A DNA stretch of 64,000 nt from a virus. Shown in pieces: positions 1-64,000 of this stretch. The stretch's first letter is position 1, and every line of letters begins with the position of its first letter. The position numbers and the translations under genes were made by a program. The stretch covers positions 222,867 through 286,866 of the IMG/VR virus record IMGVR_UViG_3300024259_002152. One strand, 5' to 3'. The notes beneath the pieces were generated by a model. It did no database searches. It was not told the origin of the DNA and was given only the letters and a program-made list of their open reading frames with translations.

Positions 1-285
1 TCAGAGACAACGGTTAGGGAATTATTAAGAGCAATCGAAGAAGCGAAGAAGACTATTGTTTTCTCAGGAGAGATGAAACCCATGCCTGATGGGGATATGT
101 CCACATATCAATATGAATTGGAGCAAAGAAAAAGAGGAAATATCATAGTCTCTTCTCCTCATGGAGATATAAAATTTAGAGTTGAGGTAGAAACCCTCCC
201 TAATACTCAAGAAAGTTTAGGATACAAATTAGAAAAACCGAAAGAACTAGAAGAGTCTAATTGGTCTGATGTAAGTATTTATTGA
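1..285 (+). CDS. Hypothetical protein, 5'-truncated by window edge
   Basis: The reading frame is open from the first base of the window to the stop at 285, so the gene begins upstream. Internal ATG codons at 73 and 82 are probably not the real start. The visible 94 residues are charged, with a helical stretch (RELLRAIEEAKKTIVF) followed by a strand-rich part (GDIKFRVEVETLP). No family recognised. It is followed after 17 bp by the next small gene. Confidence 0.65.
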   Translation, partial: SETTVRELLRAIEEAKKTIVFSGEMKPMPDGDMSTYQYELEQRKRGNIIVSSPHGDIKFRVEVETLPNTQESLGYKLEKPKELEESNWSDVSIY

Positions 286-302
286 AAGTGAAGGAATAAA
301 AA

Positions 303-530
303 ATGAAAGTTTGGATAAGCAGAGATAACATGGATAGTGTAAGGGATATTATAAAAGTATGGGAAAGAAAACCCAACAAGACAAGCGATAGTTGCTTTTA
401 TGATTCAATTTCTAGTAGCTCAGGGTGGTTAATCATGTCTGCGAATGATTTTAAGGAGAGGTTTGGTTTCCGTCCTCGCAAAGGAAGCTGTAAAGAATAT
501 AATCTAGTGCTGGCAGCCCTTCGTAGATAG
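303..530 (+). CDS. Hypothetical protein, 75 aa
   Basis: Small ORF starting ATG with the purine-rich GAAGGAATAAAAA stretch just upstream as ribosome binding site. The product is basic and Trp-containing (MKVWISRDN), with a Ser run in the middle. No domain recognised. It lies in a run of co-directional small genes with short gaps. Confidence 0.65.
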   Translation: MKVWISRDNMDSVRDIIKVWERKPNKTSDSCFYDSISSSSGWLIMSANDFKERFGFRPRKGSCKEYNLVLAALRR

Positions 531-542
531 AAGATAATAAAA

Positions 543-962
543 ATGACATTTAGTAAAACTCTATTAACAGAAATTCAACAAAAAGTTCATCCAAATTGTG
601 TAATATGCAGTCAGAATAACCCAAAAGGATTAAAATTAGATTTTAAATTATCAGATGATGGAAGTATTTCATCTATATTTAATTTTGGTAAAGAATACGA
701 AGGGCATAGTGGTGTTTTACATGGGGGCATAATTTCAGCTATTTTAGATGGAGCCATGGGTAATTGTTTATTTGCTCATGGGCACGTAACTTACACAGCA
801 GATTTTCGTTTACGTTTCAAACATGCGGTCCTTATAGGTAAACCTTTAACAGCACATGCGTGGATCACCAAAGTTAGACCGCCTCTATATAAAACCAAAG
901 CAGAAATTTATCAAGACACTATGATAAAAGTAATTGCAACCGCTAAATTTATGGAGAAGTAA
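543..962 (+). CDS. Hotdog-fold thioesterase, PaaI/4HBT-like
   Basis: A 139-residue protein of the usual single hotdog-domain length. The motif EGHSGVLHGGIISAILDGAMG near residues 58-78 corresponds to the HGG(I/V)-x-x-x-LLD signature of PaaI-type acyl-CoA thioesterases, where the Gly-Gly turn and the Asp on the long helix form the active site. A CVICSQNNPKGLKL segment near the N terminus is typical of this subgroup. The family hydrolyses acyl-CoA thioesters; the substrate here is unknown. It sits directly upstream of small hypothetical genes and the clamp loader with no obvious functional partner. Confidence 0.85.
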   Translation: MTFSKTLLTEIQQKVHPNCVICSQNNPKGLKLDFKLSDDGSISSIFNFGKEYEGHSGVLHGGIISAILDGAMGNCLFAHGHVTYTADFRLRFKHAVLIGKPLTAHAWITKVRPPLYKTKAEIYQDTMIKVIATAKFMEK

Positions 963-965
963 AAA

Positions 966-1214
966 ATGAAAATTATTATGGTTCTCTATCCTGATTGGGA
1001 TGCTATTTATGTAGATGGTATTTGTAAAAAAGAGAATGATAATTTAAGTGCGGGAGATATTCTTGAAATATTGGAAAATTATCTTCCCTGTTCTATAGAG
1101 AGTATCGAAACAAAAGAGGTAGATGAGGGGTGGTGGGAACAAAGATATAATAAAGGTATAGATTGCTACCCTGAAAAAATTGAAGATATAGTTTTTCAGA
1201 ATGAGGAAAGTTGA
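966..1214 (+). CDS. Hypothetical acidic protein, 82 aa
   Basis: Starts 3 bp after the thioesterase stop. Acidic with strand-like N terminus (MKIIMVLYPDWDAIYV) and a Trp pair (DEGWWEQ). No family recognised. Its stop codon is immediately followed by the ATG of the next gene, suggesting translational coupling. Confidence 0.65.
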   Translation: MKIIMVLYPDWDAIYVDGICKKENDNLSAGDILEILENYLPCSIESIETKEVDEGWWEQRYNKGIDCYPEKIEDIVFQNEES

Positions 1215-1430
1215 ATGAAAGTTAATTTTAAAAAGCCAGAAAACGGGAATAAGGACAATGATGCTCTTTTAGATTATGAGATAATTGACTCTAAAGATAA
1301 AAACACTTTAGAGATATGGCATCACAACGCAGATGATGGTTATTATTCTTATGGTTTTGAAGTAACAGGAACAGATGAAGAAATAAAAGTTATTAAAGAA
1401 TTTTGTGATAAAATTACGGAGGCTAAATAA
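1215..1430 (+). CDS. Hypothetical protein, 71 aa
   Basis: The ATG directly abuts the preceding TGA. A small acidic protein with HHNADDGYYSYGFEV in the middle. No domain recognised. The GTG of the clamp loader follows directly after its stop, so 966-2540 reads as one coupled unit. Confidence 0.65.
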   Translation: MKVNFKKPENGNKDNDALLDYEIIDSKDKNTLEIWHHNADDGYYSYGFEVTGTDEEIKVIKEFCDKITEAK

Positions 1431-2540
1431 GTGAAAGTTGAAACCCCCTTATCTCTCAAGTATCGTCCTAAAAAATTATCTCAGGTAGTAGGGCAACCAG
1501 TAGTAGTTAGAGCATTTACTAATGCTTTCAAAATAAATAATCTGCATCATGCTTATATTCTAGCAGGTCAATTTGGTTGCGGAAAAACGACAGTTGCTAG
1601 AATTGTTGCGGCAACTGAAAATTGTTTAGAGAATAAAAAAGATCCATGTGGTAAGTGTAATAATTGTCAAGAAATTTTTGCTGGGAAATCCTATGAAGTT
1701 CTTGAGATAGATGCGGGAAGTGAAGGTAAGGTTGATAATATCAGAGCATTACACAAATCTTTACATCAATGTCCCGTAGAATGCAAAACAAAATATGTTA
1801 TTATTGATGAGGCACATTCTTTAACAGGTTCAGCAGCAGAAGCGTCTTTAAAGATGATAGAGGAACCTCCTCCTATGGTTAGATTTATCTTAGCCACTAC
1901 TGAGCCACAGGCGTTTAAGGAAACCATTCATAGTCGTTGCATTATGTGGAGTTTCAACAAGGTTGGTAGGGCTGATATATTCAGTCATTTGCAAAATATT
2001 TCTCAGCAGGAGCAAATTGGTTGTGATGATAAAACTCTTCAATTAATTGCCAGATATTCCAAAGGGTCAGTGAGAAATTCTTTACAACATCTTCAGAAAA
2101 TTATGAATTATGTGGGAGATGATTCAATAACATATGAATCTGCGGTAGAAGCTCTTGGAGTGATAGATGATGTATTATATTTTGATCTTTTCGATGGCAT
2201 TATAGCAAAAGATGCCATGAAATGCTTTATGACTATTAACAAGATATTTTGCGATGGTAAAGAAGCTAAATTGGTTATAGATGGAGTTTATGAGCATTTG
2301 AATAATTTGCTGGTTACGAGGACATGTCGAAAAGATCTAGATTCTTTTGATTTTACACAGGAAGAAGCTAAGAGATATATACATCAAAACTCTACAATAG
2401 CTAAGAGTGGTGGAGATGATATACTAAGAATGATGAACCTATTAAGCAATGTCTCATTTGGGGTAGAGTATAGTTTAAATCCAGCACAATTGCTGAATAA
2501 GTTTGCGGTAGAATCTATCCGTATGTTTGCTAAAAGATAG
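1431..2540 (+). CDS. dnaX: DNA polymerase III gamma/tau-like clamp loader ATPase
   Basis: A 369-residue AAA+ clamp-loader subunit that would open and load the sliding clamp (likely the 3443-4750 product) onto primed DNA. Seen: YRPKKLSQVVGQ near residue 11, Walker A GQFGCGKT at 46-53, a zinc module with Cys65, 73, 76 and 79, Walker B VIIDEAH at 123-129, sensor 1 LATTEP near 154, and a sensor 2-type GSVRNSLQ near 222. The length matches the gamma core without the tau extension. GTG start, immediately after the previous stop. A delta-like subunit lies at 4770-5942, so the loader set is mostly local; no delta-prime was seen. Confidence 0.93.
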   Translation: MKVETPLSLKYRPKKLSQVVGQPVVVRAFTNAFKINNLHHAYILAGQFGCGKTTVARIVAATENCLENKKDPCGKCNNCQEIFAGKSYEVLEIDAGSEGKVDNIRALHKSLHQCPVECKTKYVIIDEAHSLTGSAAEASLKMIEEPPPMVRFILATTEPQAFKETIHSRCIMWSFNKVGRADIFSHLQNISQQEQIGCDDKTLQLIARYSKGSVRNSLQHLQKIMNYVGDDSITYESAVEALGVIDDVLYFDLFDGIIAKDAMKCFMTINKIFCDGKEAKLVIDGVYEHLNNLLVTRTCRKDLDSFDFTQEEAKRYIHQNSTIAKSGGDDILRMMNLLSNVSFGVEYSLNPAQLLNKFAVESIRMFAKR

Positions 2541-2545
2541 CAAAA

Positions 2546-2617
2546 ATGAACTTTAATACAATTTCAATCATATGTCGATATAAATGTGTGATTTATATAT
2601 GATTGAAAGGAGTTCAT
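2546..2617 (+). promoter_or_regulatory. Hairpin sequestering the ribosome binding site of sigma factor 1
   Basis: ATGAACT at 2546-2552 pairs with AGTTCAT at 2611-2617, and TTTCAATCATAT at 2562-2573 pairs perfectly with ATATGATTGAAA at 2597-2608. The Shine-Dalgarno AAAGGAG (2606-2612) lies in the 3' strand, and the start ATG (2618) follows directly. Such a fold would hide the ribosome binding site until melted, by temperature, a protein or translation. The pairing is visible; regulation is inferred. Confidence 0.6.
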
Positions 2618-3337
2618 ATGGGTAAACGCAGACCCGTTAAGCGGATCTTTGGCCCACTTGAAAAACTAGAATATGAAGATTTAGTAGATGTTGTAAGAGG
2701 TAGATCGAGAACTAAAAGGAAAAATAACGCTTATAATGAGATAGAGAAAAGAATAAAAGTCAAAGTATTTTATATTACAAGGCAATTTTATATTCCTGGT
2801 CTTAATTTTGATGATATATTGCAAGAAGCTTTGTTTGCTTTAAGATTTAAAGCTATTCCTGATTATGATAAAGATAAAGGACATGGTGATCGACCTTATC
2901 CTTTTGACAAATTCGCTATGCTTTGTATCAGGAGGCATCTATCAACTTTATTAAAAAGTAGTTTTCGTAATAAAGAGAAGGCCCTAAATACTAGTTTTTC
3001 TTTGGATCAAGATAGAAGTACCCACGATGACGAAAATTTATATTTAGTAGATATTCTTTCTGTCACAAAAGGTTCGTTAGTTGATAAGGTTGGACAGCAA
3101 GAGTATTATCGTAATTTGATAGAGAGATTATATAAAAGACTCTCCAAGTTGGAGAAAAATGTCTTTGTTTTGTATACTTGTAGATATTCATATGATGAAA
3201 TAACTGATAAAATTAATAAGTTTTATAAGTCCCGAGGTAGAAAAAGAAAAGTAAATGTTAAAAGTGTGGACAACGCTTTGAGTCGAATTAAAATAAAAGC
3301 TAAAGAGATTTTTGATAAATATGATGGAGAGATATAG
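2618..3337 (+). CDS. Sigma-70 family RNA polymerase sigma factor (sigma 1)
   Basis: Start chosen at ATG 2618, 5 nt after AAAGGAG; an in-frame TTG at 2603 lies upstream of the SD. The 239 residues show a region 2-like block (GLNFDDILQEALFALRFKAIPDYDKDKG then FDKFAMLCIRRHLSTLLKSS) and a C-terminal region 4-like block (LSKLEKNVFVLYTCRYSYDEITDKI... VKSVDNALSRIKIKAKE) with helix-turn-helix character. This arrangement resembles the SigH/alternative group. It would redirect host RNA polymerase to phage promoters. The gene follows the clamp loader and precedes the clamp. Its RBS is within a hairpin, so its synthesis may be controlled at translation. Confidence 0.85.
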   Translation: MGKRRPVKRIFGPLEKLEYEDLVDVVRGRSRTKRKNNAYNEIEKRIKVKVFYITRQFYIPGLNFDDILQEALFALRFKAIPDYDKDKGHGDRPYPFDKFAMLCIRRHLSTLLKSSFRNKEKALNTSFSLDQDRSTHDDENLYLVDILSVTKGSLVDKVGQQEYYRNLIERLYKRLSKLEKNVFVLYTCRYSYDEITDKINKFYKSRGRKRKVNVKSVDNALSRIKIKAKEIFDKYDGEI

Positions 3338-3372
3338 TAAACAGGGGTAGTAAAAAATGATTTAAAAAGAAA

Positions 3373-3400
3373 TTGAAAAGTGAAAACAATCCCATATAAT
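3373..3400 (+). promoter_or_regulatory. Promoter, TTGAAA-GTGAAA class (P1), before sliding clamp
   Basis: TTGAAA at 3373-3378, followed by AGTGAAAA, and TATAAT at 3395-3400 with a 16-bp spacer. It belongs to the eight-member class shared across the window. The clamp gene starts 43 bp downstream. Confidence 0.75.
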
Positions 3401-3442
3401 AAAGTAGTAAGAATTGTAGATATTTTCCACAAGGAGTAAAGT

Positions 3443-4750
3443 ATGATTTTCGAAGTTAATAGAGAAGAATTCACAAGGGCTATTAAACCCGCTGTAGAGA
3501 TTGCAACCAAAAACACACTCAAGGATTTCAAATATGAGAATTTATTAACGATAAAAGCTGAACAGGATCAGGTTGTTTTGGTTTCTTATGGAGGCACATT
3601 AAGTATTGTCGCTCCTATATCAGGAAATAATTTTGGAGCACTAGATTATAGTTGCGAAGAAGAAGGGCAAACTACTGTTTATGCTGATGACTTATTGACA
3701 TTTATGCAATCTCTTCCTAAAAGCTACGACAAAGTAAAGATTTCATTAGTGTCTAATCAGCTTAAATTATCTTCCGCTTCAAAGAAAACTGACGGCAAGA
3801 AGGCTAGTTCAGAACGATCTATGCCTACGGTGACTGATATTGTTCGTCTTCCAAAAATTGGGACAACTTTTGACCAAGATATTGAATTGGATAGAGAGGT
3901 TTTTGTAAATGGTATTGATAGCGTCCTGTTTGCTCCAGCATACGAAGAAAAATATTTTTCTTATATGTGTATGTTATTTGAAGCAAGTTCTGGCACAGAT
4001 CAAGAGATGAGATTTTCAGCAGGTTCAGGAGGAAGGTTTGCGATTAAATCTGTTAAAGGCAAGAATATAGTGCTGAATCAGAATGAAGCGAAGATGATTT
4101 TTCCAAAGAACAGTCTTTCTTCTATATTTAAGATTTTATCAAGCGCAACAGAATCTTCCATTCGTATTAAATCTATAGGCGTAGATCAAACAAAAAATAT
4201 TTCTGAGCAAATTCTGGTTGAGTGTGATGGAATGACTATATGTGTATTTGGATTAGAGCATTTTACTAAATATCCTGATTTAAGTAAAATTTTAGCACAT
4301 CAATATTCTAATAGAGTTTATAGTAGTTTGGAAGATTGGCAGTCTATTGAGAAGACAATTGAGGGAACACGACACAGATGGAATGATAGTATTCATAATA
4401 CGGAGATCATCATTGAAGAGAGTGATGAAGTTTTTAAAGTAACTCCTAAAACTCCTCATGCGAGTCCTACATTTATTGGAATGGTAGATACAAATGATTG
4501 TATTATCAAGGGTGATAAGATATGGTTCTGTTGTAATTCTGATTACCTGAGAGAGATGGTTGTTCAAGGTGGGGGTAAGGGTCGTATTCAGTTGAATTTT
4601 GAAAGTCAGTCGATATTGGAAGGGATAACAGATGACAAACAGGCTCAGAAAATGATGAAACCAGTCCTGGTCAAATTTCCAGAAAATGTTGATGACGCCA
4701 AAAATACTGTTGATAACTTTTATATGTTCTTCTCAATTTCTACTAAATAA
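3443..4750 (+). CDS. dnaN: Sliding clamp (DNA polymerase III beta-like)
   Basis: A 435-residue protein, longer than the usual 365-380 for bacterial beta clamps. Seen: N-terminal MIFEVNREEFTRAIKPAVEIATKNTLKDFKYENLL, which has the DnaN pattern of an initial strand, helix and conserved ENLLI-like strand, and repeated strand-helix units thereafter. The product would encircle DNA as a processivity ring. The C-terminal third is extended (a long DDKQAQKMMKPVL segment), which may be a lineage-specific addition. Assignment is supported by its place between the DnaX-like and delta-like genes; sequence similarity to cellular DnaN is weak by eye. SD AAGGAG precedes ATG 3443. Confidence 0.75.
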   Translation: MIFEVNREEFTRAIKPAVEIATKNTLKDFKYENLLTIKAEQDQVVLVSYGGTLSIVAPISGNNFGALDYSCEEEGQTTVYADDLLTFMQSLPKSYDKVKISLVSNQLKLSSASKKTDGKKASSERSMPTVTDIVRLPKIGTTFDQDIELDREVFVNGIDSVLFAPAYEEKYFSYMCMLFEASSGTDQEMRFSAGSGGRFAIKSVKGKNIVLNQNEAKMIFPKNSLSSIFKILSSATESSIRIKSIGVDQTKNISEQILVECDGMTICVFGLEHFTKYPDLSKILAHQYSNRVYSSLEDWQSIEKTIEGTRHRWNDSIHNTEIIIEESDEVFKVTPKTPHASPTFIGMVDTNDCIIKGDKIWFCCNSDYLREMVVQGGGKGRIQLNFESQSILEGITDDKQAQKMMKPVLVKFPENVDDAKNTVDNFYMFFSISTK

Positions 4751-4769
4751 CGTTGTAATGTGATTTGAA

Positions 4770-5942
4770 ATGAATAAGGTAATAGTTTTAGAAGGTAATA
4801 TAATTGAACGTAAAAGAGTCCTTAAAAAAATTAAGGACTCTTTTATGGACGATTACGAAACAGTAGTCTTCGATAAAAAAGATTCGTACGACTGTGTTTC
4901 TCATGCTCTTACCGAGATTTCATGTTTTTCTGGAGATAAGTTATTTATTATGAGAGGGCTTCCTGCCGTTGATGCTCCTACTGATGCTCAGGCAAGAACT
5001 AAAGTTTTAAATTATTTAAAAAAACTATTTCCCACAATTCCTGCGGGAAATGTTCTAGTAATGGATAATATTGGCATATCTGGAGAATCATTTTTAAAGG
5101 AAGTTAGAAAATATGGAGAAGTTCATAAGTTTCAGCAAAAGATTAATAAATCTGATGGTAATCAAATAGCTAGTAGCTATTTTAAAAATAAGAAGATTGT
5201 GATTGACGATGCCATTTCTCAACTTTTGGTAGATTCGTTAAATTTTAATGGTGATGAAATAGATGTTGATAAATTATATTTGATTTTGAAGAAATTTTAT
5301 CAATACGTTTATGGGAAAAATAAGATAGTTAAAGAAGATGTATATGCTATTTGTTCTTCTAAAGAATTTATTATTTGGTCCCTTTATAATATGTTAGATG
5401 ATGTTAGTTCTTCCGAAGATAAGAATATTGGGTCTATTATCAGTTTTATTTATAATCATTTGGATAATGCTAAGTATTTTGAACATGAAGTAGTAATGAT
5501 TTTAAGAGCGATGATATGGAGATATGGCTTATTATTGCTGGCCAAGAGTGAAGTAAATAATAAAAGATCTCAGCAGGAAATTAGTGATAATATCTCTAAT
5601 ATAATTAAATTAGAGAGTCATGGTAGATCTTATAAGATACAAATGAATCCCAAAACGTCTAAAGACGCGTCTATTCCTGAGTATTCGAAGAAAATGATCA
5701 ACTCTGTGATGAATAGTTATTATGGTAGGGCTCCATTAGCTTGTTATACCTACGGGCAGTTATTGTTGATATATTATACTGCTATAAAGACTCTTTTAAA
5801 GATAAGATCTGGTTGCACTGGATCTGAGATAAGGATAGCAATATCCATTATGATTTCAGTCGTTTGTGGGATAATAACCAAACAAAATACGATAGATGGC
5901 ATATTGGAGCACAAAAAACTTATATATGGAATTAATAGATAA
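4770..5942 (+). CDS. holA: DNA polymerase III delta subunit-like protein (HolA-like)
   Basis: A 390-residue protein with the layout of HolA: an N-terminal Rossmann-like part (VIVLEGNIIERKRVLKKIKD... LFIMRGLPAVDAP... NVLVMDNIGISGESFLKEVRKYGEVHKF), where the P-loop is degenerate as in delta, then helical domains (KEFIIWSLYNMLDDV... HEVVMILRAMIWRYGLLLLAK). Delta is the wrench that opens the beta ring. The delta assignment rests mainly on this pattern plus the neighbouring clamp and DnaX genes. A 15-bp perfect inverted repeat lies inside codons 14-26. Confidence 0.7.
   Translation: MNKVIVLEGNIIERKRVLKKIKDSFMDDYETVVFDKKDSYDCVSHALTEISCFSGDKLFIMRGLPAVDAPTDAQARTKVLNYLKKLFPTIPAGNVLVMDNIGISGESFLKEVRKYGEVHKFQQKINKSDGNQIASSYFKNKKIVIDDAISQLLVDSLNFNGDEIDVDKLYLILKKFYQYVYGKNKIVKEDVYAICSSKEFIIWSLYNMLDDVSSSEDKNIGSIISFIYNHLDNAKYFEHEVVMILRAMIWRYGLLLLAKSEVNNKRSQQEISDNISNIIKLESHGRSYKIQMNPKTSKDASIPEYSKKMINSVMNSYYGRAPLACYTYGQLLLIYYTAIKTLLKIRSGCTGSEIRIAISIMISVVCGIITKQNTIDGILEHKKLIYGINR
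4811..4845 (+). repeat. 15-bp perfect inverted repeat inside the delta-like gene
   Basis: TAAAAGAGTCCTTAA (4811-4825) and TTAAGGACTCTTTTA (4831-4845) are exact reverse complements with a five-A loop. It sits about 40 bp into the coding sequence. The strong stem with a T-rich 3' side could act as an intragenic attenuator or mRNA processing site. Function inferred only. Confidence 0.8.
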
Positions 5943-6214
5943 TGGAAGAAATTTATAAAAGTGTACTACTATTGATCCATTCTCTAACTCAATTGTCTGG
6001 AACGACTTACAAGTATAAAGAGGAGCCGAATGAGGAGAATGGGGAAAAAATAGTTACAATAGTAGATAAATGTGAAAATAAGTTCTTGAAAGTGAAAGAA
6101 GAAATAGTTAGAATGGTTCAAGAAGTAGAAGATGGTCAAAAAACAGAAGAGATAGAAGAAACAGAAGAGATTGAGACAATCCCTACAGAACAAGGTTTTT
6201 TAATAAAGGAATAA
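5942..6214 (+). CDS. Hypothetical acidic protein, 90 aa
   Basis: The ATG overlaps the preceding TAA (TAATG), pointing to translational coupling with the delta-like gene. Helical N terminus (MEEIYKSVLLLIHSLTQL) and a strongly acidic repeat (KTEEIEETEEIETI) near the C terminus. No family recognised. Confidence 0.7.
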   Translation: MEEIYKSVLLLIHSLTQLSGTTYKYKEEPNEENGEKIVTIVDKCENKFLKVKEEIVRMVQEVEDGQKTEEIEETEEIETIPTEQGFLIKE

Positions 6215-6220
6215 CATATC

Positions 6221-6415
6221 ATGGCAGGATTCAAAACAATTAAAGTGCTGATTAATGATGATGGAACAGTCGAATTTGACCAAGTTGGATGGACAGGAAA
6301 GAAGTGCGCAAATGACATTCAATCATTAATCGATGCTATGGGAGAAGAAAAATCAGTACAGAAAAAAGATGAATATTATAAGGACAATAAGGTTCAGATT
6401 CAACAAAGATTTTAA
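6221..6415 (+). CDS. DUF2997-like small protein
   Basis: A 64-residue protein whose pattern FKTIKVLINDDGTVEFD... GWTGKKCANDIQSLIDAMGE matches the DUF2997 type (strand, conserved turn with DG, then G.GK.C followed by a helix). That family has no established biochemical role and often occurs beside DUF1257 proteins; none was seen here. An ATATC-spaced RBS follows the previous gene by 6 bp. Confidence 0.6.
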   Translation: MAGFKTIKVLINDDGTVEFDQVGWTGKKCANDIQSLIDAMGEEKSVQKKDEYYKDNKVQIQQRF

Positions 6416-6426
6416 AGGATAGATTT

Positions 6427-6846
6427 ATGCCATTTAAAAAAGTTATAACATCGGACGGTCAGCCTATAGTTATAGGAACAACTCTTGGCGAGGATATTAA
6501 ATTCCCTCCTGGTTTTTGCTATAGAATAGGAGGGCTTATCTACACAGTTAAAGAAGATGTGACACAAGATCGAAGCTCTCCTATGAGAGAGATAAGTGTT
6601 AGTGATGGTTCAACAGAAATTATGACTGTAGCTAGTATTACTAATGATTTGAAAGCTCATGGGTGTCAAGTTATGCCAATGGATAAGAGATTTGCTAAAA
6701 AAGAAGAGACTCAGACAGAAGAAGTAGAAGTAGTTGAGAAAAAGATCTCAAAAAAAAAGCCTCAAAAAACGAGCGTCCAAAAAAAAGTGGTCAGGGATAA
6801 AAAGGTGGCCAAGAAGGTAACCAAGAAAACCAATGGAACTAAGTAA
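6427..6846 (+). CDS. Hypothetical protein with lysine-rich tail
   Basis: A 139-residue protein. Residues 1-90 look globular (GFCYRIGGLIYTVKEDV, DGSTEIMTVASITNDLKAHGCQVMPMDKRF). The last 45 residues are dominated by Lys with Val and Thr (KKVAKKVTKKTNGTK), like histone H1-type or nucleic-acid-binding tails. The globular pattern suggests a small beta-rich domain. The next gene overlaps its last 14 bp. Confidence 0.65.
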   Translation: MPFKKVITSDGQPIVIGTTLGEDIKFPPGFCYRIGGLIYTVKEDVTQDRSSPMREISVSDGSTEIMTVASITNDLKAHGCQVMPMDKRFAKKEETQTEEVEVVEKKISKKKPQKTSVQKKVVRDKKVAKKVTKKTNGTK

Positions 6847-7039
6847 GATTGCATTAGATATCCTCCCAAGTGGTCATATAAGATTTAGACGGGGAGATAG
6901 AGAATATAACAAGCGGATGAGAGAAATCATATCGTTCGTTGTTGATAATGACGAGACTGTTTTGAGAGAGATAGATGATTTCTTAATAGGATCAGAAGAT
7001 GTAGAATTGTTAATAGGGGATACAATTCTCTGCGGATGA
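6833..7039 (+). CDS. Hypothetical protein, 68 aa
   Basis: Overlaps the preceding gene by 14 bp. Basic N-terminal half (HIRFRRGDREYNKRMREI) and acidic C-terminal half (ENDETVLREIDDFL type). No family recognised. It is the last gene before a terminator at 7093-7127, closing the replication-gene run. Confidence 0.65.
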   Translation: MELSKIALDILPSGHIRFRRGDREYNKRMREIISFVVDNDETVLREIDDFLIGSEDVELLIGDTILCG

Positions 7040-7092
7040 TTATTCTATTTTGTTCTTTTTTCACATCGCTCTCGACTGCGATGTTCTTTAAT

Positions 7093-7127
7093 ATAGCCAT
7101 ATGGTTTAGATCATATGGCTATTTTTA
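7093..7127 (+). terminator. Rho-independent terminator
   Basis: ATAGCCATATG (7093-7103) pairs with CATATGGCTAT (7112-7122) through 11 perfect base pairs, followed by TTTTT. It separates the 6833-7039 gene from the RuvC-like gene. Confidence 0.8.
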
Positions 7128-7137
7128 TGAAATGAAT

Positions 7138-7178
7138 CTCCTAAGTCGATATATATAAAAAGTATATTGATTTAGGAG
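7138..7178 (+). promoter_or_regulatory. Hairpin sequestering the RBS of the RuvC-like gene
   Basis: 7138-7153 pairs with 7163-7178 through 16 bp (two G-U pairs) around a 9-nt loop. The 3' strand ends in TTTAGGAG, the Shine-Dalgarno sequence of the next gene. The SD is therefore fully base-paired in the predicted fold. Together with the hairpin at 2546-2617 this suggests a recurrent translational switch. Confidence 0.65.
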
Positions 7179-7184
7179 ATGAGT

Positions 7185-7817
7185 GTGGCTAATAAATTTG
7201 AAGTTATTATAGGCGTAGATCCAGGAGTAGTTGGTGGCATATCTATTATTTATAAAAATGGAGTAATTGATATTAATAGAATACCAGTAAAAAAGGTAGT
7301 AGTTAATAAGAAAAATAAAAAAACCTATGATTTAGTTGGTATATCCGAGATATTTGAACCATTTATTAATAAAAAAGTTTTATTTGTCCAAGAGAAAGTA
7401 TCATCACATCCTGGGGAAGGAAGCGTATCGGCGTTCAATTTCGGTCGATCTTCGGGATATACTATCGGTATGGCTCATGCTTTGGGTTTCGAGGTAGTAG
7501 AGGTGACTCCTCAAGCTTGGAAGAAACACTTTCCAGAGCTTGTTACTCAAGAGATATTAGTAAAAAAAGAAGAGATTAAGAAATTAAGAGTATTATCTAA
7601 AACATTAAAGGATAAACCCTCCCAAAAATTGAATAAAAAAGAGATAGATAAGCTAAATAGGCAAATTAAGACGTTAGCCAAAGAAGAAGCTAGGAGTTTA
7701 GCTTCTTCTCTATATCCTCAATCAGCAGGTGAATTTAAGCAGAAAAATAGTGATGGGATAGCAGAGAGCCTATTAATCTCATTATATGGTAGGGATAATC
7801 AAAATGAATTGGTTTAA
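7185..7817 (+). CDS. RuvC/RNase H-fold nuclease (Holliday junction resolvase-like)
   Basis: I place the start at GTG 7185 (6 nt after AGGAG), because an in-frame ATG at 7179 touches the SD. The protein opens with EVIIGVDPGVVGGISII, the first catalytic Asp strand of RuvC-type nucleases. A Glu follows in VLFVQEKVSSHPGEG (second acidic position), and KNSDGIAESLLISLYG near the C terminus holds the D..(A)E..L pattern. A Lys-rich helical insertion sits between residues 125 and 170. The fold cleaves branched DNA; phage RuvC-like enzymes resolve recombination or replication intermediates. Confidence 0.82.
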   Translation: MANKFEVIIGVDPGVVGGISIIYKNGVIDINRIPVKKVVVNKKNKKTYDLVGISEIFEPFINKKVLFVQEKVSSHPGEGSVSAFNFGRSSGYTIGMAHALGFEVVEVTPQAWKKHFPELVTQEILVKKEEIKKLRVLSKTLKDKPSQKLNKKEIDKLNRQIKTLAKEEARSLASSLYPQSAGEFKQKNSDGIAESLLISLYGRDNQNELV

Positions 7818-8166
7818 ATTTGCAAAAGATTTTGGTGATAGAAATACGATTAATTCTAAAATAAGGTATCTCAAGATACTAAAAGAAACGATATCTTCTA
7901 ATTCTAAAATAGTTTTTCAGAGTGGTAAAACAGCTAAGGATTCGACCTATAGTATCATAACGTCGTCTAAAATTACGTCTTATCCCTCATTGCATGAGGT
8001 TCTAATACGAGCAGATTCTTTAGTATTAGATAGTCCTTGGAAATTTGGAGAATTATGTAGTGATGCCATTAACAAAATAGATCAATTAATATATGCTCTT
8101 ATAGAAGAGAGAAAAGAGATTACTTATGAAGGAAAGAAAAAGGGGCCTAAGAAAGGTTGGGTATAA
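7804..8166 (+). CDS. Hypothetical protein, MNWFK-type N terminus
   Basis: Start placed at ATG 7804 (MNWFKFAK), overlapping the RuvC-like gene by 14 bp; an upstream ATG at 7786 is less likely. The 120-residue product is helical and ends in a basic KKKGPKKGWV. Similar N-terminal NWFK/GWFK openings occur at 12584 and within the 9169-11682 product. No function recognised. The next ATG overlaps its stop (TAATG). Confidence 0.65.
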   Translation: MNWFKFAKDFGDRNTINSKIRYLKILKETISSNSKIVFQSGKTAKDSTYSIITSSKITSYPSLHEVLIRADSLVLDSPWKFGELCSDAINKIDQLIYALIEERKEITYEGKKKGPKKGWV

Positions 8167-8825
8167 TGTCAAAGAAAAATGATGTGGAACAACATTCTGT
8201 CGTAGTAACTAATGCTCCAAATGCAAATGTCGTCCCGTATTTGTTCAGTTTAGATAGAATAGAAAAAACAAATTGTAATTTATGTCAATGTGAATTTAGG
8301 GATGAAGCTGAAGATATCTATGAGAATCAAAAAAGAAAAAACTATTCGGAGATAAAAAGAAGATTAAAACAAAACCATGATTTTGATGCAACGGTTGGTG
8401 GTATAAAAAATCATATGTTGTTTCATTATAAAGCTGCTCAAAATAATGCTGCTTTGCAGGAATATGCTGAAGATGTGCAGCAATGGGTTAATATGCAGAC
8501 CAATAAGCTGGTAGCGATGAAATCAAGGATAGCAGTGCTAGAAAGAGAAATGTTTACTCTTGGTAAAGAGAGTGAAGAATTAGATATTTCTGAAAGAAGA
8601 AAAAATGCCGAAACAATGAAAAAATTAGCAGAAACTATTCTTACTTATGAAAATAAATTATCAGAATATCAGGAAGAGGTAAAACCTGTGAATCTTGTAT
8701 TTAATCAGTTAAAAGTCATTGTCAATGATGAGCTTGCACATGTTGATAATATCAAAACAAGGACTGTGGTAAGCACTATTTTGAAAAGATTGAATGATAG
8801 TGTCGGAGAGATGATGATTGAATAA
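8166..8825 (+). CDS. Coiled-coil protein with CxxC and His motifs
   Basis: A 219-residue protein starting at ATG 8166 in a TAATG overlap; an upstream TTG is ignored. Cysteines near residues 38-43 (CNLCQCEF) are followed by a helix-rich segment and KNHMLFHY near residue 80, giving a possible C-C-H-H zinc site. From about 95 to 160 it is predicted coiled coil. The pattern (CxxC, then a helix-turn and HxxxH) recalls small-terminase-like or DNA-binding phage proteins, but this is only suggestive. The next gene overlaps the stop again. Confidence 0.65.
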   Translation: MSKKNDVEQHSVVVTNAPNANVVPYLFSLDRIEKTNCNLCQCEFRDEAEDIYENQKRKNYSEIKRRLKQNHDFDATVGGIKNHMLFHYKAAQNNAALQEYAEDVQQWVNMQTNKLVAMKSRIAVLEREMFTLGKESEELDISERRKNAETMKKLAETILTYENKLSEYQEEVKPVNLVFNQLKVIVNDELAHVDNIKTRTVVSTILKRLNDSVGEMMIE

Positions 8826-8998
8826 TGAAAGTATGGAATTTTAAAAAACAAAAGATAGAGAATGGGACAGAGTCTCCTGGTTGTAATAGTGTAGATGGAG
8901 TTAAAGATTATAAGCCCGTCTTTATGAGTTATAAGGAGAACGGAGAAAATAGAGTAATTTCAATTAAGGACAATCAAAATGAAACAGATAGAAAGTGA
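8825..8998 (+). CDS. Hypothetical small protein, 57 aa
   Basis: ATG 8825 overlaps the preceding TAA (TAATG) and the ORF runs 57 codons to TGA 8996-8998. Product begins MKVWNFKKQKIENG and contains NRVISIKDNQNET. The tight overlap and codon use like its neighbours support a real gene. No family recognised. Confidence 0.55.
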   Translation: MKVWNFKKQKIENGTESPGCNSVDGVKDYKPVFMSYKENGENRVISIKDNQNETDRK

Positions 8999-9167
8999 AA
9001 GTTTAATATATACTCAGAAGAATATTGTGGTGGGAGATAGAAAGAGAAATGTTATTACTATTGATAAAAAGCCAGGGGCTCAACTGGGTCAAAAAGTAGT
9101 GGATAATAAGGTTGTGACAGTAAAGAAAAGAAAATGTAGCGGTTGCTCGAGGAGAAGGAAAGGGTAA
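8979..9167 (+). CDS. Hypothetical basic protein, 62 aa
   Basis: Starts inside the end of the 8825-8998 ORF with SD-like AAGGACAATC upstream. Lys/Arg-rich C terminus ends in RKCSGCSRRRKG, a CxxC in a basic context that could bind zinc or nucleic acid. No family recognised. Confidence 0.6.
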   Translation: MKQIESESLIYTQKNIVVGDRKRNVITIDKKPGAQLGQKVVDNKVVTVKKRKCSGCSRRRKG

Positions 9168-9168
9168 C

Positions 9169-11682
9169 GTGAATAAAGATTTTATCTTATCGGTTTTGAA
9201 GAAAGTGAGATTTTTGTTTCCTTTCGTGGTGGACTCACCTCATGAGGTTCTTGGGGAGTTGGCGCAAATAATTCCATCTCGATATATGATATTTCCTTGT
9301 GATATTATAGATCTTAGACAGTTTATTAGAGAGGATAAGATTTCATCTTCGAATCCTATACTGTTTTTTTCTCAAAAATTTGCAGATAAATATTTGAAAG
9401 AATATTCAGTGTTTTTAGTTCTTGACTCTCATGTAGATGTTGTGAATGATCTATACGGAGGTGTTCAAGTTAATTATTGCGATGAACTCCCTTTGTCTCA
9501 TCTACTTGTTAGAATCCTTATTAACGAACCATCTGCAAATAACTCTTTCGATGTTGTTAAAAACTTAATGGAAGAATTTAATTTAGGGGTAGAATGTTTG
9601 GTATCAAATAGTGTTCCTGGTATTTCTGGTCCTAGCAAAAAATTGTCATATATAATAGAACCTAAAAAGGCACAAAGAACTATAGGTGTTCCTTCAGACC
9701 TCCCTCTTACTCCAAAAGAAAACGATATATTTGAGTTCTTGAGACAAGTTAAAAAAGATTACAATCTTGATATTCAAATGAGGGTGGCAGGAGGATGGGT
9801 CAGAGATAAGATTCTTGGTAAAGAAAGTGATGATATAGATATAGCTGTAGATATGCCAGGTTATGATTTTGCTAAATTGGTGGCCCAAGCTGCCTTTAAG
9901 AGCAATATATCTCATGACCCTAAAGCGTATAATGTTAGTTTAGACAAAGATGCAGACCCAGCCACGAGAGTTGATGATGACAATCTGATGGTAGGGGCTG
10001 TAGATTTATTTGGTCAGAAAATAGAATTTGTTCCAATGAGAACAGAGCACTATCCTGATCCTCAAAGCAGAAAACCTAAAATTACCACAACGAATGATCC
10101 AAGAGAAGATGTGAAAAGAAGAGATCTTACAATCAATTCTATTTATTATAATATAGATACTGGTCAAGTAGATGATTTTGTAGGAGGAGTAGAGGATTTA
10201 GGTTTGGAAAGCGGAAAAATGATATTAAGAACACCAGATGATGCCAAAAAAACTTATGAAGAAGATCCATTAAGGTTGCTGAGAGCTTTGCGCTTTCATA
10301 GTCGTTATCCCAATAGCGAATTAGATCCAGATATAATCAAATCAATGTCAGACCCAGACATACAAGAATCTTATGTCAAGAAAGTTGCTGCGTCAAGAGC
10401 TGGACCTGAGATAATGAAAATGTTAGTGGGGGATAATCCTACTGCATCTTTAAAACTATTATTTGAGAGCGGTTTATATAGGAAAGTTTTTGATGTTCCT
10501 GCAATGGGGAATATTAATCCTGATGGTATAGAGATGGATCAAAAATCTCCTTATCACAAATATAGTTTATTAGATCATACGATAGAAGTGGTGTCTAATC
10601 TTAATAGTATTATGAAAGAGAATGAAGAGCCCGATGATATGAGAGGACTTATGAATCTTGCTGCTGTTTTTCATGATTTCGGAAAAATGGATAACAAAGT
10701 TGCAAGACCTCATAAACGTCCAAGAGTTCCTGGACATACTACTTATGTTGGGCACGAAAGAAGCTCAGAAGATATGGCAGAAGCCATATTGAAATCTATT
10801 AACGTGCCAAAAGAAAAAAGAAATTTAGTTAATACTGTTATTAAAACACATATGTATCCTCATGATGCTTCGGATTGGAGTAGTAAAAATAAAGGTCCAG
10901 GTAATTTTATTGAAAAATTAAAAATAAAAGGCAAAGGTGGAGTAGATGATTTGTGGAAGTATGTGTTTTATCATGGTCAAGCTGATGCCATGTCGTCTAA
11001 TCCTGAGACATATGATGAGCAAAAATATAATCAAGGAAAAGAGTGGTTTGAGCAATATCGTTCTGAACCATCGACAGAATTTACCAGATTTCAAGGAACG
11101 TTAATAGATGGTAACGTAGTGGATAATCTCAGGCAGCAAATAGAGCAGCAGAGACAAGTTCGTATCAGAAAAAACATTATCAGTGATGCTTTACATTTTA
11201 TTTTACAACAGCAATATACAGGTAATATTGATATGTCTTTTGCTTCATTGCCAGAAGGAGCAGATAGAGAGAAAGCTATGAATAAGTCTATTAATGATGC
11301 TACTAATAAAGTCAAAGGGTGGATGCTTAATGTGCATAATAAATATTTAGAACCACCTAAGGGAGGACAGGTTATGGGGTCTAATTGGTTTAAAAAAGTA
11401 AAAACTGCACAAGTAGCTGCTCTATCAGGAGATGTGCAAACTCAAGATCCAGAGATAAAGAAAGGTCCAAAAGAAGCTCTTCCAAAATATCAAGTTGGTA
11501 TGAAGGTAAGAGATAGAAGAAATTCTGTATCTCAACAACAGACCTATGGGGTGGTAGAAGCAATAAAAGGTAATAAAATGAAGATAGTTTGGAATCCTGA
11601 TAGTAAAGAAAAAAGACAAGAAGAAGTTGTCGATATGGTGGAAAATACTGAAATTTTATCTTTAATTGTTGCGGAGGTATAA
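9169..11682 (+). CDS. CCA-adding/poly(A) polymerase-type nucleotidyltransferase with HD domain
   Basis: 837 residues, GTG start 1 bp after the previous stop. Residues 1-180 are an unrecognised extension. Near 195 begins a class II nucleotidyltransferase head (MRVAGGWVRDKILGKESDDIDIAV, with GGxVRD and the DxD metal-binding pair), then RRDLTINSI and EEDPLRLLRALRFHSRY as in tRNA CCA-adding enzymes. An HD hydrolase domain follows (AAVFHDFGKMDN near 505, with H..HD and a later H). From about 735 a separate module begins MGSNWFKKVKTAQ and ends in a KOW/SH3-like segment (YQVGMKVRDRRN... YGVVEAIKGNKMKIVW). Likely adds CCA to RNA 3' ends. The tmRNA at 41844 lacks an encoded CCA, a possible substrate. 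Confidence 0.85.
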   Translation: MNKDFILSVLKKVRFLFPFVVDSPHEVLGELAQIIPSRYMIFPCDIIDLRQFIREDKISSSNPILFFSQKFADKYLKEYSVFLVLDSHVDVVNDLYGGVQVNYCDELPLSHLLVRILINEPSANNSFDVVKNLMEEFNLGVECLVSNSVPGISGPSKKLSYIIEPKKAQRTIGVPSDLPLTPKENDIFEFLRQVKKDYNLDIQMRVAGGWVRDKILGKESDDIDIAVDMPGYDFAKLVAQAAFKSNISHDPKAYNVSLDKDADPATRVDDDNLMVGAVDLFGQKIEFVPMRTEHYPDPQSRKPKITTTNDPREDVKRRDLTINSIYYNIDTGQVDDFVGGVEDLGLESGKMILRTPDDAKKTYEEDPLRLLRALRFHSRYPNSELDPDIIKSMSDPDIQESYVKKVAASRAGPEIMKMLVGDNPTASLKLLFESGLYRKVFDVPAMGNINPDGIEMDQKSPYHKYSLLDHTIEVVSNLNSIMKENEEPDDMRGLMNLAAVFHDFGKMDNKVARPHKRPRVPGHTTYVGHERSSEDMAEAILKSINVPKEKRNLVNTVIKTHMYPHDASDWSSKNKGPGNFIEKLKIKGKGGVDDLWKYVFYHGQADAMSSNPETYDEQKYNQGKEWFEQYRSEPSTEFTRFQGTLIDGNVVDNLRQQIEQQRQVRIRKNIISDALHFILQQQYTGNIDMSFASLPEGADREKAMNKSINDATNKVKGWMLNVHNKYLEPPKGGQVMGSNWFKKVKTAQVAALSGDVQTQDPEIKKGPKEALPKYQVGMKVRDRRNSVSQQQTYGVVEAIKGNKMKIVWNPDSKEKRQEEVVDMVENTEILSLIVAEV

Positions 11683-11683
11683 A

Positions 11684-12574
11684 ATGTTACAGGTTGGTTA
11701 TGGAGGTTATTATTTGGTAGGGGGCAACGTAACAGAATATGTCGATTCTCCGACATATTATGAGCCTGGTTTTAATGTTATGTACCCAATAGAAATAGCC
11801 GCTCCTAAGTCAGATCGTTTTTTCATTCTTATCAGGAAAAGAGAAGATGAGTCGGGAGATGGTTTTGCCAATTTGGTTGCTACAAATGTTTCAGCGACAG
11901 CAGTTGACGCCACTAATGGAGAAAGTCTATTAGTAAGGACTTCTAATAACACTTTACATCCCGCTTGGAATCAAGATCCATCTTCTACTACTCCTGTTCT
12001 CCTACAGATAGATAATCAGTTGGACATGGTTAATACTATTTTAAGAGTAAGAGTAATTGATTGTAAAGTGAAAGATTCGACAGATAATAGTTTTATCAAT
12101 TTTAGAGTGATTATAGAAGAAGATCCTGAAGATTTATATTTCAATTATATTCCTGTGCATAGGAGAATATATCCCGATAGAAATACTTTTAGTATTGCTG
12201 GTAGGTCAGCATATGTAACATTAAGAAATGATAGCGATGCTTATTTATTAGTGTCCCCCTATGCTTGGTTAAAGGAAGACACAAAGGATAAGTCAGATTT
12301 TTCTTATCCTCAAGATACATTTTATTATCAAATAGAGAATACTTACAATAGCGAAGACTTTACATTTGCATTATCAAGTTATAGTGATTCTTTTGTGGCT
12401 GAACATGTGTCTGTGTTAAATGTCCCAGGGAACAAAAAAGTAGCTCTTATTTTAATAGATAATGCTATTTATGATTATATATTTCAGTTGAGAAGTGGCG
12501 TAAGTTTAGTAATATCTGTTGTGGGAGAACTTAGTGGTATAGAAGATACGTTTACGGTCAACCTTAATGTATAG
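11684..12574 (+). CDS. Beta-rich hypothetical protein, possible virion component
   Basis: Start at ATG 11684, 5 nt after GCGGAGG; the upstream in-frame TTG would place the SD inside the gene. The 297 residues are rich in beta-strand patterns, Asp/Ser/Thr and aromatic residues (NVMYPIEIAAPKSDRFFILIRKRED, SYSDSFVAEHVSVLNV), with no signal peptide. Composition and position before two protease genes and the serine-tract proteins suggest a structural protein, but no family is recognised. Confidence 0.6.
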   Translation: MLQVGYGGYYLVGGNVTEYVDSPTYYEPGFNVMYPIEIAAPKSDRFFILIRKREDESGDGFANLVATNVSATAVDATNGESLLVRTSNNTLHPAWNQDPSSTTPVLLQIDNQLDMVNTILRVRVIDCKVKDSTDNSFINFRVIIEEDPEDLYFNYIPVHRRIYPDRNTFSIAGRSAYVTLRNDSDAYLLVSPYAWLKEDTKDKSDFSYPQDTFYYQIENTYNSEDFTFALSSYSDSFVAEHVSVLNVPGNKKVALILIDNAIYDYIFQLRSGVSLVISVVGELSGIEDTFTVNLNV

Positions 12575-12583
12575 GAGCGGGTA

Positions 12584-13096
12584 ATGGGATGGTTTAAAGA
12601 GTCACAAAATGAAAATTTTATAGAAAAAGTAAAGGATATTTTAAAAAAACATTCTTTCACTAACGCAATATCTAACTACTATCATATTCCCATTAGTGAA
12701 GTCGATACTCATCTAGAAATAGAGGTGTGTGATCTTCATGGGAAATTTGCAGAAGGAAATGGTAAATTAATAAGAATAGATAAAAAGTTGTTAGATAATG
12801 ACTTCTTTGATGAAAATTTTCACTTTGTGATCCACGAATTTTTCCATTGGTTGAAGAGAAGGTCAGAAAATAAATTTTACTTCAACGATCCAGAAGAAGT
12901 CCAAAGTTTTGTTTTGCAGATGGCTTGGAATTTGATAAATGGGAAAAGCGAAGAAGAAGTAACTAGAAAGATTTATCCCATCATTAAGGCTCATTTTAAA
13001 GATCAAAATAAATTTGAAGATGTATTTACAGAAATGTTAAATAAAGCAATTAATCTCTATCAGATTTATCAGAGAGGGGGAGAATTTTCGATTTAA
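12584..13096 (+). CDS. Putative zinc metalloprotease (HExxH)
   Basis: A 170-residue protein with HEFFH at residues 84-88 (HFVIHEFFHWLKRR), the HExxH zinc-binding helix of gluzincin/metzincin-like peptidases, followed about 15 residues later by DPEEVQSF, which could supply the third ligand. It begins MGWFKESQNENF, one of several W-F-K openings in this region. No signal peptide. It lies beside a cysteine protease-like gene, so a role in protein maturation is possible. The residues support the metalloprotease call; the substrate is unknown. Confidence 0.7.
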   Translation: MGWFKESQNENFIEKVKDILKKHSFTNAISNYYHIPISEVDTHLEIEVCDLHGKFAEGNGKLIRIDKKLLDNDFFDENFHFVIHEFFHWLKRRSENKFYFNDPEEVQSFVLQMAWNLINGKSEEEVTRKIYPIIKAHFKDQNKFEDVFTEMLNKAINLYQIYQRGGEFSI

Positions 13097-13126
13097 ATAT
13101 AAATAGATATTTTTTACGGAGATATT

Positions 13127-13843
13127 ATGAAAAGAATAAAAGTAACGCATTTTTTGCAAGATCCTGCACTTTGTGCAGTAGCCGCAGTCGCTGTTGTAGC
13201 AAATTTTTATAATCCAGAGATAACTTATGAGCATGTGAAGAAAGTGGCTCATAGAAAAATTAGTAAAAAAATATCCGATGATGGACTATATTCTTCTCAA
13301 ATATGTATGCTCCTTAATCTTCTAGGATTTCAGAATGTATCTTTAGTTACTAGTGATTTTTCATGTATAGATTATTCCTGGTGTGATTATGGAAAAAGAA
13401 AGATGAAAGAAGTCCTAGAACAATCAATTTATACTAAAAAAGAGAAAGAAGAGAGAGCTTTAACCAAAAATCTTTATAAATGGTATACGTTACAAGGTTA
13501 TAACAATAGTATTAAAATTGATTATAATTTTGGCAGGTATATTAGAAAGCAATTAAATAAAAGAAAGCCTCTCATTTTGTCTTTTAATTGGACTATGTTT
13601 TTTAAGTTTGCTAAAGAGGGAGAAGTCGGACCAGATCCAATAAATGGGGAGTCTGAGGAGCATGCTGTAGTTGCGAATGGTTATGATAAAAATGGAGTAT
13701 GGGTAGTGGACTCTCATCATAATTACTACACCTATAATAGGAAAAAGTATAGAAGAGGTTTTTACAAGATATCTTGGGAAAATTTATTCACTATTATGGG
13801 TGAGGGAGATGTGATTATTCCTAATGATTATTATATTGAATAA
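13127..13843 (+). CDS. C39-like papain-fold cysteine peptidase
   Basis: A 238-residue protein with a plausible catalytic set: Gln11 and Cys16 in HFLQDPALCAVAAVAVVANFY, His179 in EEHAVVANGYDKNGVWVVDSHH, and Asp195 in VVDS. This order and spacing match C39/BtpA-type peptidases, which cleave after double glycine or act as standalone papain-fold hydrolases. No transmembrane segment or ABC module is present. Followed 12 bp later by the first serine-tract protein, so processing of those proteins is possible but unproven. Confidence 0.7.
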   Translation: MKRIKVTHFLQDPALCAVAAVAVVANFYNPEITYEHVKKVAHRKISKKISDDGLYSSQICMLLNLLGFQNVSLVTSDFSCIDYSWCDYGKRKMKEVLEQSIYTKKEKEERALTKNLYKWYTLQGYNNSIKIDYNFGRYIRKQLNKRKPLILSFNWTMFFKFAKEGEVGPDPINGESEEHAVVANGYDKNGVWVVDSHHNYYTYNRKKYRRGFYKISWENLFTIMGEGDVIIPNDYYIE

Positions 13844-13855
13844 GAGAAAATATTT

Positions 13856-15430
13856 ATGGCTTTTGACAGATATGTAGAGGGGTTTGATCAGTGCGAGCCT
13901 CCTGTATGTCCTGAAGATATAGTTATAACTATTATCAGTGTTAGTTGCACAGAAGACAAGATGCTGCATGTAGAATGGTTGGTTACCGATAAATATAATA
14001 GAGATATTAATGGTAACTATTTAGCATGGTCTTGTGATAATCAGGATTTAGATACTACTGTTTTTCCTTCCATAGGTCCTACTTCTTATGTCTCTTATTT
14101 TGATATCTCTAGCTGTATGGGGATTATTTATTTTAAAATAAAGGTAAGAATTGGAACTACTTTTTTTGAGGGGGATTTAGAAGCGTTCGATACAGCACTA
14201 TGTACGTCAAGCGATACAGCAGTTCCAGCATCATGGTGCGGGGATTGTCCTGATGGAGTTTCTACACCTCCTCCATATCTACTGTATGTGATATCATCTA
14301 CTGTTCCTTCATATCCTACATATTTTGACTATGCAGGGTTATGCTGGTATGTAGATGATAATGAGAATGAAATTTCTATAAGGGATTTGCCAGAAGGAGC
14401 TATTTTAACTGGAGCAAGTGAAATATATTCATCTTGTGAAGACTGTTGCTTACAATTAGATTGTCCTAGTCCTTGGGTAGAATTGCCAGCAGATATTCAA
14501 GCATTTGCGGGAGAAAAGGTGGGAGTCTTTTATTTTGAATATCAGACTTATGATGTTGCAGATCAGTTATTCGTTATTAGGAACTTTTTTGAGCCAGATG
14601 ATTGTCTCACTGATGATGATGGAAATCTTTTACCTCCCCCTGATAATAAGATACTATTTGATACGGGTTGTGTGAGTACTAATTTACAGGATTGTCCATC
14701 TTTTTTCGTAGATGATCCCCTCTGTATGGATTTTGCTGCTGCTACTTATGGTTTTTGTGTTAGGGTTAGGGAGGGAGAGTTACCAATAGGTATTCTTAAT
14801 GTTTGTAATTGTAATGATACCGAAGGCACTTATTGGAGAATATGTAGTATAGATCCTGATCGCAACATTTCTAATTGGGAAGGTGGAGATGAATGTTTAT
14901 GCACGGATATGAGTTCTTCAAGCAGTTCTAGCTTAAGTAGTTCAAGTAGTTCAAGTTCAAGTTCAAGTTCAAGTAGTTCTAGTTCTAGTAGTTCTAGTTC
15001 TAGTTCTAGTAGCTCTAGTTCTAGTAGTTCTAGTTCTAGTTCTAGTTCTAGTTCTAGTTCTAGTAGTTCTAGTAGTTCTAGTAGTTCTAGTTCTAGCAGT
15101 TCTAGTTCTAGTAGTTCTAGTAGTTCTAGTAGTTCAAGTAGTTCAAGTAGTTCTAGTAGTTCTAGTAGTTCAAGTTCAAGTAGTTCTAGCAGTTCGAGTT
15201 TAAGTAGTTCGAGTAGCTCTCAAAACTTATGGTATCATGCGGCTACAGGATGGACGGGGTCAGGATGCACAGGTATACCTGCTGGTTTGGTGCTCATCTG
15301 TCTTCCATCAGGTGTTGCGAATGGAAGATGTTATAATGGAAGCTTCTCGGGTCTTCCGAGCGGATGCACAACCCTCGGACCAACAACTCCGTGCTCTGCA
15401 ATAGATGGGACATATACTGGACCTTGTTAG
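13856..15430 (+). CDS. Cys-rich protein with long serine tract (SRR protein 1)
   Basis: 524 residues. Residues 1-350 form a Cys-rich, beta-rich region (MAFDRYVEGFDQCEPPVCPEDI, WSCDNQDLD, SWCGDCPD, CEDCCLQLDCPSPWVEL). A tract of about 103 residues, almost all Ser (14912-15220), follows, then a short Cys-containing C-terminal domain (YHAATGWTGSGCTGIPAGL...). No signal peptide. The N-terminal region is shared with the products at 17144 and 19081; the C-terminal domains differ. The neighbouring glycosyltransferase suggests the serines are glycosylated. Serine linkers of this kind occur in virion appendage and surface proteins, so a virion fibre or decoration role is my inference. Confidence 0.8.
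   Translation: MAFDRYVEGFDQCEPPVCPEDIVITIISVSCTEDKMLHVEWLVTDKYNRDINGNYLAWSCDNQDLDTTVFPSIGPTSYVSYFDISSCMGIIYFKIKVRIGTTFFEGDLEAFDTALCTSSDTAVPASWCGDCPDGVSTPPPYLLYVISSTVPSYPTYFDYAGLCWYVDDNENEISIRDLPEGAILTGASEIYSSCEDCCLQLDCPSPWVELPADIQAFAGEKVGVFYFEYQTYDVADQLFVIRNFFEPDDCLTDDDGNLLPPPDNKILFDTGCVSTNLQDCPSFFVDDPLCMDFAAATYGFCVRVREGELPIGILNVCNCNDTEGTYWRICSIDPDRNISNWEGGDECLCTDMSSSSSSSLSSSSSSSSSSSSSSSSSSSSSSSSSSSSSSSSSSSSSSSSSSSSSSSSSSSSSSSSSSSSSSSSSSSSSSSSSSSSSSSSSSSSSSSSLSSSSSSQNLWYHAATGWTGSGCTGIPAGLVLICLPSGVANGRCYNGSFSGLPSGCTTLGPTTPCSAIDGTYTGPC
14912..15220 (+). repeat. Serine-codon microsatellite tract 1
   Basis: About 309 bp of alternating AGT/TCT/TCA/AGC serine codons, mostly as AGTTCT or AGTTCA hexamers, with rare TTA/TTG leucine codons near both ends. 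Length changes in units of three or six would keep the frame, so the tract is likely to vary in length. Confidence 0.9.
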
Positions 15431-15461
15431 GTGTAAAAATATTAAATAAGAGAAAAATAAT

Positions 15462-17144
15462 ATGTTAGATTGTCAAGTAATAACAGAAAACGATGATATC
15501 TTTATTTGTAAAAAGATGGGAGAAAGAACCCATTTTAAAGATTTTAAAATACACAAATCTCAATGTGAGCAGTGCGTGAAAGATGAAGAAATAGTGCTAA
15601 GACAGTTTGAAAATAATTTTTATTTTAGCTGTTTGATAAGTGTCGATCAAATAGATAAATTAGAGAATAAAGAAGAGATTATAGAAAATACTTTAGAATA
15701 TTTTAGGCATTCTGAAAATGATCCAGATTTAGTAAATAAATTAAAATCTATGTTATTCTATTTTGTTATGAATCCTAGATTTAAATTTGATCCTATGGAC
15801 AAATTGAGGTTGGAATATATTTTAAATAATATTGAAAATTTGAATTTATCGGAATCAATGGAAAGTTTTATTAACGATGATGAAAATTTATATAATTTTT
15901 ATAAAAAGAACTTATTGGATTTAATGAGTAGTAATATAGATGTTTTTAAAAATAGTATTAAACAACAATTAGAAATGGTGGTCGTTACAAAAGATTTTGC
16001 TATTCGATTTTTTGGGGAAAATAAAGACAAATTTGATGATGCTTTTTGTGCCGATTTTCATAAGTCTTTAAAAGAGTATGATAATAATATGGGGAGGATG
16101 AAGAAAGATCCTAATTTCGTTCCTGTTTTTAAAGTATCTTTAATAGATAAAATAAAGGGGGCAAAAGAAGCATTTAAAAGAATAGTAAAGAAATCTAAAG
16201 AAGAAGGAAAAGATGCTTTATGGATCAGCGAGAAAAAAATAATAGAAAGGCAAGTTTGTTGTACTACCTGCACGGATGGAGGAAGTTGTCCTTATTGTGG
16301 TTGCCAGATAAAGAAATCATGGTTTTTACCGCTAGGAAAATCAGAATTGTCAACTGAGGGCTGTCCCAATCTCAATACTTATCCCCATCTTAAAATCTTT
16401 CCCTCAAAAAATTATTGGGAAGTGTGTGAAGAAAAAACTTCTGTGATTATAGTCGCAAGAAATGAAGAAAATTTGAATAAAACTCTTGGAAGTCTTATTG
16501 CTAATGCAACAGGAGAAATAGAAATATTAGTTGGATTAGATGGGTGCAGATATGATGTTATAAATAATGAAAAAGTTGCTACTTTACAATTTAATCAACA
16601 TATAGGTAGGAGAAAAATATCTAATCAATTAGTTAAGTTGGCTACTGGGAAATACTTATTTGAAGTTGATGCTCATTGTGCTGTTTCTTATGGGTGGGAT
16701 ACTAGGTTAAAATGTGTGTGTGATGATAATATTATTGTCGGATGTTCTGTTAATTCTATCGATGAAAAATTATGGGGATGTGATGAGGATATTAAATGGG
16801 TGGGAGGGAAAATAATAGAAGATGCAAAATGGAAATGGGATAAAATTGATAATAATGTTGAGAAGATAGAAGAGGTAGAGAGTTTTAATGCTTGCGGATG
16901 GATGATAAGAAAAGATTATTTTGAAAAATTAGATGGTCATGATGAAGATCTTGGAGAATGGGGATGGGAGAATGTTGAGTGGACATTAAAGAATAAATCT
17001 AATAGTGGTAGAATTATTATAAGAACAGATGTTATAGTATCACATCTGTTTCGGAAACAGTATCCCTATGAAATAAAAGGATTAAAGTATAATGATGTAA
17101 TACAAATATTAAAAAATAAAGACATTTACAAACAGGGTGTCTAA
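15462..17144 (+). CDS. Family 2 glycosyltransferase with N-terminal helical and Cys-rich region
   Basis: 560 residues. Residues 1-260 are helical and charged with Cys pairs (CKKMGERTHF... CEQC). A zinc-ribbon-like CCTTCTDGGSCPYCGCQI follows near 266-285. The C-terminal half is a GT-A domain: TSVIIVARNEENLNKTLGSLI near 330, LVGLDGCRYD, then LFEVDAHCAVSYGWD (DxH metal site), and CGWMIRKDYFEKLDGHDEDLGEWGWENVEW, resembling the ED-x-E/W region of polypeptide GalNAc-transferase-like enzymes. Placed exactly between two serine-tract proteins, it is the obvious candidate to O-glycosylate them, as dedicated glycosyltransferases do for bacterial serine-rich repeat proteins. A decayed copy of its 5' end lies at 19015. 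Confidence 0.85.
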   Translation: MLDCQVITENDDIFICKKMGERTHFKDFKIHKSQCEQCVKDEEIVLRQFENNFYFSCLISVDQIDKLENKEEIIENTLEYFRHSENDPDLVNKLKSMLFYFVMNPRFKFDPMDKLRLEYILNNIENLNLSESMESFINDDENLYNFYKKNLLDLMSSNIDVFKNSIKQQLEMVVVTKDFAIRFFGENKDKFDDAFCADFHKSLKEYDNNMGRMKKDPNFVPVFKVSLIDKIKGAKEAFKRIVKKSKEEGKDALWISEKKIIERQVCCTTCTDGGSCPYCGCQIKKSWFLPLGKSELSTEGCPNLNTYPHLKIFPSKNYWEVCEEKTSVIIVARNEENLNKTLGSLIANATGEIEILVGLDGCRYDVINNEKVATLQFNQHIGRRKISNQLVKLATGKYLFEVDAHCAVSYGWDTRLKCVCDDNIIVGCSVNSIDEKLWGCDEDIKWVGGKIIEDAKWKWDKIDNNVEKIEEVESFNACGWMIRKDYFEKLDGHDEDLGEWGWENVEWTLKNKSNSGRIIIRTDVIVSHLFRKQYPYEIKGLKYNDVIQILKNKDIYKQGV

Positions 17145-18973
17145 TGGCTTTTGACAGATATGTAGAGGGGTTTGATCAGTGCGAGCCTCCTGTATGTCCA
17201 ACGGATATAACGATTGAGATTATTAATGTTGTGTGTGTATCTAATACTTTATATGTTACATGGAGTATTGTAGATAATACCAGCCAGAATTTACTAGATA
17301 ATCTTAATTCCAATGATCTGCTATGGTCTTGTGATAATCAAGATTTTGATAATATTGTTTCTCCTGGATACTCTTCTACCAATATTTATACTGTTTCTTT
17401 TGATGTTTCCACTTGTGATGGAGTCATTTATTTAAAAGTAAAAGCAAAAATAGTTACTACTTTTTTTGAAAGTGGTATAGAAACATTTGATACATCGGGA
17501 TGTATTGATGTTAGTAATCTAGCAGTTCCTGCAATTTGGTGTGGAGATTGTCCTGATATAGTTTCTACTCCTCCTCCATATTTATTATATGTGAGATCTT
17601 CTACTGTCCCTTCGTACCCTACATATTTTGATTACGGAGGTTTATGCTGGTATGTAAATAGCAGTAATAATGAGATTATGATAGAAGATTTACCAGTAGG
17701 GGCCATTTTGACTGGAGCAAGTGAAATATATTCATCTTGTGAAGACTGTTGCTTACAATTAGATTGTCCTAGTCCTTGGGTAGAATTACCATCAGACATT
17801 CAAGCATTTAATGGAGAAAAGGTAGGAGTCTTTTATTTTGAATATAAAACTTATCTCGTTGCTGATAGAATATATGTAGTTAGAAATTTTGATCCAGATG
17901 ATTGTGATGCAGAAGGACCTTGGACTCCTCCGTCTGAAAAAATATTATTTGATACAGGTTGTGTAAGTACTAGTGCAGGTCCTTGTCCATCTTTTTTTGT
18001 AAGTGATCATTTGTGTTTAAGTTATGGTTCTTCTACTTATGGTTTTTGCGTTCGGGTTAGGGAGAGCGAGTTACCTATAGGTCTTGTTAATGATTGTAAC
18101 TGTAATGATGAGACTACAGATACTAATTGGGAAATATGTAGTGTAGATCCTGATGGTGTTATCTCTAATTGGGAAGGTGGGAACGATTGTTTGTGTGAAG
18201 ATGCCATGTCTTCCAGTAGTTCAAGTTCAAGTATAAGCTCAAGCAGTTCAAGCAGTTCAAGTAGTTCAAGCAGTTCAAGTAGTTCAAGTTTGAGTAGCTC
18301 GAGTAGTTCTAGCTCGAGTAGTTCTAGTTCAAGCAGTTCTAGTTCAAGTAGTTCTAGTTCAAGCAGTTCTAGTTCAAGTAGCTCTAGTTCAAGTAGCTCT
18401 AGTTCTAGTAGCTCTAGTTCAAGTAGTTCTAGTTCAAGTAGTTCGAGTTCGAGTAGTTCGAGTTCGAGTAGTTCGAGTTCGAGTAGTTCGAGTTCGAGTA
18501 GTTTTAGTAGTTCGAGTTCAAGTAGTTCGAGTTCAAGTAGTTCGAGTTCAAGTAGTTCGAGTAGCTTAAGTTCGAGTAGTTCGAGTTCAAGTAGTTCGAG
18601 TAGCTCAAGTTCGAGTAGCTCAAGTCACGCTGCTGAGGGTTGTCCCGCTACGTGTGGAGATTGTAGCGAAACTTATAATGTAGAAATAACAGGTTTTACT
18701 ACTAGTCCTGAGCATAATATTTCTACCACCGTTACACGAATTAGTGGATGTCAATGGATAACTGCTGGGATGGGTTTCGGAATGGCAGGAGCAGCTATTG
18801 AATGTGCTGGAGGAGTATGGGTAGTGCGTGAATATTATTTATTCCCATATGTAATGGCTATAATTCCATCTGGTACAGAACCTCTCGCTTATACTAATGA
18901 TTGCCCTACTACTAATTCTCCATATAACTTACTAAGTGCCATAGGAGATACTGGGATAGCAACGGTATCTTAA
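17144..18973 (+). CDS. Cys-rich protein with long serine tract (SRR protein 2)
   Basis: 609 residues, starting in an overlap with the glycosyltransferase stop. The first 23 codons match SRR protein 1 almost base for base, and the N-terminal ~350 residues are paralogous (same CGDCPD, CEDCCLQLDCPSPWVEL, FDTGCVST, CVRVRE motifs). Serine tract of about 139 residues at 18209-18625. The C-terminal domain is different and longer (HAAEGCPATCGDCSETYNVEITGF... GVWVVREYYLFPYVM), beta-rich with Cys. The swap of C-terminal domains behind a conserved base fits receptor-binding or decoration proteins. Function inferred. Confidence 0.8.
   Translation: MAFDRYVEGFDQCEPPVCPTDITIEIINVVCVSNTLYVTWSIVDNTSQNLLDNLNSNDLLWSCDNQDFDNIVSPGYSSTNIYTVSFDVSTCDGVIYLKVKAKIVTTFFESGIETFDTSGCIDVSNLAVPAIWCGDCPDIVSTPPPYLLYVRSSTVPSYPTYFDYGGLCWYVNSSNNEIMIEDLPVGAILTGASEIYSSCEDCCLQLDCPSPWVELPSDIQAFNGEKVGVFYFEYKTYLVADRIYVVRNFDPDDCDAEGPWTPPSEKILFDTGCVSTSAGPCPSFFVSDHLCLSYGSSTYGFCVRVRESELPIGLVNDCNCNDETTDTNWEICSVDPDGVISNWEGGNDCLCEDAMSSSSSSSSISSSSSSSSSSSSSSSSSSLSSSSSSSSSSSSSSSSSSSSSSSSSSSSSSSSSSSSSSSSSSSSSSSSSSSSSSSSSSSSSSSSSSSSSSFSSSSSSSSSSSSSSSSSSSSLSSSSSSSSSSSSSSSSSSSHAAEGCPATCGDCSETYNVEITGFTTSPEHNISTTVTRISGCQWITAGMGFGMAGAAIECAGGVWVVREYYLFPYVMAIIPSGTEPLAYTNDCPTTNSPYNLLSAIGDTGIATVS
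18209..18625 (+). repeat. Serine-codon microsatellite tract 2
   Basis: About 417 bp coding for roughly 139 residues, nearly all Ser, with single Ile, Leu and Phe interruptions. Blocks use different codon pairs (AGTTCA, AGTTCT, AGTTCG), each repeated locally, which indicates repeated slippage or unequal exchange within the tract. Confidence 0.9.
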
Positions 18974-19014
18974 AAGATAAAAAGGAAAAATTGTACAAAA
19001 TGAGGAACAAAAAT

Positions 19015-19062
19015 ATGTTAGACTGTTAAATAAAAACAGAAAATGGTAATATTTGAGAAATA
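19015..19062 (+). pseudogene. Decayed 5' fragment of the glycosyltransferase gene
   Basis: ATGTTAGACTGTTAAATAAA at 19015 aligns with the first 20 bp of the 15462 gene with three differences, one creating a stop (the fifth codon CAA is TAA). The match continues through AACAGAAAA and fades after about 45 bp. It sits behind SRR protein 2 exactly as the intact gene sits behind SRR protein 1, so an SRR-glycosyltransferase unit was probably duplicated and its second enzyme lost. Confidence 0.7.
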
Positions 19063-19080
19063 AAAAAGGAACAAAATATT

Positions 19081-20130
19081 ATGACTTTTAATAGATATAC
19101 AGAAGGATTTGATCAATGCGGACCGCCATCATGTCCTGAGGATGTGATAGTAGAAATTACAAATAAGACATGCACTAATGATAACACATTGCATATAGAA
19201 TGGACTGTCGTAGACAGGTATAACAGAAATCTAGATCTAAATTCTGTTTTATGGTCTTGTGATAATCAGAATTTTAATAATACTTCTTACCCAGAAAATG
19301 ATTTTCAGCCATATGAAACTTCTTTTGATGTTTCTAGTTGTGAAGGTATTATTTATTTAAAAGCAAAGGTAAGAATTGGTACAACTCTTATAGAAAGTAA
19401 GGTAGAAACATGCGATACGGCTTTGTGTGATACAATTAGTAATCTAGCAGTTCCTGCAATTTGGTGTGGAGATTGTCCTGATACTGTTTCTAATCCTCCT
19501 TTATACTTATTGTATGTGAGATCTATGACTGTCCCTTCATATCCTGCATATTTTGATTACGGAGGGTTTTGCTGGCATTTAACTAATGATAATAACGAGG
19601 TATCTACGGATGATTTACCAGAAGGGGCTATTTTAACTGATATAGATACCTCTTATCTATATTGCAATGATTGTTGTTTAAAATTAGATTGTCCCAGTTC
19701 GTGGGTGGAGTTGTCGGCTGATGCCCAAGAAACCCCAGGAGAAAGGGTGGGAGTTTTTTACTTTGAATATCAAACGACTATTTGTCCTGATAGATTTTAT
19801 GTTATTAAGAATTTTGTGGATAGTGATTGCACTGCTGCGGGGGCATGGACTCCAGAGTCAGATAAAATATTATTTGATACGGGTTGTATCGCAACTAGTT
19901 TAGAAGAGGGTCCATCATTTTTTGCTGGTAATCATTTATGTTTAGATTATGGAGAGCCCACATATGGTTTTTGTTTAACTGTTAGAGAGGGAGATTTACC
20001 TATAGGTATTGTTAATGATTGCGATTGTTCAGATAATTGCAATACTACTTGGAAAATATGTAGTGTAGATCCTGATGGTAGCATTCTTAATTGGGAAGGT
20101 AGTAATGAATGTCTATGTGAGGAAATTTAG
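19081..20130 (+). CDS. Third SRR paralogue lacking the serine tract
   Basis: 349 residues, clearly homologous to the N-terminal regions of the 13856 and 17144 products (MTFNRYTEGFDQCGPPSCPED, WSCDNQNF, IWCGDCPD, NDCCLKLDCPSSWVEL, FDTGC). The protein ends with NECLCEEI, just where the other two enter their serine tract (CLCTDM, CLCEDAM). It therefore represents the base domain alone, or a truncated copy that lost its tract and C-terminal domain. Preceded by the glycosyltransferase remnant. Confidence 0.8.
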   Translation: MTFNRYTEGFDQCGPPSCPEDVIVEITNKTCTNDNTLHIEWTVVDRYNRNLDLNSVLWSCDNQNFNNTSYPENDFQPYETSFDVSSCEGIIYLKAKVRIGTTLIESKVETCDTALCDTISNLAVPAIWCGDCPDTVSNPPLYLLYVRSMTVPSYPAYFDYGGFCWHLTNDNNEVSTDDLPEGAILTDIDTSYLYCNDCCLKLDCPSSWVELSADAQETPGERVGVFYFEYQTTICPDRFYVIKNFVDSDCTAAGAWTPESDKILFDTGCIATSLEEGPSFFAGNHLCLDYGEPTYGFCLTVREGDLPIGIVNDCDCSDNCNTTWKICSVDPDGSILNWEGSNECLCEEI

Positions 20131-20153
20131 GTTTTCACTAGTTAAAAAATATT

Positions 20154-20519
20154 ATGGAGTATCAAACAATGACGTTTAAAAATATATGTAAAAATTATTT
20201 TGATAGGAATAAAAAATATCTGCTATCAGATCACATTATTTACGAGATGAATGGGGCTGTGTTATGTAAGACAAGCAATGCTATTTTTGATTTTCATGAA
20301 ATAGCAATAAAAAATATTATAGATTATTGCAAAGAGGCAGGATATGAAAAAATAGATAAAGTAGTTTTTGTTTCTTCTTATGATGTAGATATTGTTGAAG
20401 ATGCTCCCAAATTACAACTAAAAATGCAAGCTGATTCTAAAATAAGTATAATAAAAGAAAATGACAGATTTATAGCAATGGTTTGTATTGGAGAATGGGT
20501 GGAGATTAATGAAAAATAA
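20154..20519 (+). CDS. Hypothetical protein, 121 aa
   Basis: ATG 20154 (a second ATG at 20169 is possible). Contains DKVVFVSSYDVDIVEDAPKLQLKMQ and ends RFIAMVCIGEWVEINEK. No family recognised. Its last codons overlap the start of the histidine kinase gene, suggesting coupling and perhaps a functional link. Confidence 0.6.
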   Translation: MEYQTMTFKNICKNYFDRNKKYLLSDHIIYEMNGAVLCKTSNAIFDFHEIAIKNIIDYCKEAGYEKIDKVVFVSSYDVDIVEDAPKLQLKMQADSKISIIKENDRFIAMVCIGEWVEINEK

Positions 20520-22593
20520 TATAAAACAGAGTATATTCTTAGTGGGTTTTTTAATCATTTTTATTTCTTTTGTGCTGTCATGGAGGGTATTGACTTATAA
20601 AAAACTAGAAAATACTATTGTATTGAATACTCAAGAGAGGCTAGTGACTGTCGTTGAATCGGAATCAGTAATTATCAGTCAATTGATAAATAATTATTTT
20701 GTAGAGGACGATTGGTTGGCATTTATGAATGATTTCAATGGGAGAACGGGAAAAATAGGAAAAGATGGATATATGTGGATAATAGATGATAAGGGAATAG
20801 TAAAATATCATCCATATCAACAATACATCGGTAAAAGTGCAATTATTTTAAGAAGGAATATATTGGATGATGGAGGTTGTAAGAATTTTGAAGATATTAT
20901 TGGTAGAATGAAAAGAGGAGAAAAAGGATATGGAGATTATACATCTATTTGGAGCAATAAAGATCAAAAAAAAGTGAAAAAAATAGTAGCATTTTGCCCT
21001 CTTGAAGTAAATAAAAACAAATGGTCGATTGCTGTTTCTATTGGTTATGTGGAGATCTCGTCTCCTATAGTCATAAATAAATATATGGATATTTTCGGCG
21101 TAATTGTTATATTTATTTTTACTTGTATTGTGGGTTATATTTTTTATAAGAAACAAAAGAAAATAGATGAAACAAGTATATTTGTTCAAACAGAACACGA
21201 GTTAAGGGAAAGTAAAGATTTTATAAGAAGAGTTATTGATACTATTCCTCTTTTAGTTTTTGTAAAAGATTATGAGGGACATTACATATTAGCTAATCAA
21301 ACATTGGCAGACATGCTAGGCGTAACAGTAGAAAAAATAGAGGGGAAAAAAGACATCGATTTCATGGGTAGCACTGAGGTTGAGGAAGCAAATCGGTATA
21401 CAGATGCAGATAAAAAAGTCATTACAACTCAGGAAGAGATGCATATTTATGAAGAAAAATCTACGGACTCTAAGGGCAATATCGTATATTTTAACACAAT
21501 AAAATATCCTTTAACTATTGGGGAGAAATCTGATTACGTTCTAGGAGTATCTACTAATATCACAGAAAGAAAAATGGCAGAAGAGAAAATAGAGTCTTTG
21601 GCAAAATTTCCAGGAGAAAATAGCAATCCAGTGTTGAGAATAGATCATGATGGCAAACTTATTTATGCTAATAATGCTAGTGAAGCTTTATTAGAACTAT
21701 GGGGTAGTAACGTGGGAGGATATGTGCCATCATCTTTTACTCATATAATAAAAGAGTGTTTGTTAGAGCATATAGTAAAAACTAAAGATATAAAAATTAA
21801 TGGTAATATTTTGACATTGAGTTTCACTCCTATCCGTGATGATTATATTAATATTTATGGATCAGATATCACAGACATAAAAGCAGCAGAAGAAGAATTG
21901 AGAAAAGCAAACGAGGGGTTAGAGGAATTTGCTTATATTACTTCTCATGATTTACAAGAACCATTAAGAACTGTTTTTGCATATTCTCAGTTATTGAAAA
22001 ATTCTTGTTACGATAGATTGAGTGAAGAAGAACAAAAATTTCTTAACTATTTAATGAGCGGCAGCCAACGGATGAAGATACTTGTAAAAGAGTTGCTTGA
22101 TTACTCAAGAGTTGGGAAAAGTCGAGATGCATCAGGAATTGAAAGAGTGAATATAGGGATGTTATTGGATGAGATCTTTGAAGACTCTCAAGTATATATT
22201 AAAGAAACAAATGCTATTATTACTGTTCAAAAACATATGCCTACAATTATTGGTTCTCGTTTGAGAATAAAACAGTTATTTCATAATCTAATTAGTAATG
22301 CATTGAAATTTAGAGGACAACAACAACCTATCATAAAAATAGGTTATCGCGAGTTAGATGATGCAAATTATTGGGAGTTTTATGTTGAAGATAATGGGAT
22401 AGGAATTGATCCTCAATTTCATGATCGTATTTTTGGTATTTTTAAAAGGTTGTATTCTAGAGAAGAATATCCTGGAACAGGTATAGGATTAGCTTTGTGT
22501 AAAAAGATTGTAGAAACTCATGCAGGTGATATATGGGTAGAGTCTGAAGCGAATAAAGGGACTATAATCTATTTTACAATTGCTAAATCATAA
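20509..22593 (+). CDS. Membrane sensor histidine kinase (Cache-PAS-HisKA-HATPase)
   Basis: Start placed at ATG 20509 (MKNNIKQSIFLVGFLIIFISF); the upstream ATG 20488 adds residues that spoil the membrane-insertion signal. 694 residues: TM1 at about 7-25, an extracytoplasmic Cache-like sensor (FMNDFNGRTGKIGKDGYMWIIDDKGIVKYHP), TM2 near 190-210, a PAS domain (DTIPLLVFVKDYEGHYILANQTLADMLG), a second PAS-like region near 370-450, HisKA H-box YITSHDLQEPLRTVFAYSQLL with the phospho-accepting His near 480, then HATPase (N-box LIKQLFHNLISNALKF type, G1 VEDNGIGID, G2 GTGIGLALCKKIVE). It should autophosphorylate in response to an external signal. Two CheY-like regulators at 25668-26532 are the likely partners. 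Kinases of this type are very rare in phages. Confidence 0.93.
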   Translation: MKNNIKQSIFLVGFLIIFISFVLSWRVLTYKKLENTIVLNTQERLVTVVESESVIISQLINNYFVEDDWLAFMNDFNGRTGKIGKDGYMWIIDDKGIVKYHPYQQYIGKSAIILRRNILDDGGCKNFEDIIGRMKRGEKGYGDYTSIWSNKDQKKVKKIVAFCPLEVNKNKWSIAVSIGYVEISSPIVINKYMDIFGVIVIFIFTCIVGYIFYKKQKKIDETSIFVQTEHELRESKDFIRRVIDTIPLLVFVKDYEGHYILANQTLADMLGVTVEKIEGKKDIDFMGSTEVEEANRYTDADKKVITTQEEMHIYEEKSTDSKGNIVYFNTIKYPLTIGEKSDYVLGVSTNITERKMAEEKIESLAKFPGENSNPVLRIDHDGKLIYANNASEALLELWGSNVGGYVPSSFTHIIKECLLEHIVKTKDIKINGNILTLSFTPIRDDYINIYGSDITDIKAAEEELRKANEGLEEFAYITSHDLQEPLRTVFAYSQLLKNSCYDRLSEEEQKFLNYLMSGSQRMKILVKELLDYSRVGKSRDASGIERVNIGMLLDEIFEDSQVYIKETNAIITVQKHMPTIIGSRLRIKQLFHNLISNALKFRGQQQPIIKIGYRELDDANYWEFYVEDNGIGIDPQFHDRIFGIFKRLYSREEYPGTGIGLALCKKIVETHAGDIWVESEANKGTIIYFTIAKS

Positions 22594-22643
22594 GGGTATT
22601 ATATGTAATAACTTATAGTAAATAAAGTTTATTATTTTTTATG

Positions 22644-22671
22644 TTGAAAAGTGAAAGTGTAGTGGTATAAT
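22644..22671 (+). promoter_or_regulatory. Promoter, TTGAAA-GTGAAA class (P2), before vWA gene
   Basis: TTGAAA 22644-22649, AGTGAAAG next, TATAAT 22666-22671, 16-bp spacer. An 80-nt leader ending in TTTAG repeats precedes the vWA start at 22760. Confidence 0.78.
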
Positions 22672-22718
22672 ATTTTTATTAAAGTATTTTGCTGTTGTTT
22701 GTCGAATAGTAAGATAGT

Positions 22719-22759
22719 TAGTTTAGTTTAGTCTAGTTTAGTTTAGTAAGGAGTTACAA
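22719..22759 (+). repeat. TTTAG-repeat leader with RBS (copy 1)
   Basis: Tandem GTTTA units followed by GTAAGGAGTTACAAATG. The same arrangement, with an identical 3' end, precedes the next gene at 23380-23417. Confidence 0.75.
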
Positions 22760-23377
22760 ATGAAAAAAAACAAGGCGGAATTAGTGTTTATTGTGGACCG
22801 TTCCGGCTCCATGATGTCAATTGCTTCTGATATGCAGGGAGCAATCAAGTCAGTTCTATCAGACCAAAAGAAAAACCTCAAAGGTGATATAAATGTGACC
22901 TTTGTACGTTTTGACTCTGAATACGAGGAAGTATTCAGTGGTCGATCTATCAATGATGTTTCTGAAACGGATTTAGAAATTAATCCAAGAGGAATGACAT
23001 CTTTGTTGGATGCAATGGGAAAAACTCTTAATACTTTTGAAAGAAGATTTTCTGAAACAGATGAGAAGAATAGGCCTAAGAGGGTTTTATTCCTTATTAT
23101 TACTGATGGACAAGAAAATAATAGCAAAGAGTATTCGAGAGATAAAGTTTTTGGCATGATTAAAACTTTGGAAAGAGATCACGAATGGGGATTTACTTTT
23201 ATTGGTGCTAACCAAGATGCTATTTCTGAAGGTAGTAGTATTGGTGTAGCAAGAGGAAAATCTCTTAATTATGCAGCTTCGACGAAGGGAGTTAGGTGTA
23301 TGGCACGATCTGTTAGTAATTTTACAGCAGATTATCTTGAGAGTGGTGATGCAAGTTACTCTGACGGTGATGAGTAA
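22760..23377 (+). CDS. von Willebrand factor A domain protein
   Basis: 205 residues forming one vWA domain. MIDAS motif DRSGSM at residues 13-18 (ELVFIVDRSGSMMSIASDM), the Thr in RGMTSLLDAMG near 78, and the Asp strand LFLIITDGQENNSKEYS near 115. vWA domains bind partners through a metal ion. No signal peptide or TM segment, so cytoplasmic. It shares its unusual TTTAG leader with the next gene, implying joint control. Confidence 0.85.
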   Translation: MKKNKAELVFIVDRSGSMMSIASDMQGAIKSVLSDQKKNLKGDINVTFVRFDSEYEEVFSGRSINDVSETDLEINPRGMTSLLDAMGKTLNTFERRFSETDEKNRPKRVLFLIITDGQENNSKEYSRDKVFGMIKTLERDHEWGFTFIGANQDAISEGSSIGVARGKSLNYAASTKGVRCMARSVSNFTADYLESGDASYSDGDE

Positions 23378-23379
23378 TT

Positions 23380-23417
23380 TTTAGTTTAGTTTAGTTTAGT
23401 TTAGTAAGGAGTTACAA
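23380..23417 (+). repeat. TTTAG-repeat leader with RBS (copy 2)
   Basis: Five tandem TTTAG units directly after the vWA stop codon, followed by GTAAGGAGTTACAAATG, matching copy 1. Confidence 0.75.
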
Positions 23418-24287
23418 ATGAGTTATGATCAGAAAATCCAGTCCGCTCGTAAAGTCATTGACGAGCATAATGCAAATGCTGACAATCAAATCAATTTTGA
23501 GGAATTTACCAAAAAGCTTATTAATTTGGGAGGTTCTTCAGAAGAATCTCTAAAAGCAGTGAGTTGGGAAGATTTACAAGATTGTGGACTTCCTAAAATT
23601 ATTGCTAGGAGATTAACATTTCTCTTCAGGCAAGATTCCGACAATGAGGGAGGTAAATCTACTTATGTCTCTGAAAAGAAAGTTGGAACACTTTCTTATA
23701 GGGAGTTAGTAGAACGCTACAATCCAAAAGATGTTAAAAATCCTGTGGGCAAAAGATTAAAAGATCTTTCGGATAACAAGAAGTTTATTGTTTTCGATGA
23801 TAATAGTAAAGTTATTATTGATGAAACAATAAGGTTGCTGGAAGATATTGTTAATGGGTTGCCTGAAGTAGAAACGGCTTTTGTGAATAAAAGACCTCTT
23901 CAAACCTATAGCGTTGGAGAGCGTCCTGATTTTTATGCAGAAGAAAATCCGATTTATCCTGGGAGAGCATTACGTTCTAATGAAACGTGCGATCAAACAG
24001 GGCGTTCTTGGCAAGGGGTTTCTATAGAAATCCGTCAATTACTATATTTGGCTATTGACACAGATGAATTTGTCATTTCGTCTGTATCGGATGCTCACGA
24101 TATCTTAGATAAAGTTTTATCAAAAGAGTGCTCTTTTGATAGGTTGAGAGGAAGATATCCTGAAGCATCTAAGGCTTTTGATGAGGCTAGTAAAATCGGG
24201 ACACTTCCTCTTCTGAAAATCAAAATAGGGGATCACGGAAGTGCAGAAAAAGGTAATAATCCTTTTGGTAGGAACACTATCTATTAA
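23418..24287 (+). CDS. vWA-associated hypothetical protein, 289 aa
   Basis: The N terminus looks like a small helical SAM-like or effector-associated domain (EESLKAVSWEDLQDCGLPKIIARRLTFLFR). The middle contains YRELVERYNPKDVKNPVGKRLKDLSDNKKFIVFDD, and the C terminus includes RPDFYAEENPIYPGRALRSNETC and RSWQGVSIEIRQLLYLA. No family firmly recognised. The shared leader with the vWA gene and proximity suggest they act together. Terminator follows at 24299. Confidence 0.65.
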   Translation: MSYDQKIQSARKVIDEHNANADNQINFEEFTKKLINLGGSSEESLKAVSWEDLQDCGLPKIIARRLTFLFRQDSDNEGGKSTYVSEKKVGTLSYRELVERYNPKDVKNPVGKRLKDLSDNKKFIVFDDNSKVIIDETIRLLEDIVNGLPEVETAFVNKRPLQTYSVGERPDFYAEENPIYPGRALRSNETCDQTGRSWQGVSIEIRQLLYLAIDTDEFVISSVSDAHDILDKVLSKECSFDRLRGRYPEASKAFDEASKIGTLPLLKIKIGDHGSAEKGNNPFGRNTIY

Positions 24288-24298
24288 TATTAATTATG

Positions 24299-24329
24299 GG
24301 TGGGCAGCTTAGGTTGCCCACCTTTATTT
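24299..24329 (+). terminator. Rho-independent terminator
   Basis: GGTGGGCA (24299-24306) pairs with TGCCCACC (24315-24322), followed by TTTATTT. It lies between the 23418 gene and the start at 24342. Confidence 0.85.
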
Positions 24330-24341
24330 AGGAGATATAAT

Positions 24342-25601
24342 ATGTCACAAGAAATGTCAGTAAAACAAGATTTAAAATGTATTTTTAATATGCCTGAGCA
24401 ATTAAATAGCTCGTTTGATAGAGATCAAGAGGAATTTCATAGTCTACCTCCTCATGCTCCCGTAGATGTTTATCCTGTAGATGAATATGAAAGTTGCCCC
24501 GCAAATTGGACACATGGTTCTGATGTGGCAAGTAGTTATTTTGTTGGAGTAAAAGAAAAACATGGCATGTGGTTAGATTTTAATGAGTGTTTTTATCATA
24601 CTCATGATGTCGCGATTGTTATTTCAATTCAAGGTATTAATCCAATAACAGGACAAAAGATGGTAGCAGAAAAAGCTCTAAAGTTGGAGCAATATCATAA
24701 AAAATGTCCTATTCATAATGTTGATTATAAACAAGATAGATATTGTGAGAAGTGTGGGTTCAAATGGCCAGGACAAAATTATCTTGCCACCACAGGAACA
24801 CCTGAAATGATGTTGTGGTTAGATGGTTTTAGAACTCCAGAAGGAACAGTAAGGCAATACATTTTTACAGAAGATGAAATCAGGGGAGTGGCTTCTCAAT
24901 TAATTGGTAAAGAAAGAGTATTTGCCATAGGTATTGCTTATTATCTGAGTAAAAATAAAAAACCTTATACCCTACAACGTCCTGAAGAAAGAGTATTTAC
25001 AGATAGTTATGCAGGACGTAAGTTTTTTAGTCCTATGCATACCTCGGGGAATTGGAGTAAGGCTGCTCGCATCGGTGCGAGTGGATGTGATTCTAAGTCC
25101 TCGGGTTCTGATATAAAGATGGAGGCACTTGATCTATCTGATGAAATATCCATGCTTTTTGATGATTCTCCGAGTTATACAGAATCTTTAGGTGTAGATG
25201 ATTCTGATATGATGATAGGAGCTTCAGATAATGATGATTTATCGACCAACGGATTATTGAAGGGGATAATTACCCCTGATGCGGGAGATGATGGAGATAG
25301 AGCTACGGTTTGTACTGTGAACGGTTCGGCAATGCCTTCTTCCTCTACTCCTACTTCGAGTTCTGCTTTGAGACAAAGAAAGTCCATTACTCCTGTCAAG
25401 CAATTAGAGATAGGCGCAGGAGCATTAATACAACAACGTGTTTATGATGATCCTAAGGTATTGACTTATTGGGAAGAAAAACCTGCTGGTATGATTTATA
25501 TCAATTACTGCGATGAAGAAACAAAGAAACGAATTTTAGATGCTGGTAGAAGAGCAGATGAAAAAGACGGATTTATGCAGGATATTAAAGTAGGTGGATG
25601 A
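24342..25601 (+). CDS. Zinc-ribbon protein of unknown function, 419 aa
   Basis: Start at ATG 24342 with SD AGGAG upstream; the longer frame from 24300 would run through the terminator. Contains a likely zinc ribbon near residues 118-137 (CPIHNVDYKQDRYCEKCGF). A Ser/Asp-rich linker (about 245-345) follows, then a compact C-terminal segment (KQLEIGAGALIQQRVYDDPKVLTYWEEKPAGMIYINYCDE). No family recognised. It follows the vWA pair, and may belong to the same module. Confidence 0.65.
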   Translation: MSQEMSVKQDLKCIFNMPEQLNSSFDRDQEEFHSLPPHAPVDVYPVDEYESCPANWTHGSDVASSYFVGVKEKHGMWLDFNECFYHTHDVAIVISIQGINPITGQKMVAEKALKLEQYHKKCPIHNVDYKQDRYCEKCGFKWPGQNYLATTGTPEMMLWLDGFRTPEGTVRQYIFTEDEIRGVASQLIGKERVFAIGIAYYLSKNKKPYTLQRPEERVFTDSYAGRKFFSPMHTSGNWSKAARIGASGCDSKSSGSDIKMEALDLSDEISMLFDDSPSYTESLGVDDSDMMIGASDNDDLSTNGLLKGIITPDAGDDGDRATVCTVNGSAMPSSSTPTSSSALRQRKSITPVKQLEIGAGALIQQRVYDDPKVLTYWEEKPAGMIYINYCDEETKKRILDAGRRADEKDGFMQDIKVGG

Positions 25602-25628
25602 TAGGGCTCAATAGAGAGAGCAGGACAT

Positions 25629-25669
25629 AAAGGGACTATTTTTTACATAATGTGGGAATAGTCCCTTTT
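25629..25669. terminator. Bidirectional terminator between convergent genes
   Basis: AAAGGGACTATT (25629-25640) pairs with AATAGTCCCTTT (25657-25668). T-rich runs flank it on both strands. It serves the + strand gene ending at 25601 and the - strand response regulator ending at 25668. Confidence 0.8.
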
Positions 25670-26060
25670 ATATTGATACAGATTTTAAAGTTGCAAAAGT
25701 TAAAGCTCTTGAGAGATCTTTTGTTTGTATTTCATCTTTGATAAGATAGTCTTTGATACCTAGTAGCCATGCTTTTCTACCAACGGAGTAATCTTCTAAT
25801 CCTGTTAAGACAATAACTGGTGTGTTCTGGTTGTGTTTTTCTAGGTGCTCTAATGTAGTTTCTACTGTTTCTATCCCATCTGTTTCGGGCAATCCTAAGT
25901 CAAGGATGATAGCATCGAAAGTAGTCGAGGCCATTTTTTTAAGTCCATCTTGTAGGCAATTTGATTCATCACAAACCATTACTCTTCCGTTCATTTGTTT
26001 AAGATGATTAATGATTAGATCTCTATCTTCTTTACTGTCATCTATTATTAATATCTTCAT
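25668..26060 (-). CDS. CheY-like response regulator (receiver only)
   Basis: 130 residues starting MKILIIDDSKEDRDL; I use this Met rather than one seven codons earlier because it begins the receiver fold. Asp-Asp acidic pair at residues 8-9, phospho-acceptor Asp in FDAIILDLGLPETDG near 54, Thr in VIVLTGLED near 85 and Lys in DYLIKDE near 106. A single receiver domain with no output region. Starts 1 bp after the stop of the upstream regulator, so the two form one - strand operon. Confidence 0.9.
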   Translation of the reverse strand: MKILIIDDSKEDRDLIINHLKQMNGRVMVCDESNCLQDGLKKMASTTFDAIILDLGLPETDGIETVETTLEHLEKHNQNTPVIVLTGLEDYSVGRKAWLLGIKDYLIKDEIQTKDLSRALTFATLKSVSI

Positions 26061-26061
26061 T

Positions 26062-26532
26062 TTACTCAATGTCCTTTCCATCTATAAAGCAAAAATTGTT
26101 ATTATTGGGCAATTCATTTGATTTAAACCAATACTTTCCTATAAGACCAACTTTATCATATAACTCTTGAATATCAAAAGTTTTAGTGATATATGAGTTG
26201 GCATGTAATTTGTATGTTTCTTCTATGTCAGGAGGAAAATCAGAAGTGGTGAATATAATAACTGGTATTACTTTATAGGCGTCATCAGTTTTAATAATTT
26301 TTAATATTTCTTTGCCATTAATATTTGGTATATTTATATCTAAAATAATGATATGGGGAGTTGGAGCAGACTCAAAGTTGCCTTTTTTATAGAGAAAATT
26401 TAAAGCATCGCTTCCATTACTAATATTTATCACATCTAATGAAAGATTTGGGATCTTAGATAGAGCTTGTCTAAGTAGCTCAAAATCGGCTTCATTATCC
26501 TCTATAGATAATATTGTAAATCTCTTAGCCAT
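26062..26532 (-). CDS. Rcp1-type response regulator (receiver only)
   Basis: 156 residues: TILSIEDNEADFELLRQAL, phospho-acceptor Asp in IIILDINIPNINGKEIL, Thr/Ser in VIIFTTSDFPPDI, Lys in SYITKTFDIQEL. The EDN.AD..L and insert LYKKGNFESAPTPHI pattern is typical of the phytochrome-associated Rcp1 group. Probable partner of the kinase at 20509, which carries PAS input and HisKA of the same style. One of three - strand genes in the window. Confidence 0.9.
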   Translation of the reverse strand: MAKRFTILSIEDNEADFELLRQALSKIPNLSLDVINISNGSDALNFLYKKGNFESAPTPHIIILDINIPNINGKEILKIIKTDDAYKVIPVIIFTTSDFPPDIEETYKLHANSYITKTFDIQELYDKVGLIGKYWFKSNELPNNNNFCFIDGKDIE

Positions 26533-26607
26533 ATTTTTAGATTCCTAATTCATATGGGAACGAATACTTATAGATTTCAGTATTTTTACTTGGAATCCTT
26601 TTTTTAT

Positions 26608-26635
26608 TTGAAAGTGAAAATAAGTTGATTATAAT
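26608..26635 (+). promoter_or_regulatory. Promoter, TTGAAA-GTGAAA class (P3), before ThyA-family gene
   Basis: TTGAAA 26608-26613, GTGAAAAT, TATAAT 26630-26635, spacer 16 bp. It faces away from the - strand regulators and reads into the 26674 gene. Confidence 0.78.
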
Positions 26636-26673
26636 GTGAAAATGAATAAAACTTATAGATATAAGGAGAAAAT

Positions 26674-27633
26674 ATGAATAAAGGTAATATTCCTGTGATA
26701 AATATTAGTGGAAAAACCATCCCTGAGGCTTGGGAAAAGGCTGTTTTGGCTGTTTGGGAGAGTGGTTCGAAAGTGAAAACCCAATATGATAAACCAGAAG
26801 ATCCCCCAAGTTGTGACGCTACGGTTATTGTGACAGTGGAGAATCCTTTTGCTGAGCCAAGAATTCATAAGAATTTTCCTGGGGGCCCAGAGGAGTTAGA
26901 ATCTTATAGACAAGAGGTTGTAGAGGGCATACATGATCATTGGATTAATCCTGAGGAGAAAAAATGGACTTATACATATCATGAGAGATTATTTAGATAT
27001 ACTCCTTGTGAAGATTTAAGTAAATCTGATTCTCCTCGTCCTTTTATACCTATTGACCAGATACAATATATCATAGATTATATGGCTAAATCAGGCTATA
27101 CAAGACGAGCACAAGCCATTACGTGGCAGCCTACCTGTGACCCTCAAACATATGATCCACCATGCCTACAGAGGATCTGGTGCCGTATGATGGATGATGA
27201 GGATGGTAATCCTATTTTGAATATGAATACTCATTGGAGAAGTCGAGACTTATATAAAGCGTGGTTTATGAATGTTTATGCCCTGACTGATTTGCAAAGA
27301 ATAATGGCCAAAAAAATAGGAGAAAAAATAGGAAAAACTGTCAAAGTGGGGAGATATGTAGATATAAGTGATTCTCTTCATCTTTATGGTAGTTATTTCG
27401 GGGAAATAGAACCAGAAATAAAAAAGATGAAAGAAAAACCTATATTTGCTGATAATGTAGTGGCTGATACCATGATGGTTGATTATACTCCTTCTTACTT
27501 AAAATCTATTCAAGAGAATTTAGAGCAGAGGACTTATAGTTCTGATCATTCTACTTTTGAGATAATGACAAAGGAAGCTAGGAATAATTTGCAGAAAGAT
27601 CCAGATTTTTATGCTAAAGGAAGTAAGATATAA
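26674..27633 (+). CDS. Thymidylate synthase/dNMP hydroxymethylase family protein
   Basis: 319 residues, longer than the ~264 of ThyA. The central block has the ThyA pattern: RRAQAITWQPTCDPQTYDPPCLQRIWCR with the nucleophile Cys164 in PPC, LNMNTHWRSRDLYKAWFMNVYALT (RS-D and the conserved Asn), and DISDSLHLYGSYF. The enzyme transfers a one-carbon unit from methylene-tetrahydrofolate to a pyrimidine nucleotide. I cannot tell dTMP synthase from dCMP/dUMP hydroxymethylase by eye; the N-terminal region differs from classical ThyA. Preceded by its own promoter and followed by small tail-motif genes. Confidence 0.82.
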   Translation: MNKGNIPVINISGKTIPEAWEKAVLAVWESGSKVKTQYDKPEDPPSCDATVIVTVENPFAEPRIHKNFPGGPEELESYRQEVVEGIHDHWINPEEKKWTYTYHERLFRYTPCEDLSKSDSPRPFIPIDQIQYIIDYMAKSGYTRRAQAITWQPTCDPQTYDPPCLQRIWCRMMDDEDGNPILNMNTHWRSRDLYKAWFMNVYALTDLQRIMAKKIGEKIGKTVKVGRYVDISDSLHLYGSYFGEIEPEIKKMKEKPIFADNVVADTMMVDYTPSYLKSIQENLEQRTYSSDHSTFEIMTKEARNNLQKDPDFYAKGSKI

Positions 27634-27902
27634 TGGAATTTGTAGATAAAAATTTTGGTAGAGTTCTTCTTTTAGAAGAGCATGATTGTATAGCGGGAAC
27701 ATATTGTGGGGGGCATTCTGATAGAATGGAAAAATGTGATATTGTTGCTATGAGGAATTTAGATACGAAAAAAGTTACAATATTTAAAAGTAGAAACACA
27801 TCATCCGAAGATTGTAGAGTCAAACAGTTTGTTCTTAATTGGGGAATAGAGCAAAAAGTTTTTGAGCCAATAAAGAGTAGATTTGAGATTTTGGATTTAT
27901 AA
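27633..27902 (+). CDS. Small protein with RFEILDL tail (paralogue A1)
   Basis: 89 residues, ATG overlapping the preceding stop (TAATG). Ends SRFEILDL. It shares a layout with the next product: an N-terminal strand (FGRVLLLEEHD), a V.MRNLDTKKVTIFKSR strand pair, KQFVLNWGI helix and the tail. No known family. See the tail-motif finding. Confidence 0.8.
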   Translation: MEFVDKNFGRVLLLEEHDCIAGTYCGGHSDRMEKCDIVAMRNLDTKKVTIFKSRNTSSEDCRVKQFVLNWGIEQKVFEPIKSRFEILDL

Positions 27903-27903
27903 A

Positions 27904-28212
27904 ATGATTGAATTTGAACATGAAAAATATGGTAAAGTATTGATTTATGAAGTTGAAGACATGAAGAAAAAATCGTGTTTTTTGTCTATGGAGAATATAG
28001 AGGAAATACCTATCTCAGAATTCAATATAGAAGAACTTCAGAAACTATCAGAAGCTTGTGTCGTTGGAGTTAGGAATATTAAGAATAGAAAGGTTGTAGT
28101 AATAAAAAATCGTTATGGACGATTAGATGATAATGAAATAGAACAATTTATTCTTAATTATGGAATAAAAAAAGATCCAATCAACGATAGGTTTGAGATT
28201 TTGGATTTATAA
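27904..28212 (+). CDS. Small protein with RFEILDL tail (paralogue A2)
   Basis: 102 residues, starting at ATG 27904, 1 bp after the preceding stop. Homologous to the 27633 product (KYGKVLIYEVED, VVGVRNIKNRKVVVIKNR, EQFILNYGI) and ends DRFEILDL. The last 24 bp of coding sequence plus the start of the next gene repeat those of paralogue A1 almost exactly, so the pair arose by tandem duplication. Confidence 0.8.
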   Translation: MIEFEHEKYGKVLIYEVEDMKKKSCFLSMENIEEIPISEFNIEELQKLSEACVVGVRNIKNRKVVVIKNRYGRLDDNEIEQFILNYGIKKDPINDRFEILDL

Positions 28213-28213
28213 A

Positions 28214-28522
28214 ATGAATAGAATAGATTTATTGATATTTGAAGATGCTCAAGAAGAAAAAGATAGAAGAGCAAAGCAAAAAGCTGACAGAGAGAAAAGA
28301 CTTCAAGAAATAGAAGATAAAGGGTGTTGTGAGTGTTGTAAGCAATTTGGACGGGAGAATAGGAAAGAAATAGAATGGGTAGGGTCTATGACTCGTTATC
28401 ATTGGGATATAGATAAAGATCCATTTGTAGATCCTAATAGATCATTGTTTTTATGTCCAGAATGTGCTGAAGAACATTGTAATCATATGAGCGACATGTG
28501 GCAAGCATATTATGGCGGATAG
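28214..28522 (+). CDS. Cys-rich small protein with N-terminal LLIFEDA motif (B1)
   Basis: 102 residues from ATG 28214. Opens MNRIDLLIFEDAQEEK, a charged helix follows, then CCECCKQF and CPECAEEHCNHM, enough Cys/His for one or two zinc sites. The N-terminal NRIDLLIFEDA resembles the tail motif of the neighbours moved to the front. Overlaps the next gene by 11 bp. Confidence 0.72.
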   Translation: MNRIDLLIFEDAQEEKDRRAKQKADREKRLQEIEDKGCCECCKQFGRENRKEIEWVGSMTRYHWDIDKDPFVDPNRSLFLCPECAEEHCNHMSDMWQAYYGG

Positions 28523-28841
28523 TTATAACGACAGATTTGAGTTGTTGATTTTTGAAGATGCTATTGACTATGTAGAGAGAAAGCGCAAAGAAAAAGAAGA
28601 GCTTCATAGAAAAGCAGAACTATATAAAAGAGAGATTGAGAAACAAGGAGTTTGTGAAGGTTGTGGTGAAAAAGGGCAGTTAAGGTGGATCAGCTATGGC
28701 GAAATATATAGTTGTTACGATTGTTTTGTTCATGATTTAGATTGTAGGGCAAGTGTGATGGTGCCCATGAGAAGTGCCGAAAGTTTATCAGAATATCTAA
28801 GCGAAGGAGAATGGGAAGAATTGTGGGAAATGAATAAATAA
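28512..28841 (+). CDS. Cys-rich small protein with NDRFELLIFEDA motif (B2)
   Basis: 109 residues. NDRFELLIFEDA at residues 6-17, then a charged coiled-coil-like helix (ERKRKEKEELHRKAELYKRE), a zinc-ribbon pair CEGCGEKGQ... CYDC, and an acidic helix at the end. Same design as B1, so a second tandem pair. No known family. Confidence 0.72.
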   Translation: MADSYNDRFELLIFEDAIDYVERKRKEKEELHRKAELYKREIEKQGVCEGCGEKGQLRWISYGEIYSCYDCFVHDLDCRASVMVPMRSAESLSEYLSEGEWEELWEMNK

Positions 28842-28842
28842 T

Positions 28843-29868
28843 ATGTGCCTCACAAGAGAACAATTTAGAAATGGAGTATTTAATAGAGATAACAATCAAT
28901 GTGTTATTTGCGGGGAATCTACGGGATTAGATGCCCACCACATAACAGAGAGAAGATTATGGGGACCATCTCAAGGATATTATTTGTCTAATGGTGCTAC
29001 TTTATGTTCCAAACATCATATCGAGGCAGAACAAACCATTCTTGGCTGTGAAGAAATTAGAAAAGCCGCAGGCATTAAAGAGATACTATTGCCAGAGCAT
29101 TTATATGAAGAATATAATTACACCAAATGGGGGGATATTGTTCTGCCAACTGGTATGAGACTAAAAGGAGAATTATTTTATGATGAATCTGTGCAAAAGA
29201 TTTTAAAATCGGGAAATGTTTTAGATATTTATTCTGATTATGTGAAATATCCTAGGACAATGCATCTTCACTTTTCTTCTAAGGTTACAGAAGATGATAG
29301 AATTTTAGATGATGCTTCTTGTTTTGTCGGTAAAAGAATTATTGTAACAGAAAAGTTTGATGGAGAATGCTCAACTCTTTATGCTAATTATATGCATGCC
29401 AGATCTATTGATGGAGAGAATCATCCTTCTAGGAATTGGTTGAAAGGTTTTCATAGTAAAATGGGATACAATATCCCTGAAGGATGGAGAGTATGCGGAG
29501 AAAATGTATATGCTAAACATACTATATATTATGATAATTTAGATACTTATTTCTATGTTTTTTCTATATGGGATCAAAGGAATAATTGCTTGAGTTGGGA
29601 CGATACTATAGAGTGGTCTCAACTCTTAGACCTTCAATTAGTTCCTGTCATATATGATGGGATTTGGGACGAAAAAATAGTCAAAGGGTTTTGTAATGAC
29701 GATAAAAGAGAGGGTTTTGTTGTTAGGATAGCAGATGGTTTTTCTTACGGAGAATTTAGAAAGTTTGTAGCTAAATATGTTAATCCTATATTTAAAGATA
29801 AATTGAACGAAGAAGATACTTATCATTGGAGATATAGTGCTATGACACTTAATAGATTGGCAAAATGA
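28843..29868 (+). CDS. HNH-like domain fused to RNA ligase
   Basis: 341 residues. Residues 1-65 are HNH-like: Cys20/Cys23, His32-His33, Asn50, Cys55 and His58-His59. From about 135 an Rnl2-type RNA ligase follows: YPRTMHLHFSSKVTEDDRI, motif I TEKFDGE with the nucleotidyl-accepting Lys171, HARSIDGENHPSRNWLK, motif III-like CGENVYAKHTIYY, motif IV EGFVVRI and motif V KFVAKYV. The ligase part would seal RNA ends through an enzyme-AMP intermediate. The HNH part may cut or only bind nucleic acid; its first His pair looks intact. I have no experience of this fusion as standard, and the gene sits among small zinc-ribbon genes. Confidence 0.87.
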   Translation: MCLTREQFRNGVFNRDNNQCVICGESTGLDAHHITERRLWGPSQGYYLSNGATLCSKHHIEAEQTILGCEEIRKAAGIKEILLPEHLYEEYNYTKWGDIVLPTGMRLKGELFYDESVQKILKSGNVLDIYSDYVKYPRTMHLHFSSKVTEDDRILDDASCFVGKRIIVTEKFDGECSTLYANYMHARSIDGENHPSRNWLKGFHSKMGYNIPEGWRVCGENVYAKHTIYYDNLDTYFYVFSIWDQRNNCLSWDDTIEWSQLLDLQLVPVIYDGIWDEKIVKGFCNDDKREGFVVRIADGFSYGEFRKFVAKYVNPIFKDKLNEEDTYHWRYSAMTLNRLAK

Positions 29869-30122
29869 TGAAAGTAATTATGGAAATGGAGTTGGTATTT
29901 CCTTATAGAATATCTATGGGAATATTAGTAGAGTTTTGTTATTTGTGGAATACTACACTAATTTGTGGAGGAACAAGGAAAATCAAATCTATTATCTCAA
30001 TGCCTTCTCACCATTTTAAACGTATTTTTGGAGTTAGTCCTGAAAAAAAAGAATATCCCGTTCCACGGGGTATGGAAAAATTTATTAGTAAGGTAGTAGT
30101 TAAAGGCACAAAGAAGAGATAA
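29865..30122 (+). CDS. Hypothetical basic protein, 85 aa
   Basis: Overlaps the ligase stop by 4 bp (ATGA). Two ATG codons (29865 and 29868) are possible starts. Hydrophobic middle (FPYRISMGILVEFCYLWNTTLI) followed by a basic C terminus (SHHFKRIFGV... VVVKGTKKR). No family recognised. Confidence 0.55.
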   Translation: MMKVIMEMELVFPYRISMGILVEFCYLWNTTLICGGTRKIKSIISMPSHHFKRIFGVSPEKKEYPVPRGMEKFISKVVVKGTKKR

Positions 30123-30130
30123 GGGAAATT

Positions 30131-30895
30131 GTGTTAAAACAAAATGAAGTATATTGCGGAGATTGTTGTGATTTGTTAAAGCAAATAGATGGTGGAGCAA
30201 TAGATTTAATAGTCACTAGTCCGCCGTATGATGGGTTAAGGGATTATGAGGGTTATACTTTTGATTTTGAACCCATAGCAAAAGAGTTATACAGGGTGGT
30301 TAAAAATGGTGGAGTAGTCGTATGGGTTGTTGGTGATGAGGTTAAGAATGGCAGTGAGACAGGTACCAGTTTTAAACAGGCTCTTTATTTTAAAGAAATA
30401 GGATTTAACCTTCATGACACTATGATATATAAAAAGAATAGTAGCACATTTCCCGCTAGGAGAAATGGGAACAGATACTCACAGATTTTTGAATATATGT
30501 TTGTATTTAGTAAAGGCAAGCCAAAAGCCAATTTAATTTGCGATAAAATAAATAAATGGGCAGGATATACATCTTTTGATGGAAAAATTCCTGAGGTTCC
30601 CGAACTGTCCCCTCGAACTAATATATGGGAGTATACTACTTCTTTTAATGATAAAAATGATCATCCAGCAGTATTCCCTGAACAACTAGCAAAGGATCAT
30701 ATTCTAACTTGGAGCAAACAAAGCGATTTAATATTAGATCCATTTTGTGGTAGTGGCACAACATTAAAGATGGCATATATTAATTATAGAAAATATATTG
30801 GTATTGATATTTCTCAAAGATATTGCGATATGGCTAAGTCACGGATAGAAAAGACTCGAACCCCATTAGAAATGAATATGTTTCAGGAAGAATAA
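30131..30895 (+). CDS. DNA methyltransferase (N4-C/N6-A, beta class) 1
   Basis: 254 residues, GTG start after an AAGGG SD. Motif IV SPPYDG at residues 30-35 and AdoMet-binding motif I LDPFCGSGTT near 203-212; this order (IV before I) defines the beta class. RNGNRYSQIFEYMFVFSKGKPK is typical of phage and RM DNA methyltransferases. The product would methylate an exocyclic amino group in a specific DNA sequence; specificity unknown. No nuclease gene adjoins it, so probably an orphan, protective methyltransferase. Confidence 0.9.
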   Translation: MLKQNEVYCGDCCDLLKQIDGGAIDLIVTSPPYDGLRDYEGYTFDFEPIAKELYRVVKNGGVVVWVVGDEVKNGSETGTSFKQALYFKEIGFNLHDTMIYKKNSSTFPARRNGNRYSQIFEYMFVFSKGKPKANLICDKINKWAGYTSFDGKIPEVPELSPRTNIWEYTTSFNDKNDHPAVFPEQLAKDHILTWSKQSDLILDPFCGSGTTLKMAYINYRKYIGIDISQRYCDMAKSRIEKTRTPLEMNMFQEE

Positions 30896-30899
30896 ATAA

Positions 30900-31502
30900 A
30901 TGAAAATAAATGATCCGAACAAAATAGTTTTAGCAGTTAAAAAGAAAGATAAGTTACGGCTCGGCTGCGACTTGGACGGAGTTTTGGCGCACTGGGAAAA
31001 ATCAGCAGCAAAAACTTGTGGTATTGATTATGAAGATAAACAGATTAGGGAAGAAATAAAAAATGGAAAAAGAATAGAAGAATTTGTAGGGGGAGACCCA
31101 AAGATGTGGAGTATGATAGATAAAGAGGGAGAAGAATGGTGGGAAAATTTAGAGAAACTTCCTTGGGCAGATGATCTTATTGATCTGTTGAAGAAAGAAA
31201 CGAAAGATTTGTTTTTCTTAAGCTCTCCTTCAAAATCTCCTATTTGTTATTCTGGAAAAATAAAATGGGTTTTAAAAAATTATCCCAAAATGGATAGAAG
31301 TGTATTTTTAGGGTGTAAAAAGCATCTGTTTGCTAATCCTAATATTCTGTTGGTAGATGATACAGAGAAGAAGATTAAGGAATTTAGAGATTATGGTGGA
31401 CATGCTTTTAAATGGCCTTGTCCTTTAAGTATTATTGATGGAGATTTAGATATAGAGGATGTTTTACAAGATCTAAAAGATTATCTACAAGAGATAAAAT
31501 GA
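30900..31502 (+). CDS. 5'(3')-deoxyribonucleotidase-like HAD hydrolase
   Basis: 200 residues. HAD motif I GCDLDGVLAHW with Asp24 and Asp26, motif II FLSSPS near 109, Lys region and motif III/IV ILLVDDTEKKIKEF near 150. This layout matches the NT5C deoxynucleotidase family, which dephosphorylates dNMPs. With the ThyA-family enzyme, dCMP deaminase and HD hydrolase, it fits nucleotide-pool control. Confidence 0.83.
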   Translation: MKINDPNKIVLAVKKKDKLRLGCDLDGVLAHWEKSAAKTCGIDYEDKQIREEIKNGKRIEEFVGGDPKMWSMIDKEGEEWWENLEKLPWADDLIDLLKKETKDLFFLSSPSKSPICYSGKIKWVLKNYPKMDRSVFLGCKKHLFANPNILLVDDTEKKIKEFRDYGGHAFKWPCPLSIIDGDLDIEDVLQDLKDYLQEIK

Positions 31503-31816
31503 AATATAAAGTTGGTGATAAGGTAAAGATAAGGACATGGGACGATATGAGTCGTCTTTATGGAGTGACAGAATATGGGCAGATAGAAGGAACTAAAGAC
31601 AAACGCTATCCTACTTGTTTTTTTAATAGGTCTACAGAAAGAAGATTAGGACAGAACGTTTGTGATAGAATTGTAACAATAAAGAAAGTGTTCGAAAGTT
31701 ATTATTATATGAGAGAAATAGGTGAGTTTTGGCAGGACTATATGATTGAATGTTTAGCAGAAGATTATAAAAAACCCGTACGAATCAAAAACCGTTTTGA
31801 GATTTTAGATTTATGA
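31499..31816 (+). CDS. Small protein with RFEILDL tail
   Basis: 105 residues, ATG overlapping the preceding TGA. Opens MKYKVGDKVKIRTWDDMSRLYGV, an SH3/KOW-like small barrel pattern, and ends KNRFEILDL. Other regions are unique. The next gene overlaps the last codons. Confidence 0.75.
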   Translation: MKYKVGDKVKIRTWDDMSRLYGVTEYGQIEGTKDKRYPTCFFNRSTERRLGQNVCDRIVTIKKVFESYYYMREIGEFWQDYMIECLAEDYKKPVRIKNRFEILDL

Positions 31817-32121
31817 AATATGTAATCAGCGGAAAAACAGACAATTACGAACTTTATCTAAAAAATAATGGATATTCTACAGGGAAACAAGCTATACATG
31901 CTCGTAAGGAATCACATATAAATTCTATTACCGAAGATGATACTATCGTATTGTTAAATGGGTGGTGGGCAAGGAGTTGGGCTAAAAGTGTTATTAGAGA
32001 TATAATGAAAGCATATCCTGCAATCACTTTTGAATATCTCGATGGAACGTTCGGTAAAAATGAAAGAAATGATTTGAAAAGTGAAAATATATCGAATAGA
32101 TTTGATATATTAGATTTATGA
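31813..32121 (+). CDS. Small protein with RFDILDL tail
   Basis: 102 residues. YELYLKNNGYSTGKQAIHARKESHINSI and a Trp-rich GWWARSWAK, then ISNRFDILDL at the C terminus. Unrelated to the neighbours except for the tail. Upstream overlap is 4 bp (ATGA), typical of coupled translation. Confidence 0.75.
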   Translation: MKYVISGKTDNYELYLKNNGYSTGKQAIHARKESHINSITEDDTIVLLNGWWARSWAKSVIRDIMKAYPAITFEYLDGTFGKNERNDLKSENISNRFDILDL

Positions 32122-32135
32122 GTTTGTGAGTGATA

Positions 32136-32417
32136 ATGGCATCGGCAAAATTAAAGAATGAAGAACCCCTATTTCCTCCTGAACCAGAATTACCACGTTC
32201 TATGTGCCCTGTTTGCGGGAGTCTTGATGTCCAAATATCTGATGGGCGAGGTTATTGTCAGAATGAATTATGTCGAGCAGAGATGACTTTTCGTATAGAA
32301 GTTGAAGCATGGCCAGATACGGAAATTTCAGAAGTAAATGGTCAAGCATTTCCTATTATAAAATATAAAGATATAGTAGGTGATATAAAAAATAGATTCA
32401 AACTCTTGGATTTATGA
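32136..32417 (+). CDS. Zinc-ribbon protein with RFKLLDL tail
   Basis: Start at ATG 32136 (an upstream GTG at 32130 is possible). 93 residues. CPVCGSLDVQI... CQNELCRAEM gives a likely four-Cys zinc ribbon, followed by a strand-rich part and the tail NRFKLLDL. Confidence 0.75.
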   Translation: MASAKLKNEEPLFPPEPELPRSMCPVCGSLDVQISDGRGYCQNELCRAEMTFRIEVEAWPDTEISEVNGQAFPIIKYKDIVGDIKNRFKLLDL

Positions 32418-32427
32418 GGTTATAAAT

Positions 32428-32751
32428 ATGATATTAGCAATTATTCCATTAATACCAGCAGCATACGTTGCGGGAGGATTAGTGGTTGGAGGGGTTGCTG
32501 GATGGTTAAAAGGTCGTAAAAAGAAGAAAAAAGAACAAAAAGTTCAAGAAGATATTCTAAAAAAATTGGAAGATATAGAGACAGCCCAAAAAAAGCAAGA
32601 GCAGGATGTTAAAGATAATACTTTAGGAGAAGATGAGGAAGAAGATGCAGAGTTTTCTTTTACTCTTTATCCTAAAAGAGCCAAACAATCTAAAAAAGAC
32701 GATATAGTTAGTAGCGGTGGGGATGAGAGATTTGAAATTTTAGACCTTTAG
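32428..32751 (+). CDS. Membrane-anchored coiled-coil protein with RFEILDL tail
   Basis: 107 residues. N-terminal hydrophobic helix (ILAIIPLIPAAYVAGGLVVGGVAGWL) with glycine-rich face, then KGRKKKKKEQ, a coiled coil (DILKKLEDIETAQKKQEQDV), an acidic stretch, and ERFEILDL. If inserted N-in or N-out with the basic segment cytoplasmic, the tail would face the cytoplasm. Confidence 0.75.
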   Translation: MILAIIPLIPAAYVAGGLVVGGVAGWLKGRKKKKKEQKVQEDILKKLEDIETAQKKQEQDVKDNTLGEDEEEDAEFSFTLYPKRAKQSKKDDIVSSGGDERFEILDL

Positions 32752-32774
32752 AAAAAATAGAAAAGGAGATAATT

Positions 32775-32981
32775 ATGTATAATCCGTATGATAAAGATAC
32801 ACAACAGAAAATAGGATTAATATTCTTTATTTTTGTATTAATTTTGACAATAGCATTTGTTATTGCAAAATTAGCAGCAGTTATTACGTTCGGATGGTTG
32901 TGGGTTTTTGCTCCTATTTGGCTTCCTACGGGATTGGGAATTCTTATGGGAATTTTGGGCATTAAACCCCCTGGGGCTTGA
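32775..32981 (+). CDS. Small membrane protein, two TM segments
   Basis: 68 residues, SD AAAGGAG upstream. Hydrophobic stretches IGLIFFIFVLILTIAFVIAKLAAV and FGWLWVFAPIWLPTGLGILMGILG, separated by a short turn. No family recognised. Confidence 0.7.
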   Translation: MYNPYDKDTQQKIGLIFFIFVLILTIAFVIAKLAAVITFGWLWVFAPIWLPTGLGILMGILGIKPPGA

Positions 32982-33008
32982 TAATGATTTGAAAAGGAGA
33001 ATTTGAAA

Positions 33009-33332
33009 ATGTTAAAAGAACTTACAGATAATAATTTTCAACAAGAAGTAATGGATGATGGGGGAGTTGTTCTTGTTGATTTTTATGCTGAATGGTGCAG
33101 TCCTTGTAAGGTGCTAGCTAAAACGGTCGAAGAGATAGAAGAAGATGGTAATAATAATGCTAAAATATGTAAGGCAGATATAGAAGCTAATTTTACGGCT
33201 GTTCAAGATTTAAATATAAAGAGTGTTCCTTTCATTGTTTTGTATAAAGGGGGTAAAGTTGTTAATCAGCATGTAGGGCTTCGCTCTAAGCAAGATTTGC
33301 AAAGAGATATAAGTGAGGCTCATAATGGATGA
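33009..33332 (+). CDS. Thioredoxin
   Basis: Start placed at ATG 33009 (SD GGAG at about 9 nt); an in-frame TTG at 33003 is too close to the SD. 107 residues, one thioredoxin domain: VVLVDFYAEWCSPCKVLAKTV with active-site CSPC instead of CGPC, cis-Pro in KSVPFIVLY, and GG near 78. Dithiol-disulfide exchange in the cytoplasm; may support the ribonucleotide reductase of host or phage. The Ser in CSPC may raise its redox potential. Confidence 0.92.
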   Translation: MLKELTDNNFQQEVMDDGGVVLVDFYAEWCSPCKVLAKTVEEIEEDGNNNAKICKADIEANFTAVQDLNIKSVPFIVLYKGGKVVNQHVGLRSKQDLQRDISEAHNG

Positions 33333-33642
33333 GTATCAATGGACACTAGAAAAAGCCAGAATTTTGATGGCACAAGAATTAGATATTCCACCTGATGATA
33401 TTAATACTACGGCCATATATGATAGTATTTTTAGAGCGATCAGAGAATCTTGTGAAAGTGGTAAAGGAGAAATAGTTTTAACTCTTAAAAATAATGAAGA
33501 AGAAAGCGCTATTCTTAATGAAACAGGTGCAGAAATTATTAATAGGATATTTAATGATCAACATCCTTTTAGTGACATAGCTCAAAATTATAAAGAATGG
33601 TATGTAAATTATGTCATGAATAAAATGGATGAAGGAGATTAA
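33325..33642 (+). CDS. Hypothetical protein, 105 aa
   Basis: Start ATG 33325 (MDEYQWTLEKARILMA), overlapping the thioredoxin by 8 bp. Helical, acidic, with IPPDDINTTAIYDSIFRAIRESC. No family recognised. Confidence 0.65.
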   Translation: MDEYQWTLEKARILMAQELDIPPDDINTTAIYDSIFRAIRESCESGKGEIVLTLKNNEEESAILNETGAEIINRIFNDQHPFSDIAQNYKEWYVNYVMNKMDEGD

Positions 33643-33644
33643 TA

Positions 33645-33698
33645 ATGTTTATTTTGCATTGTCATCCATACGGAGAGAGGAATTTTGATATTGACTGA
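33645..33698 (+). CDS. Possible 17-aa leader peptide
   Basis: ATG 33645 lies 7 nt after GAAGGAG, the best SD in this stretch, yet the frame closes at TGA 33696-33698 after 17 residues (MFILHCHPYGERNFDID). It overlaps the TTG start of the next gene, so it may couple translation or be the remnant 5' end of a longer gene. Confidence 0.35.
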   Translation: MFILHCHPYGERNFDID

Positions 33699-33957
33699 TT
33701 TTGAGAAACTCAAAACAAGAATACAGATAGCTCAATCTATTGCAATTACTCCTGATGAAGTATATGTTATAGAAGAAACTAAACAAATTGAAGGCGCTCT
33801 TTATATTTTAGATAATTTTAAGGGGTATAATTTTGTATTGCAATTTAATCATATTCCAACAAGACAAGAGGTAAGAGAGCAGGTGAAAGATTTATATTTG
33901 TGCGGGGTAGAAATAGATTTTAATGAAGAAATGGACGCTATTGAAAATAGCTATTAG
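33685..33957 (+). CDS. Hypothetical protein, 90 aa
   Basis: Likely TTG start at 33685 with GAGAGG upstream; no ATG available near the beginning. Strand-rich (VYVIEETKQIEGALYILDNF) with an acidic end. No family recognised. It converges on the HNH gene, overlapping it by 4 bp. Confidence 0.55.
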   Translation: MILTDFEKLKTRIQIAQSIAITPDEVYVIEETKQIEGALYILDNFKGYNFVLQFNHIPTRQEVREQVKDLYLCGVEIDFNEEMDAIENSY

Positions 33958-34235
33958 ATTTCATTGAAATGTTCTTTTCCTGACTCGTCGGTATAATTCA
34001 ACAATTTGCCTGCGGTTGAATTAAAAATACCTATTATATGTATTTTTTCAGAATGAATTAATCTATGACATTTCACACAGGCACAGACACAATTCATAGA
34101 ATTGTATTTGCCTCCGTCTTTACCTTCTACTCCCCATCGGTGGACATCTAATAAAGAGTAGTTAGTTTCTCCGCATATCTGGCAACTTTTGCTTCTTTTT
34201 TTGAAGGTTTTTTTATCAACAAATGGTTTTTTCAT
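33954..34235 (-). CDS. Small HNH endonuclease-like protein
   Basis: 93 residues on the - strand. CQICGETNYSLLDVHRWG, then YNSMNCVCACVKCHRLIHSEKIHI: the CxxC...H...N...CxxCH...H layout of a compact HNH domain. HNH enzymes nick or cut DNA; phage HNHs can be homing elements or packaging factors. Its opposite strand position between + strand genes suggests mobile origin. Confidence 0.78.
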   Translation of the reverse strand: MKKPFVDKKTFKKRSKSCQICGETNYSLLDVHRWGVEGKDGGKYNSMNCVCACVKCHRLIHSEKIHIIGIFNSTAGKLLNYTDESGKEHFNEI

Positions 34236-34244
34236 TTTTCTGCT

Positions 34245-34272
34245 TTAAAAGTGAAAGTAATTAACATATATT
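34245..34272 (+). promoter_or_regulatory. Promoter, GTGAAA class variant (P7), before SSB
   Basis: TTAAAA 34245-34250, then GTGAAAGT, and TATATT 34267-34272 with a 16-bp spacer. A slightly divergent member of the class; SSB starts at 34316. Confidence 0.65.
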
Positions 34273-34315
34273 TAATCGAGTTAAGACAAAAAATAGTTTA
34301 ATAAAGGAGTCAATT

Positions 34316-34759
34316 ATGACAGATTTAAACAGAGTTTATTTGAAGGGCAATTTAGTTCAGGATCCAGAGCTTAAGGACATTAGCAATAACAATAAGGTTG
34401 TTAATTTTGTTATTGCTAGCAACAGGAATTGGAATGGACCAGAGGGACAGAAAAACGAAGAAGTCTCTTATATTGATTGTGTTGCTTATGGCAAAAGAGC
34501 CGAAACAATTGATAAGTATTTTTCTAAAGGAAGAAAGATACTCGTCGAAGGTCGTCTGAAACAGGAAAAATGGGTTGATAAAGAAACTCAAAAAAATCAG
34601 AGTAGAATTAGGGTTATTGTAGAAAATTTCCATTTTATGGATAGTAAGAAAGAAGAGGGAGATGCTTGTGTGGCAACTGGGGCCATTCCTGCCTCAGCAG
34701 GTAATACTTGTTCTAATGGTCAAGCGGGAATTGATGATAGTGATTTTGACGCCATCTGA
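34316..34759 (+). CDS. ssb: Single-stranded DNA-binding protein
   Basis: 147 residues. OB-fold pattern of bacterial SSB: LNRVYLKGNLVQDPELKDI, VVNFVIASNRNW, SYIDCVAYGKRAETIDKYFSKGRKILVEGRLKQEKW. Ends GIDDSDFDAI, an acidic tip like the DDDIPF of cellular SSB but without the final Pro-Phe, so its partner set may differ. Coats ssDNA at phage forks. Own promoter upstream. Confidence 0.95.
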   Translation: MTDLNRVYLKGNLVQDPELKDISNNNKVVNFVIASNRNWNGPEGQKNEEVSYIDCVAYGKRAETIDKYFSKGRKILVEGRLKQEKWVDKETQKNQSRIRVIVENFHFMDSKKEEGDACVATGAIPASAGNTCSNGQAGIDDSDFDAI

Positions 34760-34776
34760 TTGAAAGTTTTTACATT

Positions 34777-35694
34777 ATGATTAAGTTAAAAAGAATTAAA
34801 CTGCAAAATTATTGTGGTTACAAGAATTTTGAGTTAGATTTGACAGATGGTGATAATGTTAAAACTTGGGCAATGTTCTACGGCCCTAATGGAGTAGGGA
34901 AAAGTAATTTCATTAGGGCCGTAGATTTGCTCGCTAGACCAAAAGCATTTCTACAAAAGAAAAATATCTTAACATTTCGTAAGTTAAAATACCATCATGA
35001 TTACATAGCTGGTGCAGAACCAATGTATGAAGATATTAATGATCTAATAATGGAAGGAGTTTTTCTAGTTAATGGCAAAGAGAAAAAGGTAATCTTAGAA
35101 GATAATATTAAAGGCATTATCCAAGCAGGAAGAACTGTTGATAAGGAGAAAGGTGAAGTAAGTGGCATAAAATTGAATGAACTTGCCCCTGACGAGCAAG
35201 GAGTTATTTTTATTGATGCTGATAGCAGAAATATGATGACGAAATTTCAGATTATTTCTTCTTTACAAGAACAGTTTTGCGATTTTGCTAAAGCAGTATA
35301 TGGGTTTAATTGCTATTGTCCTAAAACAGCATCTTCTTATGATCGTGGTGTAAAATTTATCACAGATTTTGTTATTGAGAAACCAGATGGGACTAAAGTT
35401 CATTATAAGAGATTTTCTGATGGGGAAAAGAAAATAGCTACTTTAATTTCAAGTTTGTTTAAAAGAGCGTATAAAGATAGTCCTAATAGGGAGGGAAAAG
35501 ATATTCTTATTATAGATAATATTGAAATGCACATTTATTTCAAAAGACACATGACGTTAATTGAAAAAATGCAGGAATATTTTTCTGATAAACAAATAAT
35601 AGCAACAACTCATTCTCCTGTTATTATCGAGAATATGCATAATAAATATATGTGTGATTTGGAAGAGTTACTAATGGAGAAGATTTGTGAATAA
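34777..35694 (+). CDS. SMC/RecF-like AAA ATPase
   Basis: 305 residues. Starts MIKLKRIKLQNYCGYKNFELDL as in RecF/SMC-type ATPases, Walker A GPNGVGKS at 36-43, ABC-type signature FSDGEKKIATLI near 229, Walker B ILIIDNIEM near 256 and switch His in IIATTHSPVII near 285. No long coiled coil, so a compact ABC ATPase like OLD or RecF heads but without a nuclease domain. Likely works on DNA ends or recombination; the exact role is unknown. Adjacent to SSB. Confidence 0.82.
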   Translation: MIKLKRIKLQNYCGYKNFELDLTDGDNVKTWAMFYGPNGVGKSNFIRAVDLLARPKAFLQKKNILTFRKLKYHHDYIAGAEPMYEDINDLIMEGVFLVNGKEKKVILEDNIKGIIQAGRTVDKEKGEVSGIKLNELAPDEQGVIFIDADSRNMMTKFQIISSLQEQFCDFAKAVYGFNCYCPKTASSYDRGVKFITDFVIEKPDGTKVHYKRFSDGEKKIATLISSLFKRAYKDSPNREGKDILIIDNIEMHIYFKRHMTLIEKMQEYFSDKQIIATTHSPVIIENMHNKYMCDLEELLMEKICE

Positions 35695-36031
35695 AATAGC
35701 AGTTATCGATTTTGACGGAACAATAACTAGTTCCTCATATCCCGATACAAAAGAACCTCAAAGAGGAATAAAAGAAGCATTAACTAAAATGCAAAGAATG
35801 GGGTATGATATCCATATTTTATCTTGTAGAACTAGCCCTGATTTGTTTCCACATCCTATTGATAGACAAGAGCAAGTTAGATTGATGAAACAATATATGG
35901 ACAAATATGAACTACCATATGATCAAATACTAAACAAAGATAAACCTATAGCTCATATTTATATAGATGATAGAGGGGTAGGTTTTAGGGGAGACTGGGA
36001 CAAGGTTGTAGAAGAAATGGAGAGTATGTAA
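35687..36031 (+). CDS. HAD-superfamily phosphatase
   Basis: 114 residues, GTG start in an 8-bp overlap. Motif I IAVIDFDGTITSS with Asp8 and Asp10, motif II HILSCRTSP, motif III/IV IYIDDRGVGF. A cap-less HAD of the size found in phage nucleotide or sugar phosphatases. Next ATG overlaps its stop. Confidence 0.8.
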   Translation: MNKIAVIDFDGTITSSSYPDTKEPQRGIKEALTKMQRMGYDIHILSCRTSPDLFPHPIDRQEQVRLMKQYMDKYELPYDQILNKDKPIAHIYIDDRGVGFRGDWDKVVEEMESM

Positions 36032-36681
36032 TGTCGGATGCAAAAAAAGCAAAGATTTTTTTTAGAGAAGAATTATCACATATACAAAAACCAGGTATAA
36101 GAGATTTTACTTTAATGTGCTTTGAAAAATTAACGGCATCGTATTTTTGGGATTTTACTGCCTCATCTACTCAAACACATCACCCTAAAGTAAGTAATAA
36201 AGAGCATGGTCTTGTTCTTCATACGAAATTGGCTGTTTGGTGGGGAAGACATTTAGCAGAGAGATCAAATGTTAGGAATTTAGATGTGATAGTATCTGCT
36301 CTTCTTCTCCACGATTTGCAAAAATTTGGTAAAATATTAGATGAGAATAAAAAACCAACATTAGCAGAATATTTGGAAACACATGGTCCGTTATTGGCAG
36401 TCCAAATAGAGAATATTTATCATTCTATGAATGTGAATGATGAAATTAAAAAAGATATTAAATCAATTATTACATGTGTAGCATGGCATATGGGGAGGTG
36501 GACAAATAAGTCCTTATCTTCTTCCTGGAAAATAAAAGAAAGTGAAAAAGAAAGGATGGGGGATGAGAAGATGGTGGAAATTAGACAAGTGGAAATTGTT
36601 CAACTGGCAGATTTCGCAGCTTCGAGAAAAGTAGATGCTAAGTTAGAAGAATTAGATAGTTATAAATTTTTAGAGGTGTGA
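36031..36681 (+). CDS. HD-domain phosphohydrolase
   Basis: 216 residues with the HD signature: first His in GLVLHTKLAVWW (His64), His94-Asp95 in ALLLHDLQKFG, and a later Asp in VQLADFAASRK. A metal-dependent phosphohydrolase, likely acting on nucleotides. It lies in the HAD-HD-kinase run 35687-37503. Confidence 0.82.
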   Translation: MSDAKKAKIFFREELSHIQKPGIRDFTLMCFEKLTASYFWDFTASSTQTHHPKVSNKEHGLVLHTKLAVWWGRHLAERSNVRNLDVIVSALLLHDLQKFGKILDENKKPTLAEYLETHGPLLAVQIENIYHSMNVNDEIKKDIKSIITCVAWHMGRWTNKSLSSSWKIKESEKERMGDEKMVEIRQVEIVQLADFAASRKVDAKLEELDSYKFLEV

Positions 36682-36682
36682 A

Positions 36683-36922
36683 ATGAGTGAATGGAGATTA
36701 CCGAAGTTAGTAAAAGATGATAATATTATTATTCAATCAAAATATGCTATAAGTAATATAGATAATATAGCGGGGATTTTAACTTGTTTATCTGTAGAGG
36801 CTAGAGGGAATGAGTTGGTATCTATGGCATTTGTTTTAACAGAATTGGCAGATGAATTGCTTAACTCTACTGCGAAGATTGACAGTCTACAGAGATGGGC
36901 AGAAAGGCAAAAAAAAGCATGA
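36683..36922 (+). CDS. Hypothetical helical protein, 79 aa
   Basis: Helical product (NIAGILTCLSVEARGNELVSMAFVLTELADELL) with a basic end. No family recognised. Overlaps the next gene by 4 bp. Confidence 0.65.
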   Translation: MSEWRLPKLVKDDNIIIQSKYAISNIDNIAGILTCLSVEARGNELVSMAFVLTELADELLNSTAKIDSLQRWAERQKKA

Positions 36923-37503
36923 GCAAAATAAGAAGAATAAATTTGTTTTCTGGAGCAGGCGGAGGAAAATCCATCACAGCAACCAATATTCGTGCTCAGT
37001 TGGGCTTTAAGGGTTATGATATAGAACTAGTAGATGAGGTGATAAAAGATTGGACCTATATCCCTAGAATACCCAAAGATTGTGATAGTTTTTATTTGCA
37101 AGCGTCTCAGATTCAAAAAGAAGACATTAGATTAAGAGCAGGAGTGGATCTTATAGTAAGTGATTCTCCTTTGTTTTTGCAATATTTTTATGCATGGCAT
37201 TATAAAACTCCTTTGCAGATGGCTATGCTGTCAGCAAGTATCGAGTTTGACGTGAGATATACTCCGCTAAATATTTTTATTAATCGCGAAGATGAATTTT
37301 ATAATGAAACAGGTAGATATGAAACCTTAGAAGAAGCAAAACATATCGACATAGAAATAAAAAGACTCATGAGTAGGAATGCGGTTGAGTATAAAGAATT
37401 TTCTTGTTTAAATCAAGATGGGATAATCTATTATATAATATCAAAAATAAAAGAAGCAGATGAGCGAACTAATGGCAAATGGGTAACAAGTGAAAAAACG
37501 TAA
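36919..37503 (+). CDS. P-loop kinase-like protein
   Basis: Start at ATG 36919 in an ATGA overlap; the track-like longer frame from 36895 is inside the previous gene. 194 residues, P-loop FSGAGGGKSITATNIRAQL at 10-28, Asp-Ser in LIVSDSPLFLQYF near 86, and a late R..R-type lid. Resembles deoxynucleoside/deoxynucleotide kinases or T4-type AAA_28 NTPases. With the HAD and HD genes it fits nucleotide metabolism; a base-modification kinase role cannot be excluded. Confidence 0.72.
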   Translation: MSKIRRINLFSGAGGGKSITATNIRAQLGFKGYDIELVDEVIKDWTYIPRIPKDCDSFYLQASQIQKEDIRLRAGVDLIVSDSPLFLQYFYAWHYKTPLQMAMLSASIEFDVRYTPLNIFINREDEFYNETGRYETLEEAKHIDIEIKRLMSRNAVEYKEFSCLNQDGIIYYIISKIKEADERTNGKWVTSEKT

Positions 37504-38645
37504 TGTCAAAAATAGATATAATAGATAGTGAAAAATTAAGAAAACAATTTCTACTACTACATGGAGATGCAAAGGATGTTCTGAAAGATCTTCCTGAGAA
37601 TTTTGTTCATACGGTAGTGACTAGTCCTCCCTATTGGCAATTAAGAGATTATTTTGCTAATGATCAGTTAGGTCAAGAGAGAACTCCTGAAGAATATGTG
37701 AAAAACTTAGTAGATATATGTAAAGAGATAAAAAGAGTTTTGAGGAAAGACGGCACGTTTTGGCTTAACATAGGAGATAGTTATAATAATAATTCAGGGT
37801 TTGAAAGAACAACTGATTGGAAAAGAAAAGGACGGTCGGGAGGTTCTTCTGATAAGAAAGCGTTCAAACATTCTTCTATTAAAATAAAAGATTTAGTAGG
37901 TATGCCATGGCGTGTAGCTTTTGCTTTGCAAAATGATGGATGGTTTCTACGTTGTGATATAATTTGGCAAAAAACTAATCCTATGCCTGATGGAGCAAAG
38001 GACAGACCAACCAGAGGACATGAATATATATTTTTACTAACTAAATCTTCTAAATATTTTTATGATTACTATAGGGTATTAGAGGATACAGAAGAACAGC
38101 CAGAACAGATTCAGGGATTTGGGGCAAATGAGCAACATGGCACTTATAGAATGGATCAGAATAGGACTTTTGAACATTATGGTAAGAGGAATAAAAGGTC
38201 AGTATGGAAAACATCTGTATCTACTTTTAAAGGTAAACATTTTGCCACCTATCCATTTCAACTTATAGAGCCTTGTATTATGGCATCCACATCTGATAAA
38301 GGGTGTTGTGTAGAATGTGGCACTCCTTGGTTTCGTAATTTTGAGAAAGAAAAAAAACCATCAGATAACCAAAAAGGATATACTTTAGAGTTGGTAGATA
38401 AAGGATGGGAACAAGGATGTGAATGTAATACTAATGAAGTTAAACCATGTATTGTTCTAGATCCTTTTAACGGGTCAGGAACTACAGGAAACGTAGCGTT
38501 TAAATATGATCAACATTATATAGGCGTAGATACTAATAAGGAATATTTAGAAATTGCTAGAAACAATATTATAAGTAGTAAAAGAAATACTGAAGAGAAT
38601 ATTGTTGAAGCATCAACATTGGAGAGTTTTTTAGATGATAATTGA
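37503..38645 (+). CDS. DNA methyltransferase (beta class) 2, possible RM partner
   Basis: 380 residues. Motif IV TSPPYWQLRDY at 40-50, FWLNIGDSYNN, and motif I DPFNGSGTTG near 327-336. A CVECGTPWFRNF ... CECN zinc-like insertion precedes motif I, as in many m4C/m6A methyltransferases. The last 11 bp overlap the start of a PD-(D/E)XK-like nuclease, the usual layout of a type II restriction-modification pair. Confidence 0.9.
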   Translation: MSKIDIIDSEKLRKQFLLLHGDAKDVLKDLPENFVHTVVTSPPYWQLRDYFANDQLGQERTPEEYVKNLVDICKEIKRVLRKDGTFWLNIGDSYNNNSGFERTTDWKRKGRSGGSSDKKAFKHSSIKIKDLVGMPWRVAFALQNDGWFLRCDIIWQKTNPMPDGAKDRPTRGHEYIFLLTKSSKYFYDYYRVLEDTEEQPEQIQGFGANEQHGTYRMDQNRTFEHYGKRNKRSVWKTSVSTFKGKHFATYPFQLIEPCIMASTSDKGCCVECGTPWFRNFEKEKKPSDNQKGYTLELVDKGWEQGCECNTNEVKPCIVLDPFNGSGTTGNVAFKYDQHYIGVDTNKEYLEIARNNIISSKRNTEENIVEASTLESFLDDN

Positions 38646-39357
38646 AAAAACAGCATTAGAATCAGATTTAACCAAATTTAAGACAGGGTTACAGTTAGAA
38701 AAGTATTTTAATAACATAGCTACATTGGCAAGAAATAAAATGATTACTGATGCTCTTGCTAATGATTTGCTTGATAAGACATATAATTATGGAGTTGAAA
38801 CCGGCCTTTTCTCCAAAAAACAACAAGCGTCCTATCGAAATAGACAGAATAGTCGTCAAAATGGTGTTCCAAGGAGTCATTTAGAATTTTTAATAGATAT
38901 ATATAAACGCCAGCAGAAAGAGCATGAGGCATTTTTATATTATATAGAGTCTTTGGAAAGAAAATATCCTAATGAGAAAATTTATTGGGAATATAATGGT
39001 AACGATAATTGTCAGGGTTATATTATGATTGTTAGTCTTAAGAATCGGTCTGGAGCATATATAACAGAGCCAGATTACAAAGTATATATAGGAGAAAAAA
39101 TCTACTTAATTGAAGCTAAGAATTTTTTCCATCCTCCTGTTTTTAAAGTATCTAATCTTAACAATTATATAAAAGTAGGAAGTTTTGTTGTGTTTAAGTC
39201 TGGCGACAAACATTATATAACGGCCGTTGGCGGAATTAGAAAAATATTAGAAAAACCACAGGAAAGAGTCTTTGAGCAAGCTTGTATAAGAATGTCAAAA
39301 TCAGATCTTAATGAATTTGTAGAGAAAGGGTGGTTTCATGAGGTAAAGAATGCTTGA
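38635..39357 (+). CDS. PD-(D/E)XK nuclease-like protein, candidate restriction enzyme
   Basis: 240 residues overlapping the methyltransferase gene. Residues 145-162 read EPDYKVYIGEKIYLIEAK: Asp147 followed 13 residues later by Glu160-x-Lys162 at the end of a hydrophobic strand, the PD-(D/E)XK pattern. The N-terminal half is helical and basic (SYRNRQNSRQNGVPR). Sequence-specific cleavage protected by the adjacent methyltransferase is my inference; it could also degrade host DNA. Confidence 0.68.
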   Translation: MIIEKTALESDLTKFKTGLQLEKYFNNIATLARNKMITDALANDLLDKTYNYGVETGLFSKKQQASYRNRQNSRQNGVPRSHLEFLIDIYKRQQKEHEAFLYYIESLERKYPNEKIYWEYNGNDNCQGYIMIVSLKNRSGAYITEPDYKVYIGEKIYLIEAKNFFHPPVFKVSNLNNYIKVGSFVVFKSGDKHYITAVGGIRKILEKPQERVFEQACIRMSKSDLNEFVEKGWFHEVKNA

Positions 39358-39952
39358 TAAATTCGCAAAAGAACATGATTTTATATTATCAGAAGAAAAT
39401 GGTTTTGATTCTCTGTATAGACCATGTAAAGATTTGTATTTTATGAATTTATGTTTTGGTGTTAATCTTAGATCAATTGATGAATCATCTAAATGTGGGT
39501 CTATGTTTGTTGCTAATGATGGATCAATGCTAACATCAGGATATAATAATCCTGTTCGAGGGTCAGATGATACCAATATACCGACTAGTCGTCCTGAAAA
39601 ATATTTATTCATGGAGCATGGCGAGCGTAATGCGATATATAACTCCGCTAGACATGGAATAAAATTGGAAGGTAGCACAGTGTTTATTACGGGTTTTCCT
39701 TGTTTTGACTGCTTGAGGGGGATAATTCAGGTAGGTGCTGAACGGATAGTTTATGGTCCTTTGCAAGTAGTAATGCCAGAAACACAAGAAAAAGATTTTT
39801 ATAAAATATTATTGTATGGGCAGCCAATAATAATAGAACGTTTTAAATATGATGGAGGATTGTATTTTCTTAACCCTATTGCTAAATATATGGTTAATTT
39901 AAAGAAGGCACAAGGTATTGAAGATGTTGATTTTACGTGGAATACGTCATAA
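39350..39952 (+). CDS. dCMP/cytidine deaminase family protein
   Basis: 200 residues. Zinc site His90-x-Glu92 in MEHGERNAIY and Cys118/Cys121 in GFPCFDCLRG, the HAE/PCxxC arrangement of dCMP deaminases (here HGE). Makes dUMP for the ThyA-family enzyme. A longer N terminus than usual (first 45 residues). Starts 8 bp inside the previous gene. Confidence 0.87.
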   Translation: MLDKFAKEHDFILSEENGFDSLYRPCKDLYFMNLCFGVNLRSIDESSKCGSMFVANDGSMLTSGYNNPVRGSDDTNIPTSRPEKYLFMEHGERNAIYNSARHGIKLEGSTVFITGFPCFDCLRGIIQVGAERIVYGPLQVVMPETQEKDFYKILLYGQPIIIERFKYDGGLYFLNPIAKYMVNLKKAQGIEDVDFTWNTS

Positions 39953-40009
39953 TAAAAGAGGATTTCTCTGCGTCGTTTTGAATATAAGTGATAACATAGT
40001 TACGGTAGG

Positions 40010-40048
40010 GATTTGTTCAGCAATGGCGTGAGCAAATCTTTTTGTTTT
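40010..40048 (+). terminator. Rho-independent terminator
   Basis: GATTTGTTCA (40010-40019) pairs with TGAGCAAATC (40029-40038) through 10 bp including one G-U, followed by TTTTTGTTTT. It ends the SSB-to-deaminase run. Confidence 0.8.
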
Positions 40049-40075
40049 AATATGTCATTATTGAAAGAATTTATC

Positions 40076-40213
40076 ATGACTGCTAAAGTTAAAAGTTCCT
40101 TTTTAACAAAATGGATAAAAGAAATAAACAAAGCTATGGAACAGCGGAGACAAAGAAGAATTACTGCTTATAATGATAAGCAATGGGATAGGAAATTGAG
40201 GGGATTGAAATAA
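40076..40213 (+). CDS. Small basic protein, 45 aa
   Basis: I choose ATG 40076 (MTAKVKSSFLTKWIKEINKAM) because the longer frame from 40013 runs through the terminator. Strongly basic (EQRRQRRITAYNDKQWDRKLRGLK). May bind nucleic acid. SD GAAAG is weak. Confidence 0.5.
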   Translation: MTAKVKSSFLTKWIKEINKAMEQRRQRRITAYNDKQWDRKLRGLK

Positions 40214-40226
40214 ATACAGGATTTTG

Positions 40227-40274
40227 TAGTAAAAAGTATAATTTATTAATAGATAATTGATAAACTTTTTACTA
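40227..40274 (+). repeat. Inverted repeat upstream of the papain-like gene
   Basis: TAGTAAAAAGT (40227-40237) and ACTTTTTACTA (40264-40274) are perfect 11-bp complements around an AT-rich 26-nt loop. It abuts the AGGA SD at 40274-40277, so it may influence translation or act as a processing site. Confidence 0.6.
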
Positions 40275-40284
40275 GGATACAATC

Positions 40285-41268
40285 ATGTCAAAAGATAACA
40301 GTTTTTTAAAGAACGGTAATTTTGCGCCAGGAAGACTTTTTACAGGTTTAATCAAAGATATTCCAGATAAGAGAGACTATAAATTCTCTGATATCATGAA
40401 GCAGCAGGGAACTATAAAAACAATTAAGGTTAAAGTGTTAAAGCCAAAACCTTTAAAAAGAGGTTGTTTTAGAAAACATGGATATAAGATTCCTTTAGAA
40501 GAAGTGACAGTAGCAATCGATGTTGCTACTCCAAAACTGTTAAGCAGCTCTCCCTTTCAAATAGATCACTCTAAAAATATGTCTCTCGTAAAAGACCAGA
40601 AAAATTTAGGTACTTGCGTGGCATTTTCCGCAGCCGCGTTAAAAGAATGTCAGGAGAAAGAAGAGCATGATAGAGAGGTAGTATCTGGGAAAGAATATAA
40701 CAGAGATAAAGAATATGATTATTCTGAACAATGGATATATTGGAATTGTAAAAAGATAGATGGTTTTTCTGGGTCAGAAGGAACAACTATCAGAGACGCC
40801 ATGAAAGTATTGAAGAATATTGGAGTTCCTACCGAACAAGCTTGGCCTTATACTGATGATCCTGTGAATATAGGAAAACCAGCAAGTTGGGCAAATATGA
40901 TTGCTCGTTGGGCAACTATAGGGTCTTATTGGAATGTCTCAAATTTAACAGAATTAAAAGCAGCATTAGTAGAAGGTCCTGTTATTATTGGTGTGCCTGT
41001 ATTTGCAGAGTGGTGGGAACCTCCTGGTGGAGTGGTTAATTACCCATCTAATCCATCTTTAATGTATGGAGGGCATGCTATTTGTGCTGTGGGTTATGAT
41101 GAAAGTAAACATTTGGTGAAGTTTAAGAATAGCTGGAGCACATATTGGGGAGAACAAGGGTATGGCTATTTGTCGTATAGATATATAGAGGATTTCTTAT
41201 GGAGCGGATGGGCAGCAAGAGATATTTCTGTGACAAGAGATATGTTAAAAGGAACAAGAGAGTTGTAA
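40285..41268 (+). CDS. Papain-family (C1A) cysteine protease
   Basis: 327 residues. Catalytic set visible: Gln105, Cys111 (VKDQKNLGTCVAFSAAAL), His264 (MYGGHAICAVGYD) and Asn282 (VKFKNSWSTYWGEQGYGYLSY). Residues 1-90 form an N-terminal extension containing FTGLIKDIPDKRDYKFSD, the segment often found in bacterial C1A proteins. No signal peptide. A full, apparently active papain domain is unusual in a phage; maturation of structural proteins or attack on a host factor are both possible. Confidence 0.93.
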   Translation: MSKDNSFLKNGNFAPGRLFTGLIKDIPDKRDYKFSDIMKQQGTIKTIKVKVLKPKPLKRGCFRKHGYKIPLEEVTVAIDVATPKLLSSSPFQIDHSKNMSLVKDQKNLGTCVAFSAAALKECQEKEEHDREVVSGKEYNRDKEYDYSEQWIYWNCKKIDGFSGSEGTTIRDAMKVLKNIGVPTEQAWPYTDDPVNIGKPASWANMIARWATIGSYWNVSNLTELKAALVEGPVIIGVPVFAEWWEPPGGVVNYPSNPSLMYGGHAICAVGYDESKHLVKFKNSWSTYWGEQGYGYLSYRYIEDFLWSGWAARDISVTRDMLKGTREL

Positions 41269-41320
41269 TCCATTGTAAGATAAGAAGTTATAAAATTATC
41301 AAAAAAATAGAAAATAGTTA

Positions 41321-41348
41321 TTGACAAAGTAGAATTTGTCGATATAAT
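41321..41348 (+). promoter_or_regulatory. Promoter driving the structured RNA and tmRNA
   Basis: Consensus TTGACA (41321-41326), 16-bp spacer containing AAGTAGAA, TATAAT (41343-41348). Predicted start near 41355. A similar spacer occurs in the Ro60 promoter at 60435. Confidence 0.78.
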
Positions 41349-41354
41349 ACTATC

Positions 41355-41843
41355 ATTGACAAGTAAATAGAGAGAATGATATGGGTTGAAGGTGTGTAGG
41401 TTATCGAAAATACTGGCCCTAAGGTTGGCATCTCAGGGAACGCTACTCGATAGAGTAGTTGGGGCGACTGAGTGAGAATACCGAGCAACCTGGATGTATT
41501 TCCAGGCTCTGCGTGCCGAATACGATACCCTTCGGGATTCGTACAGGTGGCCATAAGTGCTCCAATTCCCTATGCCCGTGACATATCCATATTTTTTAAT
41601 TAATATGTTGGCTGCATGGTGTGAAAACGTTGAGAGGCGACATGCTGAAACCACATGAAAAGCTTGAACTGCTTTTTACAGAAAGTAGGTGCGGGTTTAA
41701 TAAATGGTGGGTATAAAATTTGCCCAAGGGTATCGAGGGCCTTTGGTAGCCGCCGCGTACGGCAAGCCATAAATCGTAGCAAGTAGCGGGTAAAGCCAAT
41801 CTTGTCCAACATGTTAATTATTTGTTCTTTAAAAAATAAATAT
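41355..41843 (+). ncRNA. Unidentified large structured RNA upstream of tmRNA
   Basis: About 480 nt without a credible gene on either strand; the base composition is visibly more G/C-rich than the coding regions. Hairpins seen: CTACTC-GATA-GAGTAG (41443-41458), CCTGGA-TGTATT-TCCAGG (41489-41506), TACGA..CCCTTCGGG..TCGTA (41521-41543), and GCCG..CGGC near 41750-41765. TAATTAATATGTTGG (41597-41611) pairs with CCAACATGTTAATTA (41806-41820) through 15 bp, one G-U, enclosing a 195-nt domain. It is transcribed from its own promoter together with tmRNA. It lacks RNase P, 6S and group I/II hallmarks. Phage-borne GOLLD and ROOL RNAs also lie next to tRNA genes, but I cannot match their consensus. Confidence 0.6.
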
Positions 41844-42188
41844 GGGGTCGAAAGGTTTTCGATTAGATTAGGAGAAATCAACGGCGTGTACGAGATAGTA
41901 GTTGGCTCGTTAAAAATCTACTAAAAACTGTAATTGGCAACAATTATGCAATGGCTGCCTAAGCAAAATTAGGTTGTCTATCTTCTGATTCCTATTAGGA
42001 AGAATAGGCAAAAGCAATAGGATAGCATAAACTCTTTTTCTCAAGAGAGGTGAAGCGAAATTAATTTGGGATAGAAATGATGAACCCTGTCAATTGGGGT
42101 CAGAGTTTTGAAATTTAAATAATTGACTACACACGTAGAAGTTGATTTTGAAATATTCTAAGACTGGGCTTCGATGCCCACGACTCCA
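41844..42188 (+). ncRNA. ssrA: tmRNA (transfer-messenger RNA)
   Basis: Acceptor stem GGGGTCG (41844-41850) pairs with CGACTCC (42181-42187), keeping the G3-U70 pair that alanyl-tRNA synthetase recognises. T arm TGGGC-TTCGAT-GCCCA at 42165-42180. 5' GG.TTTTCGATTAGA resembles the conserved GGATTCGAC region. Tag frame GTA ATT GGC AAC AAT TAT GCA ATG GCT GCC TAA at 41930-41962 gives, with the charged Ala, AVIGNNYAMAA, the same length as AANDENYALAA and ending in the protease-recognised AA. CCA is not encoded (ACT follows the discriminator position), so 3' CCA must be added. Would rescue stalled ribosomes with a phage-specific tag. Confidence 0.92.
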
Positions 42189-42236
42189 CTTTTAAAAAAA
42201 CGCCTATCAAAAAGGCATATAATAAGATAGGACATT

Positions 42237-42497
42237 ATGGACAATAAGGCAATAGACAGACCATTTGATGAAGAAATTCTTAAACAGGCAACCTCTATGG
42301 CTCAGGATTATCATATTGTCCTTGAGGGGGATCAGAAGTCAGGATTTGTTGGGACATGGTGCGAATATCCCTCAATTATAGGAGATGGAGAAACAAAAGA
42401 AGAATGTATAGAAAGCACTAGAGAAGCTATTACTGTTGCTCTTGCCTATTTGCTAGAGACAGGGCAAGAACTTCCTAAGGTGAATGAGGAACTATGA
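42237..42497 (+). CDS. HicB-like protein
   Basis: 86 residues: YHIVLEGDQKSGFVGTWCEYPSIIGDGETKEECIESTREAITVALAYLL is the HicB antitoxin partial RNase H-like fold (strands, G-x-x-E-P, D-G-x-T-x-E-E-a and helix). No HicA toxin gene is adjacent and no C-terminal DNA-binding domain is present. It may neutralise a host HicA or have been recruited for another role. Located right after tmRNA. Confidence 0.78.
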   Translation: MDNKAIDRPFDEEILKQATSMAQDYHIVLEGDQKSGFVGTWCEYPSIIGDGETKEECIESTREAITVALAYLLETGQELPKVNEEL

Positions 42498-42823
42498 TGG
42501 TAAAAGAAGTGATTTATGGAATCGGCCCAAATCCGATGGAAGAACAATATAGAGAGGAAGATATGGAGTGTTCTTCTTTTGTTGTTTATATCTGCGATAA
42601 GAAAACATGGGAAGAGAAACATTGTTGCAGCAGTTCGGTAGATAAGGAAATTATTAAAGAACTCAAGGAAGCAGGTTTTGAAGAGGTTACGTCCGCCGTT
42701 TTTACAACCATTGCCTCATGTTATCCAAAACTTACGATTGATGAATTAAGAAAGATGATAGAACGCCTTGGTTTTGTTCATAACGAAGATTTTGAGACAT
42801 ATATGATAAGCGCTTTTGAGTAA
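42494..42823 (+). CDS. Hypothetical protein, 109 aa
   Basis: ATG overlap with the HicB-like gene. Acidic, with Cys-rich CDKKTWEEKHCCSSS and a helical C-terminal part (PKLTIDELRKMIERLGF). No family recognised. Confidence 0.62.
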   Translation: MMVKEVIYGIGPNPMEEQYREEDMECSSFVVYICDKKTWEEKHCCSSSVDKEIIKELKEAGFEEVTSAVFTTIASCYPKLTIDELRKMIERLGFVHNEDFETYMISAFE

Positions 42824-42847
42824 GATCAATTATTATAAGGGGTTGTA

Positions 42848-43276
42848 ATGAAAAAAACTATATATGTATTGTTGTGTGTTTTATGTATATTTTTTTTGTC
42901 ATCATGTGCATTGTTTACGTCATCATATAATAGAAATGATAATTCATGTATTTTATCTGCCACGAATGTGGCAATTCATGATTTCGCAATTTATGAAAAC
43001 GAGATATTAGATAAATGTGCGGAGCAAGGAAATAAAGATTGTAAAAAGGGAGACAAAATTGAAGAGTGGCTTTTATTTTTAGAATCGATAGAAAAATACT
43101 TTGAAGAAGGTAAGTTGGACACTATTAATACTATTGTAAATAATATTATCAAAGATATGAAGAGATATGAGGTAGATAGTAAAATAGTTACAGATATTGA
43201 GAATATTAAAGTTGTTTTAGACTTAAAGTGTGTAGAAGGTATTAAAAAGAAAACTGTTCGTCATGCTGGAAGGTAG
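42848..43276 (+). CDS. Putative lipoprotein
   Basis: 142 residues. N-terminal MKKTIYVLLCVLCIFFLSSCALF is a lipoprotein signal peptide with lipobox LSSC, so Cys20 would be lipidated and the mature part sits outside the inner membrane. The rest is helical and charged (KIEEWLLFLESIEKYFEEGKLDTINTIVNNIIKDMK). Could act in superinfection exclusion or lysis (spanin-like) as phage lipoproteins do, but this is only a guess. Confidence 0.75.
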   Translation: MKKTIYVLLCVLCIFFLSSCALFTSSYNRNDNSCILSATNVAIHDFAIYENEILDKCAEQGNKDCKKGDKIEEWLLFLESIEKYFEEGKLDTINTIVNNIIKDMKRYEVDSKIVTDIENIKVVLDLKCVEGIKKKTVRHAGR

Positions 43277-43820
43277 TGAAACAGTGGTGAAAAAAGCATT
43301 TACTCTAATTGAAATGATGGTAGTGATGTCTATTATTAGTATGGTAGCTTCTGTGTATATGCCAACTCTTAATATTGCTCGACAACAGGCAGAATCAGTA
43401 TTATGTCAGAATAATTTATCATTACGGGGCAGAACAATAAGATCGGGTGTACAATTATCTGCAAATAATTGTCCTACTAGCGGAAAGAATTATGCTATTT
43501 TTTCTTTATCCGAAAATTTAGATAGATTGAGTTCAGAAGATGGCTTATTGTGTGATGCTGGAAATACTAGCACTGTTGAGCCGAGAATGCCATATAAAGA
43601 CATTGCATATCAGAATGTTCATAATGGTATTGCTGGTTCTATGGATTATACTTTAACAGGTGGTACTAATATGTTATTAGCTGACTTTTCTGTTAAGGGA
43701 GGTAAAGGGGTATTACCCACTTATGTTGGTATTCAATACTATTACGGAGATAATACAGGTTTTATATTTTGTGCTGATTATCCAAATGTATGGCCAGATC
43801 CATGGTTCCAACCTAACTGA
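43263..43820 (+). CDS. Type IV pilin/pseudopilin-like protein
   Basis: 185 residues from ATG 43263; in-frame GTG codons at 43284/43287 would start nearer the signal (VKKAFTLIEMMVVMSIISMVASVYMPTLNIARQQAESVLCQNNL). The FTLIEMM helix, with Glu at +5, is the class III prepilin signal, although position -1 is Ala rather than Gly. C-terminal part ends GFIFCADYPNVWPDPWF, like DUF1559/type II pseudopilins of Planctomycetes/Lentisphaerae. It could only be processed by a host prepilin peptidase. A pilin gene in a phage genome is unusual and may mimic or block a host pilus. Confidence 0.82.
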   Translation: MLEGSETVVKKAFTLIEMMVVMSIISMVASVYMPTLNIARQQAESVLCQNNLSLRGRTIRSGVQLSANNCPTSGKNYAIFSLSENLDRLSSEDGLLCDAGNTSTVEPRMPYKDIAYQNVHNGIAGSMDYTLTGGTNMLLADFSVKGGKGVLPTYVGIQYYYGDNTGFIFCADYPNVWPDPWFQPN

Positions 43821-43845
43821 ATGATTCAATCTATTTGATTTATTT

Positions 43846-43873
43846 AACCTTGTCTTATTGGCAGGGTTTTTTT
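43846..43873 (+). terminator. Rho-independent terminator
   Basis: AACCTTG (43846-43852) pairs with CAGGGTT (43862-43868, one G-U), followed by a run of Ts to 43873. It ends the pseudopilin transcript just before promoter P4. Confidence 0.75.
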
Positions 43874-43887
43874 ACGCCAAAATTATT

Positions 43888-43915
43888 TTGAAAGTGAAAG
43901 TCAATAAAGTATAAT
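43888..43915 (+). promoter_or_regulatory. Promoter, TTGAAA-GTGAAA class (P4), before sigma 2
   Basis: TTGAAA 43888-43893, GTGAAAGT, TATAAT 43910-43915, spacer 16 bp. Gene start at 43947. Confidence 0.8.
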
Positions 43916-43946
43916 GATTACAAAGTAACTTGATTGAACATTAGAG

Positions 43947-44498
43947 ATGAATAAAACATACCTAACAGAGCCGCAGAGAAAACTGATAACAGATAATTAT
44001 CGGTTATTAAGGCATTTTATAGGTCGATCAATTAAGAACAAAGTTGTTCCGAGATATCTAGAACATGAATTTATTAGTAAAATATTGCTTAAATTCTGTA
44101 TTTCTGCCTTAAAGTTTGATGAAGAATTAGGATATAAATTTTCTACTTATGCTTATAGGGGTTTTCAATTAGGTTTAAAGGATGTTCTATCTTATGAAAA
44201 TACTAGATTTGGACAAATATGTTATTTAGAAGATGTGGAGCAATATGAGATAGAATGTGAGAAAGTTGATGAACTAAGAGATGATTTTTTTTATGATTTT
44301 ATTGATAATATAGATTTGGGTTCAAGAGATAAATCTATTATGGAGGATTATTATTATGAGGGATTGTCATTTTCTAAGATAGGGCAGAAAAAGAATTTAA
44401 CAGGGGAGGCAGTTCGATTGGTTGTTGATAGGTCTTTAAATAAAATTAGACATATGGTTCACAAAAGAAGATTAAATATGGAAGATTTTTATAAGTAG
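43947..44498 (+). CDS. Sigma-70 family-like transcription factor (sigma 2)
   Basis: 183 residues. Region 2-like LISDNYRLLRHFIGRSIKNKV type helix pair, ALKFDEELGYKFSTYAYRGFQLGLKDVL (the FSTYA motif of region 2.3-2.4 that opens DNA), then region 4-like SIMEDYYYEGLSFSKIGQKKNLTGEAVRLVVDRSLNKIRHM (helix-turn-helix). Shorter than primary sigma factors and lacking region 1. Transcribed from its own class promoter, so a cascade is possible. Confidence 0.83.
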   Translation: MNKTYLTEPQRKLITDNYRLLRHFIGRSIKNKVVPRYLEHEFISKILLKFCISALKFDEELGYKFSTYAYRGFQLGLKDVLSYENTRFGQICYLEDVEQYEIECEKVDELRDDFFYDFIDNIDLGSRDKSIMEDYYYEGLSFSKIGQKKNLTGEAVRLVVDRSLNKIRHMVHKRRLNMEDFYK

Positions 44499-44505
44499 GA
44501 ATAAT

Positions 44506-45081
44506 ATGATGAAGCAAAGGGTAGTTAAATCGGAGAAATTAACTAATAATAAATGGATTAATTTATTTAAGGTCCAATATATTAACTCTAAAGAGAAAGT
44601 ATGTAATTGGGTTTTCGCGTCTCGAAAAAAAGATCCTTTCACAGATAAAAAAATAGACGCGGTAGTTCTGGTTGTCACTGTTGATACTCCTAAAGGTCGA
44701 ATGCTTGTAGTGATAAAAGAATACCGAGCACCTCTTGCAGATTATGAGTATGGTTTCCCTGCTGGTCTGATAGATCCAGGAATGACAATAGCAGAAACAG
44801 TTAAAAAAGAATTAAAGGAAGAAACAGGGCTAGATTTAGTTAGGATTATAGGAGAGAGCGGTCCAGTTTATTCTTCTGCTGGATTGTCCGATGAAGCGGT
44901 TACTATGGTATTTGTTGAAGCAGAAGGAGAAATGAATACAGATCATCAAGAAGATACTGAAGATATAGAAGTATTCCTTTATGATATAAATGATATTAGT
45001 GATTTACTAACATCTGATAAAAAAATAGGAGCCAAAGCTTGGGGAGTTTTATACTATTACTCTCAGATTGGGAAAATATAA
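44506..45081 (+). CDS. NUDIX hydrolase with atypical box
   Basis: 191 residues. NUDIX core GLIDPGMTIAETVKKELKEETGL: the KELKEETG part keeps the catalytic Glu pair, but the upstream Glu of Gx5E is Met and the Arg of REU is Lys. The surrounding pattern (LVVIKEYRAPLADYEYGFPAG) resembles ADP-ribose/nucleotide-sugar pyrophosphatases. Activity may be changed by the box differences. Confidence 0.8.
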   Translation: MMKQRVVKSEKLTNNKWINLFKVQYINSKEKVCNWVFASRKKDPFTDKKIDAVVLVVTVDTPKGRMLVVIKEYRAPLADYEYGFPAGLIDPGMTIAETVKKELKEETGLDLVRIIGESGPVYSSAGLSDEAVTMVFVEAEGEMNTDHQEDTEDIEVFLYDINDISDLLTSDKKIGAKAWGVLYYYSQIGKI

Positions 45082-45086
45082 ATATT

Positions 45087-45755
45087 ATGGTTGAAGGGCA
45101 AGAATCAAGTGAAACTAAATTTACTTTTGAAGAGGTAAGGAGTCATTTATACAAGCAAGCTATTAAAGTGCATAAACGATTTTACGGAAGATATGAAATT
45201 AATGAGTTGGTTAATGAGGTGTGGGTCAAAGGAAGTATTCAAGAATTAGAAAATATAAAATATGTTTCTGCGAGAGCATATTATGATATGATTGATTATA
45301 TTAGAGTGATAGAAGGTAAATGTATGACATATAAAGGTATGTCATATCGTGCTCCGAGGGCAAAAAATAATATGCATTCTAGCACAATAGATATTGGCAC
45401 GCAGCAGCTTGATATTTTCTATGGATATGGAAGTCATGATCGTGATTTTTTTGATCGTCAAGAAGATACTAAGAGAAGCTATATTGATTATGTTGATGAT
45501 AAAGACGAAGTAGAATATATATTATCTCATCTTTCTGAACAGCATTTAGATTTTATAAAAAAGCATTTCTTCGAAGGGTTAACTTTAAAAGAAATTGCTA
45601 AACAATTTCAAATAGCAAAACGAACAGCATGGGGTAGGCGTCATAAAATTTTAAAGAATATAAGAATGGAGCGTATGTCAATATTTCTAAGAGCAAAATA
45701 TTTAAGAGAATATAGAAAAAGAAAGAGAGATTCAAATGCCTACCTATCAATATAA
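45087..45755 (+). CDS. Sigma-70 family-like transcription factor (sigma 3)
   Basis: Start ATG 45087 (MVEGQESSETKF). 222 residues: region 2-like part (LYKQAIKVHKRFYGRYEINELVNEVWVKGSIQELENIKYVSARAYYDMIDYIRVIEGK) and region 4-like HTH (HLSEQHLDFIKKHFFEGLTLKEIAKQFQIAKRTAWGRRHKILKNI). The C terminus is basic (KYLREYRKRKRD). Third sigma-like gene in the window. Overlaps the next gene by 20 bp. Confidence 0.8.
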   Translation: MVEGQESSETKFTFEEVRSHLYKQAIKVHKRFYGRYEINELVNEVWVKGSIQELENIKYVSARAYYDMIDYIRVIEGKCMTYKGMSYRAPRAKNNMHSSTIDIGTQQLDIFYGYGSHDRDFFDRQEDTKRSYIDYVDDKDEVEYILSHLSEQHLDFIKKHFFEGLTLKEIAKQFQIAKRTAWGRRHKILKNIRMERMSIFLRAKYLREYRKRKRDSNAYLSI

Positions 45756-46002
45756 ATGCTCAGCTTGTGATTATGAGTTTGAACTTATGCAAAGCATAAT
45801 AGATTCTGCTAAAAAGAAGTGTCCAACGTGTGGCAAAATGAAACTTAAAAGATTAATAGGTGCGGGTTCAGCAGTTATTTTTAAAGGTTCAGGTTTTCAT
45901 TGCAATGATTATAAATCTGACAATTATAAACAAAGCGTTGAAAAGAAACCTGTTTTTAGCAATAAAACAATTAAAAAAGGTCCTGCCAAAACACAAATCT
46001 AA
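45736..46002 (+). CDS. FmdB-type zinc-ribbon protein
   Basis: 88 residues. MPTYQYKCSACDYEFELMQSI... KKKCPTCGKMKLKRLIGAGSAVIFKGSGFHCNDY is the classical FmdB/regulatory zinc-ribbon pattern (two CxxC knuckles then G.GSAV.FKG.GF). Function of the family is not well defined; metal and nucleic acid binding are proposed. Basic tail. Confidence 0.88.
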   Translation: MPTYQYKCSACDYEFELMQSIIDSAKKKCPTCGKMKLKRLIGAGSAVIFKGSGFHCNDYKSDNYKQSVEKKPVFSNKTIKKGPAKTQI

Positions 46003-46095
46003 TGATAAAAGTGACTTATGTTATGTTGTTATTGTGATTTTCCCATCATTGTAAGTCTTGTATTCTCAAGCAATTAAAAATCTTTATATTTTCAC

Positions 46096-46123
46096 TTGAA
46101 AGTGAAAGTGCTAATTATATAAT
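46096..46123 (+). promoter_or_regulatory. Promoter, TTGAAA-GTGAAA class (P5), before envelope module
   Basis: TTGAAA 46096-46101, GTGAAAGT, TATAAT 46118-46123, spacer 16 bp. It reads into the 46178-48823 genes. Confidence 0.78.
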
Positions 46124-46177
46124 TGTAGTCAGTTGTTAGAGTTTCAATTTATTACTTTTTTTATGGAGATCCGAAAG

Positions 46178-46852
46178 ATGAAGAACTGGAAGAAAATTAC
46201 ACTAGCGGTTATTGTTGCTGTGGCATTTATGTTTGCCTCAGTCGGAGAGTTGGCGGCCAGGGGGGGTAGAAGTGGTGGTGGAGGGGGTTTCAGAAGTAGT
46301 GGTAGGTCAAGATCTACAACAAGGTCAACAAGATCAACAAGATCAACACGAAAAGCACCATCGAAAAAGTCGGCCAGTAAGGCCAGAACAAAAGCTGCTC
46401 CAAAAAGGACAGCAGCACAACAAAAATCTTATGAAGCAGCTAAGAAGAATGGCACAGCTTTTAAAAGTAAAGCAGACGCCACTAAGGCATTCAAAACAAA
46501 GAATGCAAAACAATATACTTCTAAGTATGCTGCTAAGCCTGCAACACGACCTTCTCATATCCCTCAGACAACATCGGTAAATGGTAAAAATGTTAATGTA
46601 ACATATAATGTTTCACATGGAGGGTATGGATATATGAATCCTATGGGTACATGGATGATGTATGATGCTATGACTGATGCTATTATGCTATCTGCCCTTA
46701 TGAGTCGCAACAACTATCATTATGATACTATTGCTCCAGTAGGTCATAATGGAGTTCATCATCGCACTTCTGCTTTTACCTACCTTGGATTGGCACTCGT
46801 TGCTGTGGTTGTTATTCTTATCTTTGTTGCAATTTTCAAACGTGGAGTATGA
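46178..46852 (+). CDS. Secreted/membrane protein with Gly and Ser-Arg-Thr-rich region
   Basis: Start ATG 46178 (MKNWKKITLAVIVAVAFMFASVGELAA), a signal peptide with AxA-like cleavage. 224 residues: then GGRSGGGGGF, a basic Ser/Arg/Thr repeat (RSTTRSTRSTRSTRKAPSKKSASKAR), a basic middle, and a C-terminal TM segment (FTYLGLALVAVVVILIFVAIF) followed by KRGV. A single-pass protein with a basic ectodomain, which could bind envelope polymers or nucleic acid. First gene of the PspA/ion-channel module. Confidence 0.72.
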   Translation: MKNWKKITLAVIVAVAFMFASVGELAARGGRSGGGGGFRSSGRSRSTTRSTRSTRSTRKAPSKKSASKARTKAAPKRTAAQQKSYEAAKKNGTAFKSKADATKAFKTKNAKQYTSKYAAKPATRPSHIPQTTSVNGKNVNVTYNVSHGGYGYMNPMGTWMMYDAMTDAIMLSALMSRNNYHYDTIAPVGHNGVHHRTSAFTYLGLALVAVVVILIFVAIFKRGV

Positions 46853-46855
46853 TTA

Positions 46856-47569
46856 ATGAGAACCACAGATAAAACTACATTAGCTTATTGGGAACAAATT
46901 CAGAGAGGAGATTTAATTCAACTCTCTGACGAACAGACTATTGCTGATCTGATGGAAGATGGTTGTCAAAATATAGAGCATGGTGCAGATTTTGAGGTAA
47001 CAAGAATACGGAAGATATCTGCTCAACAAGGTTCTGCTCGTTGGCTTATATTTGATATATCTCTTTCTAGTTTTCAGTGGGTTGTAGTTGTAAAATCTGT
47101 AGGTGTGGGTCTTGATGTCAAAGTTTGTTATACTCCTGATGATTTTAATGATGGTAGTCGTCAGGATATGATGGATAACGATTGTCTCTGGCTTTTTGAA
47201 AATCGTGACAATATCGATAGTTCTACACTCTCCGAACTTACTTTTGCTTCTTGTATTGAAGAAGGAGAAGATACCATTTATAGTACAAATGGGTCAGAGT
47301 TTGGAGAGTGTAGAGAATATGATGAAAAGTCATTTGCTACCATTACTGAATATCTTACAGAATCTGATGTAGAAAATCCTGAGTTGATAATTCTTGAGTT
47401 TAATAATATTGAAGAATGGTCTAATTCAGAAGAACAAGAAGATGAAGATGATTTTGAAGAGATATCGGTAGAACATTCATCTGGTGTCACGATAGACGAA
47501 GAAAATAGTTTTATTACTTTTCTTCAGGGGTGTAGAGTGGATCTGAATGATATCAAATTGTTAAAGTAA
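46856..47569 (+). CDS. Hypothetical acidic protein of the envelope module
   Basis: 237 residues. Beta-rich core (GADFEVTRIRKISAQQGSARWLIFDISLSSFQWVVVVKSVGVGLDVKVCYTP) and a very acidic C-terminal part (NSEEQEDEDDFEEISVEHS). Could belong to the DUF4178/DUF2491 type that accompanies PspA homologues, but I cannot verify it. Begins 3 bp after the previous stop. Confidence 0.55.
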   Translation: MRTTDKTTLAYWEQIQRGDLIQLSDEQTIADLMEDGCQNIEHGADFEVTRIRKISAQQGSARWLIFDISLSSFQWVVVVKSVGVGLDVKVCYTPDDFNDGSRQDMMDNDCLWLFENRDNIDSSTLSELTFASCIEEGEDTIYSTNGSEFGECREYDEKSFATITEYLTESDVENPELIILEFNNIEEWSNSEEQEDEDDFEEISVEHSSGVTIDEENSFITFLQGCRVDLNDIKLLK

Positions 47570-47616
47570 AGTGTTTTAGGATAATATTAAAAATTAATAG
47601 TTTTAGGAGTAATGTT

Positions 47617-48069
47617 GTGAATGATATTAAAAGTATAGTAGATGTAGAGCGTATTCTTGCAGAACAGGGATATAAGGTTCAAATGAATGAAAACAGTGTT
47701 ACTATTTCTGTGGGAAGTGATGCTGCTCCTTTTCCATGTCTTATTCTGATGGATGAGACTGACCTAACTGTTGTTTGTGAGGTTATGACATATGGGCAAT
47801 TGATGGAGAGAATTGCTCCTGATATGAGAGAAGATTTTTACATGACTCTCTTGGACATGAACTCTCAGACTAAGCCATACTCTTTTTCTATTCTGAGTGA
47901 TATAGATGGGGAGGGAGATGAGAGAGATCAATGGCCGCTCGTGTTGATTAATAGCATTCCCGTTGGGGATATTTCTCAAGACGAATTACTTGCGGCTATG
48001 AGAGGTTTGAGTGCGGCTTTGCTAACAGCGAAGAATATATTCGATGTAAGCCTTGTCGAATCTTTATGA
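47617..48069 (+). CDS. YbjN/DUF2170-like (YjfI-type) protein
   Basis: 150 residues, GTG start after TAGGAG. VERILAEQGYKVQMNENSVTISVGSDAAPFPCLILMDETDLTVVCEVM... FYMTLLDMNSQTKPYSFSILSD... LVLINSIPVGDISQDELLAAMRGL: alternating strand-helix layout of YbjN/type III chaperone-like proteins. E. coli yjfI lies beside the pspA paralogue yjfJ, the same arrangement seen here (48152). Assignment is by pattern and context. Confidence 0.6.
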   Translation: MNDIKSIVDVERILAEQGYKVQMNENSVTISVGSDAAPFPCLILMDETDLTVVCEVMTYGQLMERIAPDMREDFYMTLLDMNSQTKPYSFSILSDIDGEGDERDQWPLVLINSIPVGDISQDELLAAMRGLSAALLTAKNIFDVSLVESL

Positions 48070-48151
48070 GATAGAGAAGATAATAAGTTAGTATTTAACT
48101 ATTGTCTCAATTGCTAAACAATAATAAATTTTAAGTTAGGAGTATATGATT

Positions 48152-48823
48152 ATGGCAAGTTTTTGGAAGATGTTCAAAAATAGTGTTAGAGAGAAGAAGG
48201 ATAAAGCTGCTGAAAAAATGGCAGATCCGATTCGGGATGGCAAATTTGCTATCGAAGATTCTAAAGGAAAATTGGCAGATATACAAGGTAAGATTGCTAC
48301 ATATTCTGCACAGATCAAGAAGAATCAACGTGATTATGATGCCGAGGTGGCAGAGGTTAGGAAATGGGGGAATCTTGCTAAAAAAGCAGCAGAAGCGAGT
48401 AATGAAGAAGACGTGCGTAAATGCATTACTCTTAAAACTCAGGCTCAGCAACGTGCCGATAATCTTAAGAAAATGATCACTCAAGATGAAGGCATGCTTA
48501 ACAGTATGAAGAGTCAGTGGCAGACAAAGAACAATCAAGTTAGTCAGGCTGAAAGTAATCATTCTCAGCTAGCAGTTCGCAAACAAATGGCCGAAGCGAG
48601 AAAAGAATTTGCCAAATCTTCTCAAGGTCTCGACTCGGACAGTTGTTTTTCAGAATTGGACAAGCTTCAACAGTCGGTAGAAGCTGATGAGTGCGAGGCA
48701 GAGGCATATGAAGAAATGGCACCTACGAATGACCTCGAAGATATGTCAAGTAAGTATGGAGCTTCAGGCGATTCGGCTGTGGATGATGAAGTAGCCAAAA
48801 TGATGGCTAATGCTAAAAAGTAG
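48152..48823 (+). CDS. pspA: PspA/IM30 (ESCRT-III-like) family protein
   Basis: Start ATG 48152 (MASFWKMFKNSVREKK), 9 nt after AGGAG; ATG 48146 is only 3 nt from it. 223 residues, nearly all helix: DPIRDGKFAIEDSKGKLADIQGKIATYSAQIKKNQRDYDAEVAEVRKWGNLAKKAAEASNEEDVRKCITLKTQAQQRADNLKKMI... corresponds to the PspA hairpin of helices alpha1-3, then a C-terminal acidic part. PspA proteins assemble on and stabilise stressed inner membrane. E. coli YjfJ-like subgroup. With the adjacent channel and YjfI-like protein this is a membrane-stress module. Confidence 0.82.
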   Translation: MASFWKMFKNSVREKKDKAAEKMADPIRDGKFAIEDSKGKLADIQGKIATYSAQIKKNQRDYDAEVAEVRKWGNLAKKAAEASNEEDVRKCITLKTQAQQRADNLKKMITQDEGMLNSMKSQWQTKNNQVSQAESNHSQLAVRKQMAEARKEFAKSSQGLDSDSCFSELDKLQQSVEADECEAEAYEEMAPTNDLEDMSSKYGASGDSAVDDEVAKMMANAKK

Positions 48824-48848
48824 TTAATAAACTTTTAGCTATGATTGG

Positions 48849-48905
48849 AACTTCCTATGATGTATTGTGGATTGTTGTTCACCTACTCATAGGAAGTTTT
48901 TCTTT
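48849..48905 (+). terminator. Rho-independent terminator
   Basis: AACTTCCTATGA (48849-48860) pairs with TCATAGGAAGTT (48887-48898) through 12 bp across a 26-nt loop, followed by TTTTCTTT. It lies between pspA and the channel gene; read-through or an unseen promoter would be needed for the latter. Confidence 0.7.
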
Positions 48906-48918
48906 AAAGAGGATAATG

Positions 48919-50001
48919 ATGAAAAATATATTAATATTTTTAGTTTTGCTTATGATCTGCAAATTCTCTTACTCGGAGAGCATATATAAAACCACTCAAA
49001 TTTATGTCTCTGATATGAAGCCCTGTGTTATTGTCGAGGAGTCAGAAGATAGTCATATTCCTGTTTCTATTTCTGGTTTTGAAATAGATTTAGGAAATGA
49101 AGTTGCAAAAGACCTCATAGCACAAGACATAATTAAAGATTGGGAATTTGTTCCTATATCATGGCATAAACTAGAAGAGAATATAAAAAACGGCAATGCA
49201 GATATGGCTTGTGCTGGATTTACGATACGTTCTAAAAGAATGGACTGGGCAGATTTCTCTGTGCCTACTATGAATTCTGGTTTAGGAATAATGGTATTAA
49301 AAAATCCAGAAAAGAATTCTATATTATGTAAATTAAAAGTTCTCTATGAAGCCCTTATAATGCCCATAACCTTATTCGGATTGTTTTTGCTAGCTTTTTC
49401 TCATTTTATATGGTTGGCAGAAAAGAAAAATCCTGGGATTAATGACCACTATTTTCCAGGGATTTTTGAGTCAATATATTTTTGTATAGTTACATGTTCT
49501 ACAGTTGGTTATGGAGATTATACTCCTAAAAGATGGACAACCAAAATAGTAACAATAGCACTTATATTTTGTGGTATTATTGCTTTTTGTAATTTCACAG
49601 CTTTACTTTCTGCCGATTATACTACTGAGAAAATTACAGGAGATATTAGATCTCCAGAGGATCTAAAAGGTAAGATTGTCCTAACTCAAAAAGGGACAAC
49701 AAGTGATGATTATGCAAAAGGGTTAGGGGCTTCTAAAGTTAAGAAAGTTGATAATATAGATACCGCTTGCGACTATTTATTGCTTGGAAGAGGGGATGCT
49801 GTAGTATTTGATCATCCAGTTCTACTTAATTATGTAAAAGAGAATCCCGATAAGGTTGAATTAGTAGATGGTATTTTCGATGAACAATATTATGGGTTTG
49901 TGTTTCCTAAAGGAAGTCCTTTGAAAAGAGCAGTTGATAAATCCATCCTTAAATTATATGAAGATGGGACTTATAAACGACTTTATCAAAAGTGGTTCTA
50001 A
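48919..50001 (+). CDS. GluR0-type ligand-gated potassium channel
   Basis: Start ATG 48919 (MKNILIFLVLLMICKFSYSES, a signal peptide); the longer frame from 48841 runs through the terminator. 360 residues: S1 ligand-binding lobe about 25-130 (GFEIDLGNEVAKDLI... ADMACAGFTIRSKRMDWADFSVP), TM1 145-166, pore loop with selectivity filter STVGYGD (194-200), TM2 207-230, S2 lobe 235-360 (GKIVLTQKGTTSDDYAK... GRGDAVVFDHP... YYGFVFPKGSPLKRAVDKSILKLYEDGTYKRLYQKWF). Same order as cyanobacterial GluR0: an amino-acid-type solute-binding domain split by a K+ channel. It would open the inner membrane to K+ on ligand binding. Confidence 0.93.
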   Translation: MKNILIFLVLLMICKFSYSESIYKTTQIYVSDMKPCVIVEESEDSHIPVSISGFEIDLGNEVAKDLIAQDIIKDWEFVPISWHKLEENIKNGNADMACAGFTIRSKRMDWADFSVPTMNSGLGIMVLKNPEKNSILCKLKVLYEALIMPITLFGLFLLAFSHFIWLAEKKNPGINDHYFPGIFESIYFCIVTCSTVGYGDYTPKRWTTKIVTIALIFCGIIAFCNFTALLSADYTTEKITGDIRSPEDLKGKIVLTQKGTTSDDYAKGLGASKVKKVDNIDTACDYLLLGRGDAVVFDHPVLLNYVKENPDKVELVDGIFDEQYYGFVFPKGSPLKRAVDKSILKLYEDGTYKRLYQKWF

Positions 50002-50008
50002 AAAGCAT

Positions 50009-50036
50009 TTGAAAGTGAAAGTATTTGCCCTATAAT
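50009..50036 (+). promoter_or_regulatory. Promoter, TTGAAA-GTGAAA class (P6)
   Basis: TTGAAA 50009-50014, GTGAAAGT, TATAAT 50031-50036, spacer 16 bp. It starts 8 bp after the channel stop and reads into the 50087 gene. Confidence 0.8.
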
Positions 50037-50086
50037 GTATAATTAGGTGTCGTAGTTGGCTCCTATGTATATATTATAGGGTATTT

Positions 50087-50512
50087 ATGTCCTTCCAAAG
50101 CGAAATTAGAGAGATTATGAAACCATATTCATCTTATATCGGGACAATGGATTCAACACAAAGTGAATCAATAATAAATATTATTAATAATCATGACTGG
50201 GGAGTCTGCAAATCCACCAAAGAAAAAGTCCAGGGAGAAATAACAAAAGAACAAAGAAAAATGATAAAAGAAGAAATCAAAGTTTGGATGGACGATTATC
50301 TAAAAACGTCTATTAAAAAAGAAGCTGGACAACTTCTTAAAGATATAGAGAAATTGAAAGAAGAAAAAACGAGATTAGGAAAAGCTATATCTTCACTCAA
50401 ACAAGAAATGAGAAAAACGAAAAAAGAAATTCAGGCAGAAGTCGCTTCTATGGAAGAGACATTAGAAGGTTATGCTAATCAGATTTTAAGATTCAATATG
50501 TTAGATCTATGA
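50087..50512 (+). CDS. Coiled-coil protein with RFNMLDL tail
   Basis: 141 residues. Helical throughout: ITKEQRKMIKEEIKVWMDDYLKTSI, KDIEKLKEEKTRLGKAISSLKQEMRKTKKEIQ, a coiled coil, then a C-terminal LRFNMLDL, a divergent member of the tail family. Own class promoter. Next gene overlaps the stop (ATGA). Confidence 0.75.
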   Translation: MSFQSEIREIMKPYSSYIGTMDSTQSESIINIINNHDWGVCKSTKEKVQGEITKEQRKMIKEEIKVWMDDYLKTSIKKEAGQLLKDIEKLKEEKTRLGKAISSLKQEMRKTKKEIQAEVASMEETLEGYANQILRFNMLDL

Positions 50513-51054
50513 ATATAAATTTATGCAGACAATGTAATAGAATATTTTATGACAATTGTGATTATCATGGTTTTTGTTCTGTTGTGTGCTGCGTAGATTT
50601 TTCTATTGAACATGGAACAACTTTCGATGAAGCTAAACATCTTAGAGACGATAATGAGGAATTAGAAAAATTAAAATATGAGAATTGGGATTATGAATCT
50701 GATTATTATTCTGGGATGGAAAAGATTAGTGATTTAGAAGATAAGTTAGAGGAAGCTAATAGAAGGATGTCCGACCTTAACAATGAAATAACTGAGCTAA
50801 AAGGTCTGAAATGGACAGAAATAAAAAGAGAAAGAAGAAGAGAGGCAGCTCATAACGAAATAGTTATTAATAATATGGAGACAATTAAACGGCACAGTAA
50901 AGAACTAGAAGACAAAAATAATACATTGGAAAAAGAAAATCTTCTCATTCTTCACCAAAATTTAGATTTACTCAATACTATTAAAGATATGAGAAGCTAT
51001 TCTGATCGTTTTCAACTAATAGAGTTTGACATAGAGCCAAATTACGATGAATAA
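50509..51054 (+). CDS. Zinc-finger/coiled-coil protein with near-terminal DRFQLIEF
   Basis: 181 residues. N-terminal Cys cluster CRQCNRIFYDNC... CSVVCC resembling a small zinc finger, then long coiled coil (KISDLEDKLEEANRRMSDLNNEITELKG... KELEDKNNTLEKENLL). Residues 168-181 read SDRFQLIEFDIEPNYDE, a variant of the tail motif followed by an extra acidic end. It overlaps and follows the other coiled-coil tail protein, so they may interact. Confidence 0.7.
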   Translation: MNINLCRQCNRIFYDNCDYHGFCSVVCCVDFSIEHGTTFDEAKHLRDDNEELEKLKYENWDYESDYYSGMEKISDLEDKLEEANRRMSDLNNEITELKGLKWTEIKRERRREAAHNEIVINNMETIKRHSKELEDKNNTLEKENLLILHQNLDLLNTIKDMRSYSDRFQLIEFDIEPNYDE

Positions 51055-51118
51055 AATTATTTCTCTTTAAAAGTGATTACAAAAGTGGTAGAAGAGATAT
51101 TGAAAGATTAGGTAGAAT

Positions 51119-51928
51119 ATGATTTATATTAGAAAAAATGGTATATTTTATGAGAATGGTTATAACCCAGATGCCGAAGAATATATTATGACAAGGGTTG
51201 AGAGTATTGTTCCTTATCTAAATGAGACTATTCATATTGATAGGGAAATTACTTTGGAAGATTTGTTTGATATAGTAGAGGAAGATGAGGAGATAATCAA
51301 TATAATCTTTGGGTCCCATCTTGGGCATCATCCATTGCGTCCATTTTTTGACGAAATCAAAAGAGATTGCATGATGGAAAGTCAAGAGGACTTAGATCTT
51401 ATTGAATTCTCCTGGTTGGTGGAGCAGTTTGATTATAAAAAATTCTATGAGAAGTACAAAGATAAAAGAGAACAAACGGAAGATATTTTTGGAGCTTTAA
51501 AAAAACCTGATGGTGATGAACTGAATGAAATAAGCATTTATGTAGATATTCATGGTTGGGGACCAGTTGAGTCAAAAGAAGATGAAGAATATGTAGCAAA
51601 AGATGAACCTATGGACTACACAACGTATGGAATTGAATTTACTCCCTTATACAGAATGAAGCATTTACCCATTCGACTTAATAAAGAATTTCTCATTAGG
51701 AATGATAAATATAATGATGAGAGGGAAATTATTGTTCAAGGAGTAAAGGAATTTACAGTTTTTGAGGTTTTCGGAACTCTTTTTTCCGAGATTACTTTTT
51801 TGGGATTACCAGAGGAACGAGATGAACAATGGAAAAGTGTGACGGATAGTGTAGAAGAGTATAAGGAGAAGATGGATGAAGAAGATGATGACGACGACGA
51901 AGAGAAAGAAGAAGAACAACTACAATAA
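51119..51928 (+). CDS. Acidic hypothetical protein, 269 aa
   Basis: Starts after GTAGAAT. Acidic overall with a final EEDDDDDEEKEEEQLQ tail. Mixed strand/helix patterns (FWLVEQFDYKKFYEKYKDK, ISIYVDIHGWGPVE). The acidic tail could mimic DNA or bind basic partners. No family recognised. Confidence 0.62.
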   Translation: MIYIRKNGIFYENGYNPDAEEYIMTRVESIVPYLNETIHIDREITLEDLFDIVEEDEEIINIIFGSHLGHHPLRPFFDEIKRDCMMESQEDLDLIEFSWLVEQFDYKKFYEKYKDKREQTEDIFGALKKPDGDELNEISIYVDIHGWGPVESKEDEEYVAKDEPMDYTTYGIEFTPLYRMKHLPIRLNKEFLIRNDKYNDEREIIVQGVKEFTVFEVFGTLFSEITFLGLPEERDEQWKSVTDSVEEYKEKMDEEDDDDDEEKEEEQLQ

Positions 51929-51958
51929 ATATCATTTTTTAGGTATCGGAAGCAAATA

Positions 51959-52549
51959 ATGCAAAAGCTAGATTTTGTGAAAGAAATCCTTTTTGACGAA
52001 GAAACTGTTACGAAACGTATAAATGAAATTCGTGGTGAAATTTTATCTTATTACAAAGAAATAAAAAAACCTATATATGTTTTTTCTGTTTTGAAAGGTG
52101 GTAGATATTTCTCAAATCTTTTATTTCCCTCAGGTTTACCACAGAATAGAAGATGGATAATGCGTTATATTTCCGCGAGCAGTTATCGTAATAATGAGAA
52201 ATTACCTAACAATGAAATAAAAATAGATCTGATGGGCGTTGGAATTAAGTGTTTATGGGGTGCCCATGCGTTAATTATCGATGATATATATGATACAGGT
52301 AATACTCTTAATGAGATTATTGCTCAATTTTGGAGGAATGGAGCAACTGTCAATAGTGTGGTGTTAATCAAAAGGACAGGACATCATAAGTTTGTTATTC
52401 CAATGTTATCATATGGTTTTGAAGTAACAAGTAAAGATTATTTAGTTGGTTGCGGTTTGGACTATAATGGTGGTTATCGCCAGATACCCTACATAGCCAG
52501 TATTAAGGAGATAAAAGATGCCGATAGAATTCCCAATAACAGTCAATAA
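51959..52549 (+). CDS. Hypoxanthine/guanine phosphoribosyltransferase-like
   Basis: 196 residues. FSVLKGGRYFSNLL near 43, PRPP loop LIIDDIYDTGNTL at 106-118 and VGCGLDYNGGYRQIPYIASI near 172: the HPRT layout. It salvages purine bases with PRPP to form IMP/GMP. The GMP reductase at 53454 would interconvert its product, so the two form a purine-salvage pair. Confidence 0.88.
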   Translation: MQKLDFVKEILFDEETVTKRINEIRGEILSYYKEIKKPIYVFSVLKGGRYFSNLLFPSGLPQNRRWIMRYISASSYRNNEKLPNNEIKIDLMGVGIKCLWGAHALIIDDIYDTGNTLNEIIAQFWRNGATVNSVVLIKRTGHHKFVIPMLSYGFEVTSKDYLVGCGLDYNGGYRQIPYIASIKEIKDADRIPNNSQ

Positions 52550-52958
52550 TATAGAATATGGACAATCAAAAACTCCTTTCGATTGTTATGAGTTAGAGCC
52601 AGATATGGTAGGCAATTTTGTAAGTATTAGACCTTGCGCAGAGGAATACGGAGATCAAACTTATCTTGGTTTGTATTTAGGGCAAGCTCACATATCGACG
52701 ATGACAAGTTATAATAAAGAGAAAGGAGAATTAAAGATAGAGAGGTCTATGGCTAATCCTGCCATTTATGTTTTTGATTTGAAAAAAGTTATTTTTGGTT
52801 GTGAGTCGTGGTGGGGAAAAATAGAATCAGAAGAGCAATTGAAGGAAATAACAAATGATGATATAAATAATGTTTGGTATGTTAAAGCTCTAAAACAAAT
52901 GGGAGAAAAGTCAAATGAATCGGAAACAAGAGCAACAGATAACAAATCATCTGAATGA
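52518..52958 (+). CDS. Hypothetical protein, 146 aa
   Basis: Overlaps the HPRT gene by 32 bp. Strand-rich (NFVSIRPCAEEYGDQTYLGLYLGQAHI) with a hydrophilic C terminus. No family recognised. Confidence 0.6.
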   Translation: MPIEFPITVNNIEYGQSKTPFDCYELEPDMVGNFVSIRPCAEEYGDQTYLGLYLGQAHISTMTSYNKEKGELKIERSMANPAIYVFDLKKVIFGCESWWGKIESEEQLKEITNDDINNVWYVKALKQMGEKSNESETRATDNKSSE

Positions 52959-53112
52959 GATTAATAAAAATATAGATGTTGCAGAACAGCATTTACGTGT
53001 TGTAGATGGCGCTCCTAAATGTTTGCAAGCTGCGAGGTTTGAGATTATCTCTGCTATTGGTTTATTAAGAAGGCATAATGACGAAGAAAATAGCAAAAAG
53101 AAAACTGTATAA
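52915..53112 (+). CDS. Hypothetical helical protein, 65 aa
   Basis: Overlaps the end of the previous gene by 44 bp. Helical and charged (KQEQQITNHLNEINKNIDVAEQHL... RFEIISAIGLLRRH). Basic C-terminal KKKTV. No family recognised. Confidence 0.55.
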   Translation: MNRKQEQQITNHLNEINKNIDVAEQHLRVVDGAPKCLQAARFEIISAIGLLRRHNDEENSKKKTV

Positions 53113-53323
53113 TATAGAATTGAAAGATAGGAGAATAGATCCAAACAGAGAACTACCTTGGTATTCTCCTATAGAAGCAATGGCTGTAAGCAAAGCATTT
53201 GTAGAAGGGTATATAGCATGTCTTCAAAGTCATTATCCTTCTCCCGATATTAGAGTGAAAGACTATTATTCGAAAGAAATTATTAAAGAAATAACAGGGC
53301 GGGCAGAGGTGAATGTTAGATAA
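53078..53323 (+). CDS. Hypothetical protein, 81 aa
   Basis: Starts within the preceding gene. Contains IDPNRELPWYSPIEAMAVSKAFVEGYIACL. No family recognised. Confidence 0.58.
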   Translation: MTKKIAKRKLYNIELKDRRIDPNRELPWYSPIEAMAVSKAFVEGYIACLQSHYPSPDIRVKDYYSKEIIKEITGRAEVNVR

Positions 53324-53447
53324 AATGGATACTTATATTTGTCAATTTTGTGGAGAAGAAAGCCCTGAGGCAGAATGGAATAGAGACGAATGTCCAAAAT
53401 GTGGAAAAACGTATGATTGGATGCTAGCTCAGGATATTGAAGAGTAA
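53313..53447 (+). CDS. Small zinc-ribbon protein, 44 aa
   Basis: ATG 53313 overlaps the preceding gene; a second in-frame ATG lies at 53325. ICQFCGEESPEAEW... ECPKCGKTYDWM gives two CxxC knuckles, a typical single zinc ribbon (rubredoxin/TFIIS-like size). It is too short to stand out but coherent. Confidence 0.65.
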   Translation: MLDKMDTYICQFCGEESPEAEWNRDECPKCGKTYDWMLAQDIEE

Positions 53448-53453
53448 GATAAT

Positions 53454-54395
53454 ATGGAAAAACAAATAGGATATAAAGACATTTTCCTAAAGCCTCAAAA
53501 ATGTATTGTTGATAGTCGTATTTTATGCGATACTTCTGTTAAGTTAGGAAAACAGAAGTTTGATATGCCAGTGATAGCGTCTAATATGAAAAGCGTTGTA
53601 AATATTGAAACTTGTAAATTTTTTGCTAGGAATAATTGGTTTTATATAATGCATCGTTTTGGAATTAACAGTATTGATTTTATTTTAGAAATGGATAGTG
53701 AGGGTTTATTTACCTCTATAAGCATAGGTATTAATGATGATTCCTATAAAGAACTAGAGAGAATATATCAAGAAGGTTTATCCATCGATTATATAACAAT
53801 TGATGTTGCGAATGCATGGTCGGACAAAACTCATAGAATGGTTGATTTTATTAAAACAAAATTTCCTGAAATATTTTTAATTGTTGGAAATATAGCTACT
53901 TCTGAAGCTATAAAGGAAATACAAACATGGAATATTGATGCGGCCAAGATTGGGATTGCTGGAGGAAAAGTTTGCCTTACAAAAAATAAGACGGGTATTC
54001 ATCGAGGTATGATTAACACCATTTTAGATTGTTGTCAAGTAGCTGGCGTTCCTATCATAGCAGACGGAGGAATAGTAGAGCATGGAGATGTAGCAAAATC
54101 TTTGGCGTGCGGAGCGAGAATGGTAATGGCTGGTTCTCTTTTTTCGGGTTATGACCAGTCGGCGGGGAACATAATAGAGATAGAAGACAGAATGTATAAA
54201 GAGTATTATGGAAGTGCTTCTAAATATAATAAGAATGAATATAAAAATGTAGAAGGTAAAAAAATATTGATTGATTATAAAGGGGATATGAATAAATTGC
54301 TTATTGAGCTTAAGGAGGACCTACAAAGCTCTATTTCCTATACCGGAGGCAATTGCTTAAAAGATTTGAATGGTACTGAATGTTATGTAGTTTAA
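53454..54395 (+). CDS. guaC: GMP reductase (IMPDH/GMPR family)
   Basis: 313 residues. TIM-barrel family signature: Cys174 in KIGIAGGKVCLTKNKTGIHRG (family GxGSxCTTR), IIADGGIVEHGDVAKSLACGARMVMAGSLFSG, and N-terminal FLKPQKCIVDSR. No CBS insertion, as in GMP reductase rather than IMPDH. It converts GMP to IMP (or the reverse reaction by IMPDH), and sits beside the HPRT gene. Confidence 0.88.
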   Translation: MEKQIGYKDIFLKPQKCIVDSRILCDTSVKLGKQKFDMPVIASNMKSVVNIETCKFFARNNWFYIMHRFGINSIDFILEMDSEGLFTSISIGINDDSYKELERIYQEGLSIDYITIDVANAWSDKTHRMVDFIKTKFPEIFLIVGNIATSEAIKEIQTWNIDAAKIGIAGGKVCLTKNKTGIHRGMINTILDCCQVAGVPIIADGGIVEHGDVAKSLACGARMVMAGSLFSGYDQSAGNIIEIEDRMYKEYYGSASKYNKNEYKNVEGKKILIDYKGDMNKLLIELKEDLQSSISYTGGNCLKDLNGTECYVV

Positions 54396-54412
54396 TTTAA
54401 GAAAGGTTTCTA

Positions 54413-54706
54413 ATGAAAGTTAAAATTTTAAAGTTGGTAAGTGGAGATGATATTATTTCTAATGGCGAATCAAAAAATAATATGATATGTCTTAAAAATC
54501 CTGCACGGTTGATGATGTTTCCCTCAGATTCTGGAGGAATGGGAATGGGGCTAATGCCATGGAATCCCTATTCTGAACAAGAAGAATTTCATATTCATCA
54601 AGATCATGTCATAGTAGAGATTGATCCTCCCGAAGAATTACGTAATGCTTATAATGAGCAATTTGGTTCTGGAATTGTTACCCCTCCTAAAAATATTATA
54701 GTTTAA
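54413..54706 (+). CDS. Sm-like (Lsm/Hfq-type) small protein
   Basis: 97 residues. MKVKILKLVSGDDIISNGESKNNMICLKNPARLMMFPSDSGGMGMGLMPWNPYSEQEEFHIHQDHVIVEIDPPEELRNAYNEQFGSGIV follows the pattern of small phage Lsm-like proteins (GD.I..., NPARL/M, F...V). RNA-binding role possible. No biochemical evidence here. Confidence 0.55.
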   Translation: MKVKILKLVSGDDIISNGESKNNMICLKNPARLMMFPSDSGGMGMGLMPWNPYSEQEEFHIHQDHVIVEIDPPEELRNAYNEQFGSGIVTPPKNIIV

Positions 54707-54710
54707 AATA

Positions 54711-55001
54711 ATGAGTCCAGAAAAGAAAAATGCTTTACTGATCTTAGGATTAACAGGGGCAATAGCTATCGTTGTTTCTTTATTTTTGGGAATAATTATC
54801 ATTACTTTTTTCCCTCTTCTGGTAACTCTATCATTACTTTTGTTAGGAGTATTATGTAAGTGGGGGATTGAATGGTGTATAAGAAATAGGCATATATTCA
54901 AAATAGCAGAAAGAGCCAATAAAATTAAGAAAAAGTTAAAGGTAGAGGAAGGCATTAATGTTGTTAAAGAGAGCTATAGAACACTTAAAGAAAAAAAGTA
55001 A
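54711..55001 (+). CDS. Small membrane protein, two TM segments
   Basis: 96 residues. Hydrophobic stretches LLILGLTGAIAIVVSLFLGIIIIT and PLLVTLSLLLLGVLCKW, then a basic, helical cytoplasmic part (RNRHIFKIAERANKIKKKLK). No family recognised. Confidence 0.7.
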   Translation: MSPEKKNALLILGLTGAIAIVVSLFLGIIIITFFPLLVTLSLLLLGVLCKWGIEWCIRNRHIFKIAERANKIKKKLKVEEGINVVKESYRTLKEKK

Positions 55002-55275
55002 ATCTCTTTATGCTAGGGTTGTTATCCCAAAGGGAGATTACTGTTACAAGTTAAAGAAAGTAGTTTATAGTAAAGAGCTTGAACTACCTATTTTTAAAGT
55101 TAGAAAATGTCCCTACTGGTGTTGGGATAAAAGATATCCATCGGAGGATGTTGGGTATTGTAAATATCTTGGAGAGGGAGATAGGGATGATGGAGGGGGT
55201 GGTCTTTTATTTGACCAAATTAAAGAATGTGAGATAAACCACTTTAAAGAAGGCGAGTCAGATTGTTATGAGTGA
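54958..55275 (+). CDS. Hypothetical Cys-rich protein, 105 aa
   Basis: Overlaps the previous gene by 44 bp with SD AGGAAGG. Lys-rich N terminus, then KCPYWCWDKRYPSEDVGYCKYL and CEINHF, several Cys that could form a zinc site. Ends 8 bp inside the next gene. Confidence 0.62.
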   Translation: MLLKRAIEHLKKKSKSLYARVVIPKGDYCYKLKKVVYSKELELPIFKVRKCPYWCWDKRYPSEDVGYCKYLGEGDRDDGGGGLLFDQIKECEINHFKEGESDCYE

Positions 55276-56218
55276 AATTTTTGATAACGATGGAATGATT
55301 GATAGTGTATGGAATGTTTGTAATTTATTTGTGGGTGAAGGTATTAGCACTCATGTCACTTTGAATGAGTCGGCTATAAAAACAATAGCAAATAATATAG
55401 AACATGAGTTGAGTAATAAGAAAGATTATTGGTGGGGTTATCCTAAGTCTTTCGAAAAAATTAATAATGATGTTCCTTACAAAATACTATATTATGAATT
55501 GTTAGCTAGCGCTGTTAACTATCAATACTGGTATGGTAAGCACGATATAAGACCTAACGGTGCTTGTGCTAATAAAATGTATAAGATACTTGACGATTCT
55601 GTAACTTTTATAGTAGATGAAGTTGATCCTACTTCTGGTCAAGATTTTGCCGAAGACATTACTAAGATGTTTATTCTTAATTTGTCATTAGCAAGGCTCC
55701 CTAATACAGAAAATAGAATAAAACACATAAAAGAAGTGTCCGCTTTGGTTCAAGAGCATGGTATGGATACGATTAGGCATCTTTCAGATAAAGTATCTCA
55801 GAACGATATGGGTATAGAGGAATTTCTTAATATAATTGTTTCTAAATTGCCAGGATTTGCAGATGATCTATTTTTGAAAAGAGCTTTTCTTCTGCCTATT
55901 ATGTTGTATAGAAGATTACAATGGTTCAAAGATGATATACACACTGTCCCTGTTCCTGCTGACTACCAGATACCCAAAGTATTGGAAGATTTGGGATGCA
56001 TTAGTTATAGCTACCTTCTTTCAGAGAAAATACAGGCGGGAGAATTACTACCTGCTGGCTCTTTAGAAGAGTGTGAGCTTAGGGCAGCTACGGTTATAAC
56101 GTGTGCAAAATTGGCTGAATTTTCTGGTTGTAAAATGTGTGACATAGATACTTTTCTATGGTTAAAAAGTAAAGAAATTGATAGACCATTTCATCTTACT
56201 ATGACTACAAATTACTAG
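55268..56218 (+). CDS. Queuosine-salvage/aGPT-PPlase superfamily protein
   Basis: 316 residues. The C-terminal 80 residues read DYQIPKVLEDLGCISYSYLLSEKI...LLPAGSLEECELRAATVITCAKLAEF... DIDTFLWL, the pattern of the DUF2419/Qng1 family (queuosine-5'-phosphate glycosidase) and the related alpha-glutamyl/putrescinyl thymine pyrophosphorylase group. The N-terminal part has YPKSFEKINNDVPYKILYYELLASAVNYQYWYG, consistent with it. Those enzymes act on modified nucleosides, either salvaging queuosine or building hypermodified thymines. With the ThyA-family gene a DNA-modification role is possible. Family call by eye only. Confidence 0.65.
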   Translation: MSEIFDNDGMIDSVWNVCNLFVGEGISTHVTLNESAIKTIANNIEHELSNKKDYWWGYPKSFEKINNDVPYKILYYELLASAVNYQYWYGKHDIRPNGACANKMYKILDDSVTFIVDEVDPTSGQDFAEDITKMFILNLSLARLPNTENRIKHIKEVSALVQEHGMDTIRHLSDKVSQNDMGIEEFLNIIVSKLPGFADDLFLKRAFLLPIMLYRRLQWFKDDIHTVPVPADYQIPKVLEDLGCISYSYLLSEKIQAGELLPAGSLEECELRAATVITCAKLAEFSGCKMCDIDTFLWLKSKEIDRPFHLTMTTNY

Positions 56219-56226
56219 GAGATAAA

Positions 56227-56481
56227 ATGTTTGACTTATTAATCGGATGTAGGGCTTCACATGCGGAGACACCAGACGAAACTGGAGTTATAGTGAAGGT
56301 TGATAGTGAAGATTATGTTTGGATATTAACTAGTGAAGGACATATATCGTTTGCTAAGCATAAGAATATAAGAATTCATCTTGATGATGTTAAATTTCTA
56401 CATTCATACAGTAGAAATCATAAAGCAAGACAAAAAATTATGGAAGGCATCACAAATCGTGCGGAGATTTTGGATTTATAA
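56227..56481 (+). CDS. Small protein with RAEILDL tail
   Basis: 84 residues. MFDLLIGCRASHAETPDETGVIVKVDSEDYVWILTSEGHISFAKHKNIRIHLDDV looks like a small beta barrel, then HKARQKIMEGITNRAEILDL. Phe of RFEILDL is Ala here. The coding end GATTTTGGATTTATAATGAG matches the ends at 27902 and 28212. A TnpB element follows directly. Confidence 0.75.
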   Translation: MFDLLIGCRASHAETPDETGVIVKVDSEDYVWILTSEGHISFAKHKNIRIHLDDVKFLHSYSRNHKARQKIMEGITNRAEILDL

Positions 56482-56674
56482 TGAGTATTATTAGGAAATT
56501 TAACATATTTTTACAATTTTCTAAAGTTTTTTAGAGGAATTTTCGATTAAATATATAATAATTAATCAGATGCTTGAACTGAACCTTAAAGTATTTAATA
56601 TTATATATTTAAGAGTAATTTCTTCTTCCTTTAGTTCAGTTCAGGAATTAGATTTTACTCTTTTTTTATAAATT

Positions 56675-57823
56675 ATGACTCTAAAAGCATTTAAATTTAG
56701 ATTAGAGCCTAATTTACAACAAAAAGTTTTGATTAACAAAACTTTAGGTTGTTGTAGATTTATCTATAATCAAATGCTTAACGAAAAATAAACTAAATAC
56801 AAAAATTCTGGTAAATCTTCCACTAAAACTGAAAAAGAATATAAAATAGAGTTTGATTGGTTAAAAGAAGTAGATAGTATTGCTCTTCAGCAATCTCGAA
56901 TAGATCTAAAGACTGCTTATGATAATTTCTTTAGAAAAATTAAAGCAGGACAACCTACTAATCTAAGATTTAAATCCAAAAAAAATCCTAAAAACTCTTA
57001 CAGAACTATAAATATTAATAATTCTATTAGAATAGCAAACAATACTATTAAACTTCCTAAGTTGGGATTTGTTAAATTTAGAAAATCAAAAGAAATATCA
57101 GGAATTATTAAATCAGTCACAATTTCTAAGAATATCTTAAATAGATATTATATATCTGTTCTTTGTAGAACAGAGATAGAAAATTTTCCTGAATTAGATG
57201 CTAAAATAGGAATAGATGTGGGATTAAAAGATTTTTGTATTACTTCAAACAATGAATTTGTTTCTAATCCTAAATATTTAAGAACATTAGAACTTAAATT
57301 AAAGAAAGCACAAAAAATACTCAGTAAAAGAGCTAAAGGTGGTAAAAATAGATTTAAACAACAAAAGAGAGTCTTTAAGATACATGAGAAAATCAGAAAT
57401 CAGAGGTTAGATTTTTTACATAAATTATCTACTAAACTAATTAACGAAAACCAAGTAATCTGTTTAGAAGATTTACAAGTAAAGAATATGGTAAAAAATC
57501 ATTATTTGGCTAAAAGTATTTCAGATGCTAGTTGGAGTAAATTTATAGAATTGCTAAAATACAAAGCGGATTGGTATGGAAGAAATCTAATACAAATAGA
57601 TAAATTCTTTCCTAGTTCAAAACTTTGTAGTAATTGCGGAAGTGCCAAGAAAGATTTGACTCTAAAAGATAGAGAGTATTATTGTAGTTCTTGTGGAATT
57701 ACAATTGACAGAGATTATAATGCTTCATTAAATATTTTGAATGAAGGATTAAAAATATTAAATAGCGGTTGGGACGACCGTGATAGCTTACCAAATATAC
57801 AAACACTAGTTTGTAGTTCGTAA
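56675..57823 (+). pseudogene. tnpB: TnpB RNA-guided nuclease with one in-frame stop
   Basis: ATG 56675 opens MTLKAFKFRLEPNLQQKVLINKTLGCCRFIYNQ, the standard OrfB/TnpB start. Codon 39 is TAA (56789-56791); beyond it the frame is open to 57823. Catalytic residues are kept: Asp in GIDVGLKDF (residue 181 of the full frame), Glu in ICLEDLQVK (265), Asp in IDRDYNASLNIL (347), with zinc-finger Cys pairs CSNCG...CSSCG. Only the single stop disables it, so decay is recent, or the stop is a sequencing error or is read through. An ORF from 57062 could yield a C-terminal fragment. Confidence 0.9.
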
Positions 57824-57830
57824 GAATTAT

Positions 57831-57850
57831 CCACCTTAATGGTGGAGGAA
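57831..57850 (+). promoter_or_regulatory. Right-end hairpin of TnpB element acting as RBS of next gene
   Basis: Stem CCACC/GGTGG (57831-57845) continues into GGAGGAA (57844-57850), which stands 7-9 nt before ATG 57858. The IS end thus appears to supply the Shine-Dalgarno for the gene it precedes. In TnpB systems this region is also the 3' part of the guide RNA. Confidence 0.55.
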
Positions 57851-57857
57851 GTTCAAA

Positions 57858-58697
57858 ATGGGAACAAATATTTACATTCAAAGTGATTTTATTGAACCTT
57901 ATGACAATTTTCTTCATGACCCTATGGGAGAGATTCGTTGGAAAAGACTTTCTCGCGGAGGAGGAAGTAGAAGGGAAATATTTAAACTCTTGGACAATTA
58001 TGTGGCAGGTGTTTGCACATATAGAGATCATGTAGCTCCACATGGAACTGTTCAAGAGCTTTATGATAAGTATGCCGAAAGAGAAATAAATGGCATATGG
58101 AATGGTAATTGGGATAAAACTGGCATATGTTCTCCTTTGAGTGAGATAGTTGTTTATACAGATGAATATGCTCATAGAGGAGAAGGAAAGAAAATATGCA
58201 ATATAGAAGACTCCATAATAGAATGTCCTGATGCTTATGCTTCTGTTTTGTTGAGAAATAATCAGGAGTATTCTATTTCTCGCAGAGAGTTATTTATAGG
58301 TAATAGACTTTGTTTATTAACTTATGTTTCATTAACAGATGCATGGAGATCTAATTGCGGTCATGTAGTAATTATATATGAGGGTCAAAGGAAGTTTCTA
58401 GGGAGTTGCAAAATTCCATTTACTCGTCAACCATTTACTAACAAGGTTGGTACATTTATAGAATCTCCAATGTTTGCATTTGACTATATAGAGACACCTG
58501 TTGCTAGTAGTAGTTATCCTGGTGGTCACCCTGAAAGATTCTTTGTTGATTTTAACGAAGCTCCTGGTCTTCCAGAACAAGTGGTAATTAATGACTATCT
58601 CGATGCTAGAAAAGGAGAATGTGTCGATTTTTCGGAGATTATTCCTTACGAAGATATCGCTGAAAGCATTGAAAAAACTTTGAAAAGTGAAAATTAA
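57858..58697 (+). CDS. Hypothetical protein, 279 aa
   Basis: Product begins MGTNIYIQSDFIEPYDNFLHDPMGEIRWKRLSRGGGSRREIF and has Cys/His-containing NCGHVVIIYEGQ and an acidic C terminus. Possibly cytoplasmic enzyme-like but no family recognised. The end encodes TLKSEN, whose codons contain the -35 half of promoter P8. Confidence 0.62.
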   Translation: MGTNIYIQSDFIEPYDNFLHDPMGEIRWKRLSRGGGSRREIFKLLDNYVAGVCTYRDHVAPHGTVQELYDKYAEREINGIWNGNWDKTGICSPLSEIVVYTDEYAHRGEGKKICNIEDSIIECPDAYASVLLRNNQEYSISRRELFIGNRLCLLTYVSLTDAWRSNCGHVVIIYEGQRKFLGSCKIPFTRQPFTNKVGTFIESPMFAFDYIETPVASSSYPGGHPERFFVDFNEAPGLPEQVVINDYLDARKGECVDFSEIIPYEDIAESIEKTLKSEN

Positions 58698-58707
58698 TTA
58701 CTATAAT
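58680..58707 (+). promoter_or_regulatory. Promoter, TTGAAA-GTGAAA class (P8), within end of 57858 gene
   Basis: TTGAAA 58680-58685, AGTGAAAA, TATAAT 58702-58707, spacer 16 bp. The predicted start near 58714 leaves only about 5 nt before GTG 58719, so transcripts from here would use the internal ATG at 58815 or be leaderless. Confidence 0.62.
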
Positions 58708-58718
58708 AAGGATATTAA

Positions 58719-60314
58719 GTGAGTAAAAAACGAAGACATTTTTCCGATATCATAGGAATCGACGCTTTTAACGTAATAATAGAAAAAGCTATTAACTCAT
58801 CAAAAAGGAATAATATGAAAAACGGTCCCGTCACTTCTCCAGTAAAATATGGTCAAAACGGAAATGTATCAATACAATCGAAAGTCTCTAAAGATACAGA
58901 CTTTCTGGATGATTTTCCCGAAGATGCTCAACCAGAAGTTTGTTCGGACTCTTGCGGGTATGGGGTCAGTCAAGAAGAAAAAGATAGACGATTGGATGAA
59001 AATTTAGCAAAGGTTAAATTTGCAGATCAAATTAAAATAGATTTCATTCCTTCTATTGATTATAGAATACTTTGTAGATTTCTAGGTGTTACTACTGTCA
59101 ATGAGATAACAAATCATCCTTTTCAATCTCAACCTCTTATTACTCTTATATTGATGGAGAGTATCGATGGGTTCATGAGACAAGAGGGATATGATATGGT
59201 TGGAGAATTGAATTTCGATGATCATGGTAATTCTATCCCTCCCGAAAAAAATCCCTGGAACATTAAAGGCAAAGAAACAACTTTTACTATCACTGGTTTT
59301 TTATTCTTCGAAAAAATAAAGGGCCAAAAAACAGATAATGTTGCTTTCTTTTTGTTCGCGGATTTGGAAAGAGGAGGAGCCTCTATTACCTGCTACAGTA
59401 CTGATACCAATAAGTCTAAAGATATTGTTAAAGACCTACAACAATATGCAAAGAAGAATAACTGTTTAAGAGGAGCTAAACTCAAAGATGTGAATATGAT
59501 TACAGCGTCATTTTCAGAAGTAGATATAGTCGAAGATTTTACATGGAACAATTATTACTATTCAGATGAGATCAAAGACCTGTTCCAATTAGAGGTATTT
59601 GATTTTATCACTAATGTGGAAAAATATAACGAATGTGGTATTAATAAAAGAGGTATCATTCTGCATGGCAGACCAGGATGTGGAAAAACAACTATTGGTA
59701 ATATTATTTGCAACATGACTCCCAAAAACACGGTAATCTGGATTACTCCTGAAATATTGTCAGAGAATAATTATAGAGCCATGTCTTCCATAAAAGCTCT
59801 TTATAAATTGGCAGATTTCCTTTCTCCTTGTATTATTATGTTGGAAGATTTAGATCTATTTAGTCAGGATAGAGATATGGGTGGAGATGTGCTGTCTTTG
59901 GGGGCGTTGATGAATATTCTTGATGGTGTTAATACTATATCAAATTCCGTTACTATTGGCACTACTAATAGGTTAAAATCGATTGAAACTGCTCTGAGAA
60001 ATAGACCTGGGAGATTTGATAGAATAGTTGAAATAGAATCTCTTTCTACGGAGCTTAGAATTAAAATGCTCAAAGAAAGATTAGATGAATGGAAAGTTTC
60101 TCAGGCAACTCTAGATTATATTGTTGGTCAAACTAAAGATTGGACTGGAGCAGAGGTGCAAGAATTTATTAATAGTTTGAATCTAAAACATATAAGTAGT
60201 AAGAGAAAAATCAGGAAGATGGACCAGGCATGGGCAGAAGAAATTATAGCAACTCTTAGTAATTTTGGAGTGGGAGACGCTAGCTCTGGTTTTGGTTTTA
60301 GCAAAAAAGATTAA
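58719..60314 (+). CDS. BCS1-like AAA+ ATPase
   Basis: 531 residues from GTG 58719 or 499 from ATG 58815 (M33, with SD AAGGA), which fits promoter P8 better. N-terminal ~230 residues are unique. AAA+ module: Walker A GIILHGRPGCGKTTIG near 310-325, Walker B CIIMLEDLDLF near 370, and FDRIVEIESLSTELRIKML (sensor/arginine finger region with RNRPGRFDR). The NRPGRFDR motif is the second region of homology typical of FtsH/BCS1/proteasomal ATPases. Function unknown; remodelling of a phage or host complex is likely. Confidence 0.85.
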   Translation: MSKKRRHFSDIIGIDAFNVIIEKAINSSKRNNMKNGPVTSPVKYGQNGNVSIQSKVSKDTDFLDDFPEDAQPEVCSDSCGYGVSQEEKDRRLDENLAKVKFADQIKIDFIPSIDYRILCRFLGVTTVNEITNHPFQSQPLITLILMESIDGFMRQEGYDMVGELNFDDHGNSIPPEKNPWNIKGKETTFTITGFLFFEKIKGQKTDNVAFFLFADLERGGASITCYSTDTNKSKDIVKDLQQYAKKNNCLRGAKLKDVNMITASFSEVDIVEDFTWNNYYYSDEIKDLFQLEVFDFITNVEKYNECGINKRGIILHGRPGCGKTTIGNIICNMTPKNTVIWITPEILSENNYRAMSSIKALYKLADFLSPCIIMLEDLDLFSQDRDMGGDVLSLGALMNILDGVNTISNSVTIGTTNRLKSIETALRNRPGRFDRIVEIESLSTELRIKMLKERLDEWKVSQATLDYIVGQTKDWTGAEVQEFINSLNLKHISSKRKIRKMDQAWAEEIIATLSNFGVGDASSGFGFSKKD

Positions 60315-60365
60315 AGTTTAAAAGTGAAAATGACGATATAACATATGGGTGTTATATTTATACTC

Positions 60366-60403
60366 TCCTAACTCCTTGTTATAAGGGGAGTTAGGATTTT
60401 TTT
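60366..60403 (+). terminator. Rho-independent terminator
   Basis: TCCTAACTCC (60366-60375) pairs with GGAGTTAGGA (60387-60396) followed by TTTTTTT. A shorter hairpin ATATAACA/TGTTATAT at 60336-60357 precedes it. Confidence 0.88.
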
Positions 60404-60434
60404 CAAAAATATAGAGAAAAATTATATTTTCTAT

Positions 60435-60462
60435 TTGACTGCAAAGTAGAAAACAGTATAAT
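60435..60462 (+). promoter_or_regulatory. Promoter before Ro60 gene
   Basis: TTGACT 60435-60440, 16-bp spacer containing AAAGTAGAA, TATAAT 60457-60462. The spacer motif is shared with the tmRNA promoter at 41321, not with the GTGAAA class. Confidence 0.7.
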
Positions 60463-60520
60463 TGCCAAAGTAGAATTCAATATATCTAAATAATTAGGTT
60501 GATTTATAAGGAGAACAACA

Positions 60521-62248
60521 ATGGCTAAGTATGCAAATCATGTAGCGAATCCAAAGACTTCACAAACAAAGAAGGCAAAGAGTACTCAGGTAAAAGGCAG
60601 AGCGGGTGGGTATGTTTTCAAGGTCGATGACTGGACAAGGCTGAACCGTTTCCTAATCATTGGTAGTGAGAAGGGTTCTTACTATGCCTCTGATCGTGAG
60701 TTGACTATGGAGAATTACGACTGCATCCTGAATTGTTTGAAGTTGGATGCAAAGCGTACTGTCGATACTATTGTAGAGATTAGTGATCAGGGTCGTGCCA
60801 TTAAGAATGATCCAGCTATCTTTGCATTGGCGGTATGCAGTGTTCATGGCGACGAAAAGACCAAAGCATATGCTAATCTAGTTATGCCTAAGGTTGCTCG
60901 TTTCTCTACTGCTTTCTTCTCATGGGTTGATTCTATCAACACATTGAAGGAAGGTCGTAAGGGTAAGGGTCTGTTAAGAGCCATTGGAAGATGGTATACA
61001 GAAAAAGATGCTGTGAAGTTGGCATACCAGATTTGTAAGTACCCAGGTCGTTCAATAGGTGGCCAAAGATGGACTCACGGGGACGTTTTGCGTCTTGCAA
61101 GGATCTCTCCATCTAAGGATGGCAGACCTTCTAGAAATGGTAGGGCACTAACGATTCCTTCAGAGGACCATGCTACTGTTTTTCATTACGCAACACATGG
61201 TATCACAACTGCTGCGACTCTTGCTCAAAGAGAAAAAGATGCTAAAGCTACTGGTAAGACCCAGGAAGCTCCTGGTATCTCTGTAAAGCAGTATAAAGCT
61301 TTGAAGGATAGTAAGCTTAAGTATATCTGGGCACATGAGCAATGTAAGGTTGCGACTAAGAATAGTGAAGTAGTTTCATTAATTAAAAACTACAATCTTA
61401 CAAGAGAATCTGTCCCTCCACAGTTTAGAAATGAATTGTTGGTGCAAAAGGCCCTGCTGCCAGGGATGCCTATGACTGCTTTGATCCGAAATTTGGGAAG
61501 CATGACTTCTTCAGGTCTTTTGAAGCCATTGGCTGATGAGACTTCATTAGTAATCGACAAGATTACAAATGAGGAAATACTGAAGAAGAGTCGTATTCAT
61601 CCTATGACACTTATGCTGGCATTGAAGACTTACAGCAGTGGTAGTGGCATGAGGACTACTTGGAAGCCTGTAGGAGCTATCAAAGATGCTATGGAAGATG
61701 CTTTCTACAAAGCGTTCAACTATGTTGAGCCAACTGGAAAGAAATTTCTTTACGGTATTGATGTTAGTGGTTCTATGGGTTGGTCAGAAGTTAATGGTAT
61801 GCAAGCACGCGAAGCTGCCGCAGTCGTAGCAATGACGTGTGCAAGAACCGAGAAGAACTATGATCTTATGGCTTTTGGTCATGCATTCGTGCCACTTAAC
61901 ATTACCGCTAAGGATAGTTTGGATACTGTGGTTAGACGAACTGCTAATTTGAATTTTGGCGGAACTGATTGTGCATTACCTATGAAGTATGCAATGAAAA
62001 ATGGTCTGGATGTTGATGTGTTTGTTGTTCTAACGGACAGCGAGACATGGTTTGGTGATATTCATCCATTTGAAGCATTGAAGCAGTATCGCAAGAAGTT
62101 CAATAAGAACGCCAAGCTTGCCGTGTTGGCATTTACAAGCAATGGCTTTACAATAGCCGACCCAAGCGATGCGGGAATGATGGATATTGTTGGTTTGGAT
62201 TCTAATGTGCCGAAGGTATTATCTGAATTCGCGGCAAATAGACTTTAA
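60521..62248 (+). CDS. rsr: Ro60/TROVE-domain RNA-binding protein (Rsr-like)
   Basis: 575 residues, close to the ~540 of Ro60. The TROVE part (about 30-390) shows the Ro60 pattern: RLNRFLIIGSEKGSYYASDRELT, KRTVDTIVEISDQGRAIKNDPAIFALAVCS, RKGKGLLRAIGRWYTEKDAVKLAYQICKY, RWTHGDVLRLARISP, and PGMPMTALIRNLGSM. The C-terminal vWA domain carries MIDAS GIDVSGSMGWSEV near 418, Thr in NFGGTDCALP and VVLTDSETWFG. Ro60 binds misfolded RNAs through its toroid and Y RNAs on its surface. SD AAGGAG upstream. No Y RNA is visible next to it. GC content of this gene looks higher than its surroundings. Confidence 0.94.
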   Translation: MAKYANHVANPKTSQTKKAKSTQVKGRAGGYVFKVDDWTRLNRFLIIGSEKGSYYASDRELTMENYDCILNCLKLDAKRTVDTIVEISDQGRAIKNDPAIFALAVCSVHGDEKTKAYANLVMPKVARFSTAFFSWVDSINTLKEGRKGKGLLRAIGRWYTEKDAVKLAYQICKYPGRSIGGQRWTHGDVLRLARISPSKDGRPSRNGRALTIPSEDHATVFHYATHGITTAATLAQREKDAKATGKTQEAPGISVKQYKALKDSKLKYIWAHEQCKVATKNSEVVSLIKNYNLTRESVPPQFRNELLVQKALLPGMPMTALIRNLGSMTSSGLLKPLADETSLVIDKITNEEILKKSRIHPMTLMLALKTYSSGSGMRTTWKPVGAIKDAMEDAFYKAFNYVEPTGKKFLYGIDVSGSMGWSEVNGMQAREAAAVVAMTCARTEKNYDLMAFGHAFVPLNITAKDSLDTVVRRTANLNFGGTDCALPMKYAMKNGLDVDVFVVLTDSETWFGDIHPFEALKQYRKKFNKNAKLAVLAFTSNGFTIADPSDAGMMDIVGLDSNVPKVLSEFAANRL

Positions 62249-62258
62249 TTCCTTTCGA

Positions 62259-62289
62259 GGCAATGGAGCAACCCTCCATTGCCTTTTTT
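62259..62289 (+). terminator. Rho-independent terminator
   Basis: GGCAATGGAG (62259-62268) pairs with CTCCATTGCC (62274-62283), followed by TTTTTT. It ends the Ro60 transcript. Confidence 0.9.
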
Positions 62290-62342
62290 CTTATAAACTG
62301 ATATTGTCATGGAAGATTATTTTTTATTGTAAGGAGTATTTC

Positions 62343-62924
62343 ATGTCCCTACAGGATCAGAATCGGATGTTGTATATTTTGCATAAAGATGGAGTAAGTA
62401 GACAACACATATCGGCTATAATGAAAGATCTAAAAACATCAGGGATATTCGATGAACCAGAGGATTTAGAAGGAGTCGCTGAGGAAGATTGGGAGTTAAT
62501 AGAAGAACAGGCATTTTGGGTATTTGAAAGTGATGTGTCAAATAAAGAAAAAATAAATGCTTTAAGGACAATTAAACAGAAACAAGAAGAAATAGAACAA
62601 ACGAGAATGTCACAATATTTTATGGAGCAAGAAAGAAGGGTGTTGGCTAAACGCCAAGAGCTTATAGCAGCAGGACTTATAAAACCTGAACCTGTTACTT
62701 ATTCCCCTCATATGCACATGAGAAGCACTACCAGATATGGTAGAACTCCTCTTCATGAAGCAGTAGCTATGAGAGATCTTCGTTTGGTAAGAAAACATCT
62801 TCAAAGCGGGAAATACCTTGATAAAGTGGACAATAACGGTCATACTGCTATGGAAATGGCTTATTATGAGGGCTATACTGAAGCTTTATCTTTGTTTAAA
62901 AAGTATGCAAAAGCCCAAAAATGA
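62343..62924 (+). CDS. Ankyrin-repeat protein
   Basis: Start ATG 62343 after AAGGAG; the longer frame from 62187 lies inside the Ro60 gene and terminator. 193 residues: helical N-terminal two-thirds (LHKDGVSRQHISAIMKDL, VAEEDWELIEEQ), then two ankyrin-like units YGRTPLHEAVAMRDLRLVRKHLQSGKY and NNGHTAMEMAYYEGYTEALSLFKKY. Such repeats mediate protein-protein binding; partner unknown. Confidence 0.78.
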   Translation: MSLQDQNRMLYILHKDGVSRQHISAIMKDLKTSGIFDEPEDLEGVAEEDWELIEEQAFWVFESDVSNKEKINALRTIKQKQEEIEQTRMSQYFMEQERRVLAKRQELIAAGLIKPEPVTYSPHMHMRSTTRYGRTPLHEAVAMRDLRLVRKHLQSGKYLDKVDNNGHTAMEMAYYEGYTEALSLFKKYAKAQK

Positions 62925-63028
62925 ATTAATTGAAAAATTCCAGACAATGAGTTTTTCAGAATAGTAGCAGTAGAAAGTGTGTTTTTTGAACGATAAAGTG
63001 GTTTTTTGACAAGAAACGGAGATTTGCG

Positions 63029-63331
63029 ATGGAAGTTAGAATTGGTAGAAGAGTATATAATGTTGAGTTTCCTACCGAGGCCCAAAAGCCCAAATACGGG
63101 GCAAGGAAACGGACTATGGCCCTGGTAAAAACGCATTGCGTAATCACAAGCAGCACAAACATGAGTATGGTTAGAGCATCAGCTAGCCAGAATTACCGCG
63201 ACGAATTGAACTGGCAAACAGGTCGTAAATTTGCTCTGAAACGAGCTTTGGCCAAAGCAAGAATCAAAAAGGAATCCCGTACTGTTTTTTGGAATAGATT
63301 TAAGGAAGAATACCCTATTAAGGGTAAGTGA
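63029..63331 (+). CDS. Hypothetical basic protein, 100 aa
   Basis: SD ACGGAG then ATG 63029. Lys/Arg-rich (RRVYNVEFPTEAQKPKYGARKRT, FALKRALAKARIKKESR). No family recognised. Followed by a terminator. Confidence 0.65.
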   Translation: MEVRIGRRVYNVEFPTEAQKPKYGARKRTMALVKTHCVITSSTNMSMVRASASQNYRDELNWQTGRKFALKRALAKARIKKESRTVFWNRFKEEYPIKGK

Positions 63332-63360
63332 AGAACATATAACAAATTAATATACAACAA

Positions 63361-63390
63361 GGATGTAAGTGTTTAACTTGCATCCTTTTT
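63361..63390 (+). terminator. Rho-independent terminator
   Basis: GGATGTAAGT (63361-63370) pairs with ACTTGCATCC (63376-63385, one U-G) around GTTTA, then TTTTT. Ends the 63029 gene. Confidence 0.85.
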
Positions 63391-63414
63391 GTCCATAAAA
63401 AAAAGGGGGTTGAA

Positions 63415-64000
63415 ATGGAACATATGATGAAAGAGTTATTAAATATTGGAATAGAACATCCTGCTCGTGTAATGGAATTTACCGAGTTGACTCAAGGATT
63501 GTTCGCGGAAGTTGCTGATGGTAATGTAAGCGTTACTTATCATCCAGAATTTCCACATCTTGCTCTGTTTAAATATACTCAAGATTGCGTTACGGAGAGA
63601 AAATGGAACAAATTTTCTCTTATGGCTAGAGGTCTAATATTAGATCTTCAAGATAAAAAAGTTGTTGCAGTTAGTTTTACAAAATTTTTCAACTACGGAG
63701 AAATTGAAGAAGGCTCTCGATCTATCATAGAGCCAGATTTTCTTGTTACAGAGAAAATGGACGGCTCATTAGGCATAATGTACTTTTTTGCTGATCAATT
63801 CAGGTTCGCGACAGCAGGTTCATTTATATCGGAACAGGCTCAATGGGCAGATCAATGGGCAAAGGAGCATATAGCCATTGATAAATTAGATAAGACAAGC
63901 ACTTATCTGTTTGAAATAATTTATCATGAGAATAAAATTGTGGTTCATTACAATTTTGAAGGACTGGTTTTATTAAGCATATTTAATTCTTATGGATTAG
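63415..64000 (+). CDS. T4 Rnl1-like RNA ligase, 3'-truncated by window edge
   Basis: ATG 63415 opens a frame that runs off the window. Visible 195 residues match the T4 RNA ligase 1 layout: LMARGLILDLQDKKVVAVSFTKFFNYGEIEE, motif I TEKMDGSLGIMY with nucleotidyl-accepting Lys114, TAGSFISEQAQWAD, motif III STYLFEIIYHENKIVVHYNFEGLVLLSIFN. Rnl1 seals cleaved tRNA anticodon loops in T4. With the ligase fusion at 28843 this gives two different RNA ligases. Partial; C-terminal domain not seen. Confidence 0.9.
   Translation, partial: MEHMMKELLNIGIEHPARVMEFTELTQGLFAEVADGNVSVTYHPEFPHLALFKYTQDCVTERKWNKFSLMARGLILDLQDKKVVAVSFTKFFNYGEIEEGSRSIIEPDFLVTEKMDGSLGIMYFFADQFRFATAGSFISEQAQWADQWAKEHIAIDKLDKTSTYLFEIIYHENKIVVHYNFEGLVLLSIFNSYGL

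Follow-up and report, generated by a model that had tools for sequence, protein, structure and literature searches.

A candidate structured RNA of an uncatalogued family directly upstream of tmRNA in three related jumbo phages

The stretch of DNA analysed here (the window; 64,000 nucleotides) is part of a 350,866-base virus record, designated G000 in our comparison set, and carries on its plus strand, at 41844..42191, a one-piece tmRNA gene with no encoded CCA. The gene matches the Rfam model RF00023 over its full length (model positions 1-374, 124.7 bits) and was not detected by ARAGORN; its reading frame ends in ...GNNYAMAA-stop. Phages are already known to encode tmRNA, and this gene is a canonical one-piece representative of the jumbo-phage type. 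The locus differs from such known cases in its leader, where two RNA modules, here termed RNA A and RNA B, lie outside tmRNA and share no sequence similarity with it. An earlier note on this DNA had described a strong sigma-70-type promoter leading into the region, and a TTGACA-N16-TATAAT sequence matching the consensus at 12/12 positions is indeed found at 41321..41348 on the plus strand, with a predicted transcription start at ~41355. The ~490 nt between promoter and tmRNA are noncoding: the longest plus-strand ORF in the leader has 43 aa, as a check for coding sequence established, and no plus-strand terminators occur between promoter and tmRNA. The order of elements is thus promoter, RNA A, RNA B, a boxA-like element and tmRNA, and we read 41321-42191 as a probable jumbo-phage stable-RNA operon.

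Besides G000, RNA B is carried by G002 (297,710 bases) and G005 (547,943 bases), close relatives in which the gene order around tmRNA is as in G000 and the methyltransferases near the locus are 84% and 66% identical, respectively. In blastn searches with the locus, G002 matches from ~41599 on and G005 over a shorter part, in both cases between promoter and tmRNA; together with covariance-model matches at the same site, this places the conserved structured RNA at 41599..41818 on the plus strand. Promoters of the form TTGA[CT]A-N16-TATAATAC also lie 5′ of tmRNA or RNA B in G002, G005 and a further phage, G001, making the promoter type common to four phages. The homologue set therefore comprises three sequences, all from one phage clade, with RNA B measuring 220 nt in G000 and 240-265 nt in the relatives. 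Single-base indels among these homologues argue against a coding function, and the minus-strand ORF that overlies RNA B returned no matches when used as a query.

Beyond this set, a model built on the interior of RNA B (R1) found no counterpart in six named jumbo phages, in G001 or in two short contigs, G003 and G004 (best outside E 0.25). No other copies of RNA B were found in the G000 genome, and blastn revealed no relatives of RNA A or RNA B in INPHARED or PLSDB. A Paenibacillus plasmid match in PLSDB was rejected because it spans only 36 nt and lies inside a gene, and six pattern matches in further contigs (L035-L040), along with L041, were attributed to chance, representing coding-like DNA whose similarity ends short of RNA B. 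The earlier note had envisaged one large structured RNA filling the leader; as a single RNA this does not hold, given that the relatives share only 41599-41818, while it stands in the form of two modules, of which, judging from the compared genomes, only the 3′ module (RNA B) is a conserved family.

The ends of RNA B are predicted to be joined by a long-range helix. A 15-bp version of this helix (41597-41611/41806-41820) had been read in the sequence and is present in the minimum-energy fold; its 13-bp core, the closing helix P1 (41599..41611 / 41806..41818, plus strand), pairs at 13/13 positions in 3/3 phages and covaries, four pairs showing two-sided compensatory changes on a hand-anchored alignment of the three phages. 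The adjacent hairpin P2 (41614..41645, plus strand, with 41614-41618 facing 41641-41645) retains five pairs in 3/3 phages with three two-sided compensations. The hand-anchored alignment was used for this count because MAFFT had placed the 5′ end of G005 wrongly. None of 500 column shuffles gave any helix more than two double changes, so that P1 and P2 exceed all shuffles—a control that preserves column make-up rather than relatedness, applied to three sequences in which P1 and P2 doubled as alignment anchors.

Two inner helices, P3 and P7, show one two-sided change each, which lies inside the shuffle range. Helix P7 (41779..41783 / 41801..41805, plus strand) changes from GCAAG/CUUGU to GCGGG/CCUGU on both alignments. 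Helix P3 (41669..41673 / 41785..41789, plus strand) reads CUGCU/AGCGG, CCGUU/AACGG and CCGUU/AGCGG in the three phages and is seen on one alignment only, the hand-anchored one offsetting the window's strand. Because P3 crosses P7, RNA B is likely to be pseudoknotted, and the covariation appears to favour the long-range pairing 41669-41673/41785-41789 over a competing local hairpin (CUGCUUUUUACAGAAAGUAG, 41669-41688) that is not conserved. Fold energy is insufficient by itself for such a claim, since single-sequence folds are only mildly more stable than those of shuffled sequences (z of -2.16 for the whole leader, -1.79 for its 5′ part and -2.16 for its 3′ part). In an energy model of the transcript comprising RNA A, RNA B and tmRNA, P1 has a probability of 0.13, compared with 0.9 when RNA A is left out, suggesting that RNA A may interfere with P1 or must fold first. 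The compensatory changes present in the two relatives nevertheless support a structured RNA of an uncatalogued family directly 5′ of tmRNA, and we read RNA B as a genuine conserved noncoding RNA, probably pseudoknotted, that P1 closes at its ends.

The 5′ module, RNA A (about 41375..41593, plus strand), stands out by its G+C content of 0.50, as against a window mean of 0.335, the highest among all 215-nt segments; high G+C is typical of structured RNA in A+T-rich genomes. It contains clear hairpins of the kind already pointed out by eye, two of them perfect (41443-41458 and 41489-41506) and one a UUCG hairpin (41521-41543), and its predicted fold is derived from energy (z -1.79). No RNA A homologues were found in the relatives, INPHARED, PLSDB or Rfam, the 5′ 240 nt being specific to this phage. 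Comparisons of RNA A with RNA B, the G002 insert described below and tmRNA led us to reject it as a diverged copy of any of these.

The Infernal search of Rfam suggested by the earlier note (GOLLD, ROOL, RNase P, introns) agreed with its view that no known family fits: at the gathering threshold over the whole 64 kb no family matches the leader, and at E<=10 there is no match in 41250-41900, nor a GOLLD/ROOL or intron match in the G002 homologue. RNA B likewise had no counterpart in Rfam 15 or the literature searched. GOLLD and ROOL, which had been proposed as the nearest idea by context, are phage or prophage RNAs located near tRNA islands, and many GOLLD members exceed 800 nt (PMC12286853). 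The context is loosely similar in that RNA B, too, would be a phage-borne structured noncoding RNA adjoining stable RNA genes and is likely pseudoknotted. However, RNA B shows no Rfam similarity to them, its conserved part is far smaller (220-265 nt versus >800 nt) and it adjoins tmRNA instead of lying within a tRNA array; a homo-oligomeric RNA cage is a further mark of those families. Inspection also revealed neither the canonical P7 of group I introns nor the domain V of group II introns, and GGAAAGUCC and the ACAGAA-type elements of RNase P RNA are absent from the expected places in RNA A and RNA B. The best reading is that RNA B represents a small and hitherto unlisted family of structured RNA in phages, probably expressed together with tmRNA, for which a function can be proposed from its setting.

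Part of this setting is a boxA-like element of the tmRNA leader, TTGTTCTTTAAAAA (41822..41835, plus strand), which contains GTTCTTTAAAA, an 11-nt boxA published for a CRISPR array in Legionella (PMC7862264). Four exact copies exist in ~1.4 Mb of four phages, all at tmRNA-leader junctions: before tmRNA in G000, G005 and G002, and before the extra leader RNA in G002. Near-copies precede the first array tRNA in G002 (245946, 245971) and lie between tRNAs in G000 (328095); one-mismatch matches elsewhere are about as frequent as in the control, which leaves exact identity and position as the evidence that counts. As in rRNA and CRISPR leaders, where boxA serves Nus-factor antitermination (PMC7862264), a strong promoter and a boxA-like GTTCTTTAAAA stand ahead of a long untranslated RNA, both here and in the relatives; the difference is that the element precedes a phage tmRNA, that a structured RNA lies between promoter and boxA and that the Nus role is predicted from the motif. 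The tRNA arrays of these phages, with ~25 tRNAs per 10 kb each, bear boxA-like motifs as well (L052, G000 326000-336000; L053, G002 245000-255000). A candidate noncoding RNA 5′ of the arrays was discarded on finding a small conserved ORF (MTISTRNPVV...) in its ~310-nt conserved region, which also holds a terminator.

Less was borne out of the suggestion that 41587-41599 and 41829-41845 extend the long-range helix into the first bases of tmRNA, so that leader and tmRNA might influence each other's folding. The complementarity is present (duplex ~-8 kcal/mol), but in the folded transcript its straight register, the one tested, has a probability of ~0, and no equivalent pairing with the tmRNA 5′ end was seen on inspecting the relatives. 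Mutual folding is thus not supported, and we regard the complementarity as incidental, being A+U-rich, without a counterpart in the relatives and of near-zero probability.

RNA modules seem to come and go in the leader, between a promoter and a tmRNA that persist. In G001 (219,188 bases), a more distant relative that shares a C1 peptidase beside tmRNA (51% identity), the same kind of promoter leads directly to tmRNA, and LR756511 and Lak-B7, more distant phages with tmRNA, have no space for RNA B there. Conversely, G002 possesses an extra ~130-nt insert between RNA B and tmRNA (L031 5181-5310) with complementary ends (TAGCAG...CTGCTA), bounded by two TTGTTCTTTAAAAAT copies, i.e. a duplicated boxA; no homologue of this insert was found. 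RNA A and RNA B are therefore optional cargo. As to the neighbouring peptidase gene, tmRNA lies ~2 kb from a C1 peptidase in the Prevotella phage Lak-B7 (L069, L059), suggesting an old linkage, and the translation of the C1 peptidase of G001 (L005 8933-11305) suggests that an intein interrupts it.

What the sequences show is the promoter match, a leader devoid of coding sequence and plus-strand terminators, the conserved position, the covariation and the boxA-like repeats; how RNA B may be transcribed and processed, as well as an action in trans and its target, we infer. A single transcript would start at ~41355, and host Nus factors would bind boxA, allowing the untranslated RNA to escape termination. 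RNase P would then cut the tmRNA 5′ end, and in the trimming of the leader P1 would shield both ends of RNA B. Once set free, RNA B would be stable on its own and act in trans in the infected cell; produced alongside tmRNA, it may support or redirect host translation or RNA machinery. For RNA B to be an RNA in its own right, cut from a common stable-RNA transcript, we put the odds at about even.

A less likely explanation is that RNA B (and RNA A) is a cis-acting leader without a separate life, controlling transcription elongation or maturation of tmRNA in the manner of a put-type antiterminator or of an element for pre-RNA processing. In favour of this, RNA B lies between promoter and tmRNA in 3/3 phages with boxA always next, and its 3′ end, as set by P1, is within a few nt of boxA and ~26 nt from tmRNA. 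Yet tmRNA without room for RNA B in G001, LR756511 and Lak-B7 indicates that RNA B is unnecessary for tmRNA expression, the tRNA arrays of phages bearing RNA B carry boxA-like motifs but no RNA B copy, and the size and internal conservation of RNA B go beyond a leader's needs. We prefer the independent RNA on account of the first two of these observations. Considerably less probable is a mobile or self-splicing element in the tmRNA leader, such as a group I-like intron in reduced form, or an insertion of another kind, comprising RNA A, RNA B or both. RNA B is missing from the orthologous G001 leader, RNA A, RNA B and the third insert vary independently between phages, and strands in the order P3, inner domain, P7, P3′, variable hairpin, P7′ give a topology similar to that of the group I core; against this, Rfam gives no group I or II match at E<=10, a GACUA/UAGUC-type P7 is absent, a 13-bp helix joining both ends is atypical for group I introns, and RNA B is single copy in the genome, with no target duplication seen and no ORF. 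Finally, an A+U-rich leader with chance hairpins and no structured RNA would fit the fold z of only about -1.8 to -2.2, but is very improbable, contradicted for RNA B by cross-phage conservation and compensatory changes and at odds with RNA A being the window's G+C maximum, even if it keeps some standing for RNA A taken separately.

If RNA B is indeed independent, the small set of known large phage RNAs would gain a compact class. More speculatively, and rather doubtful in our estimation, RNA B could be the founding member of a new, pseudoknotted class of phage RNA that shares a transcript with tmRNA and acts in trans on the host machinery of translation or RNA decay, with the tmRNA leader as a docking site where jumbo phages of this clade load different RNAs (RNA A, RNA B and the third in G002) upstream of boxA-like elements. 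A conserved, covarying RNA on the predicted tmRNA transcript offers a concrete handle on the purpose and regulation of phage tmRNA, and the boxA-like motifs suggest that these phages use host rRNA antitermination factors for their stable RNA operons.

Elsewhere in the window, a Ro60/TROVE-vWA protein (60521-62248) is 64-84% conserved in four related contigs and <40% in named phages. Two proteins related to each other, both with very long runs of serine, are encoded at 13856-15430 and 17144-18973, and a short ORF at 57062-57823 (253 aa) resembles, by eye, an OrfB/TnpB-type nuclease.
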